IMG/VR virus record: IMGVR_UViG_3300024346_000031 | Coordinates: 21,551 to 85,550 of that record | Source of the DNA: a virus | Reading direction: 5' to 3' (one strand) | DNA length: 64,000 bases | In this document: piece after piece, positions 1 to 64,000 of the stretch | Numbering within the stretch: position 1 is the first letter of the stretch | How the letters are laid out: each line of letters begins with the position of its first letter | The notes under the pieces: generated by a model | The model's database searches: none | The model's input: only the letters and a program-made list of their open reading frames with translations | What the model was told of the DNA's origin: nothing | Program-made: the position numbers and the translations under genes

Positions 1-1915
1 GAGCTGAGTTTTCAGGCCAACCTGCTTCTGAAATAGACTTAACTTGTAATTCTAGTATTTCACCTTTTCTAATTGTTATCGCTAATTGATTCACATTTAC
101 TGCGTCTGCGTCTGAAACGTTTTCATCTGCCCATTCATATAAACCTGTATTCTCATTAAGAGTTCTACTTTTTGATTTAGTTAATCGTTCAGTCCATGGA
201 GAAAATACTGCAAATTTCTTAGTACCATTGCTTTCCACAAACTCGCTTTGAGTAGCATTAGCGGCAGTTCCTTTTTTGCTTAAGTATCTAAACCTATATT
301 TAAATTGAACAATCTCTTGTTTTCCGTATTGGCTAGGTTTGGCTTCAGGTATTTGCCAAAATCCTCTAACTTGATATTTAGAAGAAGTAACAAATTGAGG
401 TGTTGTTGCAACAGTCAAAGTAACATCTCTAACTAAGGTAGATATTCTATCCTGTAATACTTTCCTATCCTCTGTTTTCTTTTTAATTTCTTTTTCTATA
501 CGTTGTTTTTCAGCTTGCGTCTTTACCTTAGTTGTAATTTCAGCTTTTAAATCAGTTATTTTTCTATCTGTTTCTTTTTGCTGGGAAAGAGCGTCTTCTT
601 TTTCTTTTATCTTAGATTTTAATTGTAACGTGTTTTCTGCCTCTTTTATATGAGAATCTATTTGAATAACCTGAAAATTACCTGAGTCTAGGACTGGCGC
701 ATCAGGCGTTTCTGCTAAAATAGCAGGTATCTTTTTATCTTTTGCTAAATTTAGTAGAATTAATCCAAAATCAGAAACAAAATTATTGTAATAATCTTCT
801 AAAGTACTTTCACTATCATCATCTAATGGAATAGTTAATTCATTAGTATATACACCAAATCCTTTTGAATATGAATCAACTGTTAAGTTTTGTTTTTTAC
901 TTATGGGTTTTGCAAAAACTATTTCTCTTTCATTAAAACCTACGTTTACTTGTAACTCTGGAATTACGTATACACTAGGCTTTATCTTAAGGATAGATGC
1001 GCCTATAGTAATAGGATCTACTCCAAACACAGATTCTAAAACAACTTCGGTGTTTGTTGCGTTTACAGAAGTTACTTCATATTCGGAATCTTCTTTCGTA
1101 ATTAGTCTATCTCCTACTGAAATAAACAAAGCTCCTTCTTCATCTGAAAGAACATCCGAATATTGTAATGTATTTAATATGTATTTTCTTCTTATGACAG
1201 AGACATCTGACCCAGTTGTATTGTCAGTTATTTCTTCTTCTAAAATTCTAAGTACATCAAAATCTCCTCTGTATCTATTGATTCCAACAGGTAAGTCAAC
1301 AATATTATCGTCTTCTACATAATCTATTCCTTCTGCTTCTAAATCATCTATAACAGTGTCTAAATCTAAATTATTAACACCTTTATAATTCGTATCAAAA
1401 TAACTTAGATCATCGTCTAAGATAGAATTAATAATTATTCTTTTTACTGAAAATCTATTAATATCATCAGTTACAATAGAACTTATATCTAAACTAACAA
1501 AAAGAAGAGGATTTAAAAAGGATTCAAAAAACCAGTTGTTTTTAACTCTAAAATCCGTTGGTACTGTGAAAGTGGTTTCATCGATGCTTTCTAACTCACT
1601 AATTAGTGAAGATATTTTTTGTAATTCAAATTTCCTTACATCTCCATTCTCAGATTTAATACCTATTACATCGTCATTATTGTTTATTAAAGTATTAAAA
1701 TTGTTATTGATATCTTCTATTTTACCTTTCATGTATCCAAAGGATGGTACACTTATGTTATATTTAGAACCATCATCTTTAGTTTGACTAACGTCTACAT
1801 TGTCAGATTTAGATATTAAAATATTATTTAAGCTATACAAAAAAGAATTCATGTTATCAATGTCAACTGATAATCTATTTAGTACGTCCTGTAATGAATT
1901 TTGTGTTTTAGGCAT
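1..1915 (-). CDS. Virion structural protein, baseplate/tail type (C-terminus beyond window edge)
   Basis: Open reading frame from ATG at 1915 running without a stop to the left edge, so at least 638 residues are seen and the C-terminus is missing. No family is recognised with certainty. Residues about 1-410 are acidic and beta/alpha mixed; about 420-490 is a K/E-rich stretch with strong coiled-coil character; about 490-638 is rich in aromatic and beta-prone residues and loosely resembles a fibronectin-III-like fold, as in phage tip and fibre proteins. It lies 5 nt downstream of the next structural gene on the same strand and has no promoter of its own, so it is probably the distal gene of a late tail/baseplate operon. 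The structural role is inferred from context and composition. Confidence 0.7.
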   Translation of the reverse strand, partial: MPKTQNSLQDVLNRLSVDIDNMNSFLYSLNNILISKSDNVDVSQTKDDGSKYNISVPSFGYMKGKIEDINNNFNTLINNNDDVIGIKSENGDVRKFELQKISSLISELESIDETTFTVPTDFRVKNNWFFESFLNPLLFVSLDISSIVTDDINRFSVKRIIINSILDDDLSYFDTNYKGVNNLDLDTVIDDLEAEGIDYVEDDNIVDLPVGINRYRGDFDVLRILEEEITDNTTGSDVSVIRRKYILNTLQYSDVLSDEEGALFISVGDRLITKEDSEYEVTSVNATNTEVVLESVFGVDPITIGASILKIKPSVYVIPELQVNVGFNEREIVFAKPISKKQNLTVDSYSKGFGVYTNELTIPLDDDSESTLEDYYNNFVSDFGLILLNLAKDKKIPAILAETPDAPVLDSGNFQVIQIDSHIKEAENTLQLKSKIKEKEDALSQQKETDRKITDLKAEITTKVKTQAEKQRIEKEIKKKTEDRKVLQDRISTLVRDVTLTVATTPQFVTSSKYQVRGFWQIPEAKPSQYGKQEIVQFKYRFRYLSKKGTAANATQSEFVESNGTKKFAVFSPWTERLTKSKSRTLNENTGLYEWADENVSDADAVNVNQLAITIRKGEILELQVKSISEAGWPENSA

Positions 1916-1920
1916 TTTTT

Positions 1921-4026
1921 CTATCTTATTTTATCTACTTCAAAGTTTAATAACATATTATCTGTACATGTTATTTTTAAAATAGGTGTATCGTTTGGTT
2001 GGAAATCTAGGTCAGTTAGATTTATTATATTTTTACCGAATGGACCTAATCCTATTTTATTAGTTGCATCAGTATATATTTTAACATTGTAAATGTTTAC
2101 ATCTATAGGATCTTCGAATATTAATTCTAAAGATTGGCCTTTAGACCAATTGTTACTTGTATCATCTATAAAAATATCTAGATCTCTAGATAAAGTTATA
2201 CCTAACCCTGCGTTTTCATGTTTAATATAGTTAGTGTATTTCCCAAGTTTTACATTATTGTTAGTAAACACATTCGTTAAAGAATTATTTTCTATGTTAT
2301 ACTCTTGATTTGAATTAATTATTTTAAGTCTATTTGGAATAGTCTTATCAAGAGTTATTCCAGGACCTGCTTTAATTACGTCTAAATTATATGAAACTTC
2401 TATTGAGGTATTTCCATTTATGATATCATTTACTCTACTATTTACGCTTTCTATCATTTCAACAACGGCGTTGGTATTATTGAATAATGCTTGATTTGCA
2501 TTTAATGAGGTTTCTAGATTAGAGACCCTTATGCTTAGTTCATTTAAGTCTTCTTGGTTTAGTAATAAATCTTTTAAACCTTCTACTTCTGTTTGTAAAT
2601 TATTTAATTCAAGAAGTTTGTCTGAATATAACACTTGAAGTTGTTTAAACTGTGTCAGTACATCTAAAAATAGATCCATAGAAAAAGTTGAATAATCGTT
2701 TATTGATTTTTCAACTAAAACATTTTCAACAGAGGTGTCTAATTTTAAATTTGGTTTATGAGAAAACGCGTTTCCATTAGTTCCGTTTAACGGATCTGGC
2801 ATATATTTAGTGATAGGAGGAATTATAAATTCTAAACCGTCCTGTTCTACTTTGTCTAAAAATAAAACTCCATATAAATTAGTTTTAGGATCTATCGGAT
2901 TACCACTTGAATCTAAATTGTTAGGATCAAATACATCGTAATAAATTAAAACCGCGTTGTATTCAAAGTTTTTATTATTTACATAATCATTTAACTGAGT
3001 GAAAGCTTTTATTTCTTGATTTTCAGCAGCTAATTTATAATTCTGTAAATCAAAGTCTATACATATTCCATCTAAAGTATTTCTAACGTATTCAACCGAC
3101 GTAGATCCAAACTGCTTTCTTATTAATTGATCTTCAGATACGTCATATTCTCCAGTTGAATTATAATCATCTGTAAAATATGAATTATTAGTAAGTTCAG
3201 TATACCAATTACCTGGCAATAAAGATGCTGGATCAGTAGGATCATCTGTAATCTCTGTGTTTACGCTTCCGTCATCTTTATCATAAAAAGCTTTCAGGCT
3301 TAAACCAAATGGATTTATCTCGTCGTAATGTCTGCCTTTTAAGTATTCTATGTCTAAAGGGTCAGGTGGATTATTAGTTATAGTTTGATTAGGGTAATAG
3401 TTTTCATCTTTTACAGATTTAAACAATACATAAGGAGTAGTACCGACATTAGTTGGTACATGTAAAAATATTTCGGTATAGGCATTATCAGCTGACCTAA
3501 TAGAATTAACGACGTCGATATCAGCTACATACTGAACCATTCGTTTATACGTAGAAGTAGGATCATCTGGTTCTACAAATCTTTTATCTGTTCCTAAGGA
3601 ATCTACATTTTTTTGGAGGTTATTAGCATCTGTAAATCTAATAGAGCCAAGTTCTTTTGCCCATTTAAAAAATACCCTTTCAGCTACTGTTAGCTTATTT
3701 TCATAGTTGTAATCATTTTGACTAACAAGCAATGCTTCTAAATTAAGAGCATAATTTTGAAAACTCTCTGCTAAGTTTATATTGTTGTCGGGGTTAAGGC
3801 CTTCTATTATTGGACTTTCTCCTGGTGCTAAGAACTGTATTTTATTATCAGTAGCTAAAGTATCGGGCGTACCTATTTCAGGAAGTCTTACTAGTGCAAA
3901 TTTAGAATATCTAACCCCATTAGGATTATTAGTTAAATTTAATTGTATGTCTTCAATTGAACTTTGAAAATTATATAATATACCTTTCTTGTTCTGTATT
4001 GGTTTTATTAAAGGTGTAACTGCCAT
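1921..4026 (-). CDS. Virion structural protein, probable baseplate/fibre component
   Basis: 701 residues, not recognised as a named family. The N-terminal 440 residues are rich in D, N, Y and P, as in many tail proteins. Residues about 450-530 form a long leucine-heptad coiled coil, which suggests a trimer. A beta-rich, asparagine-rich C-terminal domain follows, with a DTSNNWSKGQSLELIF segment. This order (adaptor, coiled coil, beta domain) fits a trimeric tail or baseplate fibre. It lies between two other structural genes with gaps of 5 and 18 nt and no separate late motif, so it is probably co-transcribed from the promoter before the 4968 start. Function is inferred; there is no catalytic motif. 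Confidence 0.7.
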   Translation of the reverse strand: MAVTPLIKPIQNKKGILYNFQSSIEDIQLNLTNNPNGVRYSKFALVRLPEIGTPDTLATDNKIQFLAPGESPIIEGLNPDNNINLAESFQNYALNLEALLVSQNDYNYENKLTVAERVFFKWAKELGSIRFTDANNLQKNVDSLGTDKRFVEPDDPTSTYKRMVQYVADIDVVNSIRSADNAYTEIFLHVPTNVGTTPYVLFKSVKDENYYPNQTITNNPPDPLDIEYLKGRHYDEINPFGLSLKAFYDKDDGSVNTEITDDPTDPASLLPGNWYTELTNNSYFTDDYNSTGEYDVSEDQLIRKQFGSTSVEYVRNTLDGICIDFDLQNYKLAAENQEIKAFTQLNDYVNNKNFEYNAVLIYYDVFDPNNLDSSGNPIDPKTNLYGVLFLDKVEQDGLEFIIPPITKYMPDPLNGTNGNAFSHKPNLKLDTSVENVLVEKSINDYSTFSMDLFLDVLTQFKQLQVLYSDKLLELNNLQTEVEGLKDLLLNQEDLNELSIRVSNLETSLNANQALFNNTNAVVEMIESVNSRVNDIINGNTSIEVSYNLDVIKAGPGITLDKTIPNRLKIINSNQEYNIENNSLTNVFTNNNVKLGKYTNYIKHENAGLGITLSRDLDIFIDDTSNNWSKGQSLELIFEDPIDVNIYNVKIYTDATNKIGLGPFGKNIINLTDLDFQPNDTPILKITCTDNMLLNFEVDKIR

Positions 4027-4044
4027 TTACATTAGTTTCTTTTT

Positions 4045-4968
4045 TTATGATAACGTCATATTAATATTAGACTTAACCATTATTCTATCAGCCGATGTTG
4101 AGTCTAAAATATAAATCATATCTACATTTGATGCGTATTCGGCGATACTACCAGGTGTTATGCCTAATGTAGATGTTCCATCATGTAAAGTGATAGGCTG
4201 ACTTGTGTTTTGATTAGTTCCTGCTTCAATATAGAAAGGTAACAGCGCTGTGTTAATATCGGTTATTATGCTAGTTATACTCGGCTGTCCTTGTTCTTTT
4301 ATATTTACTAAAAATATACTAAACACTGTATCTTGTGCTGGAGGGTTAGCTGCATCAAAATCTAATTTTATTTTTAATTCTGAAATACTTCCAACTATAG
4401 AACCACCAGTATATACAGAAGGATCTGCATCTAATGTTACAAAAATATTTTGTCTAGATGTATCCGTTAAGTTAATTACACCTTCAGCAACTCCTCCGTT
4501 ATCCGAAAGAGTAACTAGTATAGATTCTTTGGATTCAGAAACTGATGACATATTATCTACTGAAGCGTTAAATGTAACGGCACCATTACTAATTAAAGAA
4601 TCTGCTACGATAATACTATTAGAACTTATAGAATTTACTTGTAAAGTATCATCTACGCTTAATAAGTCAACATTCAAATTAGATTGATTACTTCCGTTTT
4701 TAGTCAAACTTGATATGATCTGTGTTGGACTACCTGTTTGAAAAATAAAACCCGTATCTTCCATGATTAATGAATCGGTTCTTAAAAAACTAATGGGAGT
4801 ATTAGTTCCTATTGATAAGGAATTGGTATCTATTTCTAAATTGTTAACTAAGGCTTCTAAAGAATCTTTTAGAAGAAGCACGTTAGCGTTACTTATTACT
4901 CTTAAATCTACTACAAAATCTGTTTCTAAAATTTCCTGCGTAGGTATATCTATTGGTGTAAATGCCAT
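4045..4968 (-). CDS. Virion structural protein, fibre-like
   Basis: 307 residues with no recognised family. The sequence is rich in S, T, N and short hydrophobic beta-strand patterns, with repeated phrases such as VNSISSNSIIVADSLISNGAVTF at about residues 110-135, typical of phage fibre or tip proteins. No signal peptide, membrane segment or catalytic motif is visible. It is first in the left-end operon: a perfect TATAAATA late motif lies 19 nt before its ATG, and the 701-residue and partial genes follow on the same strand. A tail-fibre or baseplate role is inferred from location, expression class and composition. Confidence 0.65.
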   Translation of the reverse strand: MAFTPIDIPTQEILETDFVVDLRVISNANVLLLKDSLEALVNNLEIDTNSLSIGTNTPISFLRTDSLIMEDTGFIFQTGSPTQIISSLTKNGSNQSNLNVDLLSVDDTLQVNSISSNSIIVADSLISNGAVTFNASVDNMSSVSESKESILVTLSDNGGVAEGVINLTDTSRQNIFVTLDADPSVYTGGSIVGSISELKIKLDFDAANPPAQDTVFSIFLVNIKEQGQPSITSIITDINTALLPFYIEAGTNQNTSQPITLHDGTSTLGITPGSIAEYASNVDMIYILDSTSADRIMVKSNINMTLS

Positions 4969-4987
4969 TGTTGTTAATTATTTTAAT

Positions 4988-4995
4988 TATTTATA
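4988..4995 (-). promoter_or_regulatory. T4-type late promoter motif
   Basis: The minus strand reads TATAAATA, an exact match to the T4 late promoter core, ending 19 nt before the ATG at 4968. The same motif at nearly the same distance precedes the other virion genes here, and a gp55-like late sigma factor is encoded at 8074-8487. Confidence 0.75.
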
Positions 4996-5004
4996 AAGAA
5001 TAAA

Positions 5005-8000
5005 CTAAGAACTTAATACGTTTAATTTTCTATTGTTTAATCTTGTTTCAATATTTTCTATATAGTTTATTTTATTGTTCACCGTAACAAAGTTTTCTAT
5101 TTCTTGTAAATATGTCCCTCCAGCGTTATCTTTTACTTCAACACTAATGTCATATTTTCCTAAATCACTGAACTTCCATACAAAGAAAGGTACTCCTTTT
5201 ACTTTAGTAATTTCCTTCTTTGTAAACGAGTCTTTAAGCGTCCATATGTATTCTTGTTTTCCATCTAAGTTGTTGACTACAAAGAAAACCGGCGCATGTT
5301 GGGGAACTTTAAATCTTTCATTAAAAAACTTAAGGCTATTTATTTTTAAAGAATTTTCATCTATTGTAGACGGTAAGTATCCTATTTGTTTATCGTTTTC
5401 AAATCTCCAATAATCTTTATCTTGCCAAAAATAAGGATCCTGAACTGCTCCTGTTATAATATCGCTTGTTTTAGCAAATAGAAACAACGTATCTTCATCA
5501 AACATTGGAAAAGTATTTTTAAGATAATCAACCAATCTTTGAGAATATACATTTCTAGGATGAAAGAATGTATATTTACTACTATCTTTTTCTAAATCTG
5601 GACTAATCGGGCTATACCAATTTACATAAGAAAGTATGTGATACATATCTTTACTTAAATAATTAGCTTGGGCATGTATTTTACCTCCTATTATTTCATA
5701 GTTAAATTTACTTATCCCATTATGGATAGATTCAGCATTTAGCAAATCAACTAATTCTATTAATGTTGAAAAATTAGGCAAATAATAAGTAGAATATAAA
5801 GATATTTGTATAGCATCTCCTGGAGTAGGATCTGCTATGTAGAATCCTGCTAAAAAATCTCCTTGATATACTAAATCAGTAAATCTCATGTAGTATAGAT
5901 CTTTTAAAGTTTTTTGCTCAAAATCACTTATCTTGAATGGTATGTTATTTTTACCTAGTCCCCAGTTGTTTTTTGCCTCTAGATTGTTTAAAGGATCGTT
6001 ATATGAAATAAATGAATCAGTGTTTTCATCATAAAATTCTACATCGTACATGTCTTTTCCTGAACCATATCTATGTTGAAAAAATGTTTCAAATTCTAAT
6101 AAGTTTTTATATATGTCAAAATTGTTTAGACTAGTATTTAGTACATTAATTTTTGGAAAGTATAGTGTTGAAGTTCCAAAGTCTTTTACTTGAACGTTAT
6201 CTAAATTATCTAATCTTAAACTAAATTTATCCTCTAGTCTAGAAAAAGCTATTATTTCTGGTTTCTTGGCTTCATCAACTGTTATCTTTTTAGAATAAGT
6301 ACTAGTGTTTCCATTAAATGTATGTATACTGATATCTACATTATATTCACCAACATATGGTAAAAAATGAGGAAGCCTCTTTAGGTCTTTGGCAAGACCT
6401 CTGTATTCAAAGTTATATGGATTAGGAGTAGGTTTTGTTATTTTCCAAGTTACTTCATAAACATTTTTTAAATCTATATTTTCAAAAGTCCAATATAATG
6501 GCGTATTTGAAAGATCTAACCATGTTATTCCATTAAAAGTTTTACATGTAAATTTATCTATTCCTATTTCAAGTATAATAGGCGCACCGACTTTTTTATC
6601 AGGGCCATCGCCTGTGTCCCATGATAACATAGAAGATATATTTGGGTATCTTTGATTTTTAACAGATGTATAATACTCTTTTATATAGTCGCATATTGAA
6701 TCTATATCAGTTGGGCTATATTTTTGAAAAGACGAATATGGATTAGGAGAGTTTTTGTTAATTCTATTAACACCCATATCAATTCCATTCAAATAGCTTT
6801 GGGAATAAAGAGGGTCTAAAGAAACTATAGTAAGCCTATCACTATTACTGGGTGAATTTTCAATACTAACCCTTTCGTTTAAATCATAATCTAATATATC
6901 CGTTCTGTCTGGCCAATACTTTATAGTAAACTTTTGAAAATAGATAAATTCACCAATAATATCTTTTATTTTTACATTTATTGGTATAATTTCATTTTTT
7001 AATTTCTTGTCTAACTGATTTAACTTATAGAATATCTCATCAACCGTAAAGTCAGTTGTTTCTACTACTTTAGGTAAACCATCATCATCGAATTCATCTG
7101 TTGCTTTTGTGAATTCATAAGTGAGAGCTAAGAATTCTGTTTTTACAAATTGCTTTCCTGATTTTACATTTTTATTTAGATTTAATAGATTAAGGTTGTC
7201 TATTTTACCGTCATCTAGTATGTCTGTTAGGTCTACTAAAAATAATTTGTCAAAGTAAGGAGAATCAACATTTACATTTTTCCAATACTCTTTTATATGA
7301 AGAGTGTCTTTGTAACCTAACATATTAATGAAATTAACTAATCCCTTATAGGTTCCTATATATGGATATATTTCACTATGATTTACAAGTAAACTTTTTC
7401 GTGTTGAATTTATTTTTTTCCAATCTGGATATACCTCTTTTATGTCGTATGTTGCTAGTATATTAGCGTCTTGTCTGTTAAATTTAATACCAAAGTTTTC
7501 TAACCATACTCTAAATCTTTCATCTTCGTCTTCCCCTTCTCCGTAAAATAATAGTTTGGCAACTGTTTCACTAGTGCCTGTTATTTCGTCTTCTAGGTAA
7601 ATAGTTAAAGATCTAACATACTCTATTTCTTCGTTTGGGTTAAAACCTACATTCAATTGAAGAGGAACTTTTAAATCTATAGCTGCTCCGGTTCCGTTAG
7701 GTAAAATGTCTTCATAGGAAACTTTTATTGAATCCTTTTTATTAATTACATATTCTCCTATTTTAAATTCTTTTTCAACGTCATATAGGAAAAAAGGAGA
7801 TTCATTGATGCTATCCCATTTAACAACTATAGACTGGCCTCCAGTTAATGTTGGAAATTTATAATCAGATCCTACTTTTTCAAGTATAAAAAAGTTTTCA
7901 TTATCATATAGAGCAATAGATAATTGTTCGAAATACATGTTTGCCTCTAATATACCAGTGTCAGGGTTTTCCTGAAGGTTTATTAATTCGCCATCTCTAT

Positions 8001-8028
8001 CAAAAAAATGAAGATTATCTATTTGCAT
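5005..8028 (-). CDS. Large baseplate wedge-type structural protein (possible gp7 counterpart)
   Basis: 1007 residues, close in size to T4 gp7 (about 1030), and next to the other tail structural genes. Residues about 180-260 carry a pattern seen in phage tail/baseplate proteins: YPYIGTYKGLVNFINMLGY followed by an aromatic strand. Two segments, near residues 545-590 and again near the C-terminus, resemble PKD/Ig-like beta domains, with phrases such as YVGEYNVDISIHTF and GKYDISVEVKDNAGG. No enzyme motif is visible. A late motif (GATAAATA) ends 22 nt before its start. The gp7 link is a guess from length, position and these segments; baseplate/tail structural protein is safer. Confidence 0.7.
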   Translation of the reverse strand: MQIDNLHFFDRDGELINLQENPDTGILEANMYFEQLSIALYDNENFFILEKVGSDYKFPTLTGGQSIVVKWDSINESPFFLYDVEKEFKIGEYVINKKDSIKVSYEDILPNGTGAAIDLKVPLQLNVGFNPNEEIEYVRSLTIYLEDEITGTSETVAKLLFYGEGEDEDERFRVWLENFGIKFNRQDANILATYDIKEVYPDWKKINSTRKSLLVNHSEIYPYIGTYKGLVNFINMLGYKDTLHIKEYWKNVNVDSPYFDKLFLVDLTDILDDGKIDNLNLLNLNKNVKSGKQFVKTEFLALTYEFTKATDEFDDDGLPKVVETTDFTVDEIFYKLNQLDKKLKNEIIPINVKIKDIIGEFIYFQKFTIKYWPDRTDILDYDLNERVSIENSPSNSDRLTIVSLDPLYSQSYLNGIDMGVNRINKNSPNPYSSFQKYSPTDIDSICDYIKEYYTSVKNQRYPNISSMLSWDTGDGPDKKVGAPIILEIGIDKFTCKTFNGITWLDLSNTPLYWTFENIDLKNVYEVTWKITKPTPNPYNFEYRGLAKDLKRLPHFLPYVGEYNVDISIHTFNGNTSTYSKKITVDEAKKPEIIAFSRLEDKFSLRLDNLDNVQVKDFGTSTLYFPKINVLNTSLNNFDIYKNLLEFETFFQHRYGSGKDMYDVEFYDENTDSFISYNDPLNNLEAKNNWGLGKNNIPFKISDFEQKTLKDLYYMRFTDLVYQGDFLAGFYIADPTPGDAIQISLYSTYYLPNFSTLIELVDLLNAESIHNGISKFNYEIIGGKIHAQANYLSKDMYHILSYVNWYSPISPDLEKDSSKYTFFHPRNVYSQRLVDYLKNTFPMFDEDTLFLFAKTSDIITGAVQDPYFWQDKDYWRFENDKQIGYLPSTIDENSLKINSLKFFNERFKVPQHAPVFFVVNNLDGKQEYIWTLKDSFTKKEITKVKGVPFFVWKFSDLGKYDISVEVKDNAGGTYLQEIENFVTVNNKINYIENIETRLNNRKLNVLSS

Positions 8029-8050
8029 AATTATAACTTAGTGTTTGAAT

Positions 8051-8058
8051 TATTTATC
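8051..8058 (-). promoter_or_regulatory. T4-type late promoter motif
   Basis: The minus strand reads GATAAATA, followed by ATTC, ending 22 nt before the ATG at 8028. One mismatch at the first base from the T4 consensus; the same GATAAATA variant precedes the sheath, tube and 48835 genes. Confidence 0.65.
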
Positions 8059-8073
8059 AAAATTTAATTTAAA

Positions 8074-8487
8074 TTAAATGGTGTATACTGAACTGTCACC
8101 GCCTGTGCTTAAAGATATAGTTTCAATAGTTTCTCCGTCTTCTAATCCTGTTTTTTTATGAATTTTCTTCCATTCTTTTGCATATCCATTTTTACACATT
8201 TGAGTAAAGTAAGCAAAAGCGTTAGGTGGACTTGATTTAGTTGGATCAAAATTTCTCCAATATTTAATGCAATCTACTAAAGCTGATTGTATACAGTCTT
8301 CTTTGTCGCGAGGATCTTTAAAATATAATCTCTCTACTGCTCTATTAGCTAGCATTACAAAACAATCTATTGTAAATTTGGTTAATTCGTCTGCTTCTTT
8401 AGATTCAATAACAGCTGCGGTGAATTCCTTGTTATTTATGTAGTTTTTATCACCCTTTTTTCTACGAGTTCTCTTTTGTTGAGGCAT
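8074..8487 (-). CDS. 55: Late transcription sigma factor, gp55 family
   Basis: 137 residues, shorter than T4 gp55 (185). It aligns with the gp55 core: NYINNKEF near residue 16 matches the gp55 YVNNKE segment, and the FDPTKSSPPNAFAYFTQMCKNGY stretch (about residues 94-117) matches the gp55 block [21 protein letters not shown], which is the sigma region-2-like helix. In T4, gp55 binds host core RNA polymerase and directs it to TATAAATA promoters with the sliding clamp. The T4 C-terminal clamp-binding tail is not obvious here; this protein ends STGGDSSVYTI. It lies 1 nt downstream of the resolvase gene, so both probably come from the TATAAT-type promoter near 9184. The ATAAATA motifs before the virion genes support the assignment. 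Confidence 0.85.
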   Translation of the reverse strand: MPQQKRTRRKKGDKNYINNKEFTAAVIESKEADELTKFTIDCFVMLANRAVERLYFKDPRDKEDCIQSALVDCIKYWRNFDPTKSSPPNAFAYFTQMCKNGYAKEWKKIHKKTGLEDGETIETISLSTGGDSSVYTI

Positions 8488-8488
8488 T

Positions 8489-9157
8489 TCATTTTTCGTT
8501 ATTTTTTAAAATGTTATGTATCTTTACAATGGGTAAATATGAATCTATCATGTCCATGTAAGGTGATTTAACATTTTTTCCATTAAAAATAACGCCTTCG
8601 TCTCGGTTTAATAATTTGTATAAATCGGATTGTTTTGCTTTTTCTATTACAGGGTCTTCTTTGAACTTATTATATACATCTATCTTAGATGCATTACCTT
8701 TACAGCCTATGGCGTTTTTTAATTCACTGGGACTAAATACAAATATTTTCTGTATTGAGTCTGTTAATGTAAGTAATTTAGATTTTATTATACCTGTCGC
8801 CTGTGATATGTCTACTAAGCTGTTTCCTGATGATCCAAATGATATTCCTTCTATTGCTATTATATTATCTTTTGTTTTGGTATGCTCTTTTATTTGTTTT
8901 ATTATAAAGTCGGTTAGTTTAATATAGTTTTCTAGTTTATTTCTTTCATTAATATGATATTGATCTACTTTTTTAGTACGTTCACCTAAAGAATGTAATT
9001 TTAAATTAGGATAGGTTAAAACAAGATCTTCCATTAATCTTGTATCTTTTTTAGTTATTTTATTGTTAGCTATTCCAATCCATTTAAATTCTTTAAAGTC
9101 TTTTGATATACATATACCTGGATAAAGAATAGAAAAATCTATACCTATAATGTTCAT
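8489..9157 (-). CDS. RuvC-like Holliday junction resolvase (RNase H fold)
   Basis: 222 residues. The RuvC acidic set is visible: D7 in GIDFS, E103 in IEGISFG, and D202/D205 in MDMIDSYLP, with a lysine-rich SELKNAIGCKGNASK segment between them, as in RuvC-fold resolvases. Such enzymes cut four-way junctions; in a T4-like phage this would resolve branched replication intermediates before packaging, the job done by endonuclease VII in T4. A phage using a RuvC-type enzyme instead is known from other lineages. It is first in an operon with the late sigma factor. The upstream promoter is the TATAAT type rather than the late type. Confidence 0.85.
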   Translation of the reverse strand: MNIIGIDFSILYPGICISKDFKEFKWIGIANNKITKKDTRLMEDLVLTYPNLKLHSLGERTKKVDQYHINERNKLENYIKLTDFIIKQIKEHTKTKDNIIAIEGISFGSSGNSLVDISQATGIIKSKLLTLTDSIQKIFVFSPSELKNAIGCKGNASKIDVYNKFKEDPVIEKAKQSDLYKLLNRDEGVIFNGKNVKSPYMDMIDSYLPIVKIHNILKNNEK

Positions 9158-9180
9158 TCATAATGGATAATTTTAATAAA

Positions 9181-9200
9181 AATATTATATTGTAAAATAT
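9181..9200 (-). promoter_or_regulatory. TATAAT-type (non-late) promoter for resolvase and late sigma factor
   Basis: The minus strand reads ATTTTACAATATAATATT, with TATAAT at 9189-9184, ending 26 nt before the start at 9157. It resembles the TTTAGTATAAT motif at other non-virion genes. Placing the late sigma gene under an earlier promoter class makes regulatory sense. Confidence 0.5.
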
Positions 9201-9361
9201 AAAATAGTTTCGTAGCTACTTTTTCTAATTTTTTTAAAAAAAAATAAAACCTTGTCCACGTGTAAAGTACAAAAGGGTTAGTGGGTGGGTACTTTATAAT
9301 TACTTTAATCCTTACTTTTATACTTATACTTTAGTAACTACTATAGTAACGCGCGAAACAA
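9201..9361. other. Gene-free spacer with a G-rich patch
   Basis: About 160 nt without a credible gene. Positions 9275-9290 hold an unusually G-rich stretch (GGGTTAGTGGGTGGG) in an otherwise AT-rich genome, followed by pyrimidine-biased AT sequence, a palindromic ACTATAGT near 9341 and a CGCGCG run near 9350. No clear terminator hairpin was found. A protein-binding or replication role is possible but unproven. Confidence 0.3.
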
Positions 9362-10045
9362 TTAAAATAAATGTTTAATAATATAATCTTTTAATTGAAA
9401 ATGCTTTCCGCTACGTATTATTTCACTATTAAAGACGTTAGACTTTATAAGAGTCCACTTGGCTATTCCCAAGTCTGTTGCTCTTATTAAGGTTTTACCT
9501 TTTTCGTTTTCATATTTTATAAATTCTGAATCTTCATCTTCATATTGCTCAAGCTCTATTTTAGCTCCCCTATCTATGCTTGGCATCTTTGATACTAAAA
9601 ACCTCGAAGGCTCTTCTAATAATTTCATTTTATATAAATAATGCGGACCTTTTTCGTCTTCAACGTTTGGGTATTTACCTAACATTTGTTGAAACCAATC
9701 TGCTGTTTTTACTTGATTGTACACTTTTTGTGTTCTTGTTATTCGTCCCGTATTATCCCAAGTATTTTGATATATTGCATCGTTATTTACTATACTTAAG
9801 ATTTTTATTGTTCCAGGACCCTGTACTTGCTCAGGATCTGTTATTAATTCCCATTCAGTATCATCGTTTCTATCAAGAGTTATCCATGCTTCCCATTTAC
9901 TTCCATCTTCTCCGATGCCTGTCATTACACCGTTAATATAATGATCATTTATATCATTTGCTTCTTCATCAGATATATCAGCCGTATCCCATACTATTCT
10001 GATATCATCTCCGGCTTTATTTTTTCTAATTTCAAAATGTTCCAT
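9362..10045 (-). CDS. Uncharacterised protein, late-expressed
   Basis: 227 residues, acidic, tryptophan-rich in the N-terminal half, with no recognised family. The N-terminal 130 residues contain short beta-like units such as GSKWEAWITLDRNDDTEWELIT, which suggest a small beta domain. The C-terminal part is mixed charged. No signal peptide, membrane segment or metal-binding motif is visible. A perfect TATAAATA late motif ends 23 nt before its ATG, so it is probably made with the virion proteins and may be a minor structural or packaged protein. It lacks the targeting-like N-terminus seen on other candidates. Confidence 0.65.
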   Translation of the reverse strand: MEHFEIRKNKAGDDIRIVWDTADISDEEANDINDHYINGVMTGIGEDGSKWEAWITLDRNDDTEWELITDPEQVQGPGTIKILSIVNNDAIYQNTWDNTGRITRTQKVYNQVKTADWFQQMLGKYPNVEDEKGPHYLYKMKLLEEPSRFLVSKMPSIDRGAKIELEQYEDEDSEFIKYENEKGKTLIRATDLGIAKWTLIKSNVFNSEIIRSGKHFQLKDYIIKHLF

Positions 10046-10068
10046 GAATAAAAAGACACTCTTTGGTT

Positions 10069-10076
10069 TATTTATA
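10069..10076 (-). promoter_or_regulatory. T4-type late promoter motif
   Basis: The minus strand reads TATAAATA followed by AACC, a perfect match to the T4 late core, ending 23 nt before the ATG at 10045. Confidence 0.7.
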
Positions 10077-10121
10077 CGTAAAAAATAGTATTATATTTTT
10101 ATAACAACAAATACATATTTT

Positions 10122-10610
10122 ATGAAAACTTTATTTACATTAATATCAATACTGGTTTTTTCATTTTCTTACTCTCAAAACATGATTGTAAAATCACTAA
10201 CTCTAGATAGTTTAGTATGGAAAAAAATTAATGAATACAGGGTTTCTAAAAATGTAGCTCCCTTTAATGCGTTTGAGTATTCAGATATTAGAGATTATAG
10301 TTATAGCGTAACTACTAGTAACTCTAAATTAGAAATGATAGAACATTCTGGAAATAACTTTCATATTTATAATATAGAATGCATTTATTCCTGGGTAAAA
10401 ACTTATCCCGATGGTTTTTTAGATATAATCAAAGTTAAAGATTGGGAATATTTAGCAGACGATATAGTAAATTCCTGGATAGCGTCTCCTCCTCATGAAA
10501 TAGGAATATCGTCTGATCAATTTACCAAAGCAACAATTACTACGATACTAACTATCGATTCAAACGCTGATAATTATAGACTTGATGCATCATACCATGG
10601 AAAATACTAA
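10122..10610 (+). CDS. Secreted CAP/SCP-domain protein
   Basis: 162 residues. Residues 1-18 form a signal peptide: KT, a hydrophobic core (LFTLISILVFSFS) and a YSQ end, the style typical of Bacteroidota exported proteins. The mature part matches the CAP (cysteine-rich secretory/SCP) pattern: VWKKINEYRVSKNVAPF, then a central EHSGNNFHIYN segment, then a WIASPPHE block, with the histidine and glutamate positions of the CAP pocket. Bacterial CAP proteins are exported; their biochemical roles are poorly defined. Export to the periplasm or outside could affect the envelope of an infected cell. It stands alone on the plus strand between two minus-strand late genes and ends at a hairpin terminator. 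It may have come from a host. Confidence 0.7.
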   Translation: MKTLFTLISILVFSFSYSQNMIVKSLTLDSLVWKKINEYRVSKNVAPFNAFEYSDIRDYSYSVTTSNSKLEMIEHSGNNFHIYNIECIYSWVKTYPDGFLDIIKVKDWEYLADDIVNSWIASPPHEIGISSDQFTKATITTILTIDSNADNYRLDASYHGKY

Positions 10611-10620
10611 TCAAAAAAAA

Positions 10621-10641
10621 AGAGAGACTTAAAGTCTCTCT
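10621..10641. terminator. Bidirectional hairpin terminator
   Basis: AGAGAGAC / GTCTCTCT stem (8 bp, 5-nt loop) with an A-run before it and a T-run after it. It sits between the convergent CAP gene (+) and the 10665-12074 gene (-), so it can serve both. Confidence 0.85.
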
Positions 10642-10664
10642 TTTTATATTATCATTAAATGATA

Positions 10665-12074
10665 TTAAGCGTTTGGTGATGGGAATTTAAGTCTATATGC
10701 AAATATTTTACCTGACATAAGTCCTTCTTCTCTAGTCTTATCTCCTCCAGAAGCTCTTGATCCAGCAGGTGTTTTAAAAGTCTTACCTGGATCGTTTGCT
10801 TTGTTCCAAGTATACTTGGCATGTTTTCCACTTCCTGGTTCGTCTGTTGAGATTTTCCAACTAATATCCATTGTTCCTGGTAACCTGTCTCCTAAAGCAG
10901 CTTTAAGGGCCATTGCTAATATATTACCTCTTTCATAAGCCAATTTAGCATTTTTACTTGCATAATCGTTACCAACTCCAGGGTCAGAATTACCCGCTGT
11001 TGTTTTTCCTTCGTTTTTATAAAGTTCCATTGTTTGATTAGCATTATCCCAAACCGGACTTGCTGAAGAAACTAAAGTCATAGTATCTATATAATCATTA
11101 TCAGTTAATAACGATAGTATCTTTTTAGCTTCTTCTTTTACTAATGGATGATTACTATCTATTTTTACTCCGCTCTTGTCTTTATCTGATACACCGTTGT
11201 TATATGCTAGTTGCATAGCTCCTTCTCCACCGGCTTTAGCACCAACTGTTTTAGTATCTCCTCCTTTTTTTGCTATATTAATAGCATCAACTGTTGTGTT
11301 TGATCTGCTATATAAATATGGCGATTTCATATCGCTTACTCTGGAAGTATCTGTCAGTGATACGTATTTTCCTTCTGAGTCTCGACTATCATCTTTGTTT
11401 ACTAATCCTGTTTTAGGTAAAACATAGTAGTCTTGATGTCCTTTTGCAAAATTACTAAAATTCCATGTGTTCATGTATCTAATTACATTCGCATAACCGG
11501 AAGTTTTTGGCTTTGTTGTATCTTTAACAGGACCGTTTCTTGATATAATTCTTCCAATAGTATACATATAACCATCTTCTTTTATAGATACATCTATTGG
11601 GTTTGCTATTTTTACAAGTGATATGCCTTTGGCTTTTGTTTTTAACAAGTAATTTTGAAAACCATCCCATAAAGAACTTTCGTTTTCAATAGTCCACCAT
11701 TTTCTTTCAGGTGCATTTTCTTTAAACCATGTTTTAAATGCTTTTTTATCTCTTCCTGGTGCAAATGGACTTGATCTCCAAACTCCTTGTAATAATATAT
11801 CAATAAGATCTTCTCTGTATTCTTGAGGCGTAGATCTTTCAACACCCGACTTACTAAGGTCACTTTTTAATTTTTGCAACTGTGCTAGGTTTTTAACCTC
11901 TTCACTTAAACTTACGCCAATCCTTTGACTGTAATCAAGTTTAACAGAATTCTGATTAGCAGGCTTACCGCCTGGTGTTAATTTAGCTTCTAAAATAGAT
12001 TCGCTATTCAAATAATTTAAATTGTTATTCTCTAATAACTTCTTAAAATTTTTAAAATCTGATATGTGTGCCAT
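10665..12074 (-). CDS. Candidate packaged virion protein with capsid-targeting-like N-terminus; OmpA-like C-terminal region
   Basis: 469 residues. The N-terminus (ISDFKNFKKLLEN) matches the pattern shared by several proteins here: an F-x-x-F segment followed by a hydrophobic-x-E site, like the T4 capsid-targeting sequence MKTYQEFIAE, which is cut after the glutamate. Residues about 330-400 (MTLVSSASPVWDN, then NAKLAYERGNILAMALKAAL) loosely resemble the OmpA/MotB peptidoglycan-binding fold, with its N-x-x-LA-x-x-RG helix. That would suit a protein acting at the cell wall during entry, but the match is weak. An AATAAATA late-type motif ends 16 nt before the start. Function is not established. 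Confidence 0.6.
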   Translation of the reverse strand: MAHISDFKNFKKLLENNNLNYLNSESILEAKLTPGGKPANQNSVKLDYSQRIGVSLSEEVKNLAQLQKLKSDLSKSGVERSTPQEYREDLIDILLQGVWRSSPFAPGRDKKAFKTWFKENAPERKWWTIENESSLWDGFQNYLLKTKAKGISLVKIANPIDVSIKEDGYMYTIGRIISRNGPVKDTTKPKTSGYANVIRYMNTWNFSNFAKGHQDYYVLPKTGLVNKDDSRDSEGKYVSLTDTSRVSDMKSPYLYSRSNTTVDAINIAKKGGDTKTVGAKAGGEGAMQLAYNNGVSDKDKSGVKIDSNHPLVKEEAKKILSLLTDNDYIDTMTLVSSASPVWDNANQTMELYKNEGKTTAGNSDPGVGNDYASKNAKLAYERGNILAMALKAALGDRLPGTMDISWKISTDEPGSGKHAKYTWNKANDPGKTFKTPAGSRASGGDKTREEGLMSGKIFAYRLKFPSPNA

Positions 12075-12090
12075 CTTTAAATTTTATTTT

Positions 12091-12101
12091 TATTTATTTA
12101 C
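12091..12101 (-). promoter_or_regulatory. Late promoter-like motif (weaker match)
   Basis: The minus strand reads GTAAATAAATA, containing AATAAATA at 12098-12091, ending 16 nt before the ATG at 12074. It deviates from TATAAATA at the first base and is slightly closer to the start than most, so support is moderate. Confidence 0.45.
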
Positions 12102-12144
12102 ATAAAGTGTTTGCTTTTATAAAAAAACTAAACCTATGAAAAGT

Positions 12145-12161
12145 ATTTTAGTTTAATATAA
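12145..12161 (+). promoter_or_regulatory. TTTAG-TATAAT-type promoter, predicted leaderless
   Basis: Reads TTTTAGTTTAATATAA; the TATAAT-like hexamer TTTAAT (12152-12157) ends 5 nt before the ATG at 12163. Initiation at the usual distance would start the transcript at or next to the start codon. Confidence 0.5.
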
Positions 12162-12162
12162 C

Positions 12163-12999
12163 ATGAACACTACAAAAGAAAATGTAAATACTTTTAAAAA
12201 ATTTAAAGACTCTAATTTTAAGTTTAATAAAGAACTACATAAATATACATATCATGATGAATCTACAGGTAAAGTTTTACAAACCTTTAAATCTGTTTCT
12301 GGGTTTGCTGATAATTTTAAAGAACCTTTTAATGGTAGGCTTATTGCTGAAAACCTTTCAACTAGCAATCCTCTTTATGGAAAACCCGTAGATGATATAC
12401 TTGCGATATGGAAAGAAAAAGGAAGAGTAGCAGCTGACTTGGGAACAACTGTTCATGAATGGATAGAAGATTTTTATAAAACAATAACTGATGATAATAT
12501 ATTTGCTACAATAGATCACCAAAACCTATTAAAAAATCCAATTGAATTAGAAGACAAAGAAGCTGTGTCAAGGGTAGAAAAATTTAGAACATATTACACC
12601 GAAAGGTTAACTTCTTTAAAATCAGTTTTTCAAGAAGTCAAGGTTTTTTCTAGAAAATGGGGATATGCAGGAACGATAGACGGTATATTTTCTATTGATG
12701 GTGAAAGGTTAATAATATGTGATTATAAAACCAATAAAGAGTTTACAACAGATTCTGATTGGAAAGGAAGTAGAAATAGACTATTTGAACCGTTTAACGA
12801 TACTTTTGATAATAAGCATAATAATTACTCTATACAGGTCAGTCTATATAGGCTAATAATAGAAGAAGAATGTGGTATAGAGATGCAAGATCCTTTTCTA
12901 CTTTGGATACCTCCAAAAGGACCTTGTAAAGCATTTAAAGCAAAAGATTATAGAAATAAAATAAGAACATATTTAAATGATAAAAATTTAGTCATATAA
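12163..12999 (+). CDS. PD-(D/E)XK superfamily nuclease (RecB/exonuclease-like)
   Basis: 278 residues. The PD-(D/E)XK core is visible: an early LGTTVHEWIEDF helix (about residues 95-106, carrying the usual H/E), then GYAGTIDGIF-x-x-x-x-x-LIICDYKTNK (about residues 169-194) giving the D and D-x-K catalytic set, and a following Q-x-x-x-Y helix (YSIQVSLYRLIIEEECG). This is the arrangement of RecB-like and phage exonucleases, which process DNA ends. Probable roles are recombination or host DNA degradation. It stands alone between a late minus-strand gene and groEL, under a TTTAG-TATAAT-type promoter very close to its ATG. Confidence 0.8.
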   Translation: MNTTKENVNTFKKFKDSNFKFNKELHKYTYHDESTGKVLQTFKSVSGFADNFKEPFNGRLIAENLSTSNPLYGKPVDDILAIWKEKGRVAADLGTTVHEWIEDFYKTITDDNIFATIDHQNLLKNPIELEDKEAVSRVEKFRTYYTERLTSLKSVFQEVKVFSRKWGYAGTIDGIFSIDGERLIICDYKTNKEFTTDSDWKGSRNRLFEPFNDTFDNKHNNYSIQVSLYRLIIEEECGIEMQDPFLLWIPPKGPCKAFKAKDYRNKIRTYLNDKNLVI

Positions 13000-13015
13000 T
13001 AAAAACTAAATTTGA

Positions 13016-13023
13016 TATCTTTG
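13016..13023 (+). promoter_or_regulatory. Bacteroidota-type -7 element (TAnnTTTG) before groEL
   Basis: TATCTTTG matches the TAnnTTTG element used by the primary sigma factor of Bacteroidota, 29 nt before the groEL ATG. A clear TTG box at the expected upstream spacing was not found, so support is moderate. It may allow direct early expression by the host polymerase. Confidence 0.45.
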
Positions 13024-13028
13024 TATAA

Positions 13029-14660
<1,632 letters not shown>

Positions 14661-14683
14661 TACTTTTATTTAGATGCTATATT

Positions 14684-14706
14684 AAAAGACCCTTTATGGG
14701 TCTTTT
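14684..14706 (+). terminator. Rho-independent terminator after groEL
   Basis: AAAAGACCC / GGGTCTTTT stem (9 bp) with a TTTAT loop, then a run of T. Located 24 nt after the groEL stop. Confidence 0.9.
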
Positions 14707-14718
14707 TTTTTGTTTTAA

Positions 14719-14727
14719 ATAAATAAT
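14719..14727 (+). promoter_or_regulatory. Late promoter-like motif
   Basis: ATAAATAAT preceded by A (so AATAAATA), ending about 21 nt before the ATG at 14748: the same distance as the motifs at the minus-strand virion genes. Confidence 0.55.
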
Positions 14728-14747
14728 AAAAAATCAAGTGTTTTTAA

Positions 14748-17700
14748 ATGTCCTGTGAAAATAAAAAAGCAAGTTTAGACGAATTAATTATAGATATATC
14801 AAAAGATATTGAATTAAATCAAAAAGAATTAGGGTTCGATATATCTAATTTAACCTCAATCGATTCTTTAAAGGGAATTATAGATGAACTTACTTCTCAG
14901 GATCTATGTAAATCTCCATCTAACCCTGTTTTTTCAATGGAACAACTAAGTGAAGTTGGTTGCGATAAGGATTCTTCTAATGAATTACCTAATATAAACG
15001 TAAATTTAGGAGATATAAATACTTCGGCTAATGAAAAATCACATAGCTGTCAGGATGCGTTGAATAAAGCTAATATTATATTAAAAGCAGAACAGGAGGA
15101 ATATTCAGATTTAAACATACTACTTCAAAAGCTTTTAGAATATCAGGACAATTACAAAGTTTTGAATGAATATTACGTTGAAAGGTCTAAAGAGTCAGCG
15201 CGGCTTTTAAATTTATTTCAACCTATATTAAAAGAAATACGTAGATTAGAAAACCTTTATCAAGAAGTATTAGCAGAGAGATCTGATATTTTAGTTCAGA
15301 GGAATTCTGCATCATACTTTTCAGCTGAACGCTCTGCTTTAACAGATACATATAACAAGTTATCTCTTGAATTAAACACTATATCTAACGAGAAGTCAGA
15401 ATCTGAAAATGAATTATCGTCAGTGACAAGCCAAGAAGATATTTTTTCAGACACTGGTTTCTCTTCCGCTGTATCATCACTTTTCGATACCGGAACAAAT
15501 TACTCTAGTTATTTTTATTATGCAGTTAACAACTTTTTAGACGCAGCTGGCTTTAGTCAAATAAAAAATTCAATAGAGCAATACTCAACATGTGTAAAAG
15601 CAAATTCTAATTTATCATATAATGTAAACACATATATTGAAACACCAATTATAGAATTTTCAATAGATTTCATAGGTATAAATTTTATAAAATCTCAAAA
15701 GGATTTGTATAATGAAGAAACAGGGAAAAGAACAAATGTTGATTTTAATTTTAAAATCAAGGATAACCCAAGACTTCTTAAAAACGATTATTTTAATAAT
15801 ACACCCGGTTTAAATATAACAAATGCTAGCTTCGACAAAACGTTTTCTGGAGTACTTTACGAAGAATATTATAATAAATTAAACGATCCTATTAATAATT
15901 TATTTTCTTTAAACGAAAGAGGATTGACTAGTACAGAATCGTTAATAGATACTAATCTTAAAGACAAAACCTTTAATAAAAAGAGAGAGGGTTCATCGGA
16001 GTATTACATACAAGATCAGCAAAAATTAGAGTCTTTCTATGAAAACTTTGAAATAAATTTAGCAAACAAAAAAGAATTAATACGAAATGAAAAAGTAAAA
16101 CCTGCATTTTCATTAGTATCATTGAACTTAAAAAAGCTAGCTAGGGTCGATATCAAGCTTTTATTAATGATAGGTGGAGCTAATGTAAACATTCTAGATG
16201 AAAGTAACAATTTAAGCACAATCGTAGAGTCCATATCTGCTTCTCAAGAAGATTTTATAACAAAGATAACTAACTTAGAATCTGAAATATCTAGGATAAA
16301 ATTAAGAATGAAAGAAATTAAACCTACATCTGATAGGGTTAAATCATTATTAATAGAATTTGATAGTAATTGTTTTTCTAAAGAAAATCTAGAAGTGTCC
16401 GACTCTTTATTAGAGAAAAAAGCAGAAGATATAAAAGGTAACGATCCCTTTGGAATAGATTCTTTAAATGAAACAGATCCTACTATGCCAACGTTGTTAG
16501 ATCTTAAATATTGGTTAGAATTTTCAAAGGTTCTAAATAAAGTAGCACTTTTACCTTTACCTGAAAATCCAACAACTTTAAGATATTGGCCTGTAGGTTT
16601 ATTTTTTCCAACTCCAGCTGGTACTCTGATAAAGATTCCGTTACCTATAATCTGGATACCATTAATAGTTATACCTAGTCCCACTGGCGTTATAGTGGTT
16701 TTCTTAACTATAAATGGTATCTTTATAAGTCCTATTATGTTTACTATAAATGCAACCGGGACTAAACAACATTTACTTACTGTTAGAGGTCCGAGTAAGC
16801 AATTTGGTTACTCCGGAGATTCAATTAGTGATTTGCTTAAAATTCCTTTAAATATAGTAGCTGCTAAAAAATCGGTTTTAAATAAAGGATTGCTTTCTAA
16901 ATTACCAGAAAACGAAAAAGAAGAATACGAAATAAAACTAGAAGCTTTAGAAAAAAAATTAAGTAAAGCAAAACCTGAGTCTTACAAGTATAAACGAATA
17001 CAGATTAAAATATCTGATCTAAAAGAATCTGTTTCTGGAAAATCAGAAGACGAAAAAACAGTAGAAGCATTAGATAAAAAAGAGTCTGCTGAAGACGCTA
17101 TAAACAAAGCTAAAGATTCTATAAAAGATAAAATGAATCAGTTAGGAGAACCTGAGTTTTTAAATAGTTTAAATATTCAAAACGAAATAGAAAACATAAG
17201 GTTACAAAAACGCAAAGAAATAGACGAGGTATACAAATCGGACCTTTCTCCTAAAGAAAAAAGAAAAAAGCTAAAAACATTAAGAAATGAATTAAAAAAA
17301 GAAGGTATATCTAAAGAGTCAAAAGAGGAAGCTATAAAAAAAGACGTCATGGAATTCTTTGAAAAATTAAAGCTTCCTTCTATTAAAATACCAGCTGATT
17401 CTACTAAACTTAATCCTCCGCCTACACCTTTGTCACAATTAAAGGAATCTACCGAAGAAAGTATAAGTGATTATAAAAATGATCCAACTGCAGATAGAAA
17501 TAGAATAGTGAAAGATATGATGAAGCGGGAACTTCCTAGTATATCAGACTTAATAAACATTAATGATATACCTGTAAATTCAAAAAATAGAATAGTCATA
17601 TCAGATAGTTATTTAAAAATTAAGGATAAACTGAATCAAATAAATGAAGCCATTATCGATACCCTAAAAGGAAGCGTTAATTTAAACACGAAACAGATTG

Positions 17701-18263
17701 AAACTAAAATAGAAGAACTAAAAAAAGATATTTCTTTAGAAGAAAATAGAACCGCTAAAAGGAAATTAAAAACAAGTCTTAGAAAAGAGGAATCTATCTT
17801 AAATAATTACAACAAATCTGAGGAATTTAAAAAAGACAACTCTTTAAACAAAGACAAAAGAAAAGAAATATCTGATGTAAAATTTAAATTTAACGCGTTT
17901 AAACGCTTAGATGAGATGTTACCTACTAAGGTTGATTTTTTACCAAGTAAAAGTGATATATTACCAATAACTCAAGCTGGGTCTTTGCTTAAAACTTATA
18001 TAGATTCTTTAAAATTAAATGACGTTAAATCTATTTTTGGAGGAGCAGATGAAATAACTGTATCATCTATACAAGATGTATATTTTAATATTTTAAATAA
18101 AGAAATTCCTAATGATTTAATAATGAAAAATGAAACCAGTGCTAAAGATATTCTAAAATCTTCATCCGGTGTTCTGTCCTCTATAGCTATTCCTTCTAAA
18201 TCTATAAATTTACTTAAACCTTTTACTATGTCTAAAAAGATTCCAATCGATTTAAACATGTGA
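14748..18263 (+). CDS. Large coiled-coil virion protein candidate
   Basis: 1171 residues, not recognised. Coiled-coil segments are predicted by eye at about residues 110-225 and in a long K/E-rich region about 700-1050. Between them, about 604-671, is a striking hydrophobic, proline-rich stretch (LRYWPVGLFFPTPAG, then IKIPLPIIWIPLIVI, then further aliphatic runs). This could be a membrane-active or buried beta segment. No enzyme motif is visible. It is led by an ATAAATA late-type motif at the usual distance, so it is probably made late; a tail or baseplate protein is the best guess. Its stop is followed directly by the next start with no gap, which suggests translational coupling. Confidence 0.65.
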   Translation: MSCENKKASLDELIIDISKDIELNQKELGFDISNLTSIDSLKGIIDELTSQDLCKSPSNPVFSMEQLSEVGCDKDSSNELPNINVNLGDINTSANEKSHSCQDALNKANIILKAEQEEYSDLNILLQKLLEYQDNYKVLNEYYVERSKESARLLNLFQPILKEIRRLENLYQEVLAERSDILVQRNSASYFSAERSALTDTYNKLSLELNTISNEKSESENELSSVTSQEDIFSDTGFSSAVSSLFDTGTNYSSYFYYAVNNFLDAAGFSQIKNSIEQYSTCVKANSNLSYNVNTYIETPIIEFSIDFIGINFIKSQKDLYNEETGKRTNVDFNFKIKDNPRLLKNDYFNNTPGLNITNASFDKTFSGVLYEEYYNKLNDPINNLFSLNERGLTSTESLIDTNLKDKTFNKKREGSSEYYIQDQQKLESFYENFEINLANKKELIRNEKVKPAFSLVSLNLKKLARVDIKLLLMIGGANVNILDESNNLSTIVESISASQEDFITKITNLESEISRIKLRMKEIKPTSDRVKSLLIEFDSNCFSKENLEVSDSLLEKKAEDIKGNDPFGIDSLNETDPTMPTLLDLKYWLEFSKVLNKVALLPLPENPTTLRYWPVGLFFPTPAGTLIKIPLPIIWIPLIVIPSPTGVIVVFLTINGIFISPIMFTINATGTKQHLLTVRGPSKQFGYSGDSISDLLKIPLNIVAAKKSVLNKGLLSKLPENEKEEYEIKLEALEKKLSKAKPESYKYKRIQIKISDLKESVSGKSEDEKTVEALDKKESAEDAINKAKDSIKDKMNQLGEPEFLNSLNIQNEIENIRLQKRKEIDEVYKSDLSPKEKRKKLKTLRNELKKEGISKESKEEAIKKDVMEFFEKLKLPSIKIPADSTKLNPPPTPLSQLKESTEESISDYKNDPTADRNRIVKDMMKRELPSISDLININDIPVNSKNRIVISDSYLKIKDKLNQINEAIIDTLKGSVNLNTKQIETKIEELKKDISLEENRTAKRKLKTSLRKEESILNNYNKSEEFKKDNSLNKDKRKEISDVKFKFNAFKRLDEMLPTKVDFLPSKSDILPITQAGSLLKTYIDSLKLNDVKSIFGGADEITVSSIQDVYFNILNKEIPNDLIMKNETSAKDILKSSSGVLSSIAIPSKSINLLKPFTMSKKIPIDLNM

Positions 18264-18866
18264 ATGGAACCTCTAAGAAAAAAGATAGAAAATGACATGC
18301 AAAATTTAAATGGATGTTTGCCGGTAGATATAGATAACAACTTTAGTAATCTTAATCCAACTGATATCAAAGTATATTTGGAAGATAGTATTTTGTCTAA
18401 ATTAGATGACTTATTAAGTATCATTTCTCCTATATACGCTATAATATCTTTTCTAAAGTCAACTAAGGGGATAAATTTATCTCAATCTCAAATATCCTCA
18501 TTTCTAAAACCTCCGTTCGGTTCTTTAGATTTTGCTTTATTTACAGCAGATGCTTTAATTAAAATAAATTCGCCTAACTCTGCGAACATGCCTTCATTTA
18601 ATTTAGAAGCTTTGCAAAAAGCAAAAAGTGTTATAGATGAAGTAGTATCTCCCATAATGGATAATCCCGCTAGTTATATAATACCAGCAAGTACGGCTAG
18701 CATTGGATTGTCTGACACTCTACGAGTATTTCATCCAGTAATGAAAGCAGATGATATTCCACCTTGGGAAAGATTGTCGAGTAGAAACTTTTTATTTGTA
18801 TTATTTCTAGATGAATTTATTTCAGAAGCCGCTAAAAAAGTAGGATTTTTTAGATCATTTATTTAA
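18264..18866 (+). CDS. Uncharacterised protein coupled to the 1171-residue gene
   Basis: 200 residues, no recognised family. Mostly helical with several hydrophobic helices (LDDLLSIISPIYAIISFL near residue 50; FLFVLFLDEFISEAA near 180), possibly membrane-associated or packed against a partner. The ATG follows the previous stop codon immediately (TGA ATG), so the two are probably coupled and their products may interact. No promoter of its own. Confidence 0.65.
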   Translation: MEPLRKKIENDMQNLNGCLPVDIDNNFSNLNPTDIKVYLEDSILSKLDDLLSIISPIYAIISFLKSTKGINLSQSQISSFLKPPFGSLDFALFTADALIKINSPNSANMPSFNLEALQKAKSVIDEVVSPIMDNPASYIIPASTASIGLSDTLRVFHPVMKADDIPPWERLSSRNFLFVLFLDEFISEAAKKVGFFRSFI

Positions 18867-18879
18867 AACTAAAAGTACT

Positions 18880-18897
18880 TTTTTCAATATAATATTT
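18880..18897 (+). promoter_or_regulatory. TATAAT-type promoter before S1-like gene
   Basis: TTTTTCAATATAATATTT with TATAAT at 18888-18893, ending 17 nt before the ATG at 18911. Same class as the motifs before the SSB and nucleotide-metabolism genes. Confidence 0.5.
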
Positions 18898-18910
18898 AAA
18901 AATATAAAAT

Positions 18911-20104
18911 ATGCAAAACAGTAGCCGGGAATATGGACAACCATTAGATGATTTTGACTGGGATAATCTATCTAATGACAAATATAATAAGAAAGTAATT
19001 ATATCTGAACAAGATCGTAAAGAGAATACTAAGATATTATGTAAAGAGCCATATGCACAGGAATTATATGACATGTATAAGAAATATGAAGAAAATAGTT
19101 CTGTTAATCCTTACGTAAGCAAAGATTTAGAAATAGGCCAATTATATAAAGTAAATGCCAAAAGTATATGCTTGAAAACAGGAGTTATTAAATCTATTGA
19201 GGAGAACTCCGGTGTTGAGATAAGTATTCCATTAAAAGAATATGGAGGTGACTTAGATGAGCTTAAAAGTGGAATAGGCACAGCTTTTAAAGTCATGCTC
19301 TACAAATCAACTGGGAATTGCGAATATATTGCTTCTGAAAAGAAAAGTAGATCTATTAATTATAGAGATGAACTTATTGCACATTTAGAAAATAATACAT
19401 GGTTCGATGTAACTATAAGAAAACTAATTAAGGGTGGATATATTGCTACCTATAAGAACGAAATAGATTGTTTTATACCAGGATCACAAGCAGGTGCCAA
19501 TGTTATAAAAGACTTTTCTATTCTTTTAAACAAGACTATTTCAGTCATGGTAGACAACTATGATAAATCTAATAACTTATTCATCGTTTCTTATAAAAAA
19601 TATATTAAACATAGTTTACCTGAAAAAGTATCTGATTTAAGGTTTGGTAAAATGTATACGGGTAAGTTAACTAACAAACCATATCCTTTTGGAGTATTCG
19701 TTGAATTAGAAAATTACTATACTGGTCTTGTTCATAGCTCAGATTTTGAAAATTACGATGAGGTTTCTAGAAACTTAAGAGCAGGAGATGATATAGATGT
19801 TTACGTTAAAGGTGTTACTTATAAGAAAAATCAGTATAGAATAGTATTGTCTCTTAAAAAAGAATCTATACCGGATGAACTTATAAAATGGGATAATTTA
19901 AAAGAAGATTTAGAAGGAAATACATTTGATTTTACTGAACATGAAACAAAGAGAAATACTATTGTAATGTATTATAATGGAGAGTCAGTAGAGTTACAAT
20001 TAGGTAAACAGTATAGAGATCTTAAAGTATCTGACTTTTCTAAAGTACTGATTCATCATGTAGATTCTTTAAATAAAGTTATGAATTTTTCATTAATTAA
20101 TTAA
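18911..20104 (+). CDS. Ribosomal protein S1-like protein with tandem S1 (OB-fold) domains
   Basis: 397 residues. The clearest S1 domain is at about residues 238-317: FGKMYTGKLTNKPYPFGVFVELENYYTGLVHSSDF followed by a GDDIDVYVKGV strand, the classic S1 signature. Two more divergent repeats precede it, at about 70-145 and 150-230 (the second has FDVTIRKLIKGGYIATYKNEIDCFIPGS). S1 domains bind single-stranded RNA. In the ribosome S1 captures mRNA, and Bacteroidota depend little on Shine-Dalgarno pairing. A phage copy could bias host ribosomes toward phage mRNAs, or act in RNA protection; this is inference. It stands as a single-gene unit between its own promoter and a hairpin terminator. Confidence 0.85.
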   Translation: MQNSSREYGQPLDDFDWDNLSNDKYNKKVIISEQDRKENTKILCKEPYAQELYDMYKKYEENSSVNPYVSKDLEIGQLYKVNAKSICLKTGVIKSIEENSGVEISIPLKEYGGDLDELKSGIGTAFKVMLYKSTGNCEYIASEKKSRSINYRDELIAHLENNTWFDVTIRKLIKGGYIATYKNEIDCFIPGSQAGANVIKDFSILLNKTISVMVDNYDKSNNLFIVSYKKYIKHSLPEKVSDLRFGKMYTGKLTNKPYPFGVFVELENYYTGLVHSSDFENYDEVSRNLRAGDDIDVYVKGVTYKKNQYRIVLSLKKESIPDELIKWDNLKEDLEGNTFDFTEHETKRNTIVMYYNGESVELQLGKQYRDLKVSDFSKVLIHHVDSLNKVMNFSLIN

Positions 20105-20160
20105 TAAAAAACATATCCACTTGTTTCGGTTTACTATAATCTTAAATAAATAAATCTGTA

Positions 20161-20190
20161 ATGGGCAACCCCTAAAAGGATTGCCCATTT
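20161..20190 (+). terminator. Hairpin terminator before nrdB
   Basis: ATGGGCAA-C-CCC / AGG-A-TTGCCCAT with a short loop and a T-run after it. It ends the S1-like transcript. A TTG codon inside it opens in frame with nrdB, but the hairpin argues against using that as a start. Confidence 0.8.
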
Positions 20191-20240
20191 TTAAACTGAT
20201 AGATCTTGCAAAAAGGTTTATATTAAAAATAATTTTACGT

Positions 20241-21200
20241 ATGTATTTAAAAAATTCTGACACTGAGAAAAGATATTCTATATTTCCAATTAAAAATCAA
20301 GATTTATGGGATGCTTATAAAGCCGCTGAAAAACAAACTTGGGTTGCCGAGGAAGTCAATTTAGCTCAAGACGACTATAATTCATTGAGTGACGATGAAA
20401 AATTCTACTTAAAAAATATACTTGCCTTTTTTACTATATCAGATGGTTTAGTAATAGACAATTTATGTGATAATGTAATAGACAATGTAGAAATATCAGA
20501 AGCAAAATATTATTATAATCATCAAATGTTCATGGAACAAGTTCATGCTAATGGATATGCTCTACTAATAGATACATACATAGATGATCCTGAAGAAAAA
20601 AACAAGTTGTTTAATTCTATGTTAACTAATGATGCTGTTAGAGACAAAGCGGAATGGGCAGAAAATTGGTTAAATAATGGTTCTTTTGTTGAAAAATTAA
20701 TAGCTTTCGCTTGCGTTGAAGGCATTGCTTTTTCTTCAGTTTTCGCTGGAGTATTTTGGTTTAGAAGTAGAAATAAAATGCCAGGGTTAGCTGAAATGAA
20801 TGAACTTATATTAAGAGATGAGTCTTTTCATTACGAGTTTGCTTTACAAATGTTTAATAATTACGTAAAAGAAGAACATAAACCTTCTAAAGAAAGAATT
20901 AAAGAAGTTATACTTTCTTGTTTTGAAACTGAAAAAACTTTTGTAGAAAAAAGCTTACCCGATGGACTTCAAGGTATGTCCAAACAAATGATGATTGAAT
21001 ATGTTGAATTTGTAACAGATATTGTATTGAATGATTTCATAGGAGAAACAAAATTTAGTACAAAAAATCCTTTAGACTTCATGAAAAAGATAGGATTGTC
21101 TTCAAAAAACAATTTCTTTGAGAGAAGAACGGGCGGAGGATATACTAGAGTAGATATACCTACCAGTAATTTAGGTATATTTGATGACGCAGACTTTTAA
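20241..21200 (+). CDS. nrdB: Ribonucleotide reductase class I, beta subunit NrdB
   Basis: 319 residues from the ATG at 20241. This start was chosen because the upstream TTG at 20181 lies in a terminator hairpin and the sequence from the ATG begins at the usual NrdB position. The di-metal ligands are visible: the WVAEEVNLAQDD segment, the EAKYYYNHQMFMEQVHANGY block (E-x-x-H) and ILRDESFHYEFA (E-x-x-H). NrdB makes the radical needed by NrdA to turn ribonucleotides into deoxyribonucleotides. nrdA follows 18 nt later, so the two form an operon, with nrdB first (the reverse of many hosts). Confidence 0.93.
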   Translation: MYLKNSDTEKRYSIFPIKNQDLWDAYKAAEKQTWVAEEVNLAQDDYNSLSDDEKFYLKNILAFFTISDGLVIDNLCDNVIDNVEISEAKYYYNHQMFMEQVHANGYALLIDTYIDDPEEKNKLFNSMLTNDAVRDKAEWAENWLNNGSFVEKLIAFACVEGIAFSSVFAGVFWFRSRNKMPGLAEMNELILRDESFHYEFALQMFNNYVKEEHKPSKERIKEVILSCFETEKTFVEKSLPDGLQGMSKQMMIEYVEFVTDIVLNDFIGETKFSTKNPLDFMKKIGLSSKNNFFERRTGGGYTRVDIPTSNLGIFDDADF

Positions 21201-21218
21201 TATAAAAAAAATAGACAG

Positions 21219-23387
21219 ATGAAAATAATAAAAAGAGATGGCTCAAAGCAGTCTTTTATGCCTAATAAAATTTTAAGTAGAATAAAAACCCAATCTATAG
21301 GGCTTAGTATCAAAGCTGAAAAGTTATTTCAAAGAGTTATTCCACACATAAAAGACGGAATGACAGCAACTGACATTGATGAAATAATAGCCTTTCAGAC
21401 TGCTGATTTACAAATAGAACACCCCGACTACGCTATTTTAGGAGGTAGGATATTGATATCTAGACAAGGAAAGCTATTAGAGGTAGAAGAGAAAGAAATA
21501 GATGAAAAATTTGATTCATTTGCCGCTTCTACGTTTCTTACTAAATATTCTCAAAAAGATAACGATAAGAGGCCTATTGAAATACCTTCTATGATGTATA
21601 ATAGAGTTGCTTCTCACTTGTATCCTGATTCATTCAAAGATAGGAGAAAGTTATTAAATGAATTATATGCTAAAAGAGGAAATTTTGCAACTCCTATTCT
21701 TTCTAATTCAGGCGTAGAAGGAAGAAACGGGTTAATTAGTTGCAATCTTACTACTCTCATGGATGATAGTATAGAAGGAATAAATGCCACCTTAGATAAA
21801 ATAGCTCATGGATCAAAAGAAGGATCCGGTATAGGTTTTTGTATAGACATGTTAAGGAGTAGTAAGAGCATGGTCAATAGTTTTAAAGGACATGCCGGAG
21901 GTGTCGTTAGATTCGCAGACATGGTTCAAGCTAAAATGAGATTCTTTAAACAGGGAAATAGATCAGGTAGCTGTGCATTATACTTATCAGTATGGCATAG
22001 AGATATAATGCCTTTTTTAGAATTAAGATTACCTATAGGAGAAGAACTAAATAGAGCTAGGGATCTTTTTACTGCTATTACTATTGATAACGTTTTTATG
22101 GAAGCTTTAACAAATGGAGGAAAGTACCATTTGTTTTGTCCTAATGATATTAAAAAAGCAGGATTAAAGCCTTTTTATGAAATACATGGAGAAGAATTTA
22201 AAGAAGAATACAATAAAGCAGTTGAATTAGGAATAGGAGAAGAAATTGATCCTAGGAAAATTTGGGATGCAGCTATTAGATCTCAAGTTGAAAGTGGAAC
22301 TCCTTATACTTTTTATAAAGACAATGCTAACGTTCGTAATATGCAAAAAAACATAGGTATTGTAAATCAATCTAATCTATGTATCGAAATAATGCAAGCA
22401 AGTAAGCCTGAATACACACCTCAGTGTACCTTAGCCTCTGTAAATCTAGCTGAACATGATTCTTTAAAGAGTATAGCTAAAACCACTAAAGTACTCGTAA
22501 GAGCCCTTAATAGGGTCATTGATAAAAATAAATGGTCAGACGAATGGAGTAAAAACGCAGGAGAAGATCAAAGAGCAATAGCAATAGGAGTAGCTGGTCT
22601 TGCTGATTTTTTCGCTAAAAAGAAAATTTCTTTTGAAAGTGAAGATGCTAAAACATGGAATCACGATATATTTGAAACAATGTATAAAGCGGCTGTTGAA
22701 GAGAGTATGTCTATTGCTATTGAAGACGATAATTCTTATCCAGCATGGGAAGGAAGTCCTTATAGTAAAGGTGAAACTTATATAGAAGGATGGTCCCCTG
22801 TGAAAAAAGGTGAACCTATTCCTATGAAAAATTCTTTACTTTTAGGTCTAATGCCCACTGCCTCAAGCGCAATATTATTAGGGGCCTTTGAATGTTTTGA
22901 ACCTATTACATCTAACGTTTTTACTAGAATGGTTGGAGATGGTGAATTTATTGTAGTTAATAAATATTTAGCAAGGGAATTAGATGAATTAGGCCTATGG
23001 AACGATAATATACGAAATAAAATAATAGCTAACGAAGGAAGCGTTCAAGAAATTCAAGAAATTCCAGATGACATTAGATATAGATATAAAACAGTATGGG
23101 AAATACCTCAAAAGGTTCTTTTAGACTTAGCTATTATTAGAAATAAATTTATAGATCAGTCTCAAAGTTTAAACGTATACCATAGGGATGCTAAATATAG
23201 CAAAATATCAAGCGCTTTAGTATATGCTTGGAAAAATGGTCTTAAAACTGGATCGTATTACACAAGAACAGAACCTAAATTAGGTAAAAACAAGAAATTA
23301 TCAGCTTCTGAAAATAATTCTACTAAAGCTCCTAAAAGACCTGAAAACTCAATGTTTACTTGCGCTGGAGGTGGATGTGACGCATAA
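21219..23387 (+). CDS. nrdA: Ribonucleotide reductase class I, alpha subunit NrdA
   Basis: 722 residues, slightly shorter than T4 NrdA (754). An N-terminal ATP-cone (KRDGSKQSFMPNKI to about residue 85) is present for allosteric control. The catalytic barrel has the cysteine in GLISCNLTT, the NLCIEIMQ active-site loop and the CTLASVNLA partner cysteine. The C-terminus ends FTCAGGGCDA, a cysteine pair for re-reduction by thioredoxin or glutaredoxin, with wider spacing than the usual C-x-x-C. It reduces ribonucleoside diphosphates with NrdB, supplying dNTPs for phage replication. It ends at a structured region with a strong terminator. Confidence 0.95.
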   Translation: MKIIKRDGSKQSFMPNKILSRIKTQSIGLSIKAEKLFQRVIPHIKDGMTATDIDEIIAFQTADLQIEHPDYAILGGRILISRQGKLLEVEEKEIDEKFDSFAASTFLTKYSQKDNDKRPIEIPSMMYNRVASHLYPDSFKDRRKLLNELYAKRGNFATPILSNSGVEGRNGLISCNLTTLMDDSIEGINATLDKIAHGSKEGSGIGFCIDMLRSSKSMVNSFKGHAGGVVRFADMVQAKMRFFKQGNRSGSCALYLSVWHRDIMPFLELRLPIGEELNRARDLFTAITIDNVFMEALTNGGKYHLFCPNDIKKAGLKPFYEIHGEEFKEEYNKAVELGIGEEIDPRKIWDAAIRSQVESGTPYTFYKDNANVRNMQKNIGIVNQSNLCIEIMQASKPEYTPQCTLASVNLAEHDSLKSIAKTTKVLVRALNRVIDKNKWSDEWSKNAGEDQRAIAIGVAGLADFFAKKKISFESEDAKTWNHDIFETMYKAAVEESMSIAIEDDNSYPAWEGSPYSKGETYIEGWSPVKKGEPIPMKNSLLLGLMPTASSAILLGAFECFEPITSNVFTRMVGDGEFIVVNKYLARELDELGLWNDNIRNKIIANEGSVQEIQEIPDDIRYRYKTVWEIPQKVLLDLAIIRNKFIDQSQSLNVYHRDAKYSKISSALVYAWKNGLKTGSYYTRTEPKLGKNKKLSASENNSTKAPKRPENSMFTCAGGGCDA

Positions 23388-23390
23388 TTA

Positions 23391-23437
23391 AAAGTTCTGT
23401 GTTAATCACAGACTTTAGGACCGGGATAGTTCCGGAA
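23391..23437 (+). other. Two small hairpins between nrdA and its terminator
   Basis: TCTGTG-TTAAT-CACAGA (23396-23412) and CCGGGA-TAG-TTCCGG (23421-23435) stand in a row before the terminator hairpin. They could stabilise the nrd mRNA 3' end, be a processing site, or belong to a small RNA. No known riboswitch is recognised. Confidence 0.4.
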
Positions 23438-23441
23438 TATT

Positions 23442-23472
23442 AAAGCAGGGGATTCGCTACTCCTGCTTTTTT
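23442..23472 (+). terminator. Rho-independent terminator after nrdBA
   Basis: AAAGCAGG / CCTGCTTT stem (8 bp) with a 12-nt loop, then a run of T. Confidence 0.88.
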
Positions 23473-23528
23473 TATTTTACAATAAGATTAGAGTTTTGTA
23501 AACTTACTATTTTGATTTACTTATTCGA

Positions 23529-23536
23529 ATAAATAA
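23529..23536 (+). promoter_or_regulatory. Late promoter-like motif
   Basis: ATAAATAA preceded by A, ending 20 nt before the GTG start at 23557. It precedes two genes with capsid-targeting-like N-termini. Confidence 0.55.
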
Positions 23537-23556
23537 ATTAAATAAAGATGTAAACC

Positions 23557-24099
23557 GTGGTAAAAAGATACATAAAAGATTTTAATAATTTTATACTAAT
23601 CGAACAAGATATGGGTATGGGCATGGGTATGGAAGAAGACGGACAACAACCCGCTGCTCCAAAACAAAAATTCTACTCTTTCATATTTTTAGACGATGGT
23701 AAGAAAATATCATCAACAGGACCTTTAGAAAAAAGATATAACTTATATAGAATAAAAGAGACTGAGCTAGACGCTTGGATAGATAAAAGTATATCTTCTA
23801 AAAAAGAAAGATTATCAGACGCCACTAGTACTGAAATAGATAAAGTAAAACTAGATGTTAAAAACGCTATTATAGGAGAAAGATTTTCAATATCAAACAT
23901 AGACAGATCTTTTTTAAAGAAATTTAAAAACGATGTTAAAGCTGGTTTGATAGACGGTACTGATTCAGTTCAACATTACAAAGATAAGAATAATAAAGAC
24001 GCCTATAACTCTTTAGAAACTATTACTGTAGAATTTGATAAAAACAATATACCAGTAACCACTGAGCTAGAAGTTACATTTATTGAAACAGAAAAATAA
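23557..24099 (+). CDS. Candidate packaged virion protein with capsid-targeting-like N-terminus
   Basis: 180 residues from a GTG start. The N-terminus reads YIKDFNNFILIEQ: an F-x-x-F segment and then ILIE before Q, resembling the T4 capsid-targeting sequence (QEFIAE, cut after E). A methionine/glycine-rich linker (DMGMGMGMEEDG) follows, then a mostly charged alpha/beta domain of unknown fold. No enzyme motif is visible. A late-type motif sits 20 nt upstream, and the downstream neighbour is a metalloprotease with the same type of N-terminus, so both may be loaded into the prohead and injected. The packaging role is inferred. Confidence 0.6.
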   Translation: MVKRYIKDFNNFILIEQDMGMGMGMEEDGQQPAAPKQKFYSFIFLDDGKKISSTGPLEKRYNLYRIKETELDAWIDKSISSKKERLSDATSTEIDKVKLDVKNAIIGERFSISNIDRSFLKKFKNDVKAGLIDGTDSVQHYKDKNNKDAYNSLETITVEFDKNNIPVTTELEVTFIETEK

Positions 24100-24108
24100 G
24101 TAAATTCT

Positions 24109-24867
24109 TTGAAAAATTTAATATCTTATTCAAATTACGTATTAGAACACTCTCACAACAGTGAATTGAATGAGCTAATAACCACGCTTTCCGATTTTTG
24201 TTTTTCTAGTATAAACGAAGCTTCTGATACTAACGGTGAATATGTTATTTTACAGGAATTAGAAGTATCTGAACCAGGAATAGACGTAGATATTCGCTTT
24301 CTTCTTAGAAAAGAACAAGACATTTCTTTAAAAAACGATTCTCATTTCTCTAAAATGAATTGGCAATCTGTAAAACTTGACAACAATGGATATGTCGTAA
24401 GTGGAAATACATTTATGACAGATGGCAATATACCTGAAATAGAAATAATAATAGCACTAGATTCAAATAAAGTAAACTCTGAGACGAATAAAAAACTGTA
24501 TTTAAATTTAAATAACACAATTTCTCATGAATTAAATCACTTGAAACAAACAGGTTGGAATATGGACTTTCAGAATATAGAACCTTCATCGATGGAACAC
24601 CGTAAGAAAAACAATAAAAAACATTCTTACTTCATATTGCCTGAAGAAATAGAATCAATGGTATATGGAATGAATAAACAAGCTGAAAAACAAGGCGTTC
24701 CAATTGATACCTTATTTGATTCATACCTAAAACCATTTGTAGAATCTGAGTTTATGACATATTCAGAGATGATGGAAATAATTAGAAAATGGATATCTCA
24801 TACATTAAAAATGTATCCTAACGCTTCTATGTCTAATAAATATGATAATATTATAGACAATATTTAA
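24109..24867 (+). CDS. Zinc metalloprotease with capsid-targeting-like N-terminus
   Basis: 252 residues from a TTG start placed 9 nt after the previous stop; this start keeps the N-terminal motif ISYSNYVLEH, which resembles a targeting sequence ending in a hydrophobic-x-E cut site. The catalytic motif HELNH (H140, E141, H144) is a clear HExxH zincin site, and the PEEIES segment (E180/E182) offers the third zinc ligand about 40 residues later. A second possible cut site (SSINE) lies at about residue 38. It is co-transcribed with the preceding late gene. If packaged, it could be injected to cut host proteins; substrate unknown. A second protein of this design is encoded at 53883-54638. Confidence 0.7.
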   Translation: MKNLISYSNYVLEHSHNSELNELITTLSDFCFSSINEASDTNGEYVILQELEVSEPGIDVDIRFLLRKEQDISLKNDSHFSKMNWQSVKLDNNGYVVSGNTFMTDGNIPEIEIIIALDSNKVNSETNKKLYLNLNNTISHELNHLKQTGWNMDFQNIEPSSMEHRKKNNKKHSYFILPEEIESMVYGMNKQAEKQGVPIDTLFDSYLKPFVESEFMTYSEMMEIIRKWISHTLKMYPNASMSNKYDNIIDNI

Positions 24868-24912
24868 AACCTTTAAGTTACTTATTTGTAGAATATAAAA
24901 AAACAAATAAGT

Positions 24913-25176
24913 ATGAATAATCAATTTGAAGAATTAAGAAAAACAATCTATGACGTAAAAGAAAGTATCTTTTCTGAAATAGAAGGATTAATCGCAACTT
25001 GCGAAGAAGACGCTGATAAATTTTACGACAAAGGAAATAAAAGCGCAGGTACCAGAATCAGAAAAAGTGCCCAATTAATTAGAAAACAGATTCATCACCC
25101 ATCTATTAGAAAACAAATGGTTAAGATAGAAGAAGCTGCCAAAGAATTAAGATCGACTATTTCTGAAACTAAATAA
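24913..25176 (+). CDS. Histone H1-like (Hc1-type) DNA-binding protein
   Basis: 87 residues. The central block DADKFYDKGNKSAGTRIRKSAQ (about residues 36-57) closely matches the conserved core of the small Hc1-like proteins common in Bacteroidota. These are basic, helical and thought to bind or compact DNA. In the phage it could coat injected or replicating DNA or mimic the host nucleoid protein. It is the best single marker of the host phylum in this window. It lies just upstream of the SSB gene, which has its own promoter. Probably acquired from a host. Confidence 0.82.
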   Translation: MNNQFEELRKTIYDVKESIFSEIEGLIATCEEDADKFYDKGNKSAGTRIRKSAQLIRKQIHHPSIRKQMVKIEEAAKELRSTISETK

Positions 25177-25182
25177 AATACA

Positions 25183-25196
25183 TTTAGTATAATATA
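25183..25196 (+). promoter_or_regulatory. TTTAG-TATAAT promoter before the SSB gene
   Basis: TTTAGTATAATATA with TATAAT at 25188-25193, ending 36 nt before the ATG at 25230. Near-identical to the motifs at 29810, 52524 and 54712. Confidence 0.62.
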
Positions 25197-25229
25197 CAAA
25201 TATACAATAACTAAAAAAATACATTAAAA

Positions 25230-26234
25230 ATGAACGACTTTTTTAACTTACCGGATGAAACATTATCATCTACTAATCAAAATCAATCTTACGAAAAAAA
25301 GGTTGATACTAATTTATATGACCCTAATCCTGATTTAAGTAACGGTGTTTACAAATCAGTTATTAGATTCATACCTAATTTAAGAGACAAAACATTAAAA
25401 TATACTAAATACAGTGCTAAGATTTGGAATCCTGTTGCTAGAAAATCAGTAGTAGTGGATTGTCCTTCTAATGAAAACAAACCTTCTGTTTTATGGACAC
25501 TGAGTACTATATTAGGAAGACTATACAAAGAAGAACCTACTATTGTTAAAGAAATAAATGAAAACTTTTCAAGATGGTATACTCATCACTCTTATGTATA
25601 TGTATCTAAAGATCCTACTATACCTGAGCTGCAAGGCCAAATCAAAATTTTTAAATACAGAGCTCAAATAAACGAGCTACTAGAGCAGCAGATGAACCCA
25701 GAAGAAGATGGTTTATTAGAAAATACAACTAAAATAAATCCTTTTCACATGCTAGAAGGAAAAGATTTCTTATGTGTAGTTGGTAAAAAGACTAAAACAT
25801 GGAGAGACTGGACTAAATGTAAATTCATGGACGAAGTAACACCTTTCAGATTTTCTATAAAGGATACTGAAGTTGTAATGAAAAATGAAGAAGGAGCTAT
25901 AAAACTAGTAACAGAATTCTTTGAAAAAACAGCTCCGTCTATGAAAGAATATGAACACCAGCCATGGACAGAAGAAACTTACACTCAAGTAGCAGAGGCA
26001 TTGAAGGCTGCTATTCCCTATAAACAAGTGTTAGATATGTTAGTTAATGAAACTAGAGATGAAAAAATGAAAGCACTATTAAAAGGTGAAACTTCATCTT
26101 CTTTGTCTCAAGAGTCTTTCTCTAAGGAAACTACTGAAGTCACTCCTACTACTGAAGTCACTTCTGCTACTGAAACTAGTAATTCATCTGATCTTAAATC
26201 TGATGAATATGACGATATATTCAGTAATTTATAA
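25230..26234 (+). CDS. 32: Single-stranded DNA-binding protein, gp32-like
   Basis: 334 residues. The OB-fold core is about residues 40-230, with gp32-like segments (SVIRFIPNLRD; HSYVYVSKDPTIPELQGQIKIFKYRAQI matching the gp32 [20 protein letters not shown] block). A linker of TEV/TPTTEVTSATET repeats leads to an acidic tail DEYDDIFSNL, matching the gp32 tail (DLDDLLNDL) that contacts replication partners. The gp32 zinc module (three Cys and one His) is not seen: the region has only a single Cys (VVVDCPS). It binds ssDNA cooperatively at forks and in recombination with UvsX. Leads a cluster with FEN nuclease and GroES. Confidence 0.88.
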   Translation: MNDFFNLPDETLSSTNQNQSYEKKVDTNLYDPNPDLSNGVYKSVIRFIPNLRDKTLKYTKYSAKIWNPVARKSVVVDCPSNENKPSVLWTLSTILGRLYKEEPTIVKEINENFSRWYTHHSYVYVSKDPTIPELQGQIKIFKYRAQINELLEQQMNPEEDGLLENTTKINPFHMLEGKDFLCVVGKKTKTWRDWTKCKFMDEVTPFRFSIKDTEVVMKNEEGAIKLVTEFFEKTAPSMKEYEHQPWTEETYTQVAEALKAAIPYKQVLDMLVNETRDEKMKALLKGETSSSLSQESFSKETTEVTPTTEVTSATETSNSSDLKSDEYDDIFSNL

Positions 26235-26256
26235 TAATAAAAAAAACAACAAGTAT

Positions 26257-26562
26257 ATGTCAACCGATGTAAAAAATAAAGCAACAGAGACAGAGGACGC
26301 TGTTCAAGAAAAAGATCCCAATCAAGTAGTTCTCCTAGGAAGTATTTCATATAATGATGAAAAAGAATATATGCAATGGCTTTCTAAAATGGACGTAAGT
26401 CAAGCTATTTTTGTATTAGTAGCAGGCGCAAACTTTGCACAATCCAAAGGCTTATTAAACCTAGCTGAATCTGAATTAATTTCATCAGCTATACGGTCAA
26501 TAAAAAATGGATCTACAGATACCACTGCCACTGAAATGCCTACTAACGAAGAAACTAAATAA
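26257..26562 (+). CDS. Uncharacterised small protein downstream of SSB
   Basis: 101 residues from the ATG at 26257; a longer reading frame starting at 26086 overlaps the SSB gene and is rejected. A disordered acidic N-terminus (TETEDAVQEKD) is followed by a helical core (EYMQWLSKMDVSQAIFVLVAGANFAQSKGLLNLAESELISSAIRS) and a disordered T/E tail. The position is where T4 encodes the helicase loader gp59 next to gene 32, but at 101 residues with no similarity that I can see, that role is not claimed. Confidence 0.6.
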   Translation: MSTDVKNKATETEDAVQEKDPNQVVLLGSISYNDEKEYMQWLSKMDVSQAIFVLVAGANFAQSKGLLNLAESELISSAIRSIKNGSTDTTATEMPTNEETK

Positions 26563-26576
26563 TAGTTAATTTTAAT

Positions 26577-27677
26577 ATGATTTACCTGATAGACGGAAAC
26601 GCGTACTTAAACGTTGCAATAAATGTAGTAAAGAGAATGCTATACACCGACAAAACATCAGGAAAAGAATATTATATGAGAGACATCTTCAATGAAGATA
26701 GGTATATCTTAAAGGAAACTGCAAGAATAAAATTTAGAGATTTTTCACTAAATTACCTATCTTCATTGATTTCTCCTGTTAGCGACTCAGTAAACGAAGT
26801 TCACATAGTCTTTGATTCTAAAAGTTGGAGAAAAGAATATGTAACATCTAAGCTCAAAACTCTTTCTTTACCTTCAGGTGATTTTAAGTATAAAGACAGG
26901 AAAAAAGACAATATGATATATTTGTTTTTTGAGTATTTTCAAAATGAAATTCAAAGTTATCTTGAAAAAAATTCAGGTATTGTTTTTCATAGAACGCCTG
27001 GTATGGAAGGTGATGATATAATCGCTCAACTTTGTGAAAATACTAATAAGAATATGATTATCTATACAGTAGATAAAGATATGTTTCAATTAGTAGAAGA
27101 TTCTAGCAGATTCATTATTTTAGCCATGCCCAAAATGATGTCAAAGAACAAAAAAATATTCTACACTAAAAAAAGTGACGCTGGAGATTTCTTTAGTTTA
27201 ACTGAGACAAATAGTGTTGAAGGAACTATTTCAAAATTTGAAAAGAGAGGGTATGTTAGAAATGAAATAGGCCCGATTAATGAAATAGTAACTAAGGTTT
27301 TTACTGGAGATAAATCAGATAATATCCCTAGAATACATAAAATGACTCCTTCTAAAGTTAAAAAAGTAGCAGCCTATCTTATAGAAAAATATGACTCTGA
27401 AATATTAGATAAACTAGATAACTATAAAAATGATATTTCATTTATAGAAGAATGCGCTAAAAAAGTAATTGAAGTAGCCAAAATAAAAGACAGCGATGTC
27501 ATTTTATCTTTAAACGAAGCGATATGCCTGAATATTAAATTAATGAGGTTATCCACCAAAATGATACCTTCTCATGTTAAAACAGAGGAGTATGATAAAA
27601 TATACAAAAATAAAGTATATACCAAATTTAACTATAATAAATTAGTAGAAATAAAAAATAATTCAGTACTTATATGA
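26577..27677 (+). CDS. rnh: RNase H / 5'-3' flap exonuclease (FEN family, T4 Rnh-like)
   Basis: 366 residues. FEN metal-binding acids are clear: D6 in MIYLIDGNAY, EGDD in GMEGDDIIAQL (about residue 143), VDKD in YTVDKDMFQL (about 163) and GDKSDN in FTGDKSDNIPRI (about 244), followed by the helix-hairpin-helix-like K-rich segment. In T4 this enzyme removes RNA primers and flaps on the lagging strand with gp32, and the gp32 gene is just upstream here as well. The stop overlaps the GroES start (ATGA), so the two are translationally coupled. Confidence 0.9.
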   Translation: MIYLIDGNAYLNVAINVVKRMLYTDKTSGKEYYMRDIFNEDRYILKETARIKFRDFSLNYLSSLISPVSDSVNEVHIVFDSKSWRKEYVTSKLKTLSLPSGDFKYKDRKKDNMIYLFFEYFQNEIQSYLEKNSGIVFHRTPGMEGDDIIAQLCENTNKNMIIYTVDKDMFQLVEDSSRFIILAMPKMMSKNKKIFYTKKSDAGDFFSLTETNSVEGTISKFEKRGYVRNEIGPINEIVTKVFTGDKSDNIPRIHKMTPSKVKKVAAYLIEKYDSEILDKLDNYKNDISFIEECAKKVIEVAKIKDSDVILSLNEAICLNIKLMRLSTKMIPSHVKTEEYDKIYKNKVYTKFNYNKLVEIKNNSVLI

Positions 27678-27973
27678 AACCGTTATACGAAAGAATTTTA
27701 ATTAAACCAGTAGAAAAAGAAACTCAGACTAAGTCTGGTATTCTATTACCTGGAAAAGCAGTAAAAAGACCTAATATAGGAACAGTTGTTGCTTGCGGAG
27801 AAGGAACTCCTCATAATCCAATGAAAGTAAAAGCAGGTGATATTGTATTATGTAATAGATACGCGGGTATCGATATAAATTACAAAGATACTTCTCACTA
27901 TGTTATTATGTCTAATGAAATTATCGCAGTATTGGACACTGTAGATGAAGTTAAGTTAGACGAATATGAATAG
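27674..27973 (+). CDS. groES: Co-chaperonin GroES
   Basis: 99 residues. GroES hallmarks: KPLYERILIKPVEKETQTKSGILLP at the N-terminus, which contains the mobile loop that docks on GroEL; GTVVACGEGT; VKAGDIVLCNRYAG; and the YVIMSNEIIAVL strand. It caps the GroEL cage. The phage also encodes GroEL at 13053-14660. It overlaps both neighbours (4 nt upstream, 8 nt downstream), so it belongs to a tightly packed operon. Confidence 0.93.
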   Translation: MKPLYERILIKPVEKETQTKSGILLPGKAVKRPNIGTVVACGEGTPHNPMKVKAGDIVLCNRYAGIDINYKDTSHYVIMSNEIIAVLDTVDEVKLDEYE

Positions 27974-28994
27974 GAAGTTTGATTTCAATGACATACTAAT
28001 ATGTCCAGCAATCCAAACATCTATACAATCTAGAGATAATATAGATATTTATTATCCAGATGGTAATCTCCCAATAATAACGGCTCCAATGGATACTGTT
28101 ATATCAAGACAAAACGAACATGCATTTAGCTCTAATAGAATTATAGCGTGTTTACCTAGGGGTGAAAAGACAGGATTTTCAGGAATAGAATCGTATTCAT
28201 TGCACGATATAACTAAAATGTTTAATTCTGGTGAACTTAAGAAACACTCAGGTTACTTAATAGATATAGCCAATGGTCATATCAATGATTTAGAAAGTAT
28301 CACTAGAAGCATTAAAAACAAATATGGTGATGACATATATCTAATGGTAGGTAATGTAGCTCATCCTAAAACATATAAAATATTATCTGAAGCGGGTGCA
28401 GATTCAATTAGAGTAGGGATAGGTAATGGAGCAGGTTGCTTAACAACACAGCAAACAGGAGTAGGTTATCCAATGGCTTCTCTTATTCAAGAATGTTATC
28501 ATGAATCTTGTTCTTTAGATAAACCTGCTATGATAGTGGCAGATGGAGGAATGAAGACGTATTCTGATATAATAAAGGCTCTAGCATTAGGCGCAGATTT
28601 CGTTATGCTGGGATCTATTTTAAATAAAGCGCTAGAAAGTTGTTCACCATGTATGTATGAATCTAAATTTGCAGGAAACTCTACTGGTTTAAATGAATTA
28701 ACTCATACAGAAGCGTTGGAAATGTTTAACAATGGACAACCCATATTTAAAAACTTTAGAGGCATGTCAACTAAAGAAGTTCAAAAGAAATGGGGAAAAC
28801 AAAATATAAAAACCTCAGAAGGTATATCTGAAATTAGACAAGTTGAATATACTCTTTCAGGCTGGACTGACAATTTTAAACACTACTTAAAGTCAGCAAT
28901 GAGCTACACTAATTCTATAAATCTAAATGAATTTATAGGAAAAGTTGTTATTGATATGATAACAAATAACGCTTACGAAAGATTTAAAAAATAA
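27966..28994 (+). CDS. guaC: IMP dehydrogenase / GMP reductase family enzyme, GMP reductase-like
   Basis: 342 residues, the length of GMP reductase rather than IMPDH (about 490 with CBS domains, absent here). The loop GIGNGAGCLTTQQTGVGYP (C158 catalytic, T160 the paired Thr) follows the GMP reductase version, where TGVGYP replaces the IMPDH AGVG-PQ. The nucleotide phosphate site DGGMKTYSDIIKALALGADFVMLGS is intact, and FRGMSTKEVQ is the family flap. GMP reductase turns GMP to IMP, a route from guanine to adenine nucleotides. In an AT-rich phage this may recycle host G into A. IMPDH activity is not excluded. Confidence 0.82.
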   Translation: MNRKFDFNDILICPAIQTSIQSRDNIDIYYPDGNLPIITAPMDTVISRQNEHAFSSNRIIACLPRGEKTGFSGIESYSLHDITKMFNSGELKKHSGYLIDIANGHINDLESITRSIKNKYGDDIYLMVGNVAHPKTYKILSEAGADSIRVGIGNGAGCLTTQQTGVGYPMASLIQECYHESCSLDKPAMIVADGGMKTYSDIIKALALGADFVMLGSILNKALESCSPCMYESKFAGNSTGLNELTHTEALEMFNNGQPIFKNFRGMSTKEVQKKWGKQNIKTSEGISEIRQVEYTLSGWTDNFKHYLKSAMSYTNSINLNEFIGKVVIDMITNNAYERFKK

Positions 28995-29000
28995 CCAAAA

Positions 29001-29579
29001 ATGAAAATGGCAGATATGAATAGCCTACCGCTTCCTTTACATAGAACTCTTATGTTTGCAAAGGACGTTAATTTAGAGTCAATTGAGGCTTTATCTAGAA
29101 ATATACTTAGGATAAATGAAGACGATGATCATCTTGAAAAATTGTACAAAGTCTACGATATAGATTATATCAGAAGACCCATTAAAATAATGATAGATAG
29201 TTATGGAGGATATGTATATCAATGTATGGGATTACTTGGTATAATGGAAAAATCAGTTACTCCTGTGCATACCTATGCAACAGGTGCTGCAATGTCCTGT
29301 GGTTTTATGATACTTATATCTGGACATAAAAGGTTTGCCTATAGACATGCTACTCCTATGTATCATCAAGTATCTACTGGTTTTTGGGGAAAAACACAGG
29401 ATATGGAAGAAAGTTATAAAGAAACTAAAAGACTTCAACAAAAATTTGAAAACATAACATTAGAATCAACAAAAATATCTAAAACTAAGTTAAAAGATAT
29501 TCTTAAAACAAAGCAAGATTGGTACATGGATGCTAAAGAAGCTTTATCACATGGGGTAATAGATAAAATAATAGATTAA
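29001..29579 (+). CDS. clpP: ClpP-like serine protease
   Basis: 192 residues. The ClpP triad is in place: S99 in ATGAAMSCGFMIL, H122 in PMYHQVSTG and D173 in KQDWYMDAKEAL; the IMIDSYGGYVYQCMGL segment is the usual substrate-binding strand region. ClpP forms barrels that need a Clp ATPase partner, probably the host's ClpX/ClpA. A phage copy may degrade host proteins, or act as a head-maturation type protease, but the phage already has a gp21-like enzyme. Two Met codons (positions 1 and 3) are possible starts. It follows the GMP reductase gene by 6 nt. Confidence 0.85.
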   Translation: MKMADMNSLPLPLHRTLMFAKDVNLESIEALSRNILRINEDDDHLEKLYKVYDIDYIRRPIKIMIDSYGGYVYQCMGLLGIMEKSVTPVHTYATGAAMSCGFMILISGHKRFAYRHATPMYHQVSTGFWGKTQDMEESYKETKRLQQKFENITLESTKISKTKLKDILKTKQDWYMDAKEALSHGVIDKIID

Positions 29580-29580
29580 T

Positions 29581-29802
29581 ATGAACAAAGAATTATACAT
29601 AATGCTAGAAACAATGGCTTTAGCAGAAATTGCAAAAGCTAAAATGAGTTTACACCTTTTAGGAGAAAAATCAGTTGGCATAGGAGACCATTCAACTGCT
29701 GATTTTTATAATAACGCAGACGAAGCTCTCGCTAAATTAGCCGAAGCTGAAGATAAACTACAATGCTTAGAAAAAAATTATACACAAAAAGTTAAACTTT
29801 AA
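29581..29802 (+). CDS. Uncharacterised small helical protein
   Basis: 73 residues, entirely helical in appearance (ETMALAEIAKAKMSLHLLGE, then AEAEDKLQCLEKNY). No recognised family. It starts 1 nt after clpP, so it is the last gene of the SSB-to-ClpP run. A small adaptor for ClpP is conceivable from position only. Confidence 0.55.
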   Translation: MNKELYIMLETMALAEIAKAKMSLHLLGEKSVGIGDHSTADFYNNADEALAKLAEAEDKLQCLEKNYTQKVKL

Positions 29803-29809
29803 TAAAAAC

Positions 29810-29823
29810 TTTAGTATAATATT
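29810..29823 (+). promoter_or_regulatory. TTTAG-TATAAT promoter driving the gene-free region
   Basis: TTTAGTATAATATT, the best form of the non-late motif, yet no coding gene follows for 600 nt. Transcription would begin near 29828. Confidence 0.62.
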
Positions 29824-29827
29824 TTAC

Positions 29828-30318
29828 AAGTAAGAAAAACGTTCTTTAATTTATTGGTGAAAGGTGTCAGATATCGACGGATTGATGACATTGATATGTG
29901 CCTGAATAATAAGTGAAGCGAAGCTTATAAAGGAATGTATTAGATCGATGGATCGCAATTAAAGTCCTATACCAAGGACCTACTCTAATGAGAATATTGA
30001 ACTAAGATAGCTCTTAGAATACATGTGCATAATAACAAGAATCTAAAAGATTCGCAAATTGTTTATAGGTAATACAAAAATCCTATTTAATGACTGAATA
30101 ACCATTACGTTTGCGTGGTAAGGTGTTTCTTAGACCATAGTGGTCCTAACGATGTGATGAACGAGTACAAGTTTAAAATGAGTTAGTTCTTTGACAGAAG
30201 AAATAGAAAGCAACAATAATTTGTAGTAAACGATTAAGTTAGAGGTAATCTTTAATCCTCTCATATCATCTTTCACTTTTTATATTTAAACCCAATCTTT
30301 TTAGATTGGGTTTTTTAG
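29828..30318 (+). ncRNA. Candidate large structured noncoding RNA (about 450-490 nt)
   Basis: No plus-strand reading frame of note fills this stretch, yet it has its own promoter (29810) and a strong terminator (30289). Complementary ends can close it: GTGAAAG (29857-29863) with CTTTCAC (30270-30276) and GATAT (29870-29874) with ATATC (30263-30267). Inside are several local hairpins: GTCCT/AGGAC near 29964, CTAAGA-TAGC-TCTTAG (about 30002-30017), GAATCT-AAA-AGATTC (about 30039-30053), GACCA-TAG-TGGTC (about 30132-30144) and AGAGG/CCTCT (30241-30260). The mixed base use with many GA-rich loops is unlike the neighbouring coding DNA. No rRNA, tRNA, tmRNA or RNase P signature is seen. Phages often carry large ornate RNAs (such as the GOLLD and ROOL classes), but membership is not established. 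Confidence 0.65.
30289..30318 (+). terminator. Rho-independent terminator of the candidate ncRNA
   Basis: AACCCAATCT / AGATTGGGTT stem (10 bp) with a TTTT loop followed by TTTT. Confidence 0.9.
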
Positions 30319-30360
30319 GTATACCTGATTTTTTTAAAATTCCTTTCTCTCTAAACTAAA

Positions 30361-30388
30361 AGAAGAGAGCAATTGCTCTCTTCTTTAT
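30361..30388. terminator. Perfect-palindrome hairpin after the tail sheath gene
   Basis: AGAAGAGAGC-AATT-GCTCTCTTCT, a 10-bp stem, 25 nt beyond the stop of the minus-strand sheath gene. It can terminate the sheath transcript and back up the ncRNA terminator. Confidence 0.75.
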
Positions 30389-30408
30389 ACTTTCGTATGA
30401 ATGTTTAG

Positions 30409-33345
30409 TTAGAAACTTGGAGTAAATCCAGTTGAATCTGAGCTTAATCCTCCACCAACTCTAGTAATAGTAATTCTATTGATGAATTTATGAATTCCTC
30501 TTGGGAAGTCTACACTAATATCAACAATCGCAGTATTAGCTTCAATTACTTCATTAGTATTATTCTCAGTATCAAATTGTACTGTATAGCCTTGAAGACC
30601 TCTAGCATTTACAACTGAGTCCATGTAGTTTTCTAATATTCCTTTAACTCTTAATCTTGTGATTTCATCATTAAAGTCAAATAAGAAATTAACTAATATT
30701 TGTTCAATGTCTCTTTCAATAGTAGATAGGTTATCTCTAATATGAGCATTGTTAAGAGCTGATTTAACTCTTTGGTATGCAGTGTTATTACTAAATACTG
30801 TAATTCCAAATCCTCTTCTTTTAACTATTAAATTATGACCAACTGGCTCTAAGAAATCTCTATCGTCATTTGTTAAATCATATTCTAATCCAACTACTTC
30901 TGGATCAGTGATAATAGCTCTTTTACCAGCAGTAATCAAGAAAGGTGTTCCGTTCTTGAATTTTCTAACATACGCGTTAGATACATAAGCTGCTGGTGGA
31001 ACTGATTTAGTTTTACCGCCTTCTCTAATAAGCATGTTTGGCATTACAAAATATTCGTAAGATGACAATGGCACTCCATTAACATCTTCATCTGCAAATT
31101 TAAAGGTATAGCTTGGATTCAAACTTAAATTACCTCCTTTAGAAATATATTCTGTTGAAACTAATTTATTTACAACGTTAACAAAACTAGGGTCAACTGA
31201 TTTTTCAAATTGTTCAAATGAAGGATCGTTTAATATCGCCATGACCTTTCCATTCATTGCTGCTATTTTTCCAAGATGATACTTAGAAGATTGAGATAGA
31301 TCTCCTTCATAAGAATCTACTATATATCTATAATCTATAGTTTCTCTGTCTGAAAGAGCAGAAGGTATTGCTGTATATTTAAACAGATACTCTAATATCT
31401 CTTTTTGTCTATCTGATGTAGAGTTAGGTAACAATCCAGTTCTTATTTTGAATCCTTTCATACATTGTCCCTTTAAAGAACCTACAAAGTTTGCAATTCC
31501 TTTATATACGGATATTGTATTTCCAGTAGTGTCTAATCCATCTACTTCGTTTATGCTAGGTACCATAGTAGTAATAACATATTCTAACCTATAAGGGCTT
31601 AAATCTTCGCTTGATGTAATTGAAATTATCTTAAGCAGCCTAGGTCTTGAATCTCCTACTAATCTAGCTTTAATATAGTGATTAACTTTTAAAAATTCAT
31701 CAATCTCTGCTTTTTCAGCAGCATTAGCTGTATTTATACCTAATACTAATTTATTAGGTTGTTGTATTTGATAATCAGTAAAATAATCAGTGTCAGTTAA
31801 ATCAAATACCTTTTTAAAATCTGAACCTGAATCTAATACATATTTTATGTAGTCGTCTACGTTATTATACGTATTTACTGCGATTCTATTTAATAAACTG
31901 GAATCCTGATATGTGTAAATCTTAATGTAAGAATAATCATTTCCTCCAAGGTCTTGTATAAAACCATCTTCTATTTTAGAATAATAAGTGTTTACGCCAT
32001 CAATAGATTCGTCTCCTGTTCTTAAGAAGCCATCTGTATATGCTTTATAAACTTTACTATCTTCAAAAGCTATTAAATAATCATCAGCAGCTGTCCATTT
32101 AATTAAACTACTTGTTGTTGCTCCAGTAAAATCATTCTCTGGCAAAGACAAATCTATTTTGTAAATAAGTTCCTTGTCTCCAGGTTTACTATAACTCAAT
32201 ATGTCTATTAAAGGTGTACTATCTGCTACAGTTCCAGATGGTTCAAAACCACCGTTGTCTATTGAATATACATCGTCTGAATCTAATTCATCATATCCAT
32301 GTCCTATTGTATCAACTCTATGTGTTTCCATGTTGATATCGCTAAAATTGTCGTCTTCTAAGTCTATCAAATCTAATTTATCTGCGTCTAATGCACATAA
32401 TAAACCGGTAGTGGCAAATAATCTATTTACTAATGAATCAACTGATGCAATAGTACCACTTTGATCTTTAAATTCTGGTATCAAACATCCTGTTACTCTA
32501 GCGATTGCTTGTACTTCTTGTAAAGCTAAGAATGAAGGTACTTGACTGTCTATCAATCCGCTTTCATCAAAGAATTGACTAAATAGAGCATCTTTTGATA
32601 ATCTAATGTTATTAGACCAATCTCCATCTACTATGATTACTTCTACGAAATAATCTGAAATAAAATCGTCTGCGCTAACAAAATTAGGAAAGTCAATTGA
32701 TTCTCCAAAACTAGCATACCATTCTTTAGCTGTTACATCAAATCCAGTAACGGTTGCTTTTCTAACCCACACCGTCATATTAGTGTTTCCTGTATTAGCA
32801 AAACTTAATATTTTATTTGATGCGATAGATGCGTTACCAAATGAACTAGGATTTAATATATAATCATCTCCTAATGCTAAGTTTTTTGATTTATTTAAGC
32901 TTTCATCATCCGCGAACCACAGTTTTCTCTTGTTAAAGAATTCAACTAGTGGATATTGATATGGTGCAGAGTCTTCATTATTAGAAGAAGATTCAGTATT
33001 ATATGTTGTAAAGTAGGCTTTATCTAAGTTAGCAACAACGTCAGTGTCTGTATCTAAAGGCAGTACATTCATTGCAAAAACGGGACCTTCCCGTAATGCT
33101 ACTTCTATTGTTCTATGAAAGTAACTTCCTTGTTTTTCTAATTGAGTATCTCTGTCTCCATATACTGCGTTTAATGTACGTACATCGTTTATTAATACCA
33201 CTGTATTAAAAGGACCTTTTCTACTAGATCCTATGATTAATCTTCCTGTCGTAAGCGGTAGAGCTAGACCTTGACTTTGGTCTATTTCAACTGTATACAC
33301 ACCAGATGATTTAAAGTTGTTTAAGTTTAATACTTTTTCGGCCAT
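30409..33345 (-). CDS. 18: Tail sheath protein, gp18-like
   Basis: 978 residues, much longer than T4 gp18 (659). The N-terminus (SSGVYTVEIDQSQ, then TGRLIIGSSRKGPFNTVVLINDVRTLNAVYGDRD) and the C-terminal region (FLFDFNDEITRLRVKGILENYMDSVVNARGLQGY) are typical of contractile sheath proteins. The conserved AVIDP-type block appears as GKRAIITDPEVVGLEYDL. The extra length lies in the middle (about residues 130-640), where sheath proteins carry variable surface domains. It polymerises around the tube and contracts on infection. The tube gene is about 14 kb away. A late motif ends 21 nt before the start, and the gene is a single late unit. Confidence 0.9.
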   Translation of the reverse strand: MAEKVLNLNNFKSSGVYTVEIDQSQGLALPLTTGRLIIGSSRKGPFNTVVLINDVRTLNAVYGDRDTQLEKQGSYFHRTIEVALREGPVFAMNVLPLDTDTDVVANLDKAYFTTYNTESSSNNEDSAPYQYPLVEFFNKRKLWFADDESLNKSKNLALGDDYILNPSSFGNASIASNKILSFANTGNTNMTVWVRKATVTGFDVTAKEWYASFGESIDFPNFVSADDFISDYFVEVIIVDGDWSNNIRLSKDALFSQFFDESGLIDSQVPSFLALQEVQAIARVTGCLIPEFKDQSGTIASVDSLVNRLFATTGLLCALDADKLDLIDLEDDNFSDINMETHRVDTIGHGYDELDSDDVYSIDNGGFEPSGTVADSTPLIDILSYSKPGDKELIYKIDLSLPENDFTGATTSSLIKWTAADDYLIAFEDSKVYKAYTDGFLRTGDESIDGVNTYYSKIEDGFIQDLGGNDYSYIKIYTYQDSSLLNRIAVNTYNNVDDYIKYVLDSGSDFKKVFDLTDTDYFTDYQIQQPNKLVLGINTANAAEKAEIDEFLKVNHYIKARLVGDSRPRLLKIISITSSEDLSPYRLEYVITTMVPSINEVDGLDTTGNTISVYKGIANFVGSLKGQCMKGFKIRTGLLPNSTSDRQKEILEYLFKYTAIPSALSDRETIDYRYIVDSYEGDLSQSSKYHLGKIAAMNGKVMAILNDPSFEQFEKSVDPSFVNVVNKLVSTEYISKGGNLSLNPSYTFKFADEDVNGVPLSSYEYFVMPNMLIREGGKTKSVPPAAYVSNAYVRKFKNGTPFLITAGKRAIITDPEVVGLEYDLTNDDRDFLEPVGHNLIVKRRGFGITVFSNNTAYQRVKSALNNAHIRDNLSTIERDIEQILVNFLFDFNDEITRLRVKGILENYMDSVVNARGLQGYTVQFDTENNTNEVIEANTAIVDISVDFPRGIHKFINRITITRVGGGLSSDSTGFTPSF

Positions 33346-33366
33346 TACTGATACTATATTTTTAAT

Positions 33367-33374
33367 TATTTATC
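33367..33374 (-). promoter_or_regulatory. T4-type late promoter motif for tail sheath
   Basis: The minus strand reads GATAAATA followed by ATTAAAAAT, ending 21 nt before the ATG at 33345. Confidence 0.7.
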
Positions 33375-33468
33375 CAATATTCTAACTAATAAAATTAAAA
33401 ATGCAAAAAAAATAAACCTTTTGCAAATATTTAGTAAAAGATTATACAGTTTTAAAAAAATAAATAGT

Positions 33469-33933
33469 ATGGCAAACTCAGACAACAAATGTTCAGATTT
33501 AGAAGTAAAGGATACATATACTGATGCAAAAGATACATTCGGTATGATTTACAATAAACAAAAGGAACTACAGCAACGATTAGGATTAGATTATACGAAC
33601 CTTTCTCTACAGGAAATAGCAGAGTCTTGGATGGTAAATAAGCATGCAATGAGCGATGAATTAAATGAAATGTTTGATGCATTAGGCGGTATAAATGACG
33701 GTATAGGCTCATCTGCTTGGAAATACTGGAAAAAAGACCATTATAAATCAAGCGAAATGACTATTAAGGATTTATCAGATGAAGATAAATTAGAATTATA
33801 TTACGAATGGATAGATGGACTTCATTTTTATATGAATTTTGCAATAGCAATAGGTATGACAAGTAAAGACATTGTAAATTTATACATGGCTAAAAACGCA
33901 GAAAATCACGACCGTCAGGATAGAGGTTACTAA
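33469..33933 (+). CDS. Dimeric (all-alpha) dUTPase-like NTP pyrophosphatase
   Basis: 154 residues from the ATG at 33469; an in-frame TTG at 33421 would add 16 residues without family support. Metal-binding acids of the all-alpha NTPase family are visible: E64/E67 in DELNEMFDAL, E113 and D116 in ELYYEWIDGLHF. The C-terminal LYMAKNAENHDRQDRGY matches the NH-x-RQ-x-x-GY motif of dimeric dUTPases. It would hydrolyse dUTP to dUMP, keeping uracil out of DNA and feeding thymidylate synthesis. It leads the plus-strand replication block. Confidence 0.82.
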   Translation: MANSDNKCSDLEVKDTYTDAKDTFGMIYNKQKELQQRLGLDYTNLSLQEIAESWMVNKHAMSDELNEMFDALGGINDGIGSSAWKYWKKDHYKSSEMTIKDLSDEDKLELYYEWIDGLHFYMNFAIAIGMTSKDIVNLYMAKNAENHDRQDRGY

Positions 33934-33946
33934 AAAAATAAAAGAT

Positions 33947-34204
33947 ATGAAAATACTAGACGATAACGAACAAACAGGATCAACACCAGGTCCAACTAAT
34001 AATCCATCGATCAACGCTCACTTAAAGGATGCTGAATGGCTTGCTTGCGAAAAATGTGATTGTAAAACGTTTGTAGAAGCAATGCAAATTAAAAAAATAT
34101 CAAAGTTTTTGACAGGTTCAGAAAGAGATAGTATTGCACCTATGCCAGTAATAGCCTGTGCTTCATGTGGACATGTAAATGCTGAAATGCAGCCTAACTT
34201 ATAA
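33947..34204 (+). CDS. Small zinc-ribbon protein
   Basis: 85 residues. Two Cys pairs, CEKCDC (about residues 34-39) and CASCG (about 72-76), form a treble-clef or zinc-ribbon. A disordered P/N-rich N-terminus precedes it. Function is unknown; such ribbons bind nucleic acid or protein partners. It sits 9 nt before the DNA polymerase gene and 13 nt after the dUTPase gene, so it is probably expressed with replication genes. Confidence 0.7.
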   Translation: MKILDDNEQTGSTPGPTNNPSINAHLKDAEWLACEKCDCKTFVEAMQIKKISKFLTGSERDSIAPMPVIACASCGHVNAEMQPNL

Positions 34205-34213
34205 AAAATACAT

Positions 34214-35629
34214 ATGATAATAGGAAGCGAATATAATGAAAAAATACAATCTTTACTTATCTCATATATAAATGAGGCAGGTAAATGTTCTTTCATGAAG
34301 AAAAAGTTACATAGATCAGAACTTTTTAACTGGACTATTTCTAAAAATCCTACCGTAGATAAAAATTGGGATGGAAGATTTATTAAAAGAACACCTTCAT
34401 CTGGAAAATGGTTAACTAAAGAACGAGTATTTGAATTAATTCAAACTAAATTTTCAAAAGAAGATTTAAATACTATATACGAGTCTGATTTCACTGCAAG
34501 TAAAGCATACTTAGATATTGAAATAGAATTAATAAGTGATGATTTTCCAGAAGCAGATAAAGCAGCAATGCCAGTTAATCTTATAACTTTTTGTAATAGT
34601 AATAACGATTGTTACGTGTTAAGTACTATGAAAGATCAAAATACAGGAGATCCTTTATCAATAGACGAACAAAAAACTATCAATGAAGACGTTCATACAT
34701 ATTTTAAAAATATAAAAAATACAAAGGAAGGTGATAGAAAAATACTGGATCAAACCTTTAATATAAATTATATACAATTTAGTACTGAGAAAGAAATGAT
34801 GGAATGTTTTTTTCATAAAATACTTCCAAAAATACCTCTTATAACTGGTTGGAATGTCATAAATTTTGACTGGATATATTTAATGAATAGATGTAAAAAT
34901 ATAGGAGTTGATGCATTTTTAAACTTACCGAGTGAAAGAATAGTTTCAAGACATAATAAAGTTCCTATACATACTGCTGTTCTTGATTATATGGAAATGG
35001 TAATGCAAATGAAACCTTATAAAGTAATGGAAAATTACAAATTAGATTATTTTGCTAACCTTTCATTAGGTGTAACTAAACTTAAAAGCAATCATAAGTC
35101 AATGCGAGAAGCTCAAAAACATGTAGCTGAATTTACTATGTATAACATAATAGACGTATTAATAGTTAAAATGCTAGATGATAAACATGAATTACTAGAT
35201 GTTGCTCTTAGTTTATCAAAAGTGGCAAGGGTTGAAATAAACAAAGTTTTTAACCCTGTTCATATAACGGAAACTTTAATATGCAGAGAATTTTTATCAA
35301 ATGGAATGAGAATGGCAAAGGATGGAAAACCTGAGAATGCAAATAAGTCTGGTACTTACGCAGGCGCCTTTGTTATGCCTCCTATACCTGGACATTATGA
35401 TTATGTAGCTTGTTACGATTTTGCCTCAATGTATCCTAATGTTCAAATGCAATTTAATATATCACCGGATTCCTTTTTAGGAAAAGGAAGTATTAAAAAA
35501 ACAGGAACAGAAATACCTACAAAAAATGACACATTGTTTTCAGGAGAAAAGGATTCTGTAACCCGTGTCATATTAAATAGGTTATATAATAAAAGAGTAG
35601 AGACAAAGAAAAAAATGAAAACTCTGTGA
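34214..35629 (+). CDS. 43: DNA polymerase gp43, N-terminal part only (exonuclease and motif A)
   Basis: 471 residues against about 900 for T4 gp43. The 3'-5' exonuclease is complete: D101/E103 in AYLDIEIE, D219 in WNVINFDW, and YNIID (D314). Polymerase motif A is present (YDFASMYPN, D402, where T4 has D408), then FNISPDSF matching T4 VNISPET. The frame stops after VETKKKMKTL, which aligns with T4 KDWKKKMFAEE, in the fingers region before motif B. Motifs B (NSLYG) and C (DTDS) were not found in any reading frame of the window. A split gp43 (43A/43B) is known from some Aeromonas T4-like phages; here the second part must lie outside the window or be lost. Confidence 0.9.
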   Translation: MIIGSEYNEKIQSLLISYINEAGKCSFMKKKLHRSELFNWTISKNPTVDKNWDGRFIKRTPSSGKWLTKERVFELIQTKFSKEDLNTIYESDFTASKAYLDIEIELISDDFPEADKAAMPVNLITFCNSNNDCYVLSTMKDQNTGDPLSIDEQKTINEDVHTYFKNIKNTKEGDRKILDQTFNINYIQFSTEKEMMECFFHKILPKIPLITGWNVINFDWIYLMNRCKNIGVDAFLNLPSERIVSRHNKVPIHTAVLDYMEMVMQMKPYKVMENYKLDYFANLSLGVTKLKSNHKSMREAQKHVAEFTMYNIIDVLIVKMLDDKHELLDVALSLSKVARVEINKVFNPVHITETLICREFLSNGMRMAKDGKPENANKSGTYAGAFVMPPIPGHYDYVACYDFASMYPNVQMQFNISPDSFLGKGSIKKTGTEIPTKNDTLFSGEKDSVTRVILNRLYNKRVETKKKMKTL

Positions 35630-35729
35630 TAACATATACATATAATATAGACATTAATAATTATTTTACCTATTATAACGTAAGTTGTTCTTATGTAAAT
35701 ATTATACCTAAATATGAAATCAGGGAGAT

Positions 35730-36491
35730 ATGATAGGATTTCTAAAAAAAATATTCAATAAAAAAAATAAGAATAGTATGAATACTGAAAGATTAATAAG
35801 CTTAAAAGAAAACTTTACAGGTCAGCAGTTTCAATGGATAAAAACTCCAGATAGAAACTTACTTGGTAAAATAGTCAAATGTAGAGATATAGAACCGAAG
35901 GGAAGAGGTTTTGTAGCAACTTTTAATGATGGATCTAGTATAAACACTGAATTATTAAATAGAAATTTAATGATGATCACCGAAGGAATGCAACCTCTAT
36001 CTAAATCAGAAGTACAAGCTATAGCAGGTCCCCCTGTTCCCACTAGCGTACCTAATTCCAATGAAACATTAAAAGCAGGTCCAACTGGAAGCGGGCCTAT
36101 TCAAATGCCAGATAACTTGAAACAATTTCAAACGCCTCCTTCTCAAAAAATAACTGAACCTGCTAAAGACAAGGTAGGAGAAAACCCATATACAAAACAA
36201 ACCCCTGTTCATGCAACAAATATGTTTAGCATGTTTAACGCAGACGAAACTACCTTAAATATTTCAGTTAGCTTAAAGTTACCTAATAAGAAACTTCTTA
36301 AGATGATGTATGAAAACGCAGATAATAAAGAAGTATTCTTATCTGATCTATCTCAATACGTTTATTCAAAGATAAATAATAACATAGTTAAAGAATCTCT
36401 TAAAAACAATTTAGTCCCACTTAAAAAAAAGACTAAAACTAACAAGACAACCGAAGTAACTATAACTGAAATAACAGATAATCATGAATAA
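35730..36491 (+). CDS. Uncharacterised protein after the split polymerase
   Basis: 253 residues, no recognised family. A basic N-terminus (FLKKIFNKKNKN) is followed by an alpha/beta region (about 20-90), a P/T/S-rich linker (about 90-160) and a C-terminal domain (about 165-235, ISVSLKLPNKKLLKMMYENA). An internal ATG at 35778 (MNTERLIS) is an alternative start that would drop the basic tail. It overlaps the next gene by 8 nt. It shows no polymerase motifs, so it is not the missing polymerase part. Confidence 0.6.
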   Translation: MIGFLKKIFNKKNKNSMNTERLISLKENFTGQQFQWIKTPDRNLLGKIVKCRDIEPKGRGFVATFNDGSSINTELLNRNLMMITEGMQPLSKSEVQAIAGPPVPTSVPNSNETLKAGPTGSGPIQMPDNLKQFQTPPSQKITEPAKDKVGENPYTKQTPVHATNMFSMFNADETTLNISVSLKLPNKKLLKMMYENADNKEVFLSDLSQYVYSKINNNIVKESLKNNLVPLKKKTKTNKTTEVTITEITDNHE

Positions 36492-37047
36492 AGAAGAAAA
36501 TATCAAACAATTATTATATTCAAATGATGACAATCTAGAAGTAAATTGGATATCTCAAGGAAAATCTGGATTTCAAAGAACTAGCGACTCCAAAGAAGCT
36601 ATTTCTATTTTATTATTTGACTTGACAGATGGAATGAAAATTAACAACATATATTTGTTAAATCAAGCGGACTATTTAAATGGAAAAGAATGTTCTTCAT
36701 GCTTAATAGAAGACATTAACTATAAAATAGAAGACAATGAATACGATACTTTTTTGAGATGCATTCATAAAGATTTAAACATAAAAAAACCTAATGTAGA
36801 TCATTGTTATTATTTAGGTAAGGTTAATCACAACATACCTTTTAAAAAGACATATAATGCATATGCTCTTTGTTTAAACGATTATATAAAATCTCCAAAG
36901 GGATTCAAATTAGATATCCCAGAAGGTGATATCAATGGAAATCATTATTCCTTGAAAAAAATGAAATTTTCAAGAGTAATAAAAGGCGAATGCGAAGACT
37001 CACTAGTCTTATCTAGTTGTATGCTTCTTCTTTCGTATTTATCTTAA
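36484..37047 (+). CDS. Uncharacterised protein
   Basis: 187 residues, no recognised family. It has several Cys residues (CSSC near residue 79, C near 99, 115, 136 and 171) without a clear zinc-ribbon spacing. Mixed alpha/beta, soluble. It overlaps the previous gene by 8 nt and is followed by a 134-nt spacer, so it ends this small operon. Confidence 0.6.
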   Translation: MNKEENIKQLLYSNDDNLEVNWISQGKSGFQRTSDSKEAISILLFDLTDGMKINNIYLLNQADYLNGKECSSCLIEDINYKIEDNEYDTFLRCIHKDLNIKKPNVDHCYYLGKVNHNIPFKKTYNAYALCLNDYIKSPKGFKLDIPEGDINGNHYSLKKMKFSRVIKGECEDSLVLSSCMLLLSYLS

Positions 37048-37056
37048 TACACCTTA

Positions 37057-37074
37057 TATATGATATAATAATTC
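37057..37074 (+). promoter_or_regulatory. Possible TATAAT-type promoter for the recombination/helicase operon
   Basis: TATATGATATAATAATTC lies in the 134-nt spacer, about 110 nt before uvsX. It has a TATAAT hexamer but lacks the TTTAG part, so support is weak. Confidence 0.35.
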
Positions 37075-37181
37075 ATAAGGAATTAAATAATGAGCGCGTT
37101 TATTTTAAATTTTAGTAAATAAGAATAAATGTATGAAAACCCACGCATCTTTTTTAGTACAAAAATAAAAATATAACAAAC

Positions 37182-38390
37182 ATGAGTAGAAGTACAGCAG
37201 ATACATTAGCAGCTTTTAGTAAATTTAACGACAAGTTAGCAAAAGAAACAAAAGGAAGAGTAAAATTAAGAGGATTTTCTGATATAGATGAATTTATTCA
37301 TACTGGAAATTATTTACTTAACGCTCAAATGTCAGGTAGCCTAAGAGGCGGATATCCAAATGCTAGAAGTTTAGGCGTATCTGGAGATTCTGGAACAGGT
37401 AAAACCTTCTTAGCGATGAACGCAGTTCATAACGCACAAAAACAGGGATACGTTGCTTTTTATATAGATTCAGAGGGAGCTTTAGATTCAAAAGACTTTG
37501 AAAACTTTGGAATAGATATGAGTCTTTTAAATTATAAAAGAATGGCAAAAATATCAGAAGTAAAGTTTTACATAAATGATATTATAAAAACAGCTGAGGC
37601 AAATCCAGGTTTAAAAATGATATTGGTTGTAGATTCTTTAACTCACTTGAACACAGATAAAGAAGTAAACGATATTAGTAAAGGAAGCAACGCTCAAGAT
37701 ATGGGACTAAGAGCAAAAGAGTTAAGAGCTCTTTTCAAATCATTTACACTAGACTTATCTAATTTAAAAATACCTTTAATTTTTACCGCCCATAACTATG
37801 CAGGACAGGATCAATATGCTGGAAAAACAATGTCAGGCGGAGGTGGTCCTTTGTATGCCGCTTCAGTAGTAATGATGTTGGCTAAAGGACATCTTAAAGA
37901 TGATGAAGAAGATGAAAAAAAGAAAACTGGAGTAATAGTTAGATGTAATACCGATAAGAATCGTTTAGCTAAACCTGAAAGAATAGAATTCCATATAGGT
38001 TTTCACAAAGGAATGAATCCATATGTTGGATTACAGGATTACATTAGCTGGGATGCATGTGGAGTAGGTAGAGGAAGTGTTATATCCGAAAAAGAATTTA
38101 GTAAGCTTTCAGAATCAGATCAAGCACAGTGTAGACCTTTTAAAGAAGGAGATAAAGATGTATATTTTCAACCTAAAAAATCAGCACGAAACTATATAAA
38201 CAAATGGACAGGCGATAGGATACCTTGGAGGGAAATATTTACAGAAAAGGTATTTACCGATAAAGTAATAGATGAACTTGATGAAAACGTAATAAAGCCA
38301 AAGTTTAAATATAGTTCTATCTCAGAAGTTTTAAAAGATGAATTAGAGGAATTAGAAGACTCTTTTGAAATAGAAGCTAGCGATGATTGA
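37182..38390 (+). CDS. uvsX: Recombinase UvsX (RecA/Rad51 family)
   Basis: 402 residues, close to T4 UvsX (391). Walker A GDSGTGKT (about residue 67), Walker B LKMILVVDSLTHL (about 152), and the NKNRLAKPERIEF region typical of UvsX. The acidic C-terminal tail (ELEELEDSFEIEASDD) is shared with T4-like homologues. It forms filaments on ssDNA and drives strand invasion for repair and recombination-dependent replication, with gp32. It overlaps the next gene by 8 nt and leads an operon with the replicative helicase, as T4 uvsX-40-41 does. Confidence 0.95.
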   Translation: MSRSTADTLAAFSKFNDKLAKETKGRVKLRGFSDIDEFIHTGNYLLNAQMSGSLRGGYPNARSLGVSGDSGTGKTFLAMNAVHNAQKQGYVAFYIDSEGALDSKDFENFGIDMSLLNYKRMAKISEVKFYINDIIKTAEANPGLKMILVVDSLTHLNTDKEVNDISKGSNAQDMGLRAKELRALFKSFTLDLSNLKIPLIFTAHNYAGQDQYAGKTMSGGGGPLYAASVVMMLAKGHLKDDEEDEKKKTGVIVRCNTDKNRLAKPERIEFHIGFHKGMNPYVGLQDYISWDACGVGRGSVISEKEFSKLSESDQAQCRPFKEGDKDVYFQPKKSARNYINKWTGDRIPWREIFTEKVFTDKVIDELDENVIKPKFKYSSISEVLKDELEELEDSFEIEASDD

Positions 38391-38727
38391 ACTCAAAAAA
38401 AATCTTGAATTAAAGTATTATTTAAATATGCACTTAAATAGTGCTTTACTTGAAAAGGAATCTATATTGTTTGAGATAATAAATTACATATTAGAAAACA
38501 ATACTAAAGACAAAGAAGTAACTTACAAAAATTGTAAATTTTCAACTAAGACTTTAAAATATATTTTTGGCGAAAGATTTGTAACTGATGAATCAAAAGA
38601 TAGTATAATATACATGATAAAGGGATTGGTTGAAGATGGATACATAGACGTAAACTCTAAAACCTTCCATATATCTAAAAAAGGAATAGGTAAATTCTAT
38701 AACATAACTGAAAAATATAAAGCATGA
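38383..38727 (+). CDS. Uncharacterised winged-helix-like protein between uvsX and gene 41
   Basis: 114 residues. The pattern of helices followed by a short beta pair (GLVEDGYIDVNSKTFHISKKGIGKFY) resembles a winged-helix fold. T4 has gene 40, also 114 codons, in this same slot, but I see no sequence similarity and do not use the name. It overlaps both neighbours (8 and 4 nt), so it is probably a replication accessory factor co-made with UvsX and helicase. Confidence 0.6.
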   Translation: MIELKKNLELKYYLNMHLNSALLEKESILFEIINYILENNTKDKEVTYKNCKFSTKTLKYIFGERFVTDESKDSIIYMIKGLVEDGYIDVNSKTFHISKKGIGKFYNITEKYKA

Positions 38728-40229
38728 TAGACTTCATAGAAAACATTGAGCTTCTTGAAAAAATGGTTTGGAACTTTGTTTTAAACCCAAATGCAGATGA
38801 AGATTTATTAAAACCTTCTAATTCCGAAGAATATCTAGATAAAAAAGATTTAATAAGTAAAATCAAAGCTAAATATTTTTCAAATGAAGATTTACAAGTT
38901 ACTTGGAAGTATGCTACTCTATATTATAAAGACCATAAAAAAATACCTACTAAAAAAGAATTAAAAGTATTTCTAGGCCTTAAGAATGAAGAAATAGATC
39001 AATTAGTTTTAGACGAGATTTATAACTATAACTTGTCTGATCATAATTATAGTTTTTTATATAAGTATGTAAAAGCTTTTGTTTTGTTAAGAGGATTTAA
39101 CATATTATTAATAGATATGTTAACTACTTTGAAAACTACTAACGTTAATCCTGAAAACATAGAACAGGTTATTGAAAGCGTTAGAAATAAAATGAACGAT
39201 AAGTTATCTATTAATTTTGAAAATGGCAAGTCAGGGCTTAACTTTTTAAATCCAATGCACCACATTCAAATATCTAAAGAAGGTTGTCCATCAGGTTTTA
39301 AATTCTTTGATAAGACACAGGGAGGAGGTTGGAATGCAAAATCATTAGTTGTTTTTCAAGGTAGACCAAAAGTAGGAAAATCAATAGTTCTTGGAAATAT
39401 AGCAACACGTTCTTTTCTAGCTGGAAATAACACAGGGGTAGTCACCGTTGAATTATCTGAAGGTAAATACATGAAAAGATTAGGTTCAAACATATTGGGT
39501 ATTGAAACTATCAAATATGATGCCTTTACTAATGAAAAGGCAATGGCTATGGTTCAAGGAAAATTAAAAGAACTTAAAGATTCTGGAAAACAATACGGAG
39601 AACTTTTAATAAAAGAATTTGCAACAGGTGGCGCAACCGCTATTGATGTAGAAAATTACTTTATTAGACAGGAAAAAGAAATGAATAAAAAGTTTACCGT
39701 AATCGTTGTTGATTATATAAACTTAATGAGACCTATTACTGAACAGGGAGGTTTGTATGAAAAGATAAAAGTAATATCCGAAGAATTAAGAGGAGTTGCT
39801 ATGAGAAATAAATGGTGTATAATAACAGCTACTCAAATTAAAAGAGATGCTATCGATGACTTTGATTTAGGAATGGATTCAGTAGCTGAATCTTTTGGGT
39901 TAATACATACAGTAGATGCATTATACGGGTTAATGCGAGGTCCTCTTGAATCAAGAATGAAAATAAAACTTATAGCAAATCGTGATAATGGATACGAAGA
40001 AAGTTATAAATTTTATGATATGAAAAAAGACTATATGAGATTAGATGAATCGTTTGGAGAAAATAGCGAATATTACAGCGATGATGACTCAACTAACAAC
40101 ATGGAAACTGAATTAAGAGATTCTTATAAAAATATTAACTCTGTTAAATCTGATGATATTGATTCTAATAACCAAGAGCACACGTCTACTAAGTTAGATG
40201 ACTACACTGACTTGCTTAGTCAGATATAA
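38724..40229 (+). CDS. 41: Replicative DNA helicase, gp41/DnaB family
   Basis: 501 residues (T4 gp41 475). An N-terminal helical domain (1-170) is followed by a RecA-like motor: Walker A GRPKVGKS (213-220), the VVTVELSEGKYMKR element, Walker B VIVVDYINLM, the WCIITATQIKRDA sensor, and a late arginine-rich segment. It unwinds the fork in hexameric form and recruits primase. The C-terminal 50 residues are disordered and acidic. Part of the uvsX operon. Confidence 0.93.
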   Translation: MIDFIENIELLEKMVWNFVLNPNADEDLLKPSNSEEYLDKKDLISKIKAKYFSNEDLQVTWKYATLYYKDHKKIPTKKELKVFLGLKNEEIDQLVLDEIYNYNLSDHNYSFLYKYVKAFVLLRGFNILLIDMLTTLKTTNVNPENIEQVIESVRNKMNDKLSINFENGKSGLNFLNPMHHIQISKEGCPSGFKFFDKTQGGGWNAKSLVVFQGRPKVGKSIVLGNIATRSFLAGNNTGVVTVELSEGKYMKRLGSNILGIETIKYDAFTNEKAMAMVQGKLKELKDSGKQYGELLIKEFATGGATAIDVENYFIRQEKEMNKKFTVIVVDYINLMRPITEQGGLYEKIKVISEELRGVAMRNKWCIITATQIKRDAIDDFDLGMDSVAESFGLIHTVDALYGLMRGPLESRMKIKLIANRDNGYEESYKFYDMKKDYMRLDESFGENSEYYSDDDSTNNMETELRDSYKNINSVKSDDIDSNNQEHTSTKLDDYTDLLSQI

Positions 40230-40248
40230 AAAAGTATTGAATAATAAT

Positions 40249-40791
40249 ATGAAAAAAAAAGAAGTTGATTCTAAAGCTAAAAAAATAGCAGCCGCAGAAA
40301 AAAGAGAAGATAAAATATTTAATAATAGATATAATCAAGGAGAAGGTTTAAAAGACCCAAATGACTACGAATACAATAGAAATATACAGGTCGAAGCTAA
40401 TTACTCTAAAAGTTATCTAAATGATTTGTATGATTATGAAAACAATGTCGAATATAAAATTTTTTTAGATCACATATTTAAAATAATAAAAGAAAACATT
40501 GAATTATCTAAAATGGTACAAGAAAAAGAAGGTACCAGAAATAAGTTCAACAAAGATGAAGTTAATTTTATTTTTGAAAAAGTTAGCCATGTATTAGAAA
40601 CACAGAAAGAATACGAAACTTTTTCAAATCCTATATACATATTAGAAGCTATTTCTAATGTAACTGCAATGGACTATAAAAAAATATTTGATTTTTTAGA
40701 ATACACTCATAAGGAACTTCTTTTATCTGAGCTTAATAAAAAATACAAATTCCTAGATTGGAAGATGAATAAGAATAACAAAATGTTTTAA
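40249..40791 (+). CDS. Uncharacterised helical protein
   Basis: 180 residues from the ATG at 40249; an in-frame upstream start at 40198 would overlap the helicase gene and is not favoured. The N-terminus is very basic (MKKKEVDSKAKKIAAAEKREDK). The rest is helical with many E/K/Y. No recognised family. It sits between helicase and gp47 with no gap to the latter, so it is probably a replication or recombination accessory protein. Confidence 0.6.
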   Translation: MKKKEVDSKAKKIAAAEKREDKIFNNRYNQGEGLKDPNDYEYNRNIQVEANYSKSYLNDLYDYENNVEYKIFLDHIFKIIKENIELSKMVQEKEGTRNKFNKDEVNFIFEKVSHVLETQKEYETFSNPIYILEAISNVTAMDYKKIFDFLEYTHKELLLSELNKKYKFLDWKMNKNNKMF

Positions 40792-41931
40792 ATGATATCA
40801 CTGGAAAAAATAAACAAAATATTCCTTTTAGGAGACCTTCACTTAGGCATACGTAACAATTCTGTAGAATGGGCTAATTCTCAAAAGTCTTATTTAATCG
40901 AGCATTTTTTAAATGACATAACTAAACATAATTTTAACGAAGATACCGATATTCTAATACAAGAAGGTGATTGGTTTCATAACCGTGAGCATACTAATAA
41001 TAGAATATGGAGCGATTCTTTAGAAATATTAAGCGCTTTATCTAAAAAATTTAAACGTGGTGTTTATATTATTTTAGGAAATCATGATGTTTATTATAAA
41101 GATAATAATAGTATTCATTCTTTAAAGGGCATAGAAAAAATATTTCCTAATATACATGTATTTGAAAAATCTGAAATTCTAAGCCTTAATTCTATTCATA
41201 AATTTTTAATGCTTCCTTGGATAGAAGACGAAGTTAAAATAACTAAGGAAGTAAAATCTTACGTAGGAAAGGTTGATTATATAATATGCCATGCAGACAT
41301 TAAAAACTTTAAATTAAATAAATGGGTAAAGTTACACTCTGGATTAGACACAAAACTATTAAGTAATTTTTCTAGAGTATTCTCAGGTCATATTCATATA
41401 CATCAGGAAGACGGAAACGTATTATACACTGGAACACCTTTTGAATTAGATAGAGGTGATAGAGGTAACTCAAAAGGCTATCATGTAATAGATTTAATTA
41501 ATGAAAATGGAAAAAGTAAAATATTAGAAACATTTGAAGAAAACAACTTTTCACCAAGATTTATTAAAGTAGACGCATTTGATTTATTAGATATGAAATT
41601 AAATGATATCAAAAGCATGTTTGATAACAATTACGTTGATATAATGATGCGCATAGATAAAGCTTCTTCTTTTCCTGTTACTAAATTTATGGACTTAGTA
41701 GAAGGTTTTAATTATAAAAAAATAGAAATAGCTACATACAATCCTACTATAAAAGAAAACATAAAAGAAGAAGAGAAAAGCATAGAAGAAATAAAAGATT
41801 ATGATATACATGATATTTTTATAAAGTCTCTATCTGAGCGAGAATACCCTGAATCATATAACAACACTATGAAAATGTATTTTCAAAAATTAAGTGATAG
41901 GGTAAAAAATAAAGAAAAAAACTATGAGTAA
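40792..41931 (+). CDS. 47: Recombination endonuclease subunit gp47 (SbcD/Mre11-like)
   Basis: 379 residues (T4 gp47 339). The phosphoesterase motifs are all present: GDLHLG (about residue 14), EGDWFHNREH (about 63), GNHDVYY (about 95), CHADI (about 165) and SGHIHIH (about 198). With gp46 it forms the Mre11/Rad50-type complex that resects DNA ends for recombination. It overlaps the nuclease-like gene that follows by 8 nt, and gp46 comes after that. Confidence 0.93.
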   Translation: MISLEKINKIFLLGDLHLGIRNNSVEWANSQKSYLIEHFLNDITKHNFNEDTDILIQEGDWFHNREHTNNRIWSDSLEILSALSKKFKRGVYIILGNHDVYYKDNNSIHSLKGIEKIFPNIHVFEKSEILSLNSIHKFLMLPWIEDEVKITKEVKSYVGKVDYIICHADIKNFKLNKWVKLHSGLDTKLLSNFSRVFSGHIHIHQEDGNVLYTGTPFELDRGDRGNSKGYHVIDLINENGKSKILETFEENNFSPRFIKVDAFDLLDMKLNDIKSMFDNNYVDIMMRIDKASSFPVTKFMDLVEGFNYKKIEIATYNPTIKENIKEEEKSIEEIKDYDIHDIFIKSLSEREYPESYNNTMKMYFQKLSDRVKNKEKNYE

Positions 41932-42286
41932 CCTATACAACTATAGAGCAAAGTTAGATAGAGTAGTAGATGGCGATACTATAGATGCTTTAGTGGATTT
42001 AGGATTCGATACTTGGAAAAAAGTTAGAATTAGAATGATGGGAATGAATGCTCCAGAATCTAGAACAAGAGATAAAGAAGAAAAGAAGAAAGGTTTAGCT
42101 GCTAAAAAGTATTTGCAAACTCTTTTAGAATCTTACGATTTTGTTTTTATTTTGAAATCACATGGAGTTGGAAAATTTGGAAGGTGTTTAGGTGAAATAT
42201 TATTTGAAGATTCTGACATAAGCGCAAATCAAATAATGATAAACGAAGGACACGCAGTAGAATATCATGGAGGTAAACGAAAATAA
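41924..42286 (+). CDS. Staphylococcal-nuclease-like (SNase/TNase) protein
   Basis: 120 residues. SNase landmarks: VVDGDTIDALVDLGF (the D-G-D-T turn), RIRMMGMNAPESRTRD (Arg and the family PE motif), the central G-x-x-K/R helix, and KFGRCLGEILFED (second Arg region). The fold cuts ssDNA/RNA using calcium. It lies between 47 and 46, overlapping 47 by 8 nt, which ties it to the end-processing complex. There is no signal peptide, so it acts inside the cell. The active-site set looks intact by eye but was not modelled. Confidence 0.85.
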   Translation: MSNLYNYRAKLDRVVDGDTIDALVDLGFDTWKKVRIRMMGMNAPESRTRDKEEKKKGLAAKKYLQTLLESYDFVFILKSHGVGKFGRCLGEILFEDSDISANQIMINEGHAVEYHGGKRK

Positions 42287-42289
42287 TAT

Positions 42290-43966
42290 ATGAAATTATT
42301 AAAAATAGCTTGGAGAAACATATGTTCATATGGAAATAAATTGCAAGAATTTACATTTTCAAATGATCCAGAACTAATATTAGTAGAAGGTAAAAATGGA
42401 AGCGGTAAATCTTCAATAAAAGAAGCCTTGACTATTTCATTATATGGAAAATCAGCAGTTAGGAAAACAAAAGACATACCTAATAGGGTTAATAAAAACG
42501 CCTATACGTGTATAGATTTCTTGTCTCCTTCTGGAAACAATATACGTTTAGAGAGAGGTATTGATCCTAATTATACGAATCTGACTATAGATGGCTCTTC
42601 TCATAACCTACCTGATAAACGTAAAGTAGATTCCTTCGTAGAAGATGAACTTTTAGATTTTCCATTTTCTGTTTTTTCAAATACAATAAGCTTATCGTTT
42701 GAAGATTTTAAGTCCTTTATAAAATTAACACCAACGGATAAAAGAAAAATAATAGATAGAATATTCGGTACAGACATTTTAACTGAAATGTCTAATCAAG
42801 TAAAAGAAGACTCTAAAGAAAGCAAATCTAACATTGCATTTATTGAGTCTGATATTGAAAGCAATAAGGAAACGTTAAATAAATCAAAGGAACAATTAGA
42901 TATATTAAAAAATAGTATAACTAAAGAGAACACTGAGGAAATATCTACAAAGCTAAATGAAATAAGCTTAAAGAGCGTTGAAGTAAGTACTAATAAAAAA
43001 ATACTAATTTCATTAAATAAAGATATTGAATCTTTGAAAAAAGAATCATCCGAAATTGTATCTATATACGCTAAGAACAGTGCTGCTTTAAGTGAAATAG
43101 CTAAAAAATTGGAAATATATGAATTAAGTAAATGTCCGCATTGTTTAAGTGATTTAACAGATAATGGTCATCATGAAATTAAAAAAGCAATATTAGAAAA
43201 ACAAGATATTTTTAAAAAAAGAGTACCTATTTTAGAAAAAAAGATAAGCGAGGCCTCTGAAATTTTAAAACAACATCAACAGAATTCAGATTCGCACAAA
43301 TCAAAAGTATCAAAGCTCAATTTAGACATAATAAACCTACAGGAAGCAATAGAAAACTTAAAGTCTAAGGACAACACTAAGCAAACGTCTGCTTTATCTA
43401 ATATCATATCAAATATAGAGGAAAAGGTTACTAAGTCTAATGAAAAATTAAGCAAAACTATTAAAAAACAAGAAATTTTTACAGATATGTTAGGTTTCTT
43501 GTCTGATTCAGGTATAAAACAAAGCCTAATGGATAAAATAATGCCTGTTCTTAATTCAAAAATATTAGGAATTAGTAAAAAGTTAGACTTTAAATTTAGT
43601 TTTGAATTTGATAGCCAATTTAATCCAATTATTTCACATTTAGGCGAAGAAATAGCTCCCGATAGTTTATCAACTGGCGAACAAAAGAAAATGAATCTCA
43701 TAGTACTTTTGGCTATGTTAGAATTAATAAAAATGAAGAATCATCAAATAAATGTATTATTTTTAGATGAAATTTTTAGTTCTTTAGATAAAGATAGCAT
43801 ATATAAAACAATAGAGATACTAAAAGATTTTTCAAAGGAACATGGTCTTACTGTTTTTGTTATTTCACACGACCCTCTACCTGAGGAGTTATTCAGTAAA
43901 AAAATAAGCATAGAAAAAACTAACTTTTTCTCTGAAATGACTATTACATCAGCCACAGAAGGTTAA
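42290..43966 (+). CDS. 46: Recombination endonuclease subunit gp46 (SbcC/Rad50-like ATPase)
   Basis: 558 residues (T4 gp46 560). Walker A GKNGSGKSS (about residue 34), two coiled-coil arms with a central zinc hook CPHC (about 283), the signature LSTGEQKKM (about 461) and Walker B VLFLDEIFSSLD (about 486). With gp47 it holds and resects DNA ends. Last gene of the uvsX-41-47-46 run; the next gene has its own promoter. Confidence 0.94.
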   Translation: MKLLKIAWRNICSYGNKLQEFTFSNDPELILVEGKNGSGKSSIKEALTISLYGKSAVRKTKDIPNRVNKNAYTCIDFLSPSGNNIRLERGIDPNYTNLTIDGSSHNLPDKRKVDSFVEDELLDFPFSVFSNTISLSFEDFKSFIKLTPTDKRKIIDRIFGTDILTEMSNQVKEDSKESKSNIAFIESDIESNKETLNKSKEQLDILKNSITKENTEEISTKLNEISLKSVEVSTNKKILISLNKDIESLKKESSEIVSIYAKNSAALSEIAKKLEIYELSKCPHCLSDLTDNGHHEIKKAILEKQDIFKKRVPILEKKISEASEILKQHQQNSDSHKSKVSKLNLDIINLQEAIENLKSKDNTKQTSALSNIISNIEEKVTKSNEKLSKTIKKQEIFTDMLGFLSDSGIKQSLMDKIMPVLNSKILGISKKLDFKFSFEFDSQFNPIISHLGEEIAPDSLSTGEQKKMNLIVLLAMLELIKMKNHQINVLFLDEIFSSLDKDSIYKTIEILKDFSKEHGLTVFVISHDPLPEELFSKKISIEKTNFFSEMTITSATEG

Positions 43967-43984
43967 TTAAAACCTATAACTTAT

Positions 43985-43999
43985 TTATTGTATAATATT
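43985..43999 (+). promoter_or_regulatory. TATAAT promoter, predicted leaderless
   Basis: TTATTGTATAATATT with TATAAT at 43991-43996, ending 5 nt before the ATG at 44002. A transcript started at the usual distance would begin at or next to the start codon. Confidence 0.55.
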
Positions 44000-44001
44000 T
44001 T

Positions 44002-44913
44002 ATGAAAGTATATTCAAAAGACACGTTCGCAGAGTCATACAGACAACTATTAGCCGATTTAATGGGACCTAATGGTAAAAAAAGTGATCCTAGATCAACA
44101 TCAACTAAAGAAATAATAGATGTATGTTTAGAAATAAAGAATCCAATAGATTGTCTTTATTCTAACAAAATAAGGTCTTCCCAGAAGAAATATATTGCAG
44201 CAGAATTAATATGGTATTTTCTAGGAAGAAATGATGTAGATTTTATAAGCAAATACGCTAAATTTTGGAAAACTATACAAAATAAGGATGGCACTGTAAA
44301 TTCTGCTTACGGAAACCTAATATTTAAAGAAGAAAATAACCATATGTATACCGAGTATACATGGGCCCTTAAATCTTTACAAGAAGATATGAATTCTAGG
44401 CAAGCCGTTATGCACTTTAACAAACCTAGTCATCAATGGGATGGAAATAAAGATTTTGTATGTACTATGTATGCTAGTTTCCTAATAAGAAACAATAAAC
44501 TTAGAATGTCTGTTAAAATGAGAAGTAATGACGTAATGTTAGGAATGCCAACTGACATTGCATTTTTTACTACTTTACAACAACAAATGTTAAACCATTT
44601 ACGAAAAACATCGTATCCAGATCTTGAAATAGGAACATATTCTCATGTAGTAGATTCTATGCACATATATAAGCGAGATTTTGAAAAAGCGCTAGACATG
44701 TTGCATTATTCTTTTGAAAACGTACAAATGCCAGTATTGGATAATGATTTAATAGATACAAATGGTTTACCAACCGATGTTCTTAAAAAACTAGAGCTTT
44801 TACATGAATTTAATGATTTAGAAGATCATTATACTCCAAATGAATTAGATGGAAAAATAATCGATTGGATATATGTAAACTTGACTGGAATAAAAACAGC
44901 TAAACTATATTAA
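44002..44913 (+). CDS. 42: Thymidylate synthase superfamily enzyme, probable dCMP hydroxymethylase (gp42-like)
   Basis: 303 residues. The fold and catalytic Cys (C154 in DFVCTMYASFLIRNNKL) are those of thymidylate synthase. The dUMP-contact Asn of thymidylate synthase (E. coli N177) is Asp here (D185 in RSNDVMLGMPTDIA), as in T4 dCMP hydroxymethylase, where D179 selects cytosine. Nearby residues also follow gp42: RSND rather than RSCD, DFVCT like gp42 DFMCT, NSRQAVMHFNKPSHQWD like gp42 DSRRGIMIYTRPSMQFD. It probably makes a 5-substituted dCMP from methylene-tetrahydrofolate. Length is nearer bacterial ThyA, so thymidylate synthase remains possible. The dCMP deaminase is two genes downstream. 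Confidence 0.8.
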   Translation: MKVYSKDTFAESYRQLLADLMGPNGKKSDPRSTSTKEIIDVCLEIKNPIDCLYSNKIRSSQKKYIAAELIWYFLGRNDVDFISKYAKFWKTIQNKDGTVNSAYGNLIFKEENNHMYTEYTWALKSLQEDMNSRQAVMHFNKPSHQWDGNKDFVCTMYASFLIRNNKLRMSVKMRSNDVMLGMPTDIAFFTTLQQQMLNHLRKTSYPDLEIGTYSHVVDSMHIYKRDFEKALDMLHYSFENVQMPVLDNDLIDTNGLPTDVLKKLELLHEFNDLEDHYTPNELDGKIIDWIYVNLTGIKTAKLY

Positions 44914-45117
44914 ATGAAAAACAGAATTATTAGTATCTCAAAAAATATATTAGGTATGTTAGTTTTATGGTTCATCACGTCTCTAATAGGATATGGTACA
45001 TATTACGTAACATTTGATGAAAAAATACTTAGTTATGGTAATTTCTTAGGAATATATGCTATTCTTTTACAGATAGTTATTATAATTATGGTAAGCATGA
45101 AGAACGATGACAAATAA
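44914..45117 (+). CDS. Small two-span membrane protein
   Basis: 67 residues with two hydrophobic spans, NILGMLVLWFITSLIGYGTYY and FLGIYAILLQIVIIIMV, and charged ends. No recognised family. It starts directly after the previous stop and overlaps the deaminase gene by 11 nt, so it belongs to this operon. Many phages carry such small inner-membrane proteins; function unknown. Confidence 0.6.
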   Translation: MKNRIISISKNILGMLVLWFITSLIGYGTYYVTFDEKILSYGNFLGIYAILLQIVIIIMVSMKNDDK

Positions 45118-45529
45118 AGAAAAACAATACCATATAACATACTTGAAAATGGCGTTGGTTTGGTCAACTCTATCTAAAAGTAAGCGTAAAAAAGTTGGCG
45201 CTTTGGTTGTTAAAGGAAATACTATCATATCCGATGGATTCAATGGAACTCCTACGGGTTTTCCAAATGATTGTGAAGATATTGATGGAAATACTCATTG
45301 GTATGTTTTACATGCAGAAGCAAATGCCATTTTAAAAACAGCAAGGTCTACTCAGGACATAAGCGGATCTACTTTATACGTAACCCTATCTCCATGTAGA
45401 GATTGTTCTAAGTTAATAATACAATCAGGTATTAAAAGAGTGATATACATAGAAGATTATAGGGATTTAGATGGAATTAAAATACTTAAATCATCAGGTG
45501 TTGATGTACTAAAAATAAGCGATTTATAG
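45107..45529 (+). CDS. cd: Deoxycytidylate (dCMP) deaminase
   Basis: 140 residues. The zinc site is clear: HAEANAIL (about residues 67-74) and SPCRDCSKLII (about 93-103), with FNGTPTGFPNDCED in the substrate loop, as in T4 Cd. It turns dCMP to dUMP for thymidylate synthesis. In a phage that may also hydroxymethylate dCMP, this enzyme competes for the same pool. It overlaps the membrane-protein gene by 11 nt. Confidence 0.93.
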   Translation: MTNKEKQYHITYLKMALVWSTLSKSKRKKVGALVVKGNTIISDGFNGTPTGFPNDCEDIDGNTHWYVLHAEANAILKTARSTQDISGSTLYVTLSPCRDCSKLIIQSGIKRVIYIEDYRDLDGIKILKSSGVDVLKISDL

Positions 45530-45531
45530 AA

Positions 45532-45933
45532 ATGGAAAACACAAGAACGTTAGATGTAGTATTTATAAGAGAGTTTAAGTTTTTTATAAAAAAGTACAAT
45601 AAAAAACAAAAAGAAGATTATCTTTTAAATGTAAATAAAATCATAAAAGATAAATTTAATACTAAGTTCTTAGTTCCAAATCCCGTTCAATCTTTTTTAC
45701 TAAACTATGAAATAAAAAAGTTATTAGATAAAGCTATTAATATCAAGAACCAAAAATATAATAGGATAGTGTTCTTAAATTCTACTATAACATTTGGAGG
45801 AATTCAAAATACTATTGAATTTTTAGATAAAGAATACTTGAATGTTAAATTTAATTACATAATGATAGATCCTAAAAAAGATTTTGATGAAAGCTTGTTT
45901 GATAAATCTAAATTAACATTTTTAAGTTACTGA
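45532..45933 (+). CDS. Uncharacterised protein
   Basis: 133 residues, basic and alpha/beta, no recognised family. A segment RIVFLNSTITFGGIQNTIEFLDKEYLNVKFNYIMID suggests a Rossmann-like or nucleotide-handling fold but lacks a diagnostic motif. It starts 2 nt after the deaminase stop. It meets the convergent structural gene tail-to-tail with a 7-nt overlap. Confidence 0.55.
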   Translation: MENTRTLDVVFIREFKFFIKKYNKKQKEDYLLNVNKIIKDKFNTKFLVPNPVQSFLLNYEIKKLLDKAINIKNQKYNRIVFLNSTITFGGIQNTIEFLDKEYLNVKFNYIMIDPKKDFDESLFDKSKLTFLSY

Positions 45934-46877
45934 CCGCATCCAGGACCTTCACTATAACAATCAGGACCTTCTCCGTATTTTGCTATTATTTCTCCTAAAT
46001 CTTCCATTTTATTCTTTGGATTAGGGTTGTTTCTTCTTCTTGGCGGATTTTCTGGACCTTCTTCTACATCTGGAATAACTTCTATTTCTTCTTCTGTATC
46101 TGGTTCAGCTGTTTCTAAGTCTCCAATTACGTCAATTGCTAATATAGCTTCTGCCTGTTCTCTGGATATTCCCATATAATCCATTAAGTCTTGAACTGCT
46201 CCTTCTAATGACATATCATTTTTAGGATTAGGATTAATTCTTCTTCTCGGTGGATTTTCTGGACCTTCTCCGGGAATAACTTCTGGTTCTTCTGTTTCTA
46301 TTTCAGGCTCTTCTGTTTCTGGATATGCCATATCAAAGTAATTCTCTGATATTGAATTAAACTCCTTAAAGCTATTACATTTACCTTCAGACATTGCTTC
46401 TTTTCTAGCTTTTTGTAATTTTTCTAAAGCTGCGTTTTCTTCTTTAATTACTTTCTCAACATTACTATTAATGTCTACTGATTTTTTAATAGATCCTTCT
46501 AAATCTTTAGATTCCGATATAAACTCATTAAAACTAGGTAAAGTTGATTCATTAGTGTCATCCCATTCTCCTACTTCAACTGTTGCTACGCCAGTTATAT
46601 ATGGATCAGGATATGTAACCGGTTTCTCTCCTTCTTGTTTATATACAAGGTCATGACTCATAGCTTTATATGTAGAGTTATAATGAGGATTCTTAAAAAG
46701 AGGATCCCTTTTTACAACTCTTCTGTAATCTTTAAGTTTATCCGATTCAGATGTTTTTTTACCATTAGCATTTTTATCATATATTAATGAATCGTTTCCA
46801 CCAAATCCTGGTTTTTTAAGATCCATATATTGATCAAAATTATAAACATCTCTTCTATGTACGTCAAATATATCCAT
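45927..46877 (-). CDS. Late virion-associated protein with duplicated acidic-proline repeat
   Basis: 316 residues. The C-terminal half has two copies of a unit: EVIPGEGPENPPRRR-INPNPKN (about residues 206-228) and EVIP-DVEEGPENPPRRR-NNPNPKN (about 270-293), each after a run of E/P and each before a short helical segment. Inside the protein are two sites like the prohead protease consensus, FNEFISES (about 121) and EFNSISEN (about 176), which may be cut during head maturation. It follows the tail-tube gene, 18 nt downstream, without its own promoter. The Cys-containing C-terminus (GPDCYSEGPGCGQ) is unusual. A prohead core or head-tail role is possible but unproven. Confidence 0.6.
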   Translation of the reverse strand: MDIFDVHRRDVYNFDQYMDLKKPGFGGNDSLIYDKNANGKKTSESDKLKDYRRVVKRDPLFKNPHYNSTYKAMSHDLVYKQEGEKPVTYPDPYITGVATVEVGEWDDTNESTLPSFNEFISESKDLEGSIKKSVDINSNVEKVIKEENAALEKLQKARKEAMSEGKCNSFKEFNSISENYFDMAYPETEEPEIETEEPEVIPGEGPENPPRRRINPNPKNDMSLEGAVQDLMDYMGISREQAEAILAIDVIGDLETAEPDTEEEIEVIPDVEEGPENPPRRRNNPNPKNKMEDLGEIIAKYGEGPDCYSEGPGCGQ

Positions 46878-46895
46878 TTTTAATAATAAGTTTTT

Positions 46896-47468
46896 CTATA
46901 CTGTAATTGCTCCTATTCTAGATTCTCTAAAAGAATCGCATTGGAAATTAGCACTTAATTTATACAAGCCGTCTGATTTGTATTCTAAATCCATTACAGT
47001 AAGTGGATTGTACAAAAACGCTGGGCTAAAATTAAATTCTCTAAATATTTCTTGAGCTTTATTAAAGATAACCACTTTAATAGATCCAATATAATCTTTT
47101 TTAAGTCCTTGTCTTCCATTAAGAGGATCAAATGTTAAATCTCCCCATGCTCTCATCATGTTATATACATACGCATCATTCTCATCGTTCAAATTGACTT
47201 CAAAATCAATTTTAAGTTGTGCATCCGTTGCTTTAGGTTGACCTGCTGCAAACGTACGTTTAGCGAATTTATAGAACTGCTCTACGGTACCAACACCTGT
47301 TAGTTCAGGAAGTCCTGTTATTTTAGTAACATGTTCAACTAGTAATCCATCATTAGTTCCTTGTATAGAACTTGGTAAGTTAATGATTACTTCGAACTGA
47401 TTTAAAAATATAGGTTCGTAATAATTAGTAGCTGCTGTGGAATTATCAAAATGTGGTAAGCCTGCCAT
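46896..47468 (-). CDS. 19: Tail tube protein, gp19-like
   Basis: 190 residues (T4 gp19 163). The pattern NQFEVIINLPSSI, VEHVTKITGLPEL, ATDAQLKIDFEVNLND and YVYNMMRAWGDLTFDPLNGRQGLKKDYIGSIKVVIFNK is typical of gp19-type tubes. It forms stacked hexamer rings inside the sheath and is the DNA channel. A late motif ends 22 nt before the start. The sheath gene is separate (30409-33345). Confidence 0.92.
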   Translation of the reverse strand: MAGLPHFDNSTAATNYYEPIFLNQFEVIINLPSSIQGTNDGLLVEHVTKITGLPELTGVGTVEQFYKFAKRTFAAGQPKATDAQLKIDFEVNLNDENDAYVYNMMRAWGDLTFDPLNGRQGLKKDYIGSIKVVIFNKAQEIFREFNFSPAFLYNPLTVMDLEYKSDGLYKLSANFQCDSFRESRIGAITV

Positions 47469-47490
47469 AATTGTGTAAATTATTTTATTT

Positions 47491-47498
47491 TATTTATC
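47491..47498 (-). promoter_or_regulatory. T4-type late promoter motif for tail tube
   Basis: The minus strand reads GATAAATA followed by AAATAAAA, ending 22 nt before the ATG at 47468. Confidence 0.7.
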
Positions 47499-47503
47499 TT
47501 TTT

Positions 47504-48322
47504 TTACTCAAGGTTTTTTTTCATTTCAATAGTGTCCTTGTCAATTTTACCATTGGATGTTAGTTTATCTAATTGCGAAGTTAACAGCTCTTGAGAAGCG
47601 TCTTCGTCACCTGACCATATTTTTTGAGTTTCAACAGCATCACCTGTGAATTTTAATATTAAAGACGGTAGAACCAATTCAACAAGTGAATTTTCTACTT
47701 TTTTATCTACTCTATCATATTCCTTGATATTAGATATATTAATAGGAGTAGAACTGTCTATCTTAATATTTGCACCATTACCTGAAACGTTTAATCTAAC
47801 GTTATTCCAGTTATTTACAGTTTGATTTTCTAAAGTATCTACCATGTGAGTAGAAGCTTTTAGTACTATTTTAGGACTTCCTGAATCTAAAGAAGATGCA
47901 ACTCCTCTAAAAACAAGCCTATTAGTCGTTATATTGACTTTAAATGAAGTTTTTTCAAAATACTTTTCAGTAGATTCTTTTATGATAGTATCAGTTATAT
48001 TTTGATCTATACCAGATGACATAGAAGATATTTCCAAATCATAATCCTTAACTAATTGTTTTTTAATAAATTCAGTTAATAGATCTAGCTTTTGTTTTAA
48101 TAAAACAGCTTCACTTAATATGTAGTATGTTGAAGTAGCAGTTGCTTTTTTAAAATTCAGATCTGGAAATACGTCAATTTCATGTATTTTAGTATCGACT
48201 GTGTATTGTTCAAATTTTGTTATACCGTCTACTATATTCCAAGATATATCATGGCTTAGTATAACCTGAAAGATCACGCCTCCGTCTTTAGCACTTACAT
48301 TTTCATACTCGTAAACTTTCAT
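47504..48322 (-). CDS. Uncharacterised late virion protein near the tail tube
   Basis: 272 residues, no recognised family. Mixed beta/alpha, with a coiled segment (SEAVLLKQKLDLLTEFIKKQLVK) near residue 90 and an S/T-rich middle. No enzyme motif, signal peptide or membrane segment. It lies between the tail tube gene and the two small late genes, 11 nt after the 48334-48591 gene. A neck, tail or completion-protein role is inferred from the neighbourhood only. Confidence 0.6.
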   Translation of the reverse strand: MKVYEYENVSAKDGGVIFQVILSHDISWNIVDGITKFEQYTVDTKIHEIDVFPDLNFKKATATSTYYILSEAVLLKQKLDLLTEFIKKQLVKDYDLEISSMSSGIDQNITDTIIKESTEKYFEKTSFKVNITTNRLVFRGVASSLDSGSPKIVLKASTHMVDTLENQTVNNWNNVRLNVSGNGANIKIDSSTPINISNIKEYDRVDKKVENSLVELVLPSLILKFTGDAVETQKIWSGDEDASQELLTSQLDKLTSNGKIDKDTIEMKKNLE

Positions 48323-48333
48323 TAATGGTTAAA

Positions 48334-48591
48334 TTATTTAGCTAAACTATCTCGTGTTTTAGTATAGTTTTTCCAAAGCTCATTATAGATATCACATGAT
48401 GCTCCTAAGAAATTTATAATACCTACGTATTTTCTTTTATTCTTACCATCCATCTTAGCTATTTTCTTTCCTAGTTTTTTCGCATCATTAGTGGTTAGTT
48501 CCTCATCTGGATCTTTACCTACTAGTTTTTTAAGTGCGCCTTTCTTCTCAAGAATTGCAAAGTCTTTAAAACTTAAAGCTCTTTTATTCAT
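48334..48591 (-). CDS. Small basic candidate packaged protein with targeting-like N-terminus
   Basis: 85 residues. The N-terminus RALSFKDFAILEKKG follows the F-x-x-F, hydrophobic, E pattern seen in other candidates here, with a predicted cut after AILE. The remainder is lysine-rich (LGKKIAKMDGKNKRKYVG), like small internal DNA-associated proteins of T4 heads. It lies 10 nt from the next small basic gene and shares its late promoter. The role is inferred. Confidence 0.55.
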   Translation of the reverse strand: MNKRALSFKDFAILEKKGALKKLVGKDPDEELTTNDAKKLGKKIAKMDGKNKRKYVGIINFLGASCDIYNELWKNYTKTRDSLAK

Positions 48592-48601
48592 GGTAAATGT
48601 A

Positions 48602-48835
48602 TTATTTTTTCTTTCCGTTCCCTACTACTTTCTTACTTTTAGCTTTAGCTAAAAACGCTTTAGTATATCTCTGAATAGAGTCTGTTCCTTTTCCTTCAAG
48701 TTTAGCTAAATCTTGACCTACTTTAATTCCACCTTCATCTTTTTGAGCAGTGTTACCTTTAGTGGCGTATTTAGCAGAAGCAGCGTTAGCTGCAGCCATG
48801 AATTGAGCGTGGTTCATTACAACATTCTTCTTCAT
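48602..48835 (-). CDS. Small basic late protein
   Basis: 77 residues, lysine- and alanine-rich (FMAAANAASAKYATKG, then FLAKAKSKKVVGNGKKK). An N-terminal HAQFMAAA segment is only weakly like the targeting motif and lacks the Glu. It is the first gene after a late motif ending 22 nt upstream. A DNA-binding internal or head-core protein is plausible. Confidence 0.55.
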   Translation of the reverse strand: MKKNVVMNHAQFMAAANAASAKYATKGNTAQKDEGGIKVGQDLAKLEGKGTDSIQRYTKAFLAKAKSKKVVGNGKKK

Positions 48836-48857
48836 CTTAGTGTATATTATTTTTAGT

Positions 48858-48865
48858 TATTTATC
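48858..48865 (-). promoter_or_regulatory. T4-type late promoter motif
   Basis: The minus strand reads GATAAATA followed by ACTAAAAAT, ending 22 nt before the ATG at 48835. The region is divergent, with the topoisomerase promoter on the other strand. Confidence 0.68.
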
Positions 48866-48916
48866 TATAAAACAACTGGTCTTTTTATAGACGGATTGGA
48901 TTATATACGTTATTTA

Positions 48917-48929
48917 TTTAGTATTATAT
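48917..48929 (+). promoter_or_regulatory. TTTAG-TAT(A/T)AT promoter before topoisomerase genes
   Basis: TTTAGTATTATAT, 46 nt before the ATG at 48976, with a second TATAAT at 48933-48938. Either could be used. Confidence 0.45.
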
Positions 48930-48975
48930 ACCTATAATATAAAAACCAATCGTATTTTATTAGTAAAAAAAAAAT

Positions 48976-50847
48976 ATGAAGAAAAAAGAATTAGCTACTA
49001 AGTATCAGAAATTAACTGATATAGAGCATGTATTACATAGGCCTTATATGTATGTAGGGTCTACTAAGGCTCATACAGGAGATCAACATTTGTTCGATGG
49101 AGTAAATGTTGAACTTAAAGAAGTTGTATATAATCCAGGCTTTATTAAATTATTTGATGAAATATTATCTAATTCAATAGATGAACATAGAAGAAATAAT
49201 ACAATAAATGAAATAAAAGTAACCTTCGACTTAGATAATAGTAGCATTTCTGTTTGGGATAATGGTGGAATACCGGTAAAAAAACACCCTGAGCATAAAG
49301 AATGGATACCAGAAATGATATTTTCAAATCTTAAAGCCGGTAGTAATTTTGACGATACCCAAGATAGAAATGTAGCAGGTACAAATGGCGTAGGTTCTAC
49401 GTTAACTAATATATTCAGTACTAAATTTGTCATAACTACATGTGATGGCACTGATAAGTTTCAACAAGTATTTAAAAATAATATGAATACTAGAAGCAAA
49501 CCTAAGATAACTAAAGCGTCTAGGGGTTTTACTGAAATTACGTATTATCCAGAGCTTTCTAGATTTAACATGGGTTCTATAGATGAAAATACTCATCAAA
49601 TACTGTATAAGAGGTGTTTAGACGCTGCTGCGTGCAATCAAAAACTAAAAATAAAAGTAACTACTTTAAAAGATGGAAGTAAATTCACGAATGATCTAAG
49701 GTTTAAAAAATTCGAAGACTACATTCAGTTATATGTTAAAGATGCAGAGTATTTTTATGAAGAATCTGAAAACTGGAAGATAGGCTTTGCAAAATCTAAA
49801 GATGGCTTTAATAATGTGAGTTTTGTTAACTCAGTTCACACAAAAGACGGTGGAAATCACGTAGATTATATATCAGATCAATTAATATCTTATTTACGTG
49901 AAATGATTCACAAAAAATATAAAGTTGCAGTTAAACCTAATGATATTAGGAACCATTTATATGTATTTATAGATAGTACTATCATTAATCCAGCTTTTTC
50001 ATCACAAACCAAAGAAAAACTAATAACTGAAAAGAAATACTTTAAAACTTCACATGAAGTAAGTGAAAAAATAGCAAAACAGGTTTTTAAATCAGAAATA
50101 ATACAATCCGTTTTAGATTGGGTAGAAAGAAAAAAATTAGCAGAAGAAAGGGCTGAGCTTAGAAAACTAAATAAAAACCTAAGTAGCTCTAAGGTTTTAA
50201 AACTAATAGATGCTAAGAAAAAAGGCAATAGAAACAGTTGTATATTAGGTATATATGAAGGATTATCTGCACTCAGCGCCGTTAGGAAATTTAGAGACTC
50301 TCAAACAATAGGAGCTTTTCCACTTAAAGGAAAATTTTTAAATGTTAGTGAATTGCCTAACTCAAAAGTAATTCAAAACGATGAGGTTAAAGATTTAATG
50401 GCTGCATTGGGTTTAAAACTAGGAGAGGAGCCCACTGCTCTTAGATATGGTAAAATATACATATATACCGATGCAGATCCTGATGGAGATTCTATAGCTT
50501 CTCTTTTGATAAATTTCTTTAATAAATATTGGCCAGAATTGTTTGAAAAAGGAGTTATTCATAAAGTAATGACACCTATTGTAGTTGCAAAAAGAGCAAA
50601 TAAGGTTTTAGAATTCTACTCAGATGAAGAGTATAAAAAATGGTCAACTAAAGAAAAATCGTTAGGTAAATGGAATATAGAATACAAAAAAGGTTTAGCA
50701 TCACTAGAAGATACTGAATATGAAGAGATAATAAAGAATCCAAGGGTTATTAAAATAATAAACGATAAAAACTACAAAGAAAGTCTAGATACTTGGTTTG
50801 GAAAAGATTCAAGTCCTAGAAAAGTTAAAATTTTAAATATAAATTAA
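48976..50847 (+). CDS. 39: Type II DNA topoisomerase large subunit (GyrB/ParE-like, T4 gp39/60 type)
   Basis: 623 residues. GHKL ATPase motifs: FDEILSNSIDEH (about residue 60), the VWDNGGIPV loop (about 94) and AGTNGVGSTLTN (about 135). The TOPRIM part has the catalytic Glu in GIYEGLSALSAVRKFRD, where most homologues read EGDSA (the D is L here), and the DADPDGD metal motif (about 495). The single chain covers what T4 splits into gp39 and gp60. It relaxes and manages supercoils with the gp52 subunit encoded just downstream. Confidence 0.92.
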   Translation: MKKKELATKYQKLTDIEHVLHRPYMYVGSTKAHTGDQHLFDGVNVELKEVVYNPGFIKLFDEILSNSIDEHRRNNTINEIKVTFDLDNSSISVWDNGGIPVKKHPEHKEWIPEMIFSNLKAGSNFDDTQDRNVAGTNGVGSTLTNIFSTKFVITTCDGTDKFQQVFKNNMNTRSKPKITKASRGFTEITYYPELSRFNMGSIDENTHQILYKRCLDAAACNQKLKIKVTTLKDGSKFTNDLRFKKFEDYIQLYVKDAEYFYEESENWKIGFAKSKDGFNNVSFVNSVHTKDGGNHVDYISDQLISYLREMIHKKYKVAVKPNDIRNHLYVFIDSTIINPAFSSQTKEKLITEKKYFKTSHEVSEKIAKQVFKSEIIQSVLDWVERKKLAEERAELRKLNKNLSSSKVLKLIDAKKKGNRNSCILGIYEGLSALSAVRKFRDSQTIGAFPLKGKFLNVSELPNSKVIQNDEVKDLMAALGLKLGEEPTALRYGKIYIYTDADPDGDSIASLLINFFNKYWPELFEKGVIHKVMTPIVVAKRANKVLEFYSDEEYKKWSTKEKSLGKWNIEYKKGLASLEDTEYEEIIKNPRVIKIINDKNYKESLDTWFGKDSSPRKVKILNIN

Positions 50848-50848
50848 T

Positions 50849-51016
50849 ATGAATAAACAAGAAAAAAAACAAGATTTTAAGGAAATAGTGGAATTATTAA
50901 TATGGTCCTATAAACAAGGGTATATGCACGCTGGAGCCGTTTTAAAAGACACTATTCCCGATGATAAAAAATTAGCAGAAATGTTTGAAAAAGCATTGGC
51001 GGAAAAAGAAAAATAA
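50849..51016 (+). CDS. Small uncharacterised protein between topoisomerase subunits
   Basis: 55 residues (MNKQEKKQDFKEIVELLIWSY...), acidic/helical, overlapping the next start by one base (TAATG). No recognised family. Tight spacing on both sides (1 nt, 1-nt overlap) supports it being a real, coupled gene. Confidence 0.55.
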   Translation: MNKQEKKQDFKEIVELLIWSYKQGYMHAGAVLKDTIPDDKKLAEMFEKALAEKEK

Positions 51017-52365
51017 TGGAAAAAACAGTAACTGAATACTTAGATCAAGATTACGGAAATTATGCAAAGTATGTAATTGAGCATAGGGCTATTCCATCTG
51101 TTATAGATGGATTTAAACCAACTCAACGTAAAGTCATACATATAGCTTCCAAAGTATGGAAGGGTTCTAATAATAAACCTTTAAAGATATTTCAATTAGG
51201 TGGAAAAGTTGCTTCTGATGCAAATTATCATCATGGAGATGCTTCTCTTTCATCTGCTATAGTTGGAATGGCACAGAGTTTTAAAAATTCAATGCCTCTA
51301 TTAGATGAAATAGGGCAGTTTGGATCACTGAGGTCACCTGAAGCAGGTGCTCCTAGGTATATTTCAACTAAACTAAATGAAAACTTTAAATTATTATATA
51401 AAGACTTTGAATTACTTGATTCTAGATACGAAGAAGGAATAGAAATAGAACCAAGTTTTTTTTTACCTATAATTCCAACAGTTTTATTGAATGGAGGATC
51501 CGGAATAGCAGTCGGTTTTGCTACAAATATATTAAATAGAAATCCAATAGATCTTATAGATTCATGCATAAAAGAATTGTCTAATAAAAAATATACTGAG
51601 CCTAAACCATGGTATAGGGGTTTTACAGGAAGCTGTGAAAGAGATGAAATTAATTCTTCTACTTGGATATTAAAAGGTACTTATGAGATTAAAAACACGT
51701 CTACTGTACATATATCTGAACTTCCTCCTTCGGTTACTTATGAAAAATACGACAAATATTTAATAAGTAAGGAAGAATCTAAAGAAATATCTACATATGA
51801 CGATAATTCAAAGTCTAATATAAACTATACTTTAAAGTTCAAAAGAGCAGATCTAGATAAATTAGTTAAAACTAAAAGGTTAAATAGATTCTTAAAAATA
51901 GAAGAGAGACAGTCTGAGAATTTAACAATGTTAGATGAAAATGGTAAACTTAAGATTTTCGATAATGTAAAAGATATTATTAAATATTTTATAAATTTTA
52001 GATTAAGTTATTATGACAAAAGAAAGGATTATTTAATAAAAACACTAAAAGAACAACTAACAGTTCTTTCAAATAAAGCAAGATTTATAAAAGACATTAT
52101 TGATGGTAAACTTATTGTAAACAATGCTCCTAAAAAATCCATTATAATTTATTTAGAAGCAAATAATTTTGATAAGACTGATGGTTTTTATAATTATCTA
52201 TTATCTATGCAAATATACACACTTACTAAAGAAAAGTATGAAGAACTTCTTTCTCAAGAAATAGAATTAGAAAAAGAGCTAGATATAGTTAAATCTACAC
52301 TACCTATTGATATGTATAAAAAAGATTTAGGTGACTTAAAAAAAGTAATAATAAAAAACCAATAG
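51016..52365 (+). CDS. 52: Type II DNA topoisomerase medium subunit (GyrA/ParC-like, T4 gp52)
   Basis: 449 residues (T4 gp52 442). The opening YLDQDYGNYAKYVIEHRAIPSVIDGFKPTQRKV is the family signature, and the active-site tyrosine is in GAPRYIST (about residue 115), which links covalently to cut DNA. The C-terminal part is a coiled coil gate, and the long GyrA C-terminal wrapping domain is absent, as in T4. It works with the subunit encoded upstream. Confidence 0.93.
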   Translation: MEKTVTEYLDQDYGNYAKYVIEHRAIPSVIDGFKPTQRKVIHIASKVWKGSNNKPLKIFQLGGKVASDANYHHGDASLSSAIVGMAQSFKNSMPLLDEIGQFGSLRSPEAGAPRYISTKLNENFKLLYKDFELLDSRYEEGIEIEPSFFLPIIPTVLLNGGSGIAVGFATNILNRNPIDLIDSCIKELSNKKYTEPKPWYRGFTGSCERDEINSSTWILKGTYEIKNTSTVHISELPPSVTYEKYDKYLISKEESKEISTYDDNSKSNINYTLKFKRADLDKLVKTKRLNRFLKIEERQSENLTMLDENGKLKIFDNVKDIIKYFINFRLSYYDKRKDYLIKTLKEQLTVLSNKARFIKDIIDGKLIVNNAPKKSIIIYLEANNFDKTDGFYNYLLSMQIYTLTKEKYEELLSQEIELEKELDIVKSTLPIDMYKKDLGDLKKVIIKNQ

Positions 52366-52369
52366 TAAC

Positions 52370-52516
52370 ATGAAAGAGTTTGGAAAAATGAAAATATCAG
52401 AAGCAATGCCATATTTAAAATCAGTAGCTAAAGTTTACAATTTAAAATTGAATAAGCTTAACGAATTCAAAATGGCAAAGACTATATTAGCCAATTTATA
52501 TTGTAATAACTTTTAA
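52370..52516 (+). CDS. Small uncharacterised protein after gene 52
   Basis: 48 residues (MKEFGKMKISEAMPYLKSV...), helical and basic; starts 4 nt after the gp52 stop. No recognised family. Included because of the tight spacing and clean reading frame; could still be a chance ORF. Confidence 0.4.
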   Translation: MKEFGKMKISEAMPYLKSVAKVYNLKLNKLNEFKMAKTILANLYCNNF

Positions 52517-52523
52517 TTAAAAT

Positions 52524-52537
52524 TTTAGTATAATAAT
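52524..52537 (+). promoter_or_regulatory. TTTAG-TATAAT promoter, predicted leaderless
   Basis: TTTAGTATAATAAT with TATAAT at 52529-52534, ending 6 nt before the ATG at 52541. Transcription at the usual distance would start on the A of ATG. Confidence 0.6.
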
Positions 52538-52540
52538 TGC

Positions 52541-52933
52541 ATGAAAGAATTATTTTTACTTAGAGGTATTCCTGGATCTGGAAAATCAACAGTTGCTAGA
52601 TCTATCGGAGGAACACACTTAGAATCCGATATGTATTTTATAGATTCAATCACCGGAGATTATACTTTTAATCCAAATAAATTAAAAGAGGCACATGAAT
52701 GGTGTCAAGGATCGGTATTATCCTTTATGATTGCAGGAGAATCCAAAATAGTTGTTTCAAATACGTTTACTCAAGAGTGGGAAATGAATCCATACTATAA
52801 AATAGCAAAAGATAATAACTACATTGTGCATTCGTTAGTAGTTGAGAATAGACATAATGGAGTAGACACACATAATGTCCCAAAAGAAGTGCTATATAAC
52901 ATGCAAGAAAGATTTGAAATAAAATTAAAATAA
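52541..52933 (+). CDS. P-loop kinase-like protein
   Basis: 130 residues. Walker A GIPGSGKST (about residues 9-17) followed by the HLESDMYFID segment, as in the small AAA_33/polynucleotide-kinase-like family. The usual lid motif is not clear. It probably phosphorylates a nucleotide, nucleic acid or small molecule; the substrate is not known. It sits 1 nt before the cytidylyltransferase gene. Confidence 0.72.
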   Translation: MKELFLLRGIPGSGKSTVARSIGGTHLESDMYFIDSITGDYTFNPNKLKEAHEWCQGSVLSFMIAGESKIVVSNTFTQEWEMNPYYKIAKDNNYIVHSLVVENRHNGVDTHNVPKEVLYNMQERFEIKLK

Positions 52934-52934
52934 T

Positions 52935-53348
52935 ATGAAAATAGGCATTACATGTTCAACATTTGACCTTTTACATGCAGGTCATATTAAAATGCTAGAG
53001 GAAGCTAGAAGTCAATGCGACTATTTGATATGTGCACTTCAAACTGATCCAACAATTGACAGGCCTGATACTAAAAATAAGCCTATACAATCTTTAGTTG
53101 AAAGATTTATTCAATTAGAAGGTTGTGTTTATGTAGATAAAATTTTACCTTATCAAACTGAAAAAGATCTAATTGATATCTTTAGTTCATTTGAACTTAA
53201 TGTAAGGATTATAGGTGGCGAATATTTCGGTAAGGAATTTACTGCAAAAGATATTTGTAAAAAAAGAAATATAAATATATATTATAATAAAAGAGACCAC
53301 GGTTTTTCTACCACTGAATTAAGAAAAAGAATTAAAAATAATCCCTAG
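52935..53348 (+). CDS. Cytidylyltransferase, glycerol-3-phosphate type
   Basis: 137 residues, the size of TagD-like enzymes. The HxGH motif is HAGH (H14-H17) after TCSTFDLL, RIIGGEYFGKEFT is the conserved middle, and DHGFSTTELRKRI is the STT-x-x-(R/K) motif. These enzymes join CTP to a phosphate (glycerol-3-phosphate or a similar sugar/polyol phosphate) to make a CDP-activated donor. Together with the glycan genes at 62.2-64 kb it suggests the phage modifies a surface or DNA with an activated group; the substrate is not known. Confidence 0.82.
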   Translation: MKIGITCSTFDLLHAGHIKMLEEARSQCDYLICALQTDPTIDRPDTKNKPIQSLVERFIQLEGCVYVDKILPYQTEKDLIDIFSSFELNVRIIGGEYFGKEFTAKDICKKRNINIYYNKRDHGFSTTELRKRIKNNP

Positions 53349-53351
53349 TTA

Positions 53352-53528
53352 ATGCTAGATGAAAACCAAGTCGCTAAAGAAAAAATGCTTTTAGCAAAAT
53401 TATATGAATGTCAAGACCTAATGGAACATCTATTAAATGAAGGCACCGCAGATAAACACTACTTTCTTATTGAAATACTTATAAAGCGTTTAGAACTACA
53501 CCTACAACATAATCATGATTTAATGTAA
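53352..53528 (+). CDS. Small uncharacterised helical protein
   Basis: 58 residues (MLDENQVAKEKMLLAKLYECQ...), helical, with a His-rich end (LELHLQHNHDLM). No recognised family. Close spacing (3 nt and 2 nt) to neighbours supports it. Confidence 0.5.
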   Translation: MLDENQVAKEKMLLAKLYECQDLMEHLLNEGTADKHYFLIEILIKRLELHLQHNHDLM

Positions 53529-53530
53529 AT

Positions 53531-53881
53531 ATGAATAATATCACATCTCTACTTTACGGTATATTTTTCTTTGTACTCGGTCATATAGCCGTTTTTATAC
53601 AAATAAACGGTCAATTCAAATGGAGTTGGTTTCAAAAAAATGAATTGATATTAGCTTTATTTGGTGTTCCTATTTCGTTTCTTTATATATGGGGAACTAA
53701 GCACACAGTGACTGCAATGGATGGAGTACTATGGCCAACTAGATTCATTGGATTTGGAATAGGTATGGTAGTTTATGCGATAATGGTAAATTACTTTTTT
53801 AATGAAGCATTCACTTTAAAAATATTCGTATCGCTATTATTGTCAATAGCTCTTATTTCAATTAATGTTTTTTGGAAGTAG
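53531..53881 (+). CDS. Small integral membrane protein
   Basis: 116 residues with four hydrophobic spans (SLLYGIFFFVLGHIAVFI, LILALFGVPISFLYIW, FIGFGIGMVVYAIMV, IFVSLLLSIALISINVF). No recognised family. Ends almost exactly at the convergent metalloprotease gene. Inner-membrane role unknown. Confidence 0.6.
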   Translation: MNNITSLLYGIFFFVLGHIAVFIQINGQFKWSWFQKNELILALFGVPISFLYIWGTKHTVTAMDGVLWPTRFIGFGIGMVVYAIMVNYFFNEAFTLKIFVSLLLSIALISINVFWK

Positions 53882-53882
53882 T

Positions 53883-54638
53883 TTATTTGCTAGCACTGGC
53901 TTTTCTAAGTGTAGATTTTTCAGAATCAGTTAAACTAGACCATCCCGTACTAGATAGTTTATCTAAAATTATATCTATTTCTATTTGATTTTTAAATTGC
54001 TTAGGCTTGGGTTTACTGTAGCTTTTAAACTTAATTGGCTCTGGTTTTTTCTTAAGTTCATCGTGCATCATATTATTTACGCCGTCTATGTTGGATATAT
54101 CTTTATCATTTACACTTTTTCTTAATGATTCTAAATGGCTTTTAAAATATTGTCTAGACATTTTAGGATAAATTGCTGTCGCTTGTTTATAATTTTTTAC
54201 CCCGTTTGAGTCTAGTAAATGTTTAGATTTAATGATAGCTAGCCTGTCTGCTACTAATTCAATATTCATTAGTAAATCAACAGCTTTTTCTATATCTATA
54301 TTTGAATTATACGAGTCCCACATTACATCTTTTCCATATTTAGAATATTGATACTGATGAGACACTTCATGAAGTATTACATAAAGAGCATTTTCAATAG
54401 GTCTACTTAATATCTTATCTGCAATCACACATTTATCAGTTTTAGATATACCAGAAGCCCCGTATAATGTATCGAATCCTATTGCTTCGCATCCTGATTT
54501 TACTATATAATCTTTTAAATCATCTATTACATTATGATGATCTTTAAAAGTGTCTTTTAAAGTCTTAATAAATTGTCCTAATCCTTCTACGTTAGTTTTA
54601 GATTCAAACAATGAGAATGGTTTTATAAAGTTTTTCAT
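53883..54638 (-). CDS. Zinc metalloprotease with capsid-targeting-like N-terminus (second copy of the type)
   Basis: 251 residues. The first 15 residues (MKNFIKPFSLFESKT) fit the targeting pattern with a predicted cut after SLFE. HEVSH (H90, E91, H94) is a HExxH zincin site, and the NIELVAD segment (E127) supplies the third ligand. The C-terminal 70 residues are lysine- and proline-rich. It stands as a single late gene: AATAAATA repeats end about 13-20 nt before its start. It is only distantly like the 24109-24867 protease, so two separate proteases may be packaged. Substrate unknown. Confidence 0.7.
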   Translation of the reverse strand: MKNFIKPFSLFESKTNVEGLGQFIKTLKDTFKDHHNVIDDLKDYIVKSGCEAIGFDTLYGASGISKTDKCVIADKILSRPIENALYVILHEVSHQYQYSKYGKDVMWDSYNSNIDIEKAVDLLMNIELVADRLAIIKSKHLLDSNGVKNYKQATAIYPKMSRQYFKSHLESLRKSVNDKDISNIDGVNNMMHDELKKKPEPIKFKSYSKPKPKQFKNQIEIDIILDKLSSTGWSSLTDSEKSTLRKASASK

Positions 54639-54650
54639 AGATAATAACTA

Positions 54651-54675
54651 TTATTTATTATTTATTATTTATTTA
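54651..54675 (-). promoter_or_regulatory. Overlapping late promoter-like motifs
   Basis: The minus strand carries AATAAATA in overlapping copies (for example 54666-54659), ending 13-20 nt before the ATG at 54638. Repetition makes the exact used copy uncertain. Confidence 0.5.
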
Positions 54676-54711
54676 AACTATTTTACGGTATAGTGTATAA
54701 TATTATAAATT

Positions 54712-54725
54712 ATTAGTATAATATA
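54712..54725 (+). promoter_or_regulatory. TTAG-TATAAT promoter, predicted leaderless
   Basis: ATTAGTATAATATA with TATAAT at 54717-54722, ending 6 nt before the ATG at 54729, again placing the expected start of the transcript on the start codon. Confidence 0.6.
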
Positions 54726-54728
54726 ACT

Positions 54729-55697
54729 ATGAAAAATCTAGGATACTGTTGTATAAATTTATCTCTTAAACCTAATGGCGTATCTACTAATAGAGGTATG
54801 ATCAAGAGAACATTTCAAGAAAAAGGTTTACCTTACGCTAGTGAATTATCTTTAAAGAATATACTTGATTTAAAGAAAATACTAGAATGGAATGTAAAAC
54901 ATGACATAAAAATATTTAGAATGTCAAGTAGCCTTTTTCCATGGATGAGCGAATACAAATTTTCACAGCTACCTGATTACAAAGCTATCAAGAAAGCCTT
55001 ACGCGAAGCTGGGCAATATGTACTAGATAATGATTTAAGAGTAGGGTTTCACCCAGGTCAATATTGCGTACTTCCTTCGCCTCATCATAGAGTAGTTGTT
55101 AATAGTATAAATGATCTCGATAAACATTCTGAAATATTAGATTTAATGGGTCTTCCTAAAAATCATAAATATAGTTTAAATATTCACGTAGGTGGTACTT
55201 ATGGAGACAAAAAATCTTCTATAGAAAGGTTCATAGAAAACTTTAAAAAGTTATCTAAATCTACTCAAGCTCGTCTTGTTATAGAAAACGATGATAAGGC
55301 TAGTCAATATAGCGTAGTTGATTTATACGAAGGTTTATACAAACATATAAATATTCCTATTACATTTGATTTCTTTCATCATTTATTTTGCACAGGTGGT
55401 TTGTCTCAAGAAAAAGCTGCTAAACTAGCGGCCTCAACGTGGCCAGCTAATATACGTCCACTTGCCCATTTCAGTAGTAGTAAAAAACTCAATGAAGACA
55501 CTTCTGTTATGGAAAGATCTCATGCAGATTATTTATATGACAGTATACCTCAAATAGGTCAGCTTTTTGATATAGAAATAGAAGCAAAATCAAAAGAATT
55601 AGCGCTATTTAATTATGTAAAAGAGTCCCATAAAATGGAACTTAGGCCTACATTAGAATCTAAATCATTAGATACATCTTTAAAATTAAACCTATAA
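54729..55697 (+). CDS. uvdE: UV DNA damage endonuclease (UvdE family)
   Basis: 322 residues. UvdE core: LGYCCINLSL at the N-terminus, KIFRMSSSLFPW (about residues 59-70), RVGFHPGQYCVLPS (about 99-112), the NIHVGGTYGDK segment and the metal-binding PITFDFFHHLFC block (about 217-228), with E and H ligands around a TIM barrel. It nicks next to UV photoproducts, starting repair. T4 uses the unrelated glycosylase DenV for this. A sunlit aquatic habitat is suggested but not proven. Confidence 0.88.
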   Translation: MKNLGYCCINLSLKPNGVSTNRGMIKRTFQEKGLPYASELSLKNILDLKKILEWNVKHDIKIFRMSSSLFPWMSEYKFSQLPDYKAIKKALREAGQYVLDNDLRVGFHPGQYCVLPSPHHRVVVNSINDLDKHSEILDLMGLPKNHKYSLNIHVGGTYGDKKSSIERFIENFKKLSKSTQARLVIENDDKASQYSVVDLYEGLYKHINIPITFDFFHHLFCTGGLSQEKAAKLAASTWPANIRPLAHFSSSKKLNEDTSVMERSHADYLYDSIPQIGQLFDIEIEAKSKELALFNYVKESHKMELRPTLESKSLDTSLKLNL

Positions 55698-55701
55698 TAA
55701 C

Positions 55702-55878
55702 ATGAGTGAAGAGAGAAAGATCATTTCTGAAATAGTAAAAACAGTGCTTGATAACCCAAATTATGCAGATGCAGGTAAAGAATTACATAAATACGTAAAT
55801 AAACACCTAAGCTACAGAAAAGAGATTATTATGCAATATAGAAAACTAGACAAAAACAGCGGGAAAAGTGAAGTTTAA
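55702..55878 (+). CDS. Small uncharacterised protein
   Basis: 58 residues (MSEERKIISEIVKTVLDNPNYADAG...), helical. Starts 4 nt after uvdE and overlaps the next gene by 11 nt. No recognised family. Confidence 0.5.
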   Translation: MSEERKIISEIVKTVLDNPNYADAGKELHKYVNKHLSYRKEIIMQYRKLDKNSGKSEV

Positions 55879-56407
55879 ACAAAATAGAGGAGAATTTAGC
55901 TATAGCAATAGGAAATTTTTTAATAAGAAGAAAAAACAATCTATATTAGGAACTAAACCTGTTAAAAAATCTAAGGAAAATATACCATTGGGAGAATTCT
56001 CAAATGAAACTGATAAGGACATTAAGAAAATGTTAAATGGTTGGTATAAACCAAATTGGCTCCCTTCCGTAGAAACAGCTATTAGAAAAGGACAAAAAAT
56101 AGAGGCCATAAAAATATTTAAAACAAAAGAGGATCTACGATTATCACATGCTAAAAGCACAGTAGATACATATATTGAAACTGGTAACTGGCAGCACTAT
56201 CTCTTTTTAAGAAGAGGCAGATTAGATCAAGCGTTTATAAACGTAACAGGTTGCACTATTGAAAAGTTTGAAAAAGAGTATCATCTTAATAAAGAAGAGG
56301 CAGACCGTACATATGCAGATGCAAATCAACCTTTATTTACCATAGATACAGTATTAGCTGTAGCTCACGAATACGTAAATGTAATTAGAAAGGATTCCAA
56401 ATACTAA
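55868..56407 (+). CDS. Uncharacterised basic protein
   Basis: 179 residues from a GTG start that overlaps the previous gene; the frame has no better start nearby. The N-terminal 30 residues are strongly basic (SNRKFFNKKKKQ). The middle resembles a helical domain (VETAIRKGQKIEAIKIFKTKEDLRLSHAKSTVDTYI), which in other proteins binds nucleic acid. No recognised family. Confidence 0.55.
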   Translation: MKFKQNRGEFSYSNRKFFNKKKKQSILGTKPVKKSKENIPLGEFSNETDKDIKKMLNGWYKPNWLPSVETAIRKGQKIEAIKIFKTKEDLRLSHAKSTVDTYIETGNWQHYLFLRRGRLDQAFINVTGCTIEKFEKEYHLNKEEADRTYADANQPLFTIDTVLAVAHEYVNVIRKDSKY

Positions 56408-56418
56408 AAAATATTAAA

Positions 56419-56760
56419 ATGAGAAAGACACTGCAAAAAATAGCATGGAAAACAAATAAGTGGTCTATTAAAATAAGTCTACTTAATATTTATTTAGGTG
56501 GAGATAATCATAAATTTGGATTTCAAATACTTAACATAGATAACTCGCGTTCCTTTTGGTCTGGATCTTTATTTGAAATCACTTGGTATTTTCCAACAGT
56601 TACGCATGCTGGAGAACTAATAATTGATATTTTATTTTTATTTAAAAAATGGAATACTTGGTGCATTGATATGGACGAAAGAGTTTTATGGGGCTCAGGT
56701 CTCAGCAAATGGGAAAGAGTTAATAGATATGTTCACAATAAATTAAACCAATTAAGATGA
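56419..56760 (+). CDS. Uncharacterised tryptophan-rich protein
   Basis: 113 residues with many aromatic residues (FWSGSLFEITWYFPT and KKWNTWCIDMDERVLWGSGLSKWERV). No recognised family. Overlaps the next small gene by 4 nt. Confidence 0.55.
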   Translation: MRKTLQKIAWKTNKWSIKISLLNIYLGGDNHKFGFQILNIDNSRSFWSGSLFEITWYFPTVTHAGELIIDILFLFKKWNTWCIDMDERVLWGSGLSKWERVNRYVHNKLNQLR

Positions 56761-56894
56761 GTAAAGGAGAAATAAAACAATTAGCAGAAGAAATTAGTTT
56801 CAGATTATTAGCTACAAGAAAACATCCAGAACATGAATGGTTAATCAAGAGATTAAATAAGGCTATTAATGAAAAATCAAAAGAATATGAGTAG
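56757..56894 (+). CDS. Very small uncharacterised protein
   Basis: 45 residues (MSKGEIKQLAEEISFRLLATR...), helical; start overlaps the previous stop (ATGA) and its end overlaps the next gene. Spacing suggests a real gene; function unknown. Confidence 0.45.
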   Translation: MSKGEIKQLAEEISFRLLATRKHPEHEWLIKRLNKAINEKSKEYE

Positions 56895-57144
56895 AATAAA
56901 CACAATGGGTATAAATCCCAAAGACGGTGATCCAGTGGAGGTATGTTATGGATATGACAGTGTTCCTGGATTCACCTCAGGTTACTTTTTTCAAGTCTTT
57001 AGTAGTAATGAAGAAGACATAGCAAATGATCCCTCGGGTGAAGGAATGATTGTTAATGAAGGTTTCCTAGAAGGAATATCTAAACAGCAGTTATTGTCTA
57101 TAGCTACTAGGTACTCGGTTACTTTAAATTTTAAAAATGTATGA
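56869..57144 (+). CDS. Uncharacterised protein
   Basis: 91 residues; the start could instead be the internal ATG at 56887 (MSRINTMG), which would trim the overlap to 8 nt. Glycine- and aromatic-containing soluble protein (CYGYDSVPGFTSGYFFQVF). No recognised family. Overlaps the next gene by 4 nt. Confidence 0.5.
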   Translation: MKNQKNMSRINTMGINPKDGDPVEVCYGYDSVPGFTSGYFFQVFSSNEEDIANDPSGEGMIVNEGFLEGISKQQLLSIATRYSVTLNFKNV

Positions 57145-57395
57145 TAGGTTACTTAACTCAAACTAAGCAACAGAGGCATGTAAAAGGGGTAATTAAAAAA
57201 CTACTTAAGAGGTTTCCTCCTCATGGAAAAAAACACACTTCTTTTCTTTATAAATTGCTTGAAGAGAGACTAATAAGTTCTGAAATGGCCGTTGTCTTAA
57301 CTCATATAATAGAAAATCCGGATATCAAATATAAAATATTCTCCAATGGTACGTTATCTATAAATAAAAAAAGGGAATCCGAAGATTCCCTTTAA
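57141..57395 (+). CDS. Uncharacterised small protein ending in a terminator
   Basis: 84 residues; the basic N-terminal half (RHVKGVIKKLLKRFPPHGKKH) may bind nucleic acid. The end of the gene overlaps a hairpin terminator, so codon choice there serves both. Last gene of the 54.7-57.4 kb run. Confidence 0.5.
   Translation: MIGYLTQTKQQRHVKGVIKKLLKRFPPHGKKHTSFLYKLLEERLISSEMAVVLTHIIENPDIKYKIFSNGTLSINKKRESEDSL
57371..57392. terminator. Bidirectional hairpin terminator at the convergent junction
   Basis: AAGGGAATC-CGAA-GATTCCCTT (9-bp stem), flanked by an A-run on the left, lying between the convergent small-gene run (+) and the major capsid gene (-). Confidence 0.82.
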
Positions 57396-57417
57396 TATTA
57401 TAACTTCTCGGTTAAAA

Positions 57418-59112
57418 TTAAACTGAAGCGTTAGAAGGAGCTGCTCCACCTGTAAGTGTAGCTAAATCTCCGATAACGTCCATGTTAACATACTGAGTTT
57501 CTGGATGCCATCCAGCTTCAGTGATTGCGTAACGTGACTTCATTCCAATTTTTGGTGAGAAAGTACCTTCTGAAATAGTCTGTAAAGACTCAGCCATAAT
57601 ATATGGTAAGAATTTAACACCTGGTTCTTCGTCAGATCCTTTACGTCCGATAGTAATTCGAGAATCACCGAATCTTAAGTTAGGATCAACGTATACTTGA
57701 ACACCATAGACTTTACCAGCTGGGTATAAGTTACCAGCAACACCGCCCATATCAGATGGAGCTTGTGCAATTGAGTAACCAGCAACATCAGCTAATGCAG
57801 ATGCAACTCTACCGTTAGTAATCATGAATGTACCAGCACCGAATCTACCTCTATGGTAAATTAAGTTTGCTAATTCAAGAACCTTAGTAACTAATCTTCT
57901 TTGAATTGTAGATACGTTTTCAAAACCACCAACACCAGCGTTTAAGTCTAATGTAGTAATTCCAGCACCTTCAACGTTAGTTACTTCCGTATTATGGTCA
58001 GCAGCTAAAGTAAAGATTCTGTCAACTAATCTTTTGTTGATAGACTGTGCAAGTTCGTTAACTGCAACGTTCTCTAACATAGAGATTACGTCGAAGTTCC
58101 AAACTCGGTTAAGATCTTGAATCTGCTCAACAGATGCTGAGATAGATACTTGATCACCTTTTGCTTCAACAAATTTAGTAAACATTCTAAGACCCATTTG
58201 TCTGAATCTAGATAGTTCTCCTTGCTCTCTTGACATTGAGTCAGGAATCTGACCGTTAGTGTCTGTAAAGTAAGGTCCAGTGAAATCTTCTGTTGCATAA
58301 TTTTCATCAGCAACTGAAGTAAATCCTGAGATATGGTTTTCTAAAGCTGAAACTAAAGAAACACCTACTGAAGTAGTAGCTGGATCTAAGTCAATAGCTC
58401 CTAAACCTGCTGCTGCGGCACCACCACATGCAGTCATTGTGTTACCAGTGTTGATTAAATCAGCTGTAACATTTACAGCGGCACCACCATCATCAAGAAC
58501 TTTAAGGATCAATTGACCATCAACTCTTGAGAATCCTACAAATCTGTATGTACCAGCGGTAGTACCACCAGCGAATACAGTATCTGCAGTATCAATAGCA
58601 GGAACTGTTGCGAAGTCATCAACTGTGATTCCTTCTAATTTAACCATATATGGTTCAAAATCTGTATCTGTTCTACCACCGGCATATAAATAATCCAAGT
58701 AAGGTAAGAACCCAACCGGAGAATCCATAGGAACAACGGGAACAAGATCAAATCCGATCGTTTTTGCAGCTACTTGAATAGCAACTGGAAGTAACGATGG
58801 AAACTTATCTCCAGAACCAGAATCGGCATACGAACCTTTAACACCAGCATCTGAAAAAGGTGTCTGACCAGGTGTTGGAGCAACAGCGTTACCCATACCT
58901 AATACAGAACCTGGTTGTTGAAAAAACAACCCAGGTGCAGTTTGCTCAAAGAGAGGAGCGCTATTATCAAAAATAGCATGGTTATGCGCATATTCTGCTA
59001 ACCATTCTTGTCTCCCACTATCAGCTGTTACACCATGGCTTTCAAGCATTGGCTTCCAAGTATCGAGGATTCTAGAATCTGAAGTACGTTTAAAAACTTT
59101 TGTACGTGACAT
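57418..59112 (-). CDS. 23: Major capsid protein, gp23-like
   Basis: 564 residues (T4 gp23 521). The N-terminus SRILDTWKPMLESHGV matches the T4 start (LLNKWKPLLEGEGL), the part removed in T4 maturation, and FPSLLPVAIQVAAKTIGFDLVPVVPMDSPVG matches the T4 IPNLIAFDICGVQPMNSPTG block. A likely cleavage site lies near APLFEQT (about residue 60). GC and codon use are richer and more even than in neighbours, as is common for the most strongly expressed gene. It forms the head shell after cutting by the gp21-like protease encoded 17 nt upstream. No promoter of its own was found. Confidence 0.94.
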   Translation of the reverse strand: MSRTKVFKRTSDSRILDTWKPMLESHGVTADSGRQEWLAEYAHNHAIFDNSAPLFEQTAPGLFFQQPGSVLGMGNAVAPTPGQTPFSDAGVKGSYADSGSGDKFPSLLPVAIQVAAKTIGFDLVPVVPMDSPVGFLPYLDYLYAGGRTDTDFEPYMVKLEGITVDDFATVPAIDTADTVFAGGTTAGTYRFVGFSRVDGQLILKVLDDGGAAVNVTADLINTGNTMTACGGAAAAGLGAIDLDPATTSVGVSLVSALENHISGFTSVADENYATEDFTGPYFTDTNGQIPDSMSREQGELSRFRQMGLRMFTKFVEAKGDQVSISASVEQIQDLNRVWNFDVISMLENVAVNELAQSINKRLVDRIFTLAADHNTEVTNVEGAGITTLDLNAGVGGFENVSTIQRRLVTKVLELANLIYHRGRFGAGTFMITNGRVASALADVAGYSIAQAPSDMGGVAGNLYPAGKVYGVQVYVDPNLRFGDSRITIGRKGSDEEPGVKFLPYIMAESLQTISEGTFSPKIGMKSRYAITEAGWHPETQYVNMDVIGDLATLTGGAAPSNASV

Positions 59113-59129
59113 TTTCTAATTGATTTTTT

Positions 59130-61127
59130 TTATTTTTTGCGGCTTTCCGCATTTCTCATAAGAGAATCTATATAAGTCTGAGAGTAACCTCTCGTCATAT
59201 CAACTACCCGGTTTACTGGGATTGCACCTTCTGTACTTTGGCTCTCGTTGATTTGTTGTAATTTTCTATTTGCTTTTTCTCTTTCTACTCTTTCGTTAAC
59301 TCCTCTGAAATCTATTTCATCCCAGAAAGATTTAACTTGATATGGAGTGTTCAAGTTGTAAAGTTGAGTTTTAGTATGAATACGATTCTGTTCAGCTTCG
59401 TTCATATTACCCCAATCTGCTTTGTATTCGTTTGGCATATATTTAATATGATTAGGAATAGCTTTATTAACGTTTTCAACAATTGCTGAAATAATACTTG
59501 TTACATCAGCTTCGTTAAACCATACTGAAGCGTTTGTTGCTTCAACAACGGCTTGTTTAATGTTAGTATCTAAGTTATAGAAAGCGTCTTTCTTTTCTTG
59601 AGACAATACTTTTAAGAAAGGATATTTATTTTCTAATACAGCTGTTGCTGAGTTATTCTTTACAGTTTTTATTACTTCGTCAATTCCTTGAGTGATCGTT
59701 TCAATCTGCTGACTTTCATTTAATCCAGATACTTTATTTAGTAATCCTTTATTAGATGAAAACTTTCCACTGTTTAAAGATTCTGCAATATATTCAGCAT
59801 AACTAATCCCTTTTGAAGATTTTTCAGCTACATATTCAACATATTCTCTATTTAATTGTGAATTTTCAGCAATATATTCAGAAAACTGAATTCCTTTATT
59901 AGCACCTTCTGCTACATATTCAGTGTATTGAATACCTTTATCTACTTCTTCAGCTAAATATGATTGGTAATTAATACTCTTGTTTAAGTTCTCTTTTAAA
60001 TAATCTTGGTAATTAATGCTCTTATTTAGATTTTCACCTAAGTAATTTTGATAATTTAAACTTTGATTAAGTTTTTCTCCTAAGTAATTTTGATATTCAA
60101 TACCATTATTAGTAGTTTCAGCAACATGCTCAGTATATTTAACTGACTGATTTAATTTACTTGATAAATAATCAGTATATTTAGTTAAATTCTCAACTTT
60201 CTCAGCTAGGTAATTAACATATTTTCCCACGCCTGATGTTGGTGAAACTTCAACTGAATTAGTTTCTTTTGAAACAGATTCATTAACTGTTTTAAGAGCA
60301 GCCATTTCGTTTTGAATAGATTCAAATTTTTCTTTAACTATCTCAGTATAATGATTCATATCATTTTTATTAACATACTCGTTCATTTTGCTTTTATTAT
60401 TTTGATTGCTTAAACTATTAGCTAGCTTGTTATTATTTTTGTTATTTATCTTGTAAAATTTATAATTATTTGAAAAATTTAAATTTTCAGATATATCTTC
60501 TAATCTTTCTTTATTTATAAAGGAGTTTTCTTTTAATAAACTGTAATTTTCAGTTATCATATCGAAATTAGTCTTTAAGGATTCATTCACTGTTTTCTTT
60601 AAAACTGCTTCGGTAAATCCAGGCTCAGCAACCAGGTCATATGTAAAAATTCTATGAAGTTTTACTTTACCTTCATTTAGTACTTGTCCTGCTGCTCTGG
60701 AAGAAACTGATATATTAACACCTCCGTCGATAAGAGCTTTAGCTATTTTACCATTAGGCGTATTTTCTAAAATTCTAAGCTTAATGTTTACTTTATCTCC
60801 TCCATCATGTGTTAATCCTTCTATTATATGAGAAGCACTTTTAAGAGTTACTTCAAAAGAAGGTGGATGATCTAAATCTCCAACTAGTTGTCTAGTTTTT
60901 ATCTTTTCATTTAAATATTGTAAATGTGGAAGATATTCCTCTTTTTCATAAACACGTTGATTATTATTCTTTTGTCCAAAGACTGCGCATACTCCTTCGA
61001 GTATCGTGTTATTTACACCGTTACTTTTGACACTTAATTTTTCACCTACGTTTTCGACGATTAATACTATATCATCTCCGCTTGTGTTTTCTATGAAACT
61101 ACTTGGTTTTAGATTTGAACTATTCAC
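59130..61127 (-). CDS. 21: Prohead protease (gp21-like) fused to a repeat scaffold (gp22-like)
   Basis: 665 residues; T4 encodes gp21 (212) and gp22 (269) separately. Residues 1-200 are the serine protease: GDLDHPPSF with H87, then NISVSSRAAG with S142/S143, as in gp21 (His-Ser type). An N-rich linker (about 205-247) follows. Residues 303-456 are eleven copies of a 14-residue repeat (Y-x-x-Y-(L/V/I)-A/G-E...), each helical, most with a YLAE/YVAE/YIAE element fitting the gp21 cleavage pattern. Residues about 457-665 are a helical C-terminal domain. The scaffold is probably cut to small peptides on maturation. An internal ATG at 60386 (residue 248) could yield a separate scaffold protein. Confidence 0.88.
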   Translation of the reverse strand: MNSSNLKPSSFIENTSGDDIVLIVENVGEKLSVKSNGVNNTILEGVCAVFGQKNNNQRVYEKEEYLPHLQYLNEKIKTRQLVGDLDHPPSFEVTLKSASHIIEGLTHDGGDKVNIKLRILENTPNGKIAKALIDGGVNISVSSRAAGQVLNEGKVKLHRIFTYDLVAEPGFTEAVLKKTVNESLKTNFDMITENYSLLKENSFINKERLEDISENLNFSNNYKFYKINNKNNNKLANSLSNQNNKSKMNEYVNKNDMNHYTEIVKEKFESIQNEMAALKTVNESVSKETNSVEVSPTSGVGKYVNYLAEKVENLTKYTDYLSSKLNQSVKYTEHVAETTNNGIEYQNYLGEKLNQSLNYQNYLGENLNKSINYQDYLKENLNKSINYQSYLAEEVDKGIQYTEYVAEGANKGIQFSEYIAENSQLNREYVEYVAEKSSKGISYAEYIAESLNSGKFSSNKGLLNKVSGLNESQQIETITQGIDEVIKTVKNNSATAVLENKYPFLKVLSQEKKDAFYNLDTNIKQAVVEATNASVWFNEADVTSIISAIVENVNKAIPNHIKYMPNEYKADWGNMNEAEQNRIHTKTQLYNLNTPYQVKSFWDEIDFRGVNERVEREKANRKLQQINESQSTEGAIPVNRVVDMTRGYSQTYIDSLMRNAESRKK
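59760..60221 (-). repeat. Eleven tandem 42-bp repeats encoding the scaffold 14-mers
   Basis: In-frame repeat region of the protease-scaffold gene. DNA units are diverged, while protein units keep the aromatic/aliphatic positions and the Glu, so selection is at the protein level. Confidence 0.85.
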
Positions 61128-61145
61128 ACAGATTCTATTTTTTAT

Positions 61146-61153
61146 TATTTATA
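61146..61153 (-). promoter_or_regulatory. T4-type late promoter motif for the head genes
   Basis: The minus strand reads TATAAATA followed by ATAAAAAAT, a perfect T4 late core, ending 18 nt before the ATG at 61127. It can serve protease-scaffold and capsid genes. Confidence 0.75.
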
Positions 61154-61192
61154 AGGAAAAATGGTATAAAAAACAATAAACCGATATCATCT

Positions 61193-62143
61193 TTACCCTT
61201 TAGATAGTATTTTTTTAAGATCTTCTTTATCTCTATCTGTTAGTTTGTCCAGATCAGGAGCATTCACTACTAAAGTAGCTATATAATCTCCTATTCTATT
61301 TTTAGAGTTTACTACTCCATTTCCTTTTACTGTAAATTTTAATGAGCTCAAATTCTTAGGGTTAGTTATATCTATCTTGTACTTTTTTCCTAATATTGAA
61401 TCAACTACATAGTTTCTTTCCTTACTAAATAGTGCTGTATATAAATCAATATTAATATCTTCTAATATATTTCCATTATCAAAGCTAAAGCTAGCAGATG
61501 CTGTTATTTCTATGGTAACTATTAAATCTCCTATTGCATAGAAATCTTCTTCTTTTCCATATAGAGTTTTTCTCTTTCCACTAGACTCGTCTCCCATACC
61601 TCCTATATTTAGGACTATACAATATGAGCCTGCTATTTTTCGTATGTCATATTTTCTTTTTCGTAAATTAATTTTAATTTTTATATCTTTATTTTCAATA
61701 TCTCCATTCATTAATTTCCTATTAAATGAGATGGTTATTTCTTTATTTTCAAAAAGCGACTTTATATCAGATTTTACATTTTTTCTAATATGTAGCTTAT
61801 TTATGTTAAAGGAAGATTCTCTAAAACTAGTATTTTTTATGAAATCATCAAATCCTCCGAAACCTGTTGAATTTCCTCCAAATCCATTAAAGCCCGTTCC
61901 TTGAAAATGACTTTTTCTAGAGTTATCGTAACTTTTTCTTTTTTTAGAATCTCCCAATGTGTCATATGCTTCAGCAACTTCCTTAAATCTTTCTTCGTGA
62001 GTTTTGCTTTCTTTGTTTTTATCAGGATGATACTTCTTGGCTAGTTTTCTATATGAAGATTTTATATCATCCTGCGTTGCATTTTCTGATACTTCTAATG
62101 TGGTATAATAGTTTTTATTCAAATCTTTTATTTTTTGAAACAA
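61193..62143 (-). CDS. DnaJ-like co-chaperone (type II, no zinc finger)
   Basis: 316 residues. A J domain at the N-terminus (about residues 10-75) with the HPD motif in KKYHPDKN, then a G/F-rich region ([19 protein letters not shown]), then a C-terminal client-binding domain of the DnaJ/CbpA type. The CxxCxGxG zinc finger is absent, as in CbpA. It stimulates DnaK; no phage DnaK is seen, so host DnaK is the probable partner. It precedes the head operon on the same strand, 65 nt upstream, which suggests a role in head assembly. Confidence 0.88.
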
Positions 62144-62193
62144 TATTGTAAAAATATTGTATAAAATAATATATCTTATAATTATATATTATT

Positions 62194-62802
62194 ATGACAA
62201 ATACTTTATCTAAGTTTAAAGATATACATAAAGGAAAGTCTGCAATAGTGTGCGGATGTGGTGTGTCGTTAGACATAATGAAAGATCACTATAAAGATAT
62301 TATTACGATAGGTGTAAACGATGTTCCTAAATTATTTATGCCTACTTATTTAGTAGTAACGGATCACCCTCAAAGGTTCGCAATTCCTAGAAGAAAGCTT
62401 GTAATGGAATCTACGTGTAAAGCTTTATTTACATGTGTAAAAGGCTGGAAAAATAGAAACTTAGTTTCATTTGACTTAGGTTCCAGGAGATTAGCTAATT
62501 TAGATTCAGATAACAAGGTTGATTTTTGCTTAAATTCACCATATGTAGCTACTGGAATTGCTTATAAAATGGGGTTTACTAAAATAGGATTAATTGGTGT
62601 TGATTTTACAGCAAATCATTTCTATGCAAAAGATGGACATCATCCTCTGACTCAAATGAAAAAAATAAAACAGGTCAACGAAGGATATGGCGTGTTAAAA
62701 AGTGAATTACTAAAGAGAGGAGTAGAATTTTACAATTTAAGTAGTAAAAGTAACATTACTTCTATTCCAAAAATAGACATAGAAAAATTTAAGATGCTAT
62801 GA
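62194..62802 (+). CDS. DUF115-like / glycan-associated Rossmann-type protein
   Basis: 202 residues. GKSAIVCGCGVSLD is the N-terminal nucleotide-binding-like turn of the DUF115/MAF-flag10 group, and GVNDVPKLFMPTYLVVTDHP and IGLIGVDFTANHFYAKDGHHPLTQM are also typical. These proteins relate to glycosyltransfer or sugar-nucleotide chemistry. It overlaps the next gene by 4 nt, which is a sugar-activating enzyme. Assignment to an exact activity is not possible. Confidence 0.7.
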   Translation: MTNTLSKFKDIHKGKSAIVCGCGVSLDIMKDHYKDIITIGVNDVPKLFMPTYLVVTDHPQRFAIPRRKLVMESTCKALFTCVKGWKNRNLVSFDLGSRRLANLDSDNKVDFCLNSPYVATGIAYKMGFTKIGLIGVDFTANHFYAKDGHHPLTQMKKIKQVNEGYGVLKSELLKRGVEFYNLSSKSNITSIPKIDIEKFKML

Positions 62803-63428
62803 AGATAATAATACCAGCTAGACGAAATTCAAAAGGTTTGCCCTTTAAAAATAGAAAGTTGTTTAATTATACAGCTAATATTATACCAGACGTATATAAG
62901 CACCTTACTTATGTAGTTACAGACGATGAAGTGATATTAAAGGAATCTTTAAAGTATGGATTTAACACAATAAATAGAATACCTGAGATGTCACTGGATG
63001 TGACTTCCACTAAGACTACAGTTCAATACGCTATTGATGAGATAGGTATAGAGAACGAAGATGTTATCGTGTTATATTTGACATATCCTGAAAGAAATTG
63101 GGATCACATAGACATGGCATATTCGATGTTTAAACTAAATCGTAATCAGTCATCACTTCTTTGTAAGAAGAAAATAGATACAAGTCCGTTTTTAATGTTA
63201 AAGCAGGAAAAAGGCAATAGGGGATCTCAACTATTCTATCACGACCTATATAGAAGACAAGATTATCCTACTTGTTTTGAGATAAGTCATTATATATGTA
63301 TATTCAATAGTAATAAGATAAATAACTTAAATAATAACATGTATAATAACGATACAATATATTATGACATTGATAATGTAATAGATGTAGATGAAAAAAA
63401 AGATTTAGACCGTTTTGAAGAAAGATGA
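62799..63428 (+). CDS. CMP-sugar (acylneuraminate-type) cytidylyltransferase-like protein
   Basis: 209 residues. The nucleotide-binding start IIPARRNSKGLPFKNRKLF matches the NeuA/KdsB signature (IIPARGGSKGIPxKN). The middle VIVLYLTYPERNWDHIDMAY corresponds to the usual LQPTSP-x-R region, altered here, and a late DIDNVIDVDEKKDLDR matches the typical IDIDxxxD end. It probably activates a nonulosonic or related acid sugar with CTP. Together with neighbours it suggests modification of a surface glycan. Its end overlaps the next frame by 14 nt. Confidence 0.75.
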   Translation: MKIIIPARRNSKGLPFKNRKLFNYTANIIPDVYKHLTYVVTDDEVILKESLKYGFNTINRIPEMSLDVTSTKTTVQYAIDEIGIENEDVIVLYLTYPERNWDHIDMAYSMFKLNRNQSSLLCKKKIDTSPFLMLKQEKGNRGSQLFYHDLYRRQDYPTCFEISHYICIFNSNKINNLNNNMYNNDTIYYDIDNVIDVDEKKDLDRFEER

Positions 63429-64000
63429 TATAAAATATGCAATAGTTACCGAAGGAGCAGATTTTAATTTTCCTTATCTTAGGGTGATGCTGAATTCTCT
63501 CCTAAAGCATAATGGTTGGGTTAAAGACAATATTGTTATTATGACATGTGATTTAACACCTTTATCATCGCACAATAGAGAAATCTTAAAATCCATTAAT
63601 GATAAAATACAGTTTGTAGATATAGACTCTAAATACTTTTCTAATATAAAGATTAAAAATAAGAATCAACTTAATCGGATTTTAATTAGTCTATATAGGT
63701 TAAATTGCTTTAATTTAAAAACATTTGATCTAGCTCTTTATATCAGCAGTTATAATGTATGTACTTCAAGTATTGTATCTCTATTTGAAGAATATTCTAA
63801 TGTTAGCTTAGCTGACACTGGTGGGATGGCTCAAACTTCAGTAGGTTCAAATCAAAAAATATTAGGTAGTGAATTAAATAGCTCTGTAATGTTAATTTCA
63901 AATCAGGTAACATCAGGTAATATGCTTGAAAAGTCACTTGGAAATATTAATAAAATCAGAAGATTGACCGATAAATCAATAGATCAAGTAATTCAAGATT
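63415..64000 (+). CDS. Glycosyltransferase-like protein (C-terminus beyond window edge)
   Basis: Partial, about 195 residues to the right edge. A TTG start at 63415 overlaps the previous gene by 14 nt; the frame then runs open to the end. The start IKYAIVTEGADFNFPYLRVMLNSLLKHNG, then VIMTCDLTPLSSHNREILKS, resembles GT8-like glycosyltransferases, where the sugar-nucleotide site lies early, but the DxD metal motif is not certain (FVDIDS is a possible one). It follows the sugar-activating genes directly, which supports a transferase. Confidence 0.55.
   Translation, partial: MKKDDIKYAIVTEGADFNFPYLRVMLNSLLKHNGWVKDNIVIMTCDLTPLSSHNREILKSINDKIQFVDIDSKYFSNIKIKNKNQLNRILISLYRLNCFNLKTFDLALYISSYNVCTSSIVSLFEEYSNVSLADTGGMAQTSVGSNQKILGSELNSSVMLISNQVTSGNMLEKSLGNINKIRRLTDKSIDQVIQD

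Follow-up and report, generated by a model that had tools for sequence, protein, structure and literature searches.

On the plus strand of a marine phage window (by which is meant the whole stretch of 64,000 nt analysed), positions 29857-30276 specify a structured RNA of about 420 nt, without genes, whose two halves are divergent manA (RF01745) domains in tandem. Sequence comparison and covariation establish the exchange of the predicted P4 helices between the two modules, and this exchange is the key novelty. The same two lines of evidence underlie the assignment of the two halves to manA, of the RNA to the plus strand and of one predicted pseudoknot to each module. Judged in this way, the window RNA represents a known family in a new architecture.

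The manA motif was put forward as a possible riboswitch from marine sequences and cyanophages, where it lay chiefly in what could be 5' UTRs (Weinberg et al. 2010, PMC2864571); its Rfam alignment was corrected later (PMC7779021). Since 2010 it has remained an orphan riboswitch candidate. That many marine phages carry a double manA, covalent and strand-swapped, would be an architectural clue to its role and would make action in trans, rather than in cis, the expectation. No mention of a tandem manA or of exchanged helices was found in the literature searched, from which subscription journals were mostly absent, so that an earlier report is possible.

Both halves of the RNA are manA domains

The first-pass annotation could not place the RNA in a known class, an assessment overturned by Rfam covariance-model scans of its halves. 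A scan of the whole window returned no family at its gathering score. A permissive scan matched 30091-30261 to manA (34.5 bits, E 3.7e-7), and a scan limited to the 5' half matched 29899-30086 (33.2 bits, E 2.6e-7). As both matches are significant and each covers the same RF01745 positions, 23-182, the whole core, it was concluded that the RNA comprises two manA modules in tandem. Both modules miss the Rfam gathering cut-off of 55.2, as does the best long-form orthologue (module A of L004, 47.3 bits). Which half scores higher differs among orthologues; double manA matches occur in L004, L063 and L155, with two separate matches each in the latter two.

The features of the locus, all on the plus strand, are as follows.

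29810-29823, plus: putative promoter-like TTTAGTATAATATT, a consensus match only
29841-29849, plus: boxA-like GTTCTTTAA in the leader (conserved GTTCTTTRA)
29857-29863, plus: outer closing helix, 5' strand GTGAAAG, pairing with 30270-30276
29864-29891, plus: 5' hairpin, loop GACG; its two stems hold 5 compensated pairs
29893-29898, plus: inner closing helix, 5' strand GATATG, pairing with 30262-30267; 3 of 6 pairs compensatory
29899-30086, plus: manA module A, with core TGCCTGAATAA, P2, P3, hairpins and T-like hairpin
29918-29922, plus: module A P2-loop pseudoknot strand GCGAA, pairing with 30051-30055 (TTCGC); 100% paired, 2 compensated
30028-30033, plus: P4 5' strand of module A, CATAAT, pairing with 30233-30238 of module B
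30058-30063, plus: P4 3' strand of module A, ATTGTT, pairing with 30212-30217 of module B
30065-30086, plus: module A T-like hairpin, ATAGG ... CCTAT; 100% paired, 3 compensated pairs
30087-30090, plus: linker TTAA between modules; length of 4 nt shared by all orthologues and the second tandem group
30091-30261, plus: manA module B, with core TGACTGAATAA-P2-TAAGGTG, P3, hairpins and T-like hairpin (30241-30261)
30108-30112, plus: module B P2-loop pseudoknot strand CGTTT, pairing with 30228-30232 (AAACG); 100% paired where letters exist, 1 compensated
30212-30217, plus: P4 5' strand of module B, AACAAT, pairing with 30058-30063
30233-30238, plus: P4 3' strand of module B, ATTAAG, pairing with 30028-30033
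30262-30276, plus: closing-helix 3' strands, inner 30262-30267 and outer 30270-30276
30288-30316, plus: intrinsic terminator AAACCCAATCT-TTTT-AGATTGGGTTT plus T (hairpin and T run)

The likeness to manA extends to the core (TGACYGAATAA-P2-TAAGGTG), the P3 multibranch with its hairpins, P4, the T-like GGTA..AATCC hairpin, the closing helix and the 5' hairpin; P2, the P3 multibranch, the T-like hairpin and the closing helix are all present with covariation. Unlike manA as described, the window RNA has two modules per molecule, exchanged P4 strands, an extra outer helix, a boxA-like leader, a terminator and convergent gene on its 3' side, and scores under the cut-off. Thus it departs from the family in score, in within-module P4 and in 5' UTR position (the window RNA does not occupy one, and location varies among orthologues), and agrees with it in the other manA features tested.

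Covariation supports the fold on the plus strand

The prediction of a discrete large structured RNA, with a closing helix and nested hairpins, was borne out by folding and covariation. It is covariation that is decisive, since folding energy by itself is moderately unusual, with z = -3.1 against shuffles for the window RNA and only -1.3 for the orthologue L063. Seven distinct sequences were aligned with MAFFT, fitted to no structure, and the nested structure was taken from manA anatomy and RNAalifold. The resulting consensus of 98 pairs, from which the upper P4-arm helices were left out as too variable, has 96.9% of its cells paired and compensatory changes in 55 pairs; when partners are slid by 1 to 3 columns pairing falls to at most 47%. 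Not one of 500 shuffles reaches the observed percentage paired, number of compensated pairs or covariation score, although with sequences so few and related (two of the seven are nearly identical) shuffles overstate significance. The slid controls are free of that weakness, as is a blind scan of every 6-column helix, in which 13 helices combine at least 3 compensated pairs with a pairing of 90% or more, all of them inside the structure, and the top of the scan is a crossed P4 helix. The check on homologues called for by the first-pass annotation therefore left the large structured RNA standing.

The complementarity of the ends is real in the case of GTGAAAG (29857-29863) with CTTTCAC (30270-30276); this outer helix is invariant in the seven sequences and so gives no covariation evidence by itself. 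A second end helix, described as GATAT/ATATC, also exists, formed by GATATG at 29893-29898 with CATATC at 30262-30267 rather than by the GATAT at 29870. Each module has in addition one predicted pseudoknot, from the P2 loop to the strand immediately 5' of the P4 3' strand, seen in all sequences with letters there and carrying three compensated pairs altogether. Three G-U pairs kept in all 7 sequences (columns 13-41, 64-73 and 312-337) fit only the plus strand, which argues for an RNA of that strand.

The locus is gene-free, as claimed: there is no plus-strand ORF of at least 30 aa within 29857-30276 and no credible gene in 29803-30408. The two minus-strand ORFs within the RNA (35 and 48 aa) are not conserved, and examination of the homologues for a conserved coding frame found none.

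P4 strands are exchanged between modules

In single-module manA, P4 pairs inside the module in 85 of 85 distinct cyanophage copies (6 or 7 of 7 positions). In the tandem orthologues, by contrast, the crossed P4 helices have 96.4% of cells paired and 9 of 12 pairs compensated, with a covariation of 0.817 versus 0.353 in shuffles, whereas within-module P4 is 59.5% paired, equal to shuffles. In the window itself the helix 30028-30033/30233-30238 forms 5 of its 6 pairs, with one A-A. RNAalifold had proposed one of the two crossed helices before the targeted look. A second, much diverged tandem group, considered below, has other sequences in these helices and pairs in 345 of 345 crossed cells, with 29 cells changed on both sides, against only 60-69% for within-module P4.

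Each half scores as manA alone, which would suit two independent side-by-side domains, each with its own P4; with within-module pairing at the level of shuffles and crossed P4 covarying in two diverged groups, such an arrangement is highly improbable. The tandem RNA can instead be read as a covalent strand-swapped double manA or, equivalently, as one manA, circularly permuted, within the P4 arm of a second. It would be a further natural example of RNA domain duplication with strand exchange.

Orthologues and a second tandem group

Orthologues of the tandem RNA, 7 distinct sequences in all, were found in 12 marine viral contigs, including the window's own record. The upstream ClpP gene, used as bait, led to L002, L003, L004 and L007, in which the RNA occupies the same position; L005, L006 and L011-L013 also encode ClpP relatives, with no manA match in their contigs. 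Pattern scans added L063/L155, L242/L248, L244 and L249/L275, of which L275 was the one contig gained with the pattern of CTTTCAC plus T-like hairpin.

A scan for the module junction (T-like hairpin, linker, core) returned 63 loci, some by chance, and revealed the second tandem manA group, with 34 loci and 26 distinct sequences, 3 truncated. Of 12 records tested from this group, 10 have a module B above the Rfam cut-off (61-73 bits), and module A is the second match in several. Members include L460, L461, L468, L470, L479, L483, L491, L492, L502 and L506.

A blastn search of 50,697 named phages with the RNAs of the window, L249, L242, L460 and L506 found no orthologue, and named-phage relatives by ssDNA-binding or sheath protein (Microcystis phage Mel-JY01 and Flavobacterium phages immuto and MaF61) have no manA match that convinces, the best reaching 13.4 bits. 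Bacterial genomes, scanned by pattern, gave chance matches for the most part; the real manA recognised there was of cyanophage type, with copies in a Prochlorococcus assembly (L350) and a single marine MAG (L316).

The family extends beyond what the Rfam manA model captures. Single-module RNAs that resemble manA but are divergent, and that have different closing helices, score under its cut-off in non-cyanophage contigs (L250, L255, L259, L264, L265, L251, L292 and L027); the MAFFT alignment of diverged short forms is poor in the middle. A single manA of 88 bits in a 180-kb phage contig (L286:8411-8620, plus strand) has an additional T-like hairpin (GGAAGG..CCTTCC) and a perfect boxA-like GTTCTTTAATA ahead of it, and is maybe an intermediate form.

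Leader, probable promoter and terminator

For stable RNAs that are not translated, rRNA among them, boxA serves to recruit Nus factors. In each of the 6 lineages a boxA-like GTTCTTTRA lies about 6-9 nt 5' of the outer helix, against a chance expectation of 0-0.3% per 68 nt; given the role of boxA in stable RNAs, an untranslated RNA is favoured. The site, which resembles the boxA consensus GYTCTTTAANA (PMC5725501), would be working as boxA here. It is also found in some short manA of other phages (L262, L279, L281 and L265), 23-44 nt before the core. The second tandem group has a GTTTTTTGA-like site before the RNA, a possible boxA variant.

The window RNA probably has its own promoter and terminator, although the signals are not entirely as first described. 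The 14-mer TTTAGTATAATATT, taken to be the strongest copy of a promoter motif, is the sole exact copy in the window, while allowing up to 3 mismatches gives 84 matches, about as many as the 76.9 expected by chance; the motif is also upstream of the orthologues L003, L004 and L155. The terminator hairpin is present and followed by T, with a stem of 11 bp (30288-30313; z = -4.6) and not of 10 bp. A simple terminator scan of the window did not list this hairpin, probably because the T run sits inside the stem. A comparable hairpin and T run is found 3' of the RNA in L003 and L004 and is absent in L242. Self-contained and terminator-delimited, the RNA is a good fit for cryo-EM, probing and pull-down.

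Genomic neighbourhood

In the window the terminator begins within 12 nt of the RNA 3' end, and the next gene, encoding a tail-sheath protein (phrog_34521; 30409-33345), is on the opposite strand and convergent, as is the next gene in L002/L155. Downstream neighbours are not conserved among orthologues, being variously a terminator and convergent sheath gene, tRNA genes or an exonuclease gene. In L004/L007 a same-strand exonuclease gene lies 97 nt downstream; tRNA genes follow directly in L003, after 68 nt in L249/L275 and after about 200 nt in L242/L244/L248, and none is present in the 64,000-nt window. The second tandem group is located 196-799 nt upstream of an ssDNA-binding (gp32-like) gene wherever the available flank reaches that far, with intervening ORFs in L479, L491 and L506. 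For cyanophage manA the next gene is on the same strand in 67 of 83 cases.

Function

Such varied downstream neighbours do not fit a cis-regulator of one gene and favour a stable trans RNA. The best explanation as a whole, somewhat more likely than not, is a tandem strand-swapped manA that would be a stable trans-acting RNA and no switch of a downstream gene. Two manA domains, head to tail with a 4-nt linker and one closing helix around both, would be transcribed from the putative promoter with boxA-type antitermination and would fold into a compact pseudo-dimer. During infection this stable structural RNA or RNP might act in trans, with two equivalent manA binding surfaces on offer. The architecture argues that manA here may be a structural RNA in its own right, contrary to its filing as a gene switch. 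It is also conceivable, as a tentative extension, that the working unit of manA is a dimer in which single modules swap P4 in trans, the tandem phage form being a covalent version of that dimer that acts as a stand-alone RNA scaffold, and the riboswitch annotation of the family therefore wrong.

A tandem cis-regulator, with two manA aptamers in series controlling the next gene in the manner of the glycine riboswitch, is the reading that follows Rfam and the original report, where manA lies mostly in potential 5' UTRs (PMC2864571). The same-strand genes after cyanophage manA, the ssDNA-binding gene beyond the second group and the exonuclease gene of L004/L007 would all suit it, and the first two of these make a cis role possible elsewhere in the family. 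For the RNA described here it seems doubtful in view of the convergent genes in the window and L002/L155, the closely placed window terminator, the variation among orthologous neighbours and the ORFs that separate RNA and gp32-like gene in three members of the second group. A role in a stable-RNA (tRNA) operon, as its leader or as a processive antitermination element, would explain the boxA-like site in all lineages and the tRNA genes that follow in L003, L249/L275 and L242/L244/L248, and manA beside tRNAs was noted in a plasmid paper (PMC10832533). This is unlikely, as the window RNA runs into a terminator and convergent gene with no tRNA in the window, and boxA alone would suffice, with no need for a conserved 420-nt double fold.

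There remains identity with tmRNA or another known ornate RNA (GOLLD, ROOL, RNase P or a group I intron), whose likelihood is close to nil. By eye the GACGG of the 5' hairpin looks like a tmRNA D-loop region, but the GACG loop belongs to the 5' hairpin of other manA members, there is no Rfam match to any of these RNAs and no encoded CCA end, and ARAGORN predicts no tmRNA; tmRNA identity from this loop was ruled out on the ARAGORN and Rfam results.

If the RNA acts in trans, it is perhaps a scaffold or RNP like the large phage RNAs near tRNA islands, GOLLD and ROOL; the search turned up no protein partner of the tandem RNA. GOLLD and ROOL likewise stand alone as large RNAs; they occur in phages and prophages, frequently close to tRNA islands, have no known function, and both form RNA-only oligomers (PMC12286853). 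The window RNA differs from them in being smaller (about 420 nt), in having no sequence or Rfam match to either and in being, as predicted, a covalent double unit. The tandem glycine riboswitch, too, carries a pair of homologous RNA domains one after the other on a single transcript. The window RNA shares that arrangement, but it has no known ligand and no downstream gene in the window, and its strands are exchanged. To our knowledge there is no ligand or regulation known for the manA family.

Other features of the contigs

Upstream of the RNA, window positions 26577-29579 hold a cluster of genes for a 5'-3' exonuclease, a GroES-like Cpn10, an IMPDH/GMP reductase and ClpP. Between the RNA and the sheath gene lies a perfect palindrome, AAGAAGAGAGCAATTGCTCTCTTCTT (30360-30385), which, followed by T on the minus strand, is likely to be the terminator of the sheath gene. 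A family B DNA polymerase frame at 34214-35629 ends early, covering 17-140 of 453 PF00136 positions, and the frames after it do not continue the polymerase; the gene may be split.

In L242 a bacteriorhodopsin-like gene (PF01036; 380-1006, plus strand), unusual in a viral contig, is directly upstream of the tandem RNA (1091-1511), and 7-8 tRNA genes lie downstream. In a 223-kb viral contig, L447, ARAGORN predicts a tmRNA gene (6942-7356, minus strand) with the tag GNVNRVPAGVNMEEHFGASLAA, which adjoins tRNA-Ala.

Follow-up and report, generated by a model that had tools for sequence, protein, structure and literature searches.

The open reading frame at 45927-46877 (minus strand) encodes a 316-residue protein that carries two copies of an arginine-proline unit and candidate protease sites, and it raises the question of what such a protein does for the phage that makes it. 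The window, meaning the whole 64,000-nt stretch of DNA that was analyzed, corresponds to positions 21551-85550 of an 85,550-base virus record. Among its genes are those for a tail sheath and a tail tube, for a capsid protein of the gp23 kind and for a fusion that contains a gp21-type protease, and it therefore belongs to a T4-related contractile-tailed phage. We infer both a head location and a cleavage for the target protein, and we consider it somewhat probable that it is a head-assembly precursor of a T4-related phage, with a signal that directs it to the prohead and a cut behind E122 made by the gp21-type protease. The features on which this reading draws are collected in the table.

Features of the target protein and of related genes in the window
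Feature	Position	Strand	Evidence
Conserved N-terminal region, residues 1-105	46563..46877	-	38/41 columns with >=95% identity fall in residues 1-91 (44 homologues)
Site 1, FNEFISE, residues 116-122; predicted cut after E122	46512..46532	-	44/44 distinct homologues; same pattern in T4 IPII, IPIII and gp23
Variable acidic C-terminal region, residues 123-316	45930..46511	-	net charge -25
Site 2, FKEFNSISE, residues 170-178; possible second cut	46344..46370	-	similar sequence in 9/44 homologues only
Unit 1, EGPENPPRRRINPNPKN, residues 204-220	46218..46268	-	17-residue unit
Unit 2, EGPENPPRRRNNPNPKN, residues 273-289	46011..46061	-	17-residue unit
Tail tube protein (gp19-like)	46896..47468	-	phrog_45 tail tube E=1.5e-4; phrog_32623 (unknown function) E=7.8e-27
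272-aa cassette neighbor	47504..48322	-	14/17 loci; no PDB relative found
85-aa basic-looking neighbor with related N-terminal motif	48334..48591	-	F8, F11 and E15 invariant in 11/11 sequences aligned
77-aa neighbor, first cassette gene	48602..48835	-	gene order
Major capsid protein (gp23-like)	57418..59112	-	phrog_138 E=2.1e-37
gp21-type prohead protease fused to C-terminal putative scaffold	59130..61127	-	phrog_207 E=6.2e-32, residues 25-372

Protein family and gene neighborhood

The first-pass annotation described the protein as unlike any known. This description holds for the curated sets (PHROGs, Pfam, PDB and phage records) but not for uncultivated virus contigs, where 64 loci encode 44 distinct members of the family, five of them truncated by a contig end. 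PHROGs and Pfam searches with the target return nothing better than E about 0.1, and tblastn against 50,697 phage records, a set that includes T4, finds no match. A PDB profile search with residues 1-108 recovers only designed TIM barrels (E 0.003-0.045). No published report of the family or of scaffold arrays resembling the T4 capsid targeting sequence (CTS) was found in a limited literature search, with most subscription papers outside its scope. By all searches run, the target represents a new protein family, and it appears to follow a version of the T4 CTS/gp21 scheme in which the motif lies inside the protein.

The number of loci recovered from uncultivated virus contigs is 10 with the protein alone as query, 13 with an alignment, 27 with residues 47-108 and 64 with residues 1-138. 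The last search was seeded by the N-terminal peptides HY[ND]STYK and YKQ...., neither of which contains site 1; the confirming alignment of homologues spanned residues 1-138 and so included it. Over all 44 rows, 41 columns reach at least 95% identity, and the three of these that lie outside residues 1-91 are F116, F119 and E122. The five truncated rows make this threshold hard or impossible to reach toward the C-terminus, and a 15-row alignment that excludes truncated rows is consequently the cleaner statement. In this alignment, F116, F119 and E122 are the sole invariant residues beyond residue 91. The protein appears to consist of a nearly invariant front and a fast-changing acidic back with a short CTS-like motif between them. 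An AF2 model of the full protein is poor (mean pLDDT 46.4, from an alignment of 8 rows), and one of the conserved N-terminal region has no confident fold (mean pLDDT 41.6, 15 sequences), low values that such shallow alignments may explain as well as disorder does.

In all 17 loci examined, several of which are near duplicates, the gene immediately upstream of the target encodes a tail tube, and 13 of the 17 have the complete cassette in the order 77 aa, 85 aa, 272 aa, tube and target. Loci L004 and L005 are without the 272-aa gene, L060 is without the three genes that precede the tube gene, and the 77- and 85-aa genes are uncalled in L072. PHROGs, Pfam and PDB searches with the 272-aa neighbor gave nothing usable. 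Late-type neighbors such as the tail tube would fit the earlier assignment of the target as a late protein. The tail tube itself has relatives in phage records at low identity (24-42%), mostly in Bacteroidota phages but also in Sphingomonas phage PAU, with Prevotella Lak, Tenacibaculum, Chryseobacterium and Flavobacterium phages among them.

The internal motif and the prohead protease

Site 1 has the form F-x-x-F-[I/V/L]-x-E, and each of the 44 homologues contains this aromatic-x-x-aromatic-[I/L/V]-x-E type of motif in its strict form exactly once. It starts at residue 111-119 and not within the first 10-20 residues, as a CTS motif would. Its two phenylalanines and its glutamate are each invariant in 44/44 homologues, the P3 position is I in 27, V in 14 and L in 3, and P1' is very mixed. 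Shuffles of the single target protein make its sites unremarkable (P=0.033 for the strict pattern and P=0.009 for a relaxed pattern with both sites), so the significance of site 1 comes from its conservation across homologues and not from single-protein shuffling. An internal translation start just before the motif was rejected as a general explanation, because in 33/44 homologues the 20 residues ahead of it lack a Met. In the window gene, inspection likewise finds no ATG, GTG or TTG codon within 20 residues upstream of site 1.

The same kind of motif occurs in T4 as YQEFIAE at residues 4-10 of IPII and IPIII and as FGSFLTE at residues 59-65 of gp23, and IPI has no match to the strict pattern. 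The gp23 propeptide is 65 residues long according to excerpts of PMC5694885, so FGSFLTE marks its end. Excerpts of PMC9026906 assign residues 4 and 7 of the T4 CTS to targeting and residues 8 and 10 to processing, and they give the cleavage rule of T4 gp21 as L/I-X-E. The four CTS positions are an aromatic pair, an isoleucine and a glutamate, and all are retained in the target motif. Both FNEFISE (followed by S) and FKEFNSISE (followed by N) terminate in I-S-E and agree with the gp21 rule. Of the two prohead-protease-type sites that had been proposed, site 1 is strongly supported as a predicted cleavage site by its conservation and its match to the T4 CTS and gp23; site 2 does not generalize. 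Several of the nine homologous sequences that resemble site 2 read V-S-E, T-N-E or V-N-E instead of I-S-E, and site 2 is possibly a lineage-specific second cut.

In relatives of the phage, the motif appears to be used as an N-terminal tag. The strict motif was counted in the first 28 residues of each ORF, with residues 41-68 as the control. Three larger relatives (G014, G015 and G006) have strict tags in 10/226, 8/144 and 6/102 ORFs, compared with shuffle means of 0.77, 0.37 and 0.32 and control counts of 2, 0 and 0. In each of the three, one match falls in a topoisomerase subunit and is probably due to chance. This leaves 9, 7 and 5 tagged proteins (21 in total), which may not all be independent because some share similar N-termini. 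A Pfam scan of 20 tag-bearing proteins, taken from 42 relaxed matches in the three genomes, finds domains in three of them: phage lysozyme, NUDIX and peptidoglycan binding. Enrichment is weak in the window genome, where the sole strict match in 77 ORFs is a topoisomerase subunit. A relaxed pattern there matches 3/77 ORFs (0.64 expected), a looser pattern matches 5/74 in a hand-picked gene list (0.68 expected), and the motif occurs anywhere outside the protease fusion 7 times against 3.5 (38/500 shuffles are as high), with the motif pattern altered between these successive anywhere, hand-picked and N-terminal tests.

Three adjoining genes in G015 (L171 1212-2522) start with near-identical tags, MK[NT]YIKNF..., which suggests that a tag may have been duplicated within a cargo cluster. 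In megaphage LR756500 (L135 6909-7664), a protein encoded close to the tail tube gene has repeats of leucine-rich appearance and opens with a tag of this type, YEDFINE. The window also encodes two proteins in which metalloprotease-like HExxH motifs were picked out by eye, one at 24109-24867 (+) with YSNYVLE near its N-terminus and one at 53883-54638 (-) with a looser F-S-L-F-E.

The gp21-type prohead protease of this phage is part of a fusion protein whose C-terminal region, a presumed scaffold, contains an array of nine Y/F-x-x-Y-[ILV]-x-E motifs. These occupy residues 303-449 (about 59781-60221), after and within the end of the phrog_207 match, and eight of the nine are consecutive at 14-residue steps. 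The corresponding proteins have 9 motifs in G006 and 8 in G010, and those of six relatives that are farther removed have 7, 7, 8, 8, 8 and 5; among megaphages there are 11 in LR756504, 11 in LR745206 and only 2 in LR756500. Shuffling of six proteins, a set outside which the six distant relatives fall, gives means of 0.09-0.16 (0.09 for the window protein) and a maximum of 3. Alternatively, the 14-residue repeats could be a plain coiled coil. We tentatively raise the idea that the head-loading tag mimics the scaffold repeat. Cargo, the target with its internal copy included, would pass into the prohead as though it were a further repeat, and cleavage of every copy by the one protease would set it free. 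Such mimicry would be particular to this phage group and would not extend to T4, whose gp22 lacks any strict copy of the motif.

The capsid protein contains L-F-E at residues 54-56 (by inspection), which is likely its maturation cut. A second gene, at 29001-29579 (+), also matches a head-maturation protease family (phrog_94 E=2.7e-27) and is ClpP-like as well, so the identity of the cutting enzyme is not certain. The window further encodes GroEL (phrog_5725) at 13053-14660 (+) and a small protein that is GroES-like by eye at 27674-27973 (+).

The acidic tail and its repeat units

The region after site 1 cannot be aligned across the family, and in complete proteins it measures 74-364 aa. In all 43 homologues that have a tail it is net negative, and each thus places an acidic tail behind a gp21-type site in the manner of a gp67-like core protein.

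Within this tail, the duplication reported in the first-pass annotation is well borne out. The two units agree at 16/17 residues, the longest exact repeat is 10 aa where none of 5000 shuffles exceeds 6, and an acidic E/P run is present in the sequence ahead of each unit. The helical segment that was said to follow each unit is predicted by AF2 after unit 1 (residues 224-235, 239-245 and 248-255, with block pLDDT of 72-83 dropping to 47). After unit 2 it is doubtful, because the helix at 290-301 has a pLDDT of 43-50 in a model that is poor overall. Five of the seven nucleotide differences between the window copies are synonymous (by inspection), which indicates that the unit peptide is under constraint.

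The units, which the first-pass annotation took for a possible binding motif, occur in 8/44 distinct homologues; seven of these have both copies, and L080 (L007 contig) has a single one. A ninth, L083, has a single degraded copy, and L010 is truncated before the unit region. Units 1 and 2 have a nucleotide identity of 0.86-0.98 within a genome (7 genomes), and the same unit has 0.77-0.96 between genomes; in L008, lineage-specific residues are common to both copies. This pattern is suggestive of homogenization of the two units within genomes, in a sample where L015 and L016 are near duplicates. A search for the ENPPRRR motif in other phage proteins, as the first-pass annotation suggested, found the ENPPRRRxNP pattern in no other viral protein family. 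ENPPRRRxNP is found in 15 viral contigs, 12 of which encode the target family, and the remaining 3 together with 8 genome-contig matches look like chance. The idea of a widespread motif was rejected on this exact pattern search of viral contigs and on a tblastn search of phage records with a 31-aa stretch, in which the low-complexity filter may hide matches.

A 488-aa homologue in L060 combines a degraded unit with a C-terminal peptidoglycan-binding domain at 6129-6233 (PF01471, 23.8 bits with a cut-off of 23), and the homologue on contig L061 has the same sequence. Among seven homologues scanned, no Pfam domain was found except in L060. A C-terminal EGPxC micro-repeat is present in two copies in the window protein (45930-45980, minus strand) and in four in L007 (ORF end at 5930).

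The twin arginine-proline units would be a later addition to the back part of the protein. The weighting given to these features in the first-pass annotation appears to be inverted: site 1 belongs to the family core, and the repeat units are confined to near relatives.

Proposed role, alternatives and comparison with known systems

If the target is a head precursor, then its conserved N-terminal region (residues 1-115) would join the prohead, and the F-x-x-F-[I/V/L]-x-E motif, as a helix spanning residues 116-122, would dock it to the scaffold core, as the T4 CTS does. The gp21-type protease would then cut after E122 and split the N-terminal region from the fast-evolving acidic tail. The tail might remain in the head as an internal peptide or protein, or it might leave, and in the window's lineage site 2 would perhaps permit another cut after E178. 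The tail fragment would have a counterpart in the acidic internal peptide that T4 gp67 yields, and the arginine-proline units would form a lineage-specific basic patch within it, probably contacting DNA or acidic core proteins.

This reading is supported by the presence of the motif in every homologue retrieved with patterns that lack it, by the three invariant residues, the uniformly acidic tails and the pattern match to the T4 CTS and gp23. N-terminal tag enrichment in three relatives and a protease with nine similar motifs support it further. It is weakened by the internal position of the motif, compared with the N-terminal T4 CTS, and by the failure of IPI to match the strict pattern. The valine at P3 in 14/44 homologues falls outside the published L/I-X-E rule, and the weak tag enrichment in the window genome and the second candidate protease also count against it.

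The motif might instead be a targeting or binding helix that docks the target and is never cut, so that the mature protein stays whole. The fixation of F116 and F119 while P3 and P1' vary is what this would predict, as these phenylalanines correspond to the targeting positions of the T4 CTS in the excerpts of PMC9026906. The same excerpts make position 10 a processing position, however, and the equivalent E122 is just as invariant, so we regard docking alone as unlikely. A related possibility is that the N-terminal region and motif serve solely for loading and that the acidic tail is cargo injected to act in the host, like T4 IPI. This is compatible with a head precursor and puts the function in the tail, for which roles as a DNA mimic, a counter-defense protein or a cell-wall factor can be proposed. 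Tails that vary in length and content and yet are all acidic would suit such cargo, as would the peptidoglycan-binding domain in L060 and the diversity of T4 internal proteins outside the CTS (excerpts of PMC3012670). The conservation of the N-terminal region far exceeds what a loading tag needs, though, and that domain was found in L060 alone among the homologues scanned, which makes injected cargo a rather improbable account of the protein.

Adjacency to the tube gene at every locus examined, together with the domain in L060, could also point to a tail or neck protein that acts with the tail tube and uses the motif to contact a tail or neck partner. Against this, no target homologue was found in nine stretches of roughly 8.5 kb (one of 5.4 kb) around related tail tube genes in named phages and megaphage assemblies (best HMM E 0.82). 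The T4 gene block 18-19-20-67-68-21-22-23, which holds the gp67 gene, places tube, portal, core, protease and capsid genes contiguously, so adjacency to a tube gene does not imply a tail role. We consider a tail or neck function quite unlikely.

If the head-precursor reading is correct, an anonymous repeat-bearing protein can be assigned to a system for loading proteins into the head and cutting them. The T4 scheme, described chiefly in enterobacterial and giant phages, would thereby be extended to a large group of uncultivated phages. The rule aromatic-x-x-aromatic-[ILV]-[N/S]-E would predict packaged proteins of unknown function, including lysozyme-like, NUDIX and peptidoglycan-binding proteins, and recognition of the targeting sequence as a copy of a scaffold repeat would become a testable idea.

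Among known systems, the CTS of T4 IPII and IPIII shares with the target the pattern aromatic-x-x-aromatic-I-x-E in a phage with a gp21-type protease. It differs in being N-terminal, whereas in the target about 110 residues of conserved sequence come before the motif and make it internal, and the remainder of the target has no sequence relation to IPII or IPIII by tblastn. The propeptide of T4 gp23 resembles the target in layout, as a long N-terminal stretch that ends in the same type of motif. However, the part of the target that follows the site is acidic and variable without a capsid fold, and the phage has its own gp23-like protein. T4 gp67, a prohead core protein and precursor of internal peptides, has L-I-E followed by a strongly acidic tail, but it is 80 aa long and is without the F-x-x-F motif. 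The head proteins of SPN3US, compared here by their description in excerpts of PMC5694885, are cut at a different motif, A-X-E, but they resemble the processing predicted for the target in that propeptides of more than 100 residues are removed after a glutamate motif.
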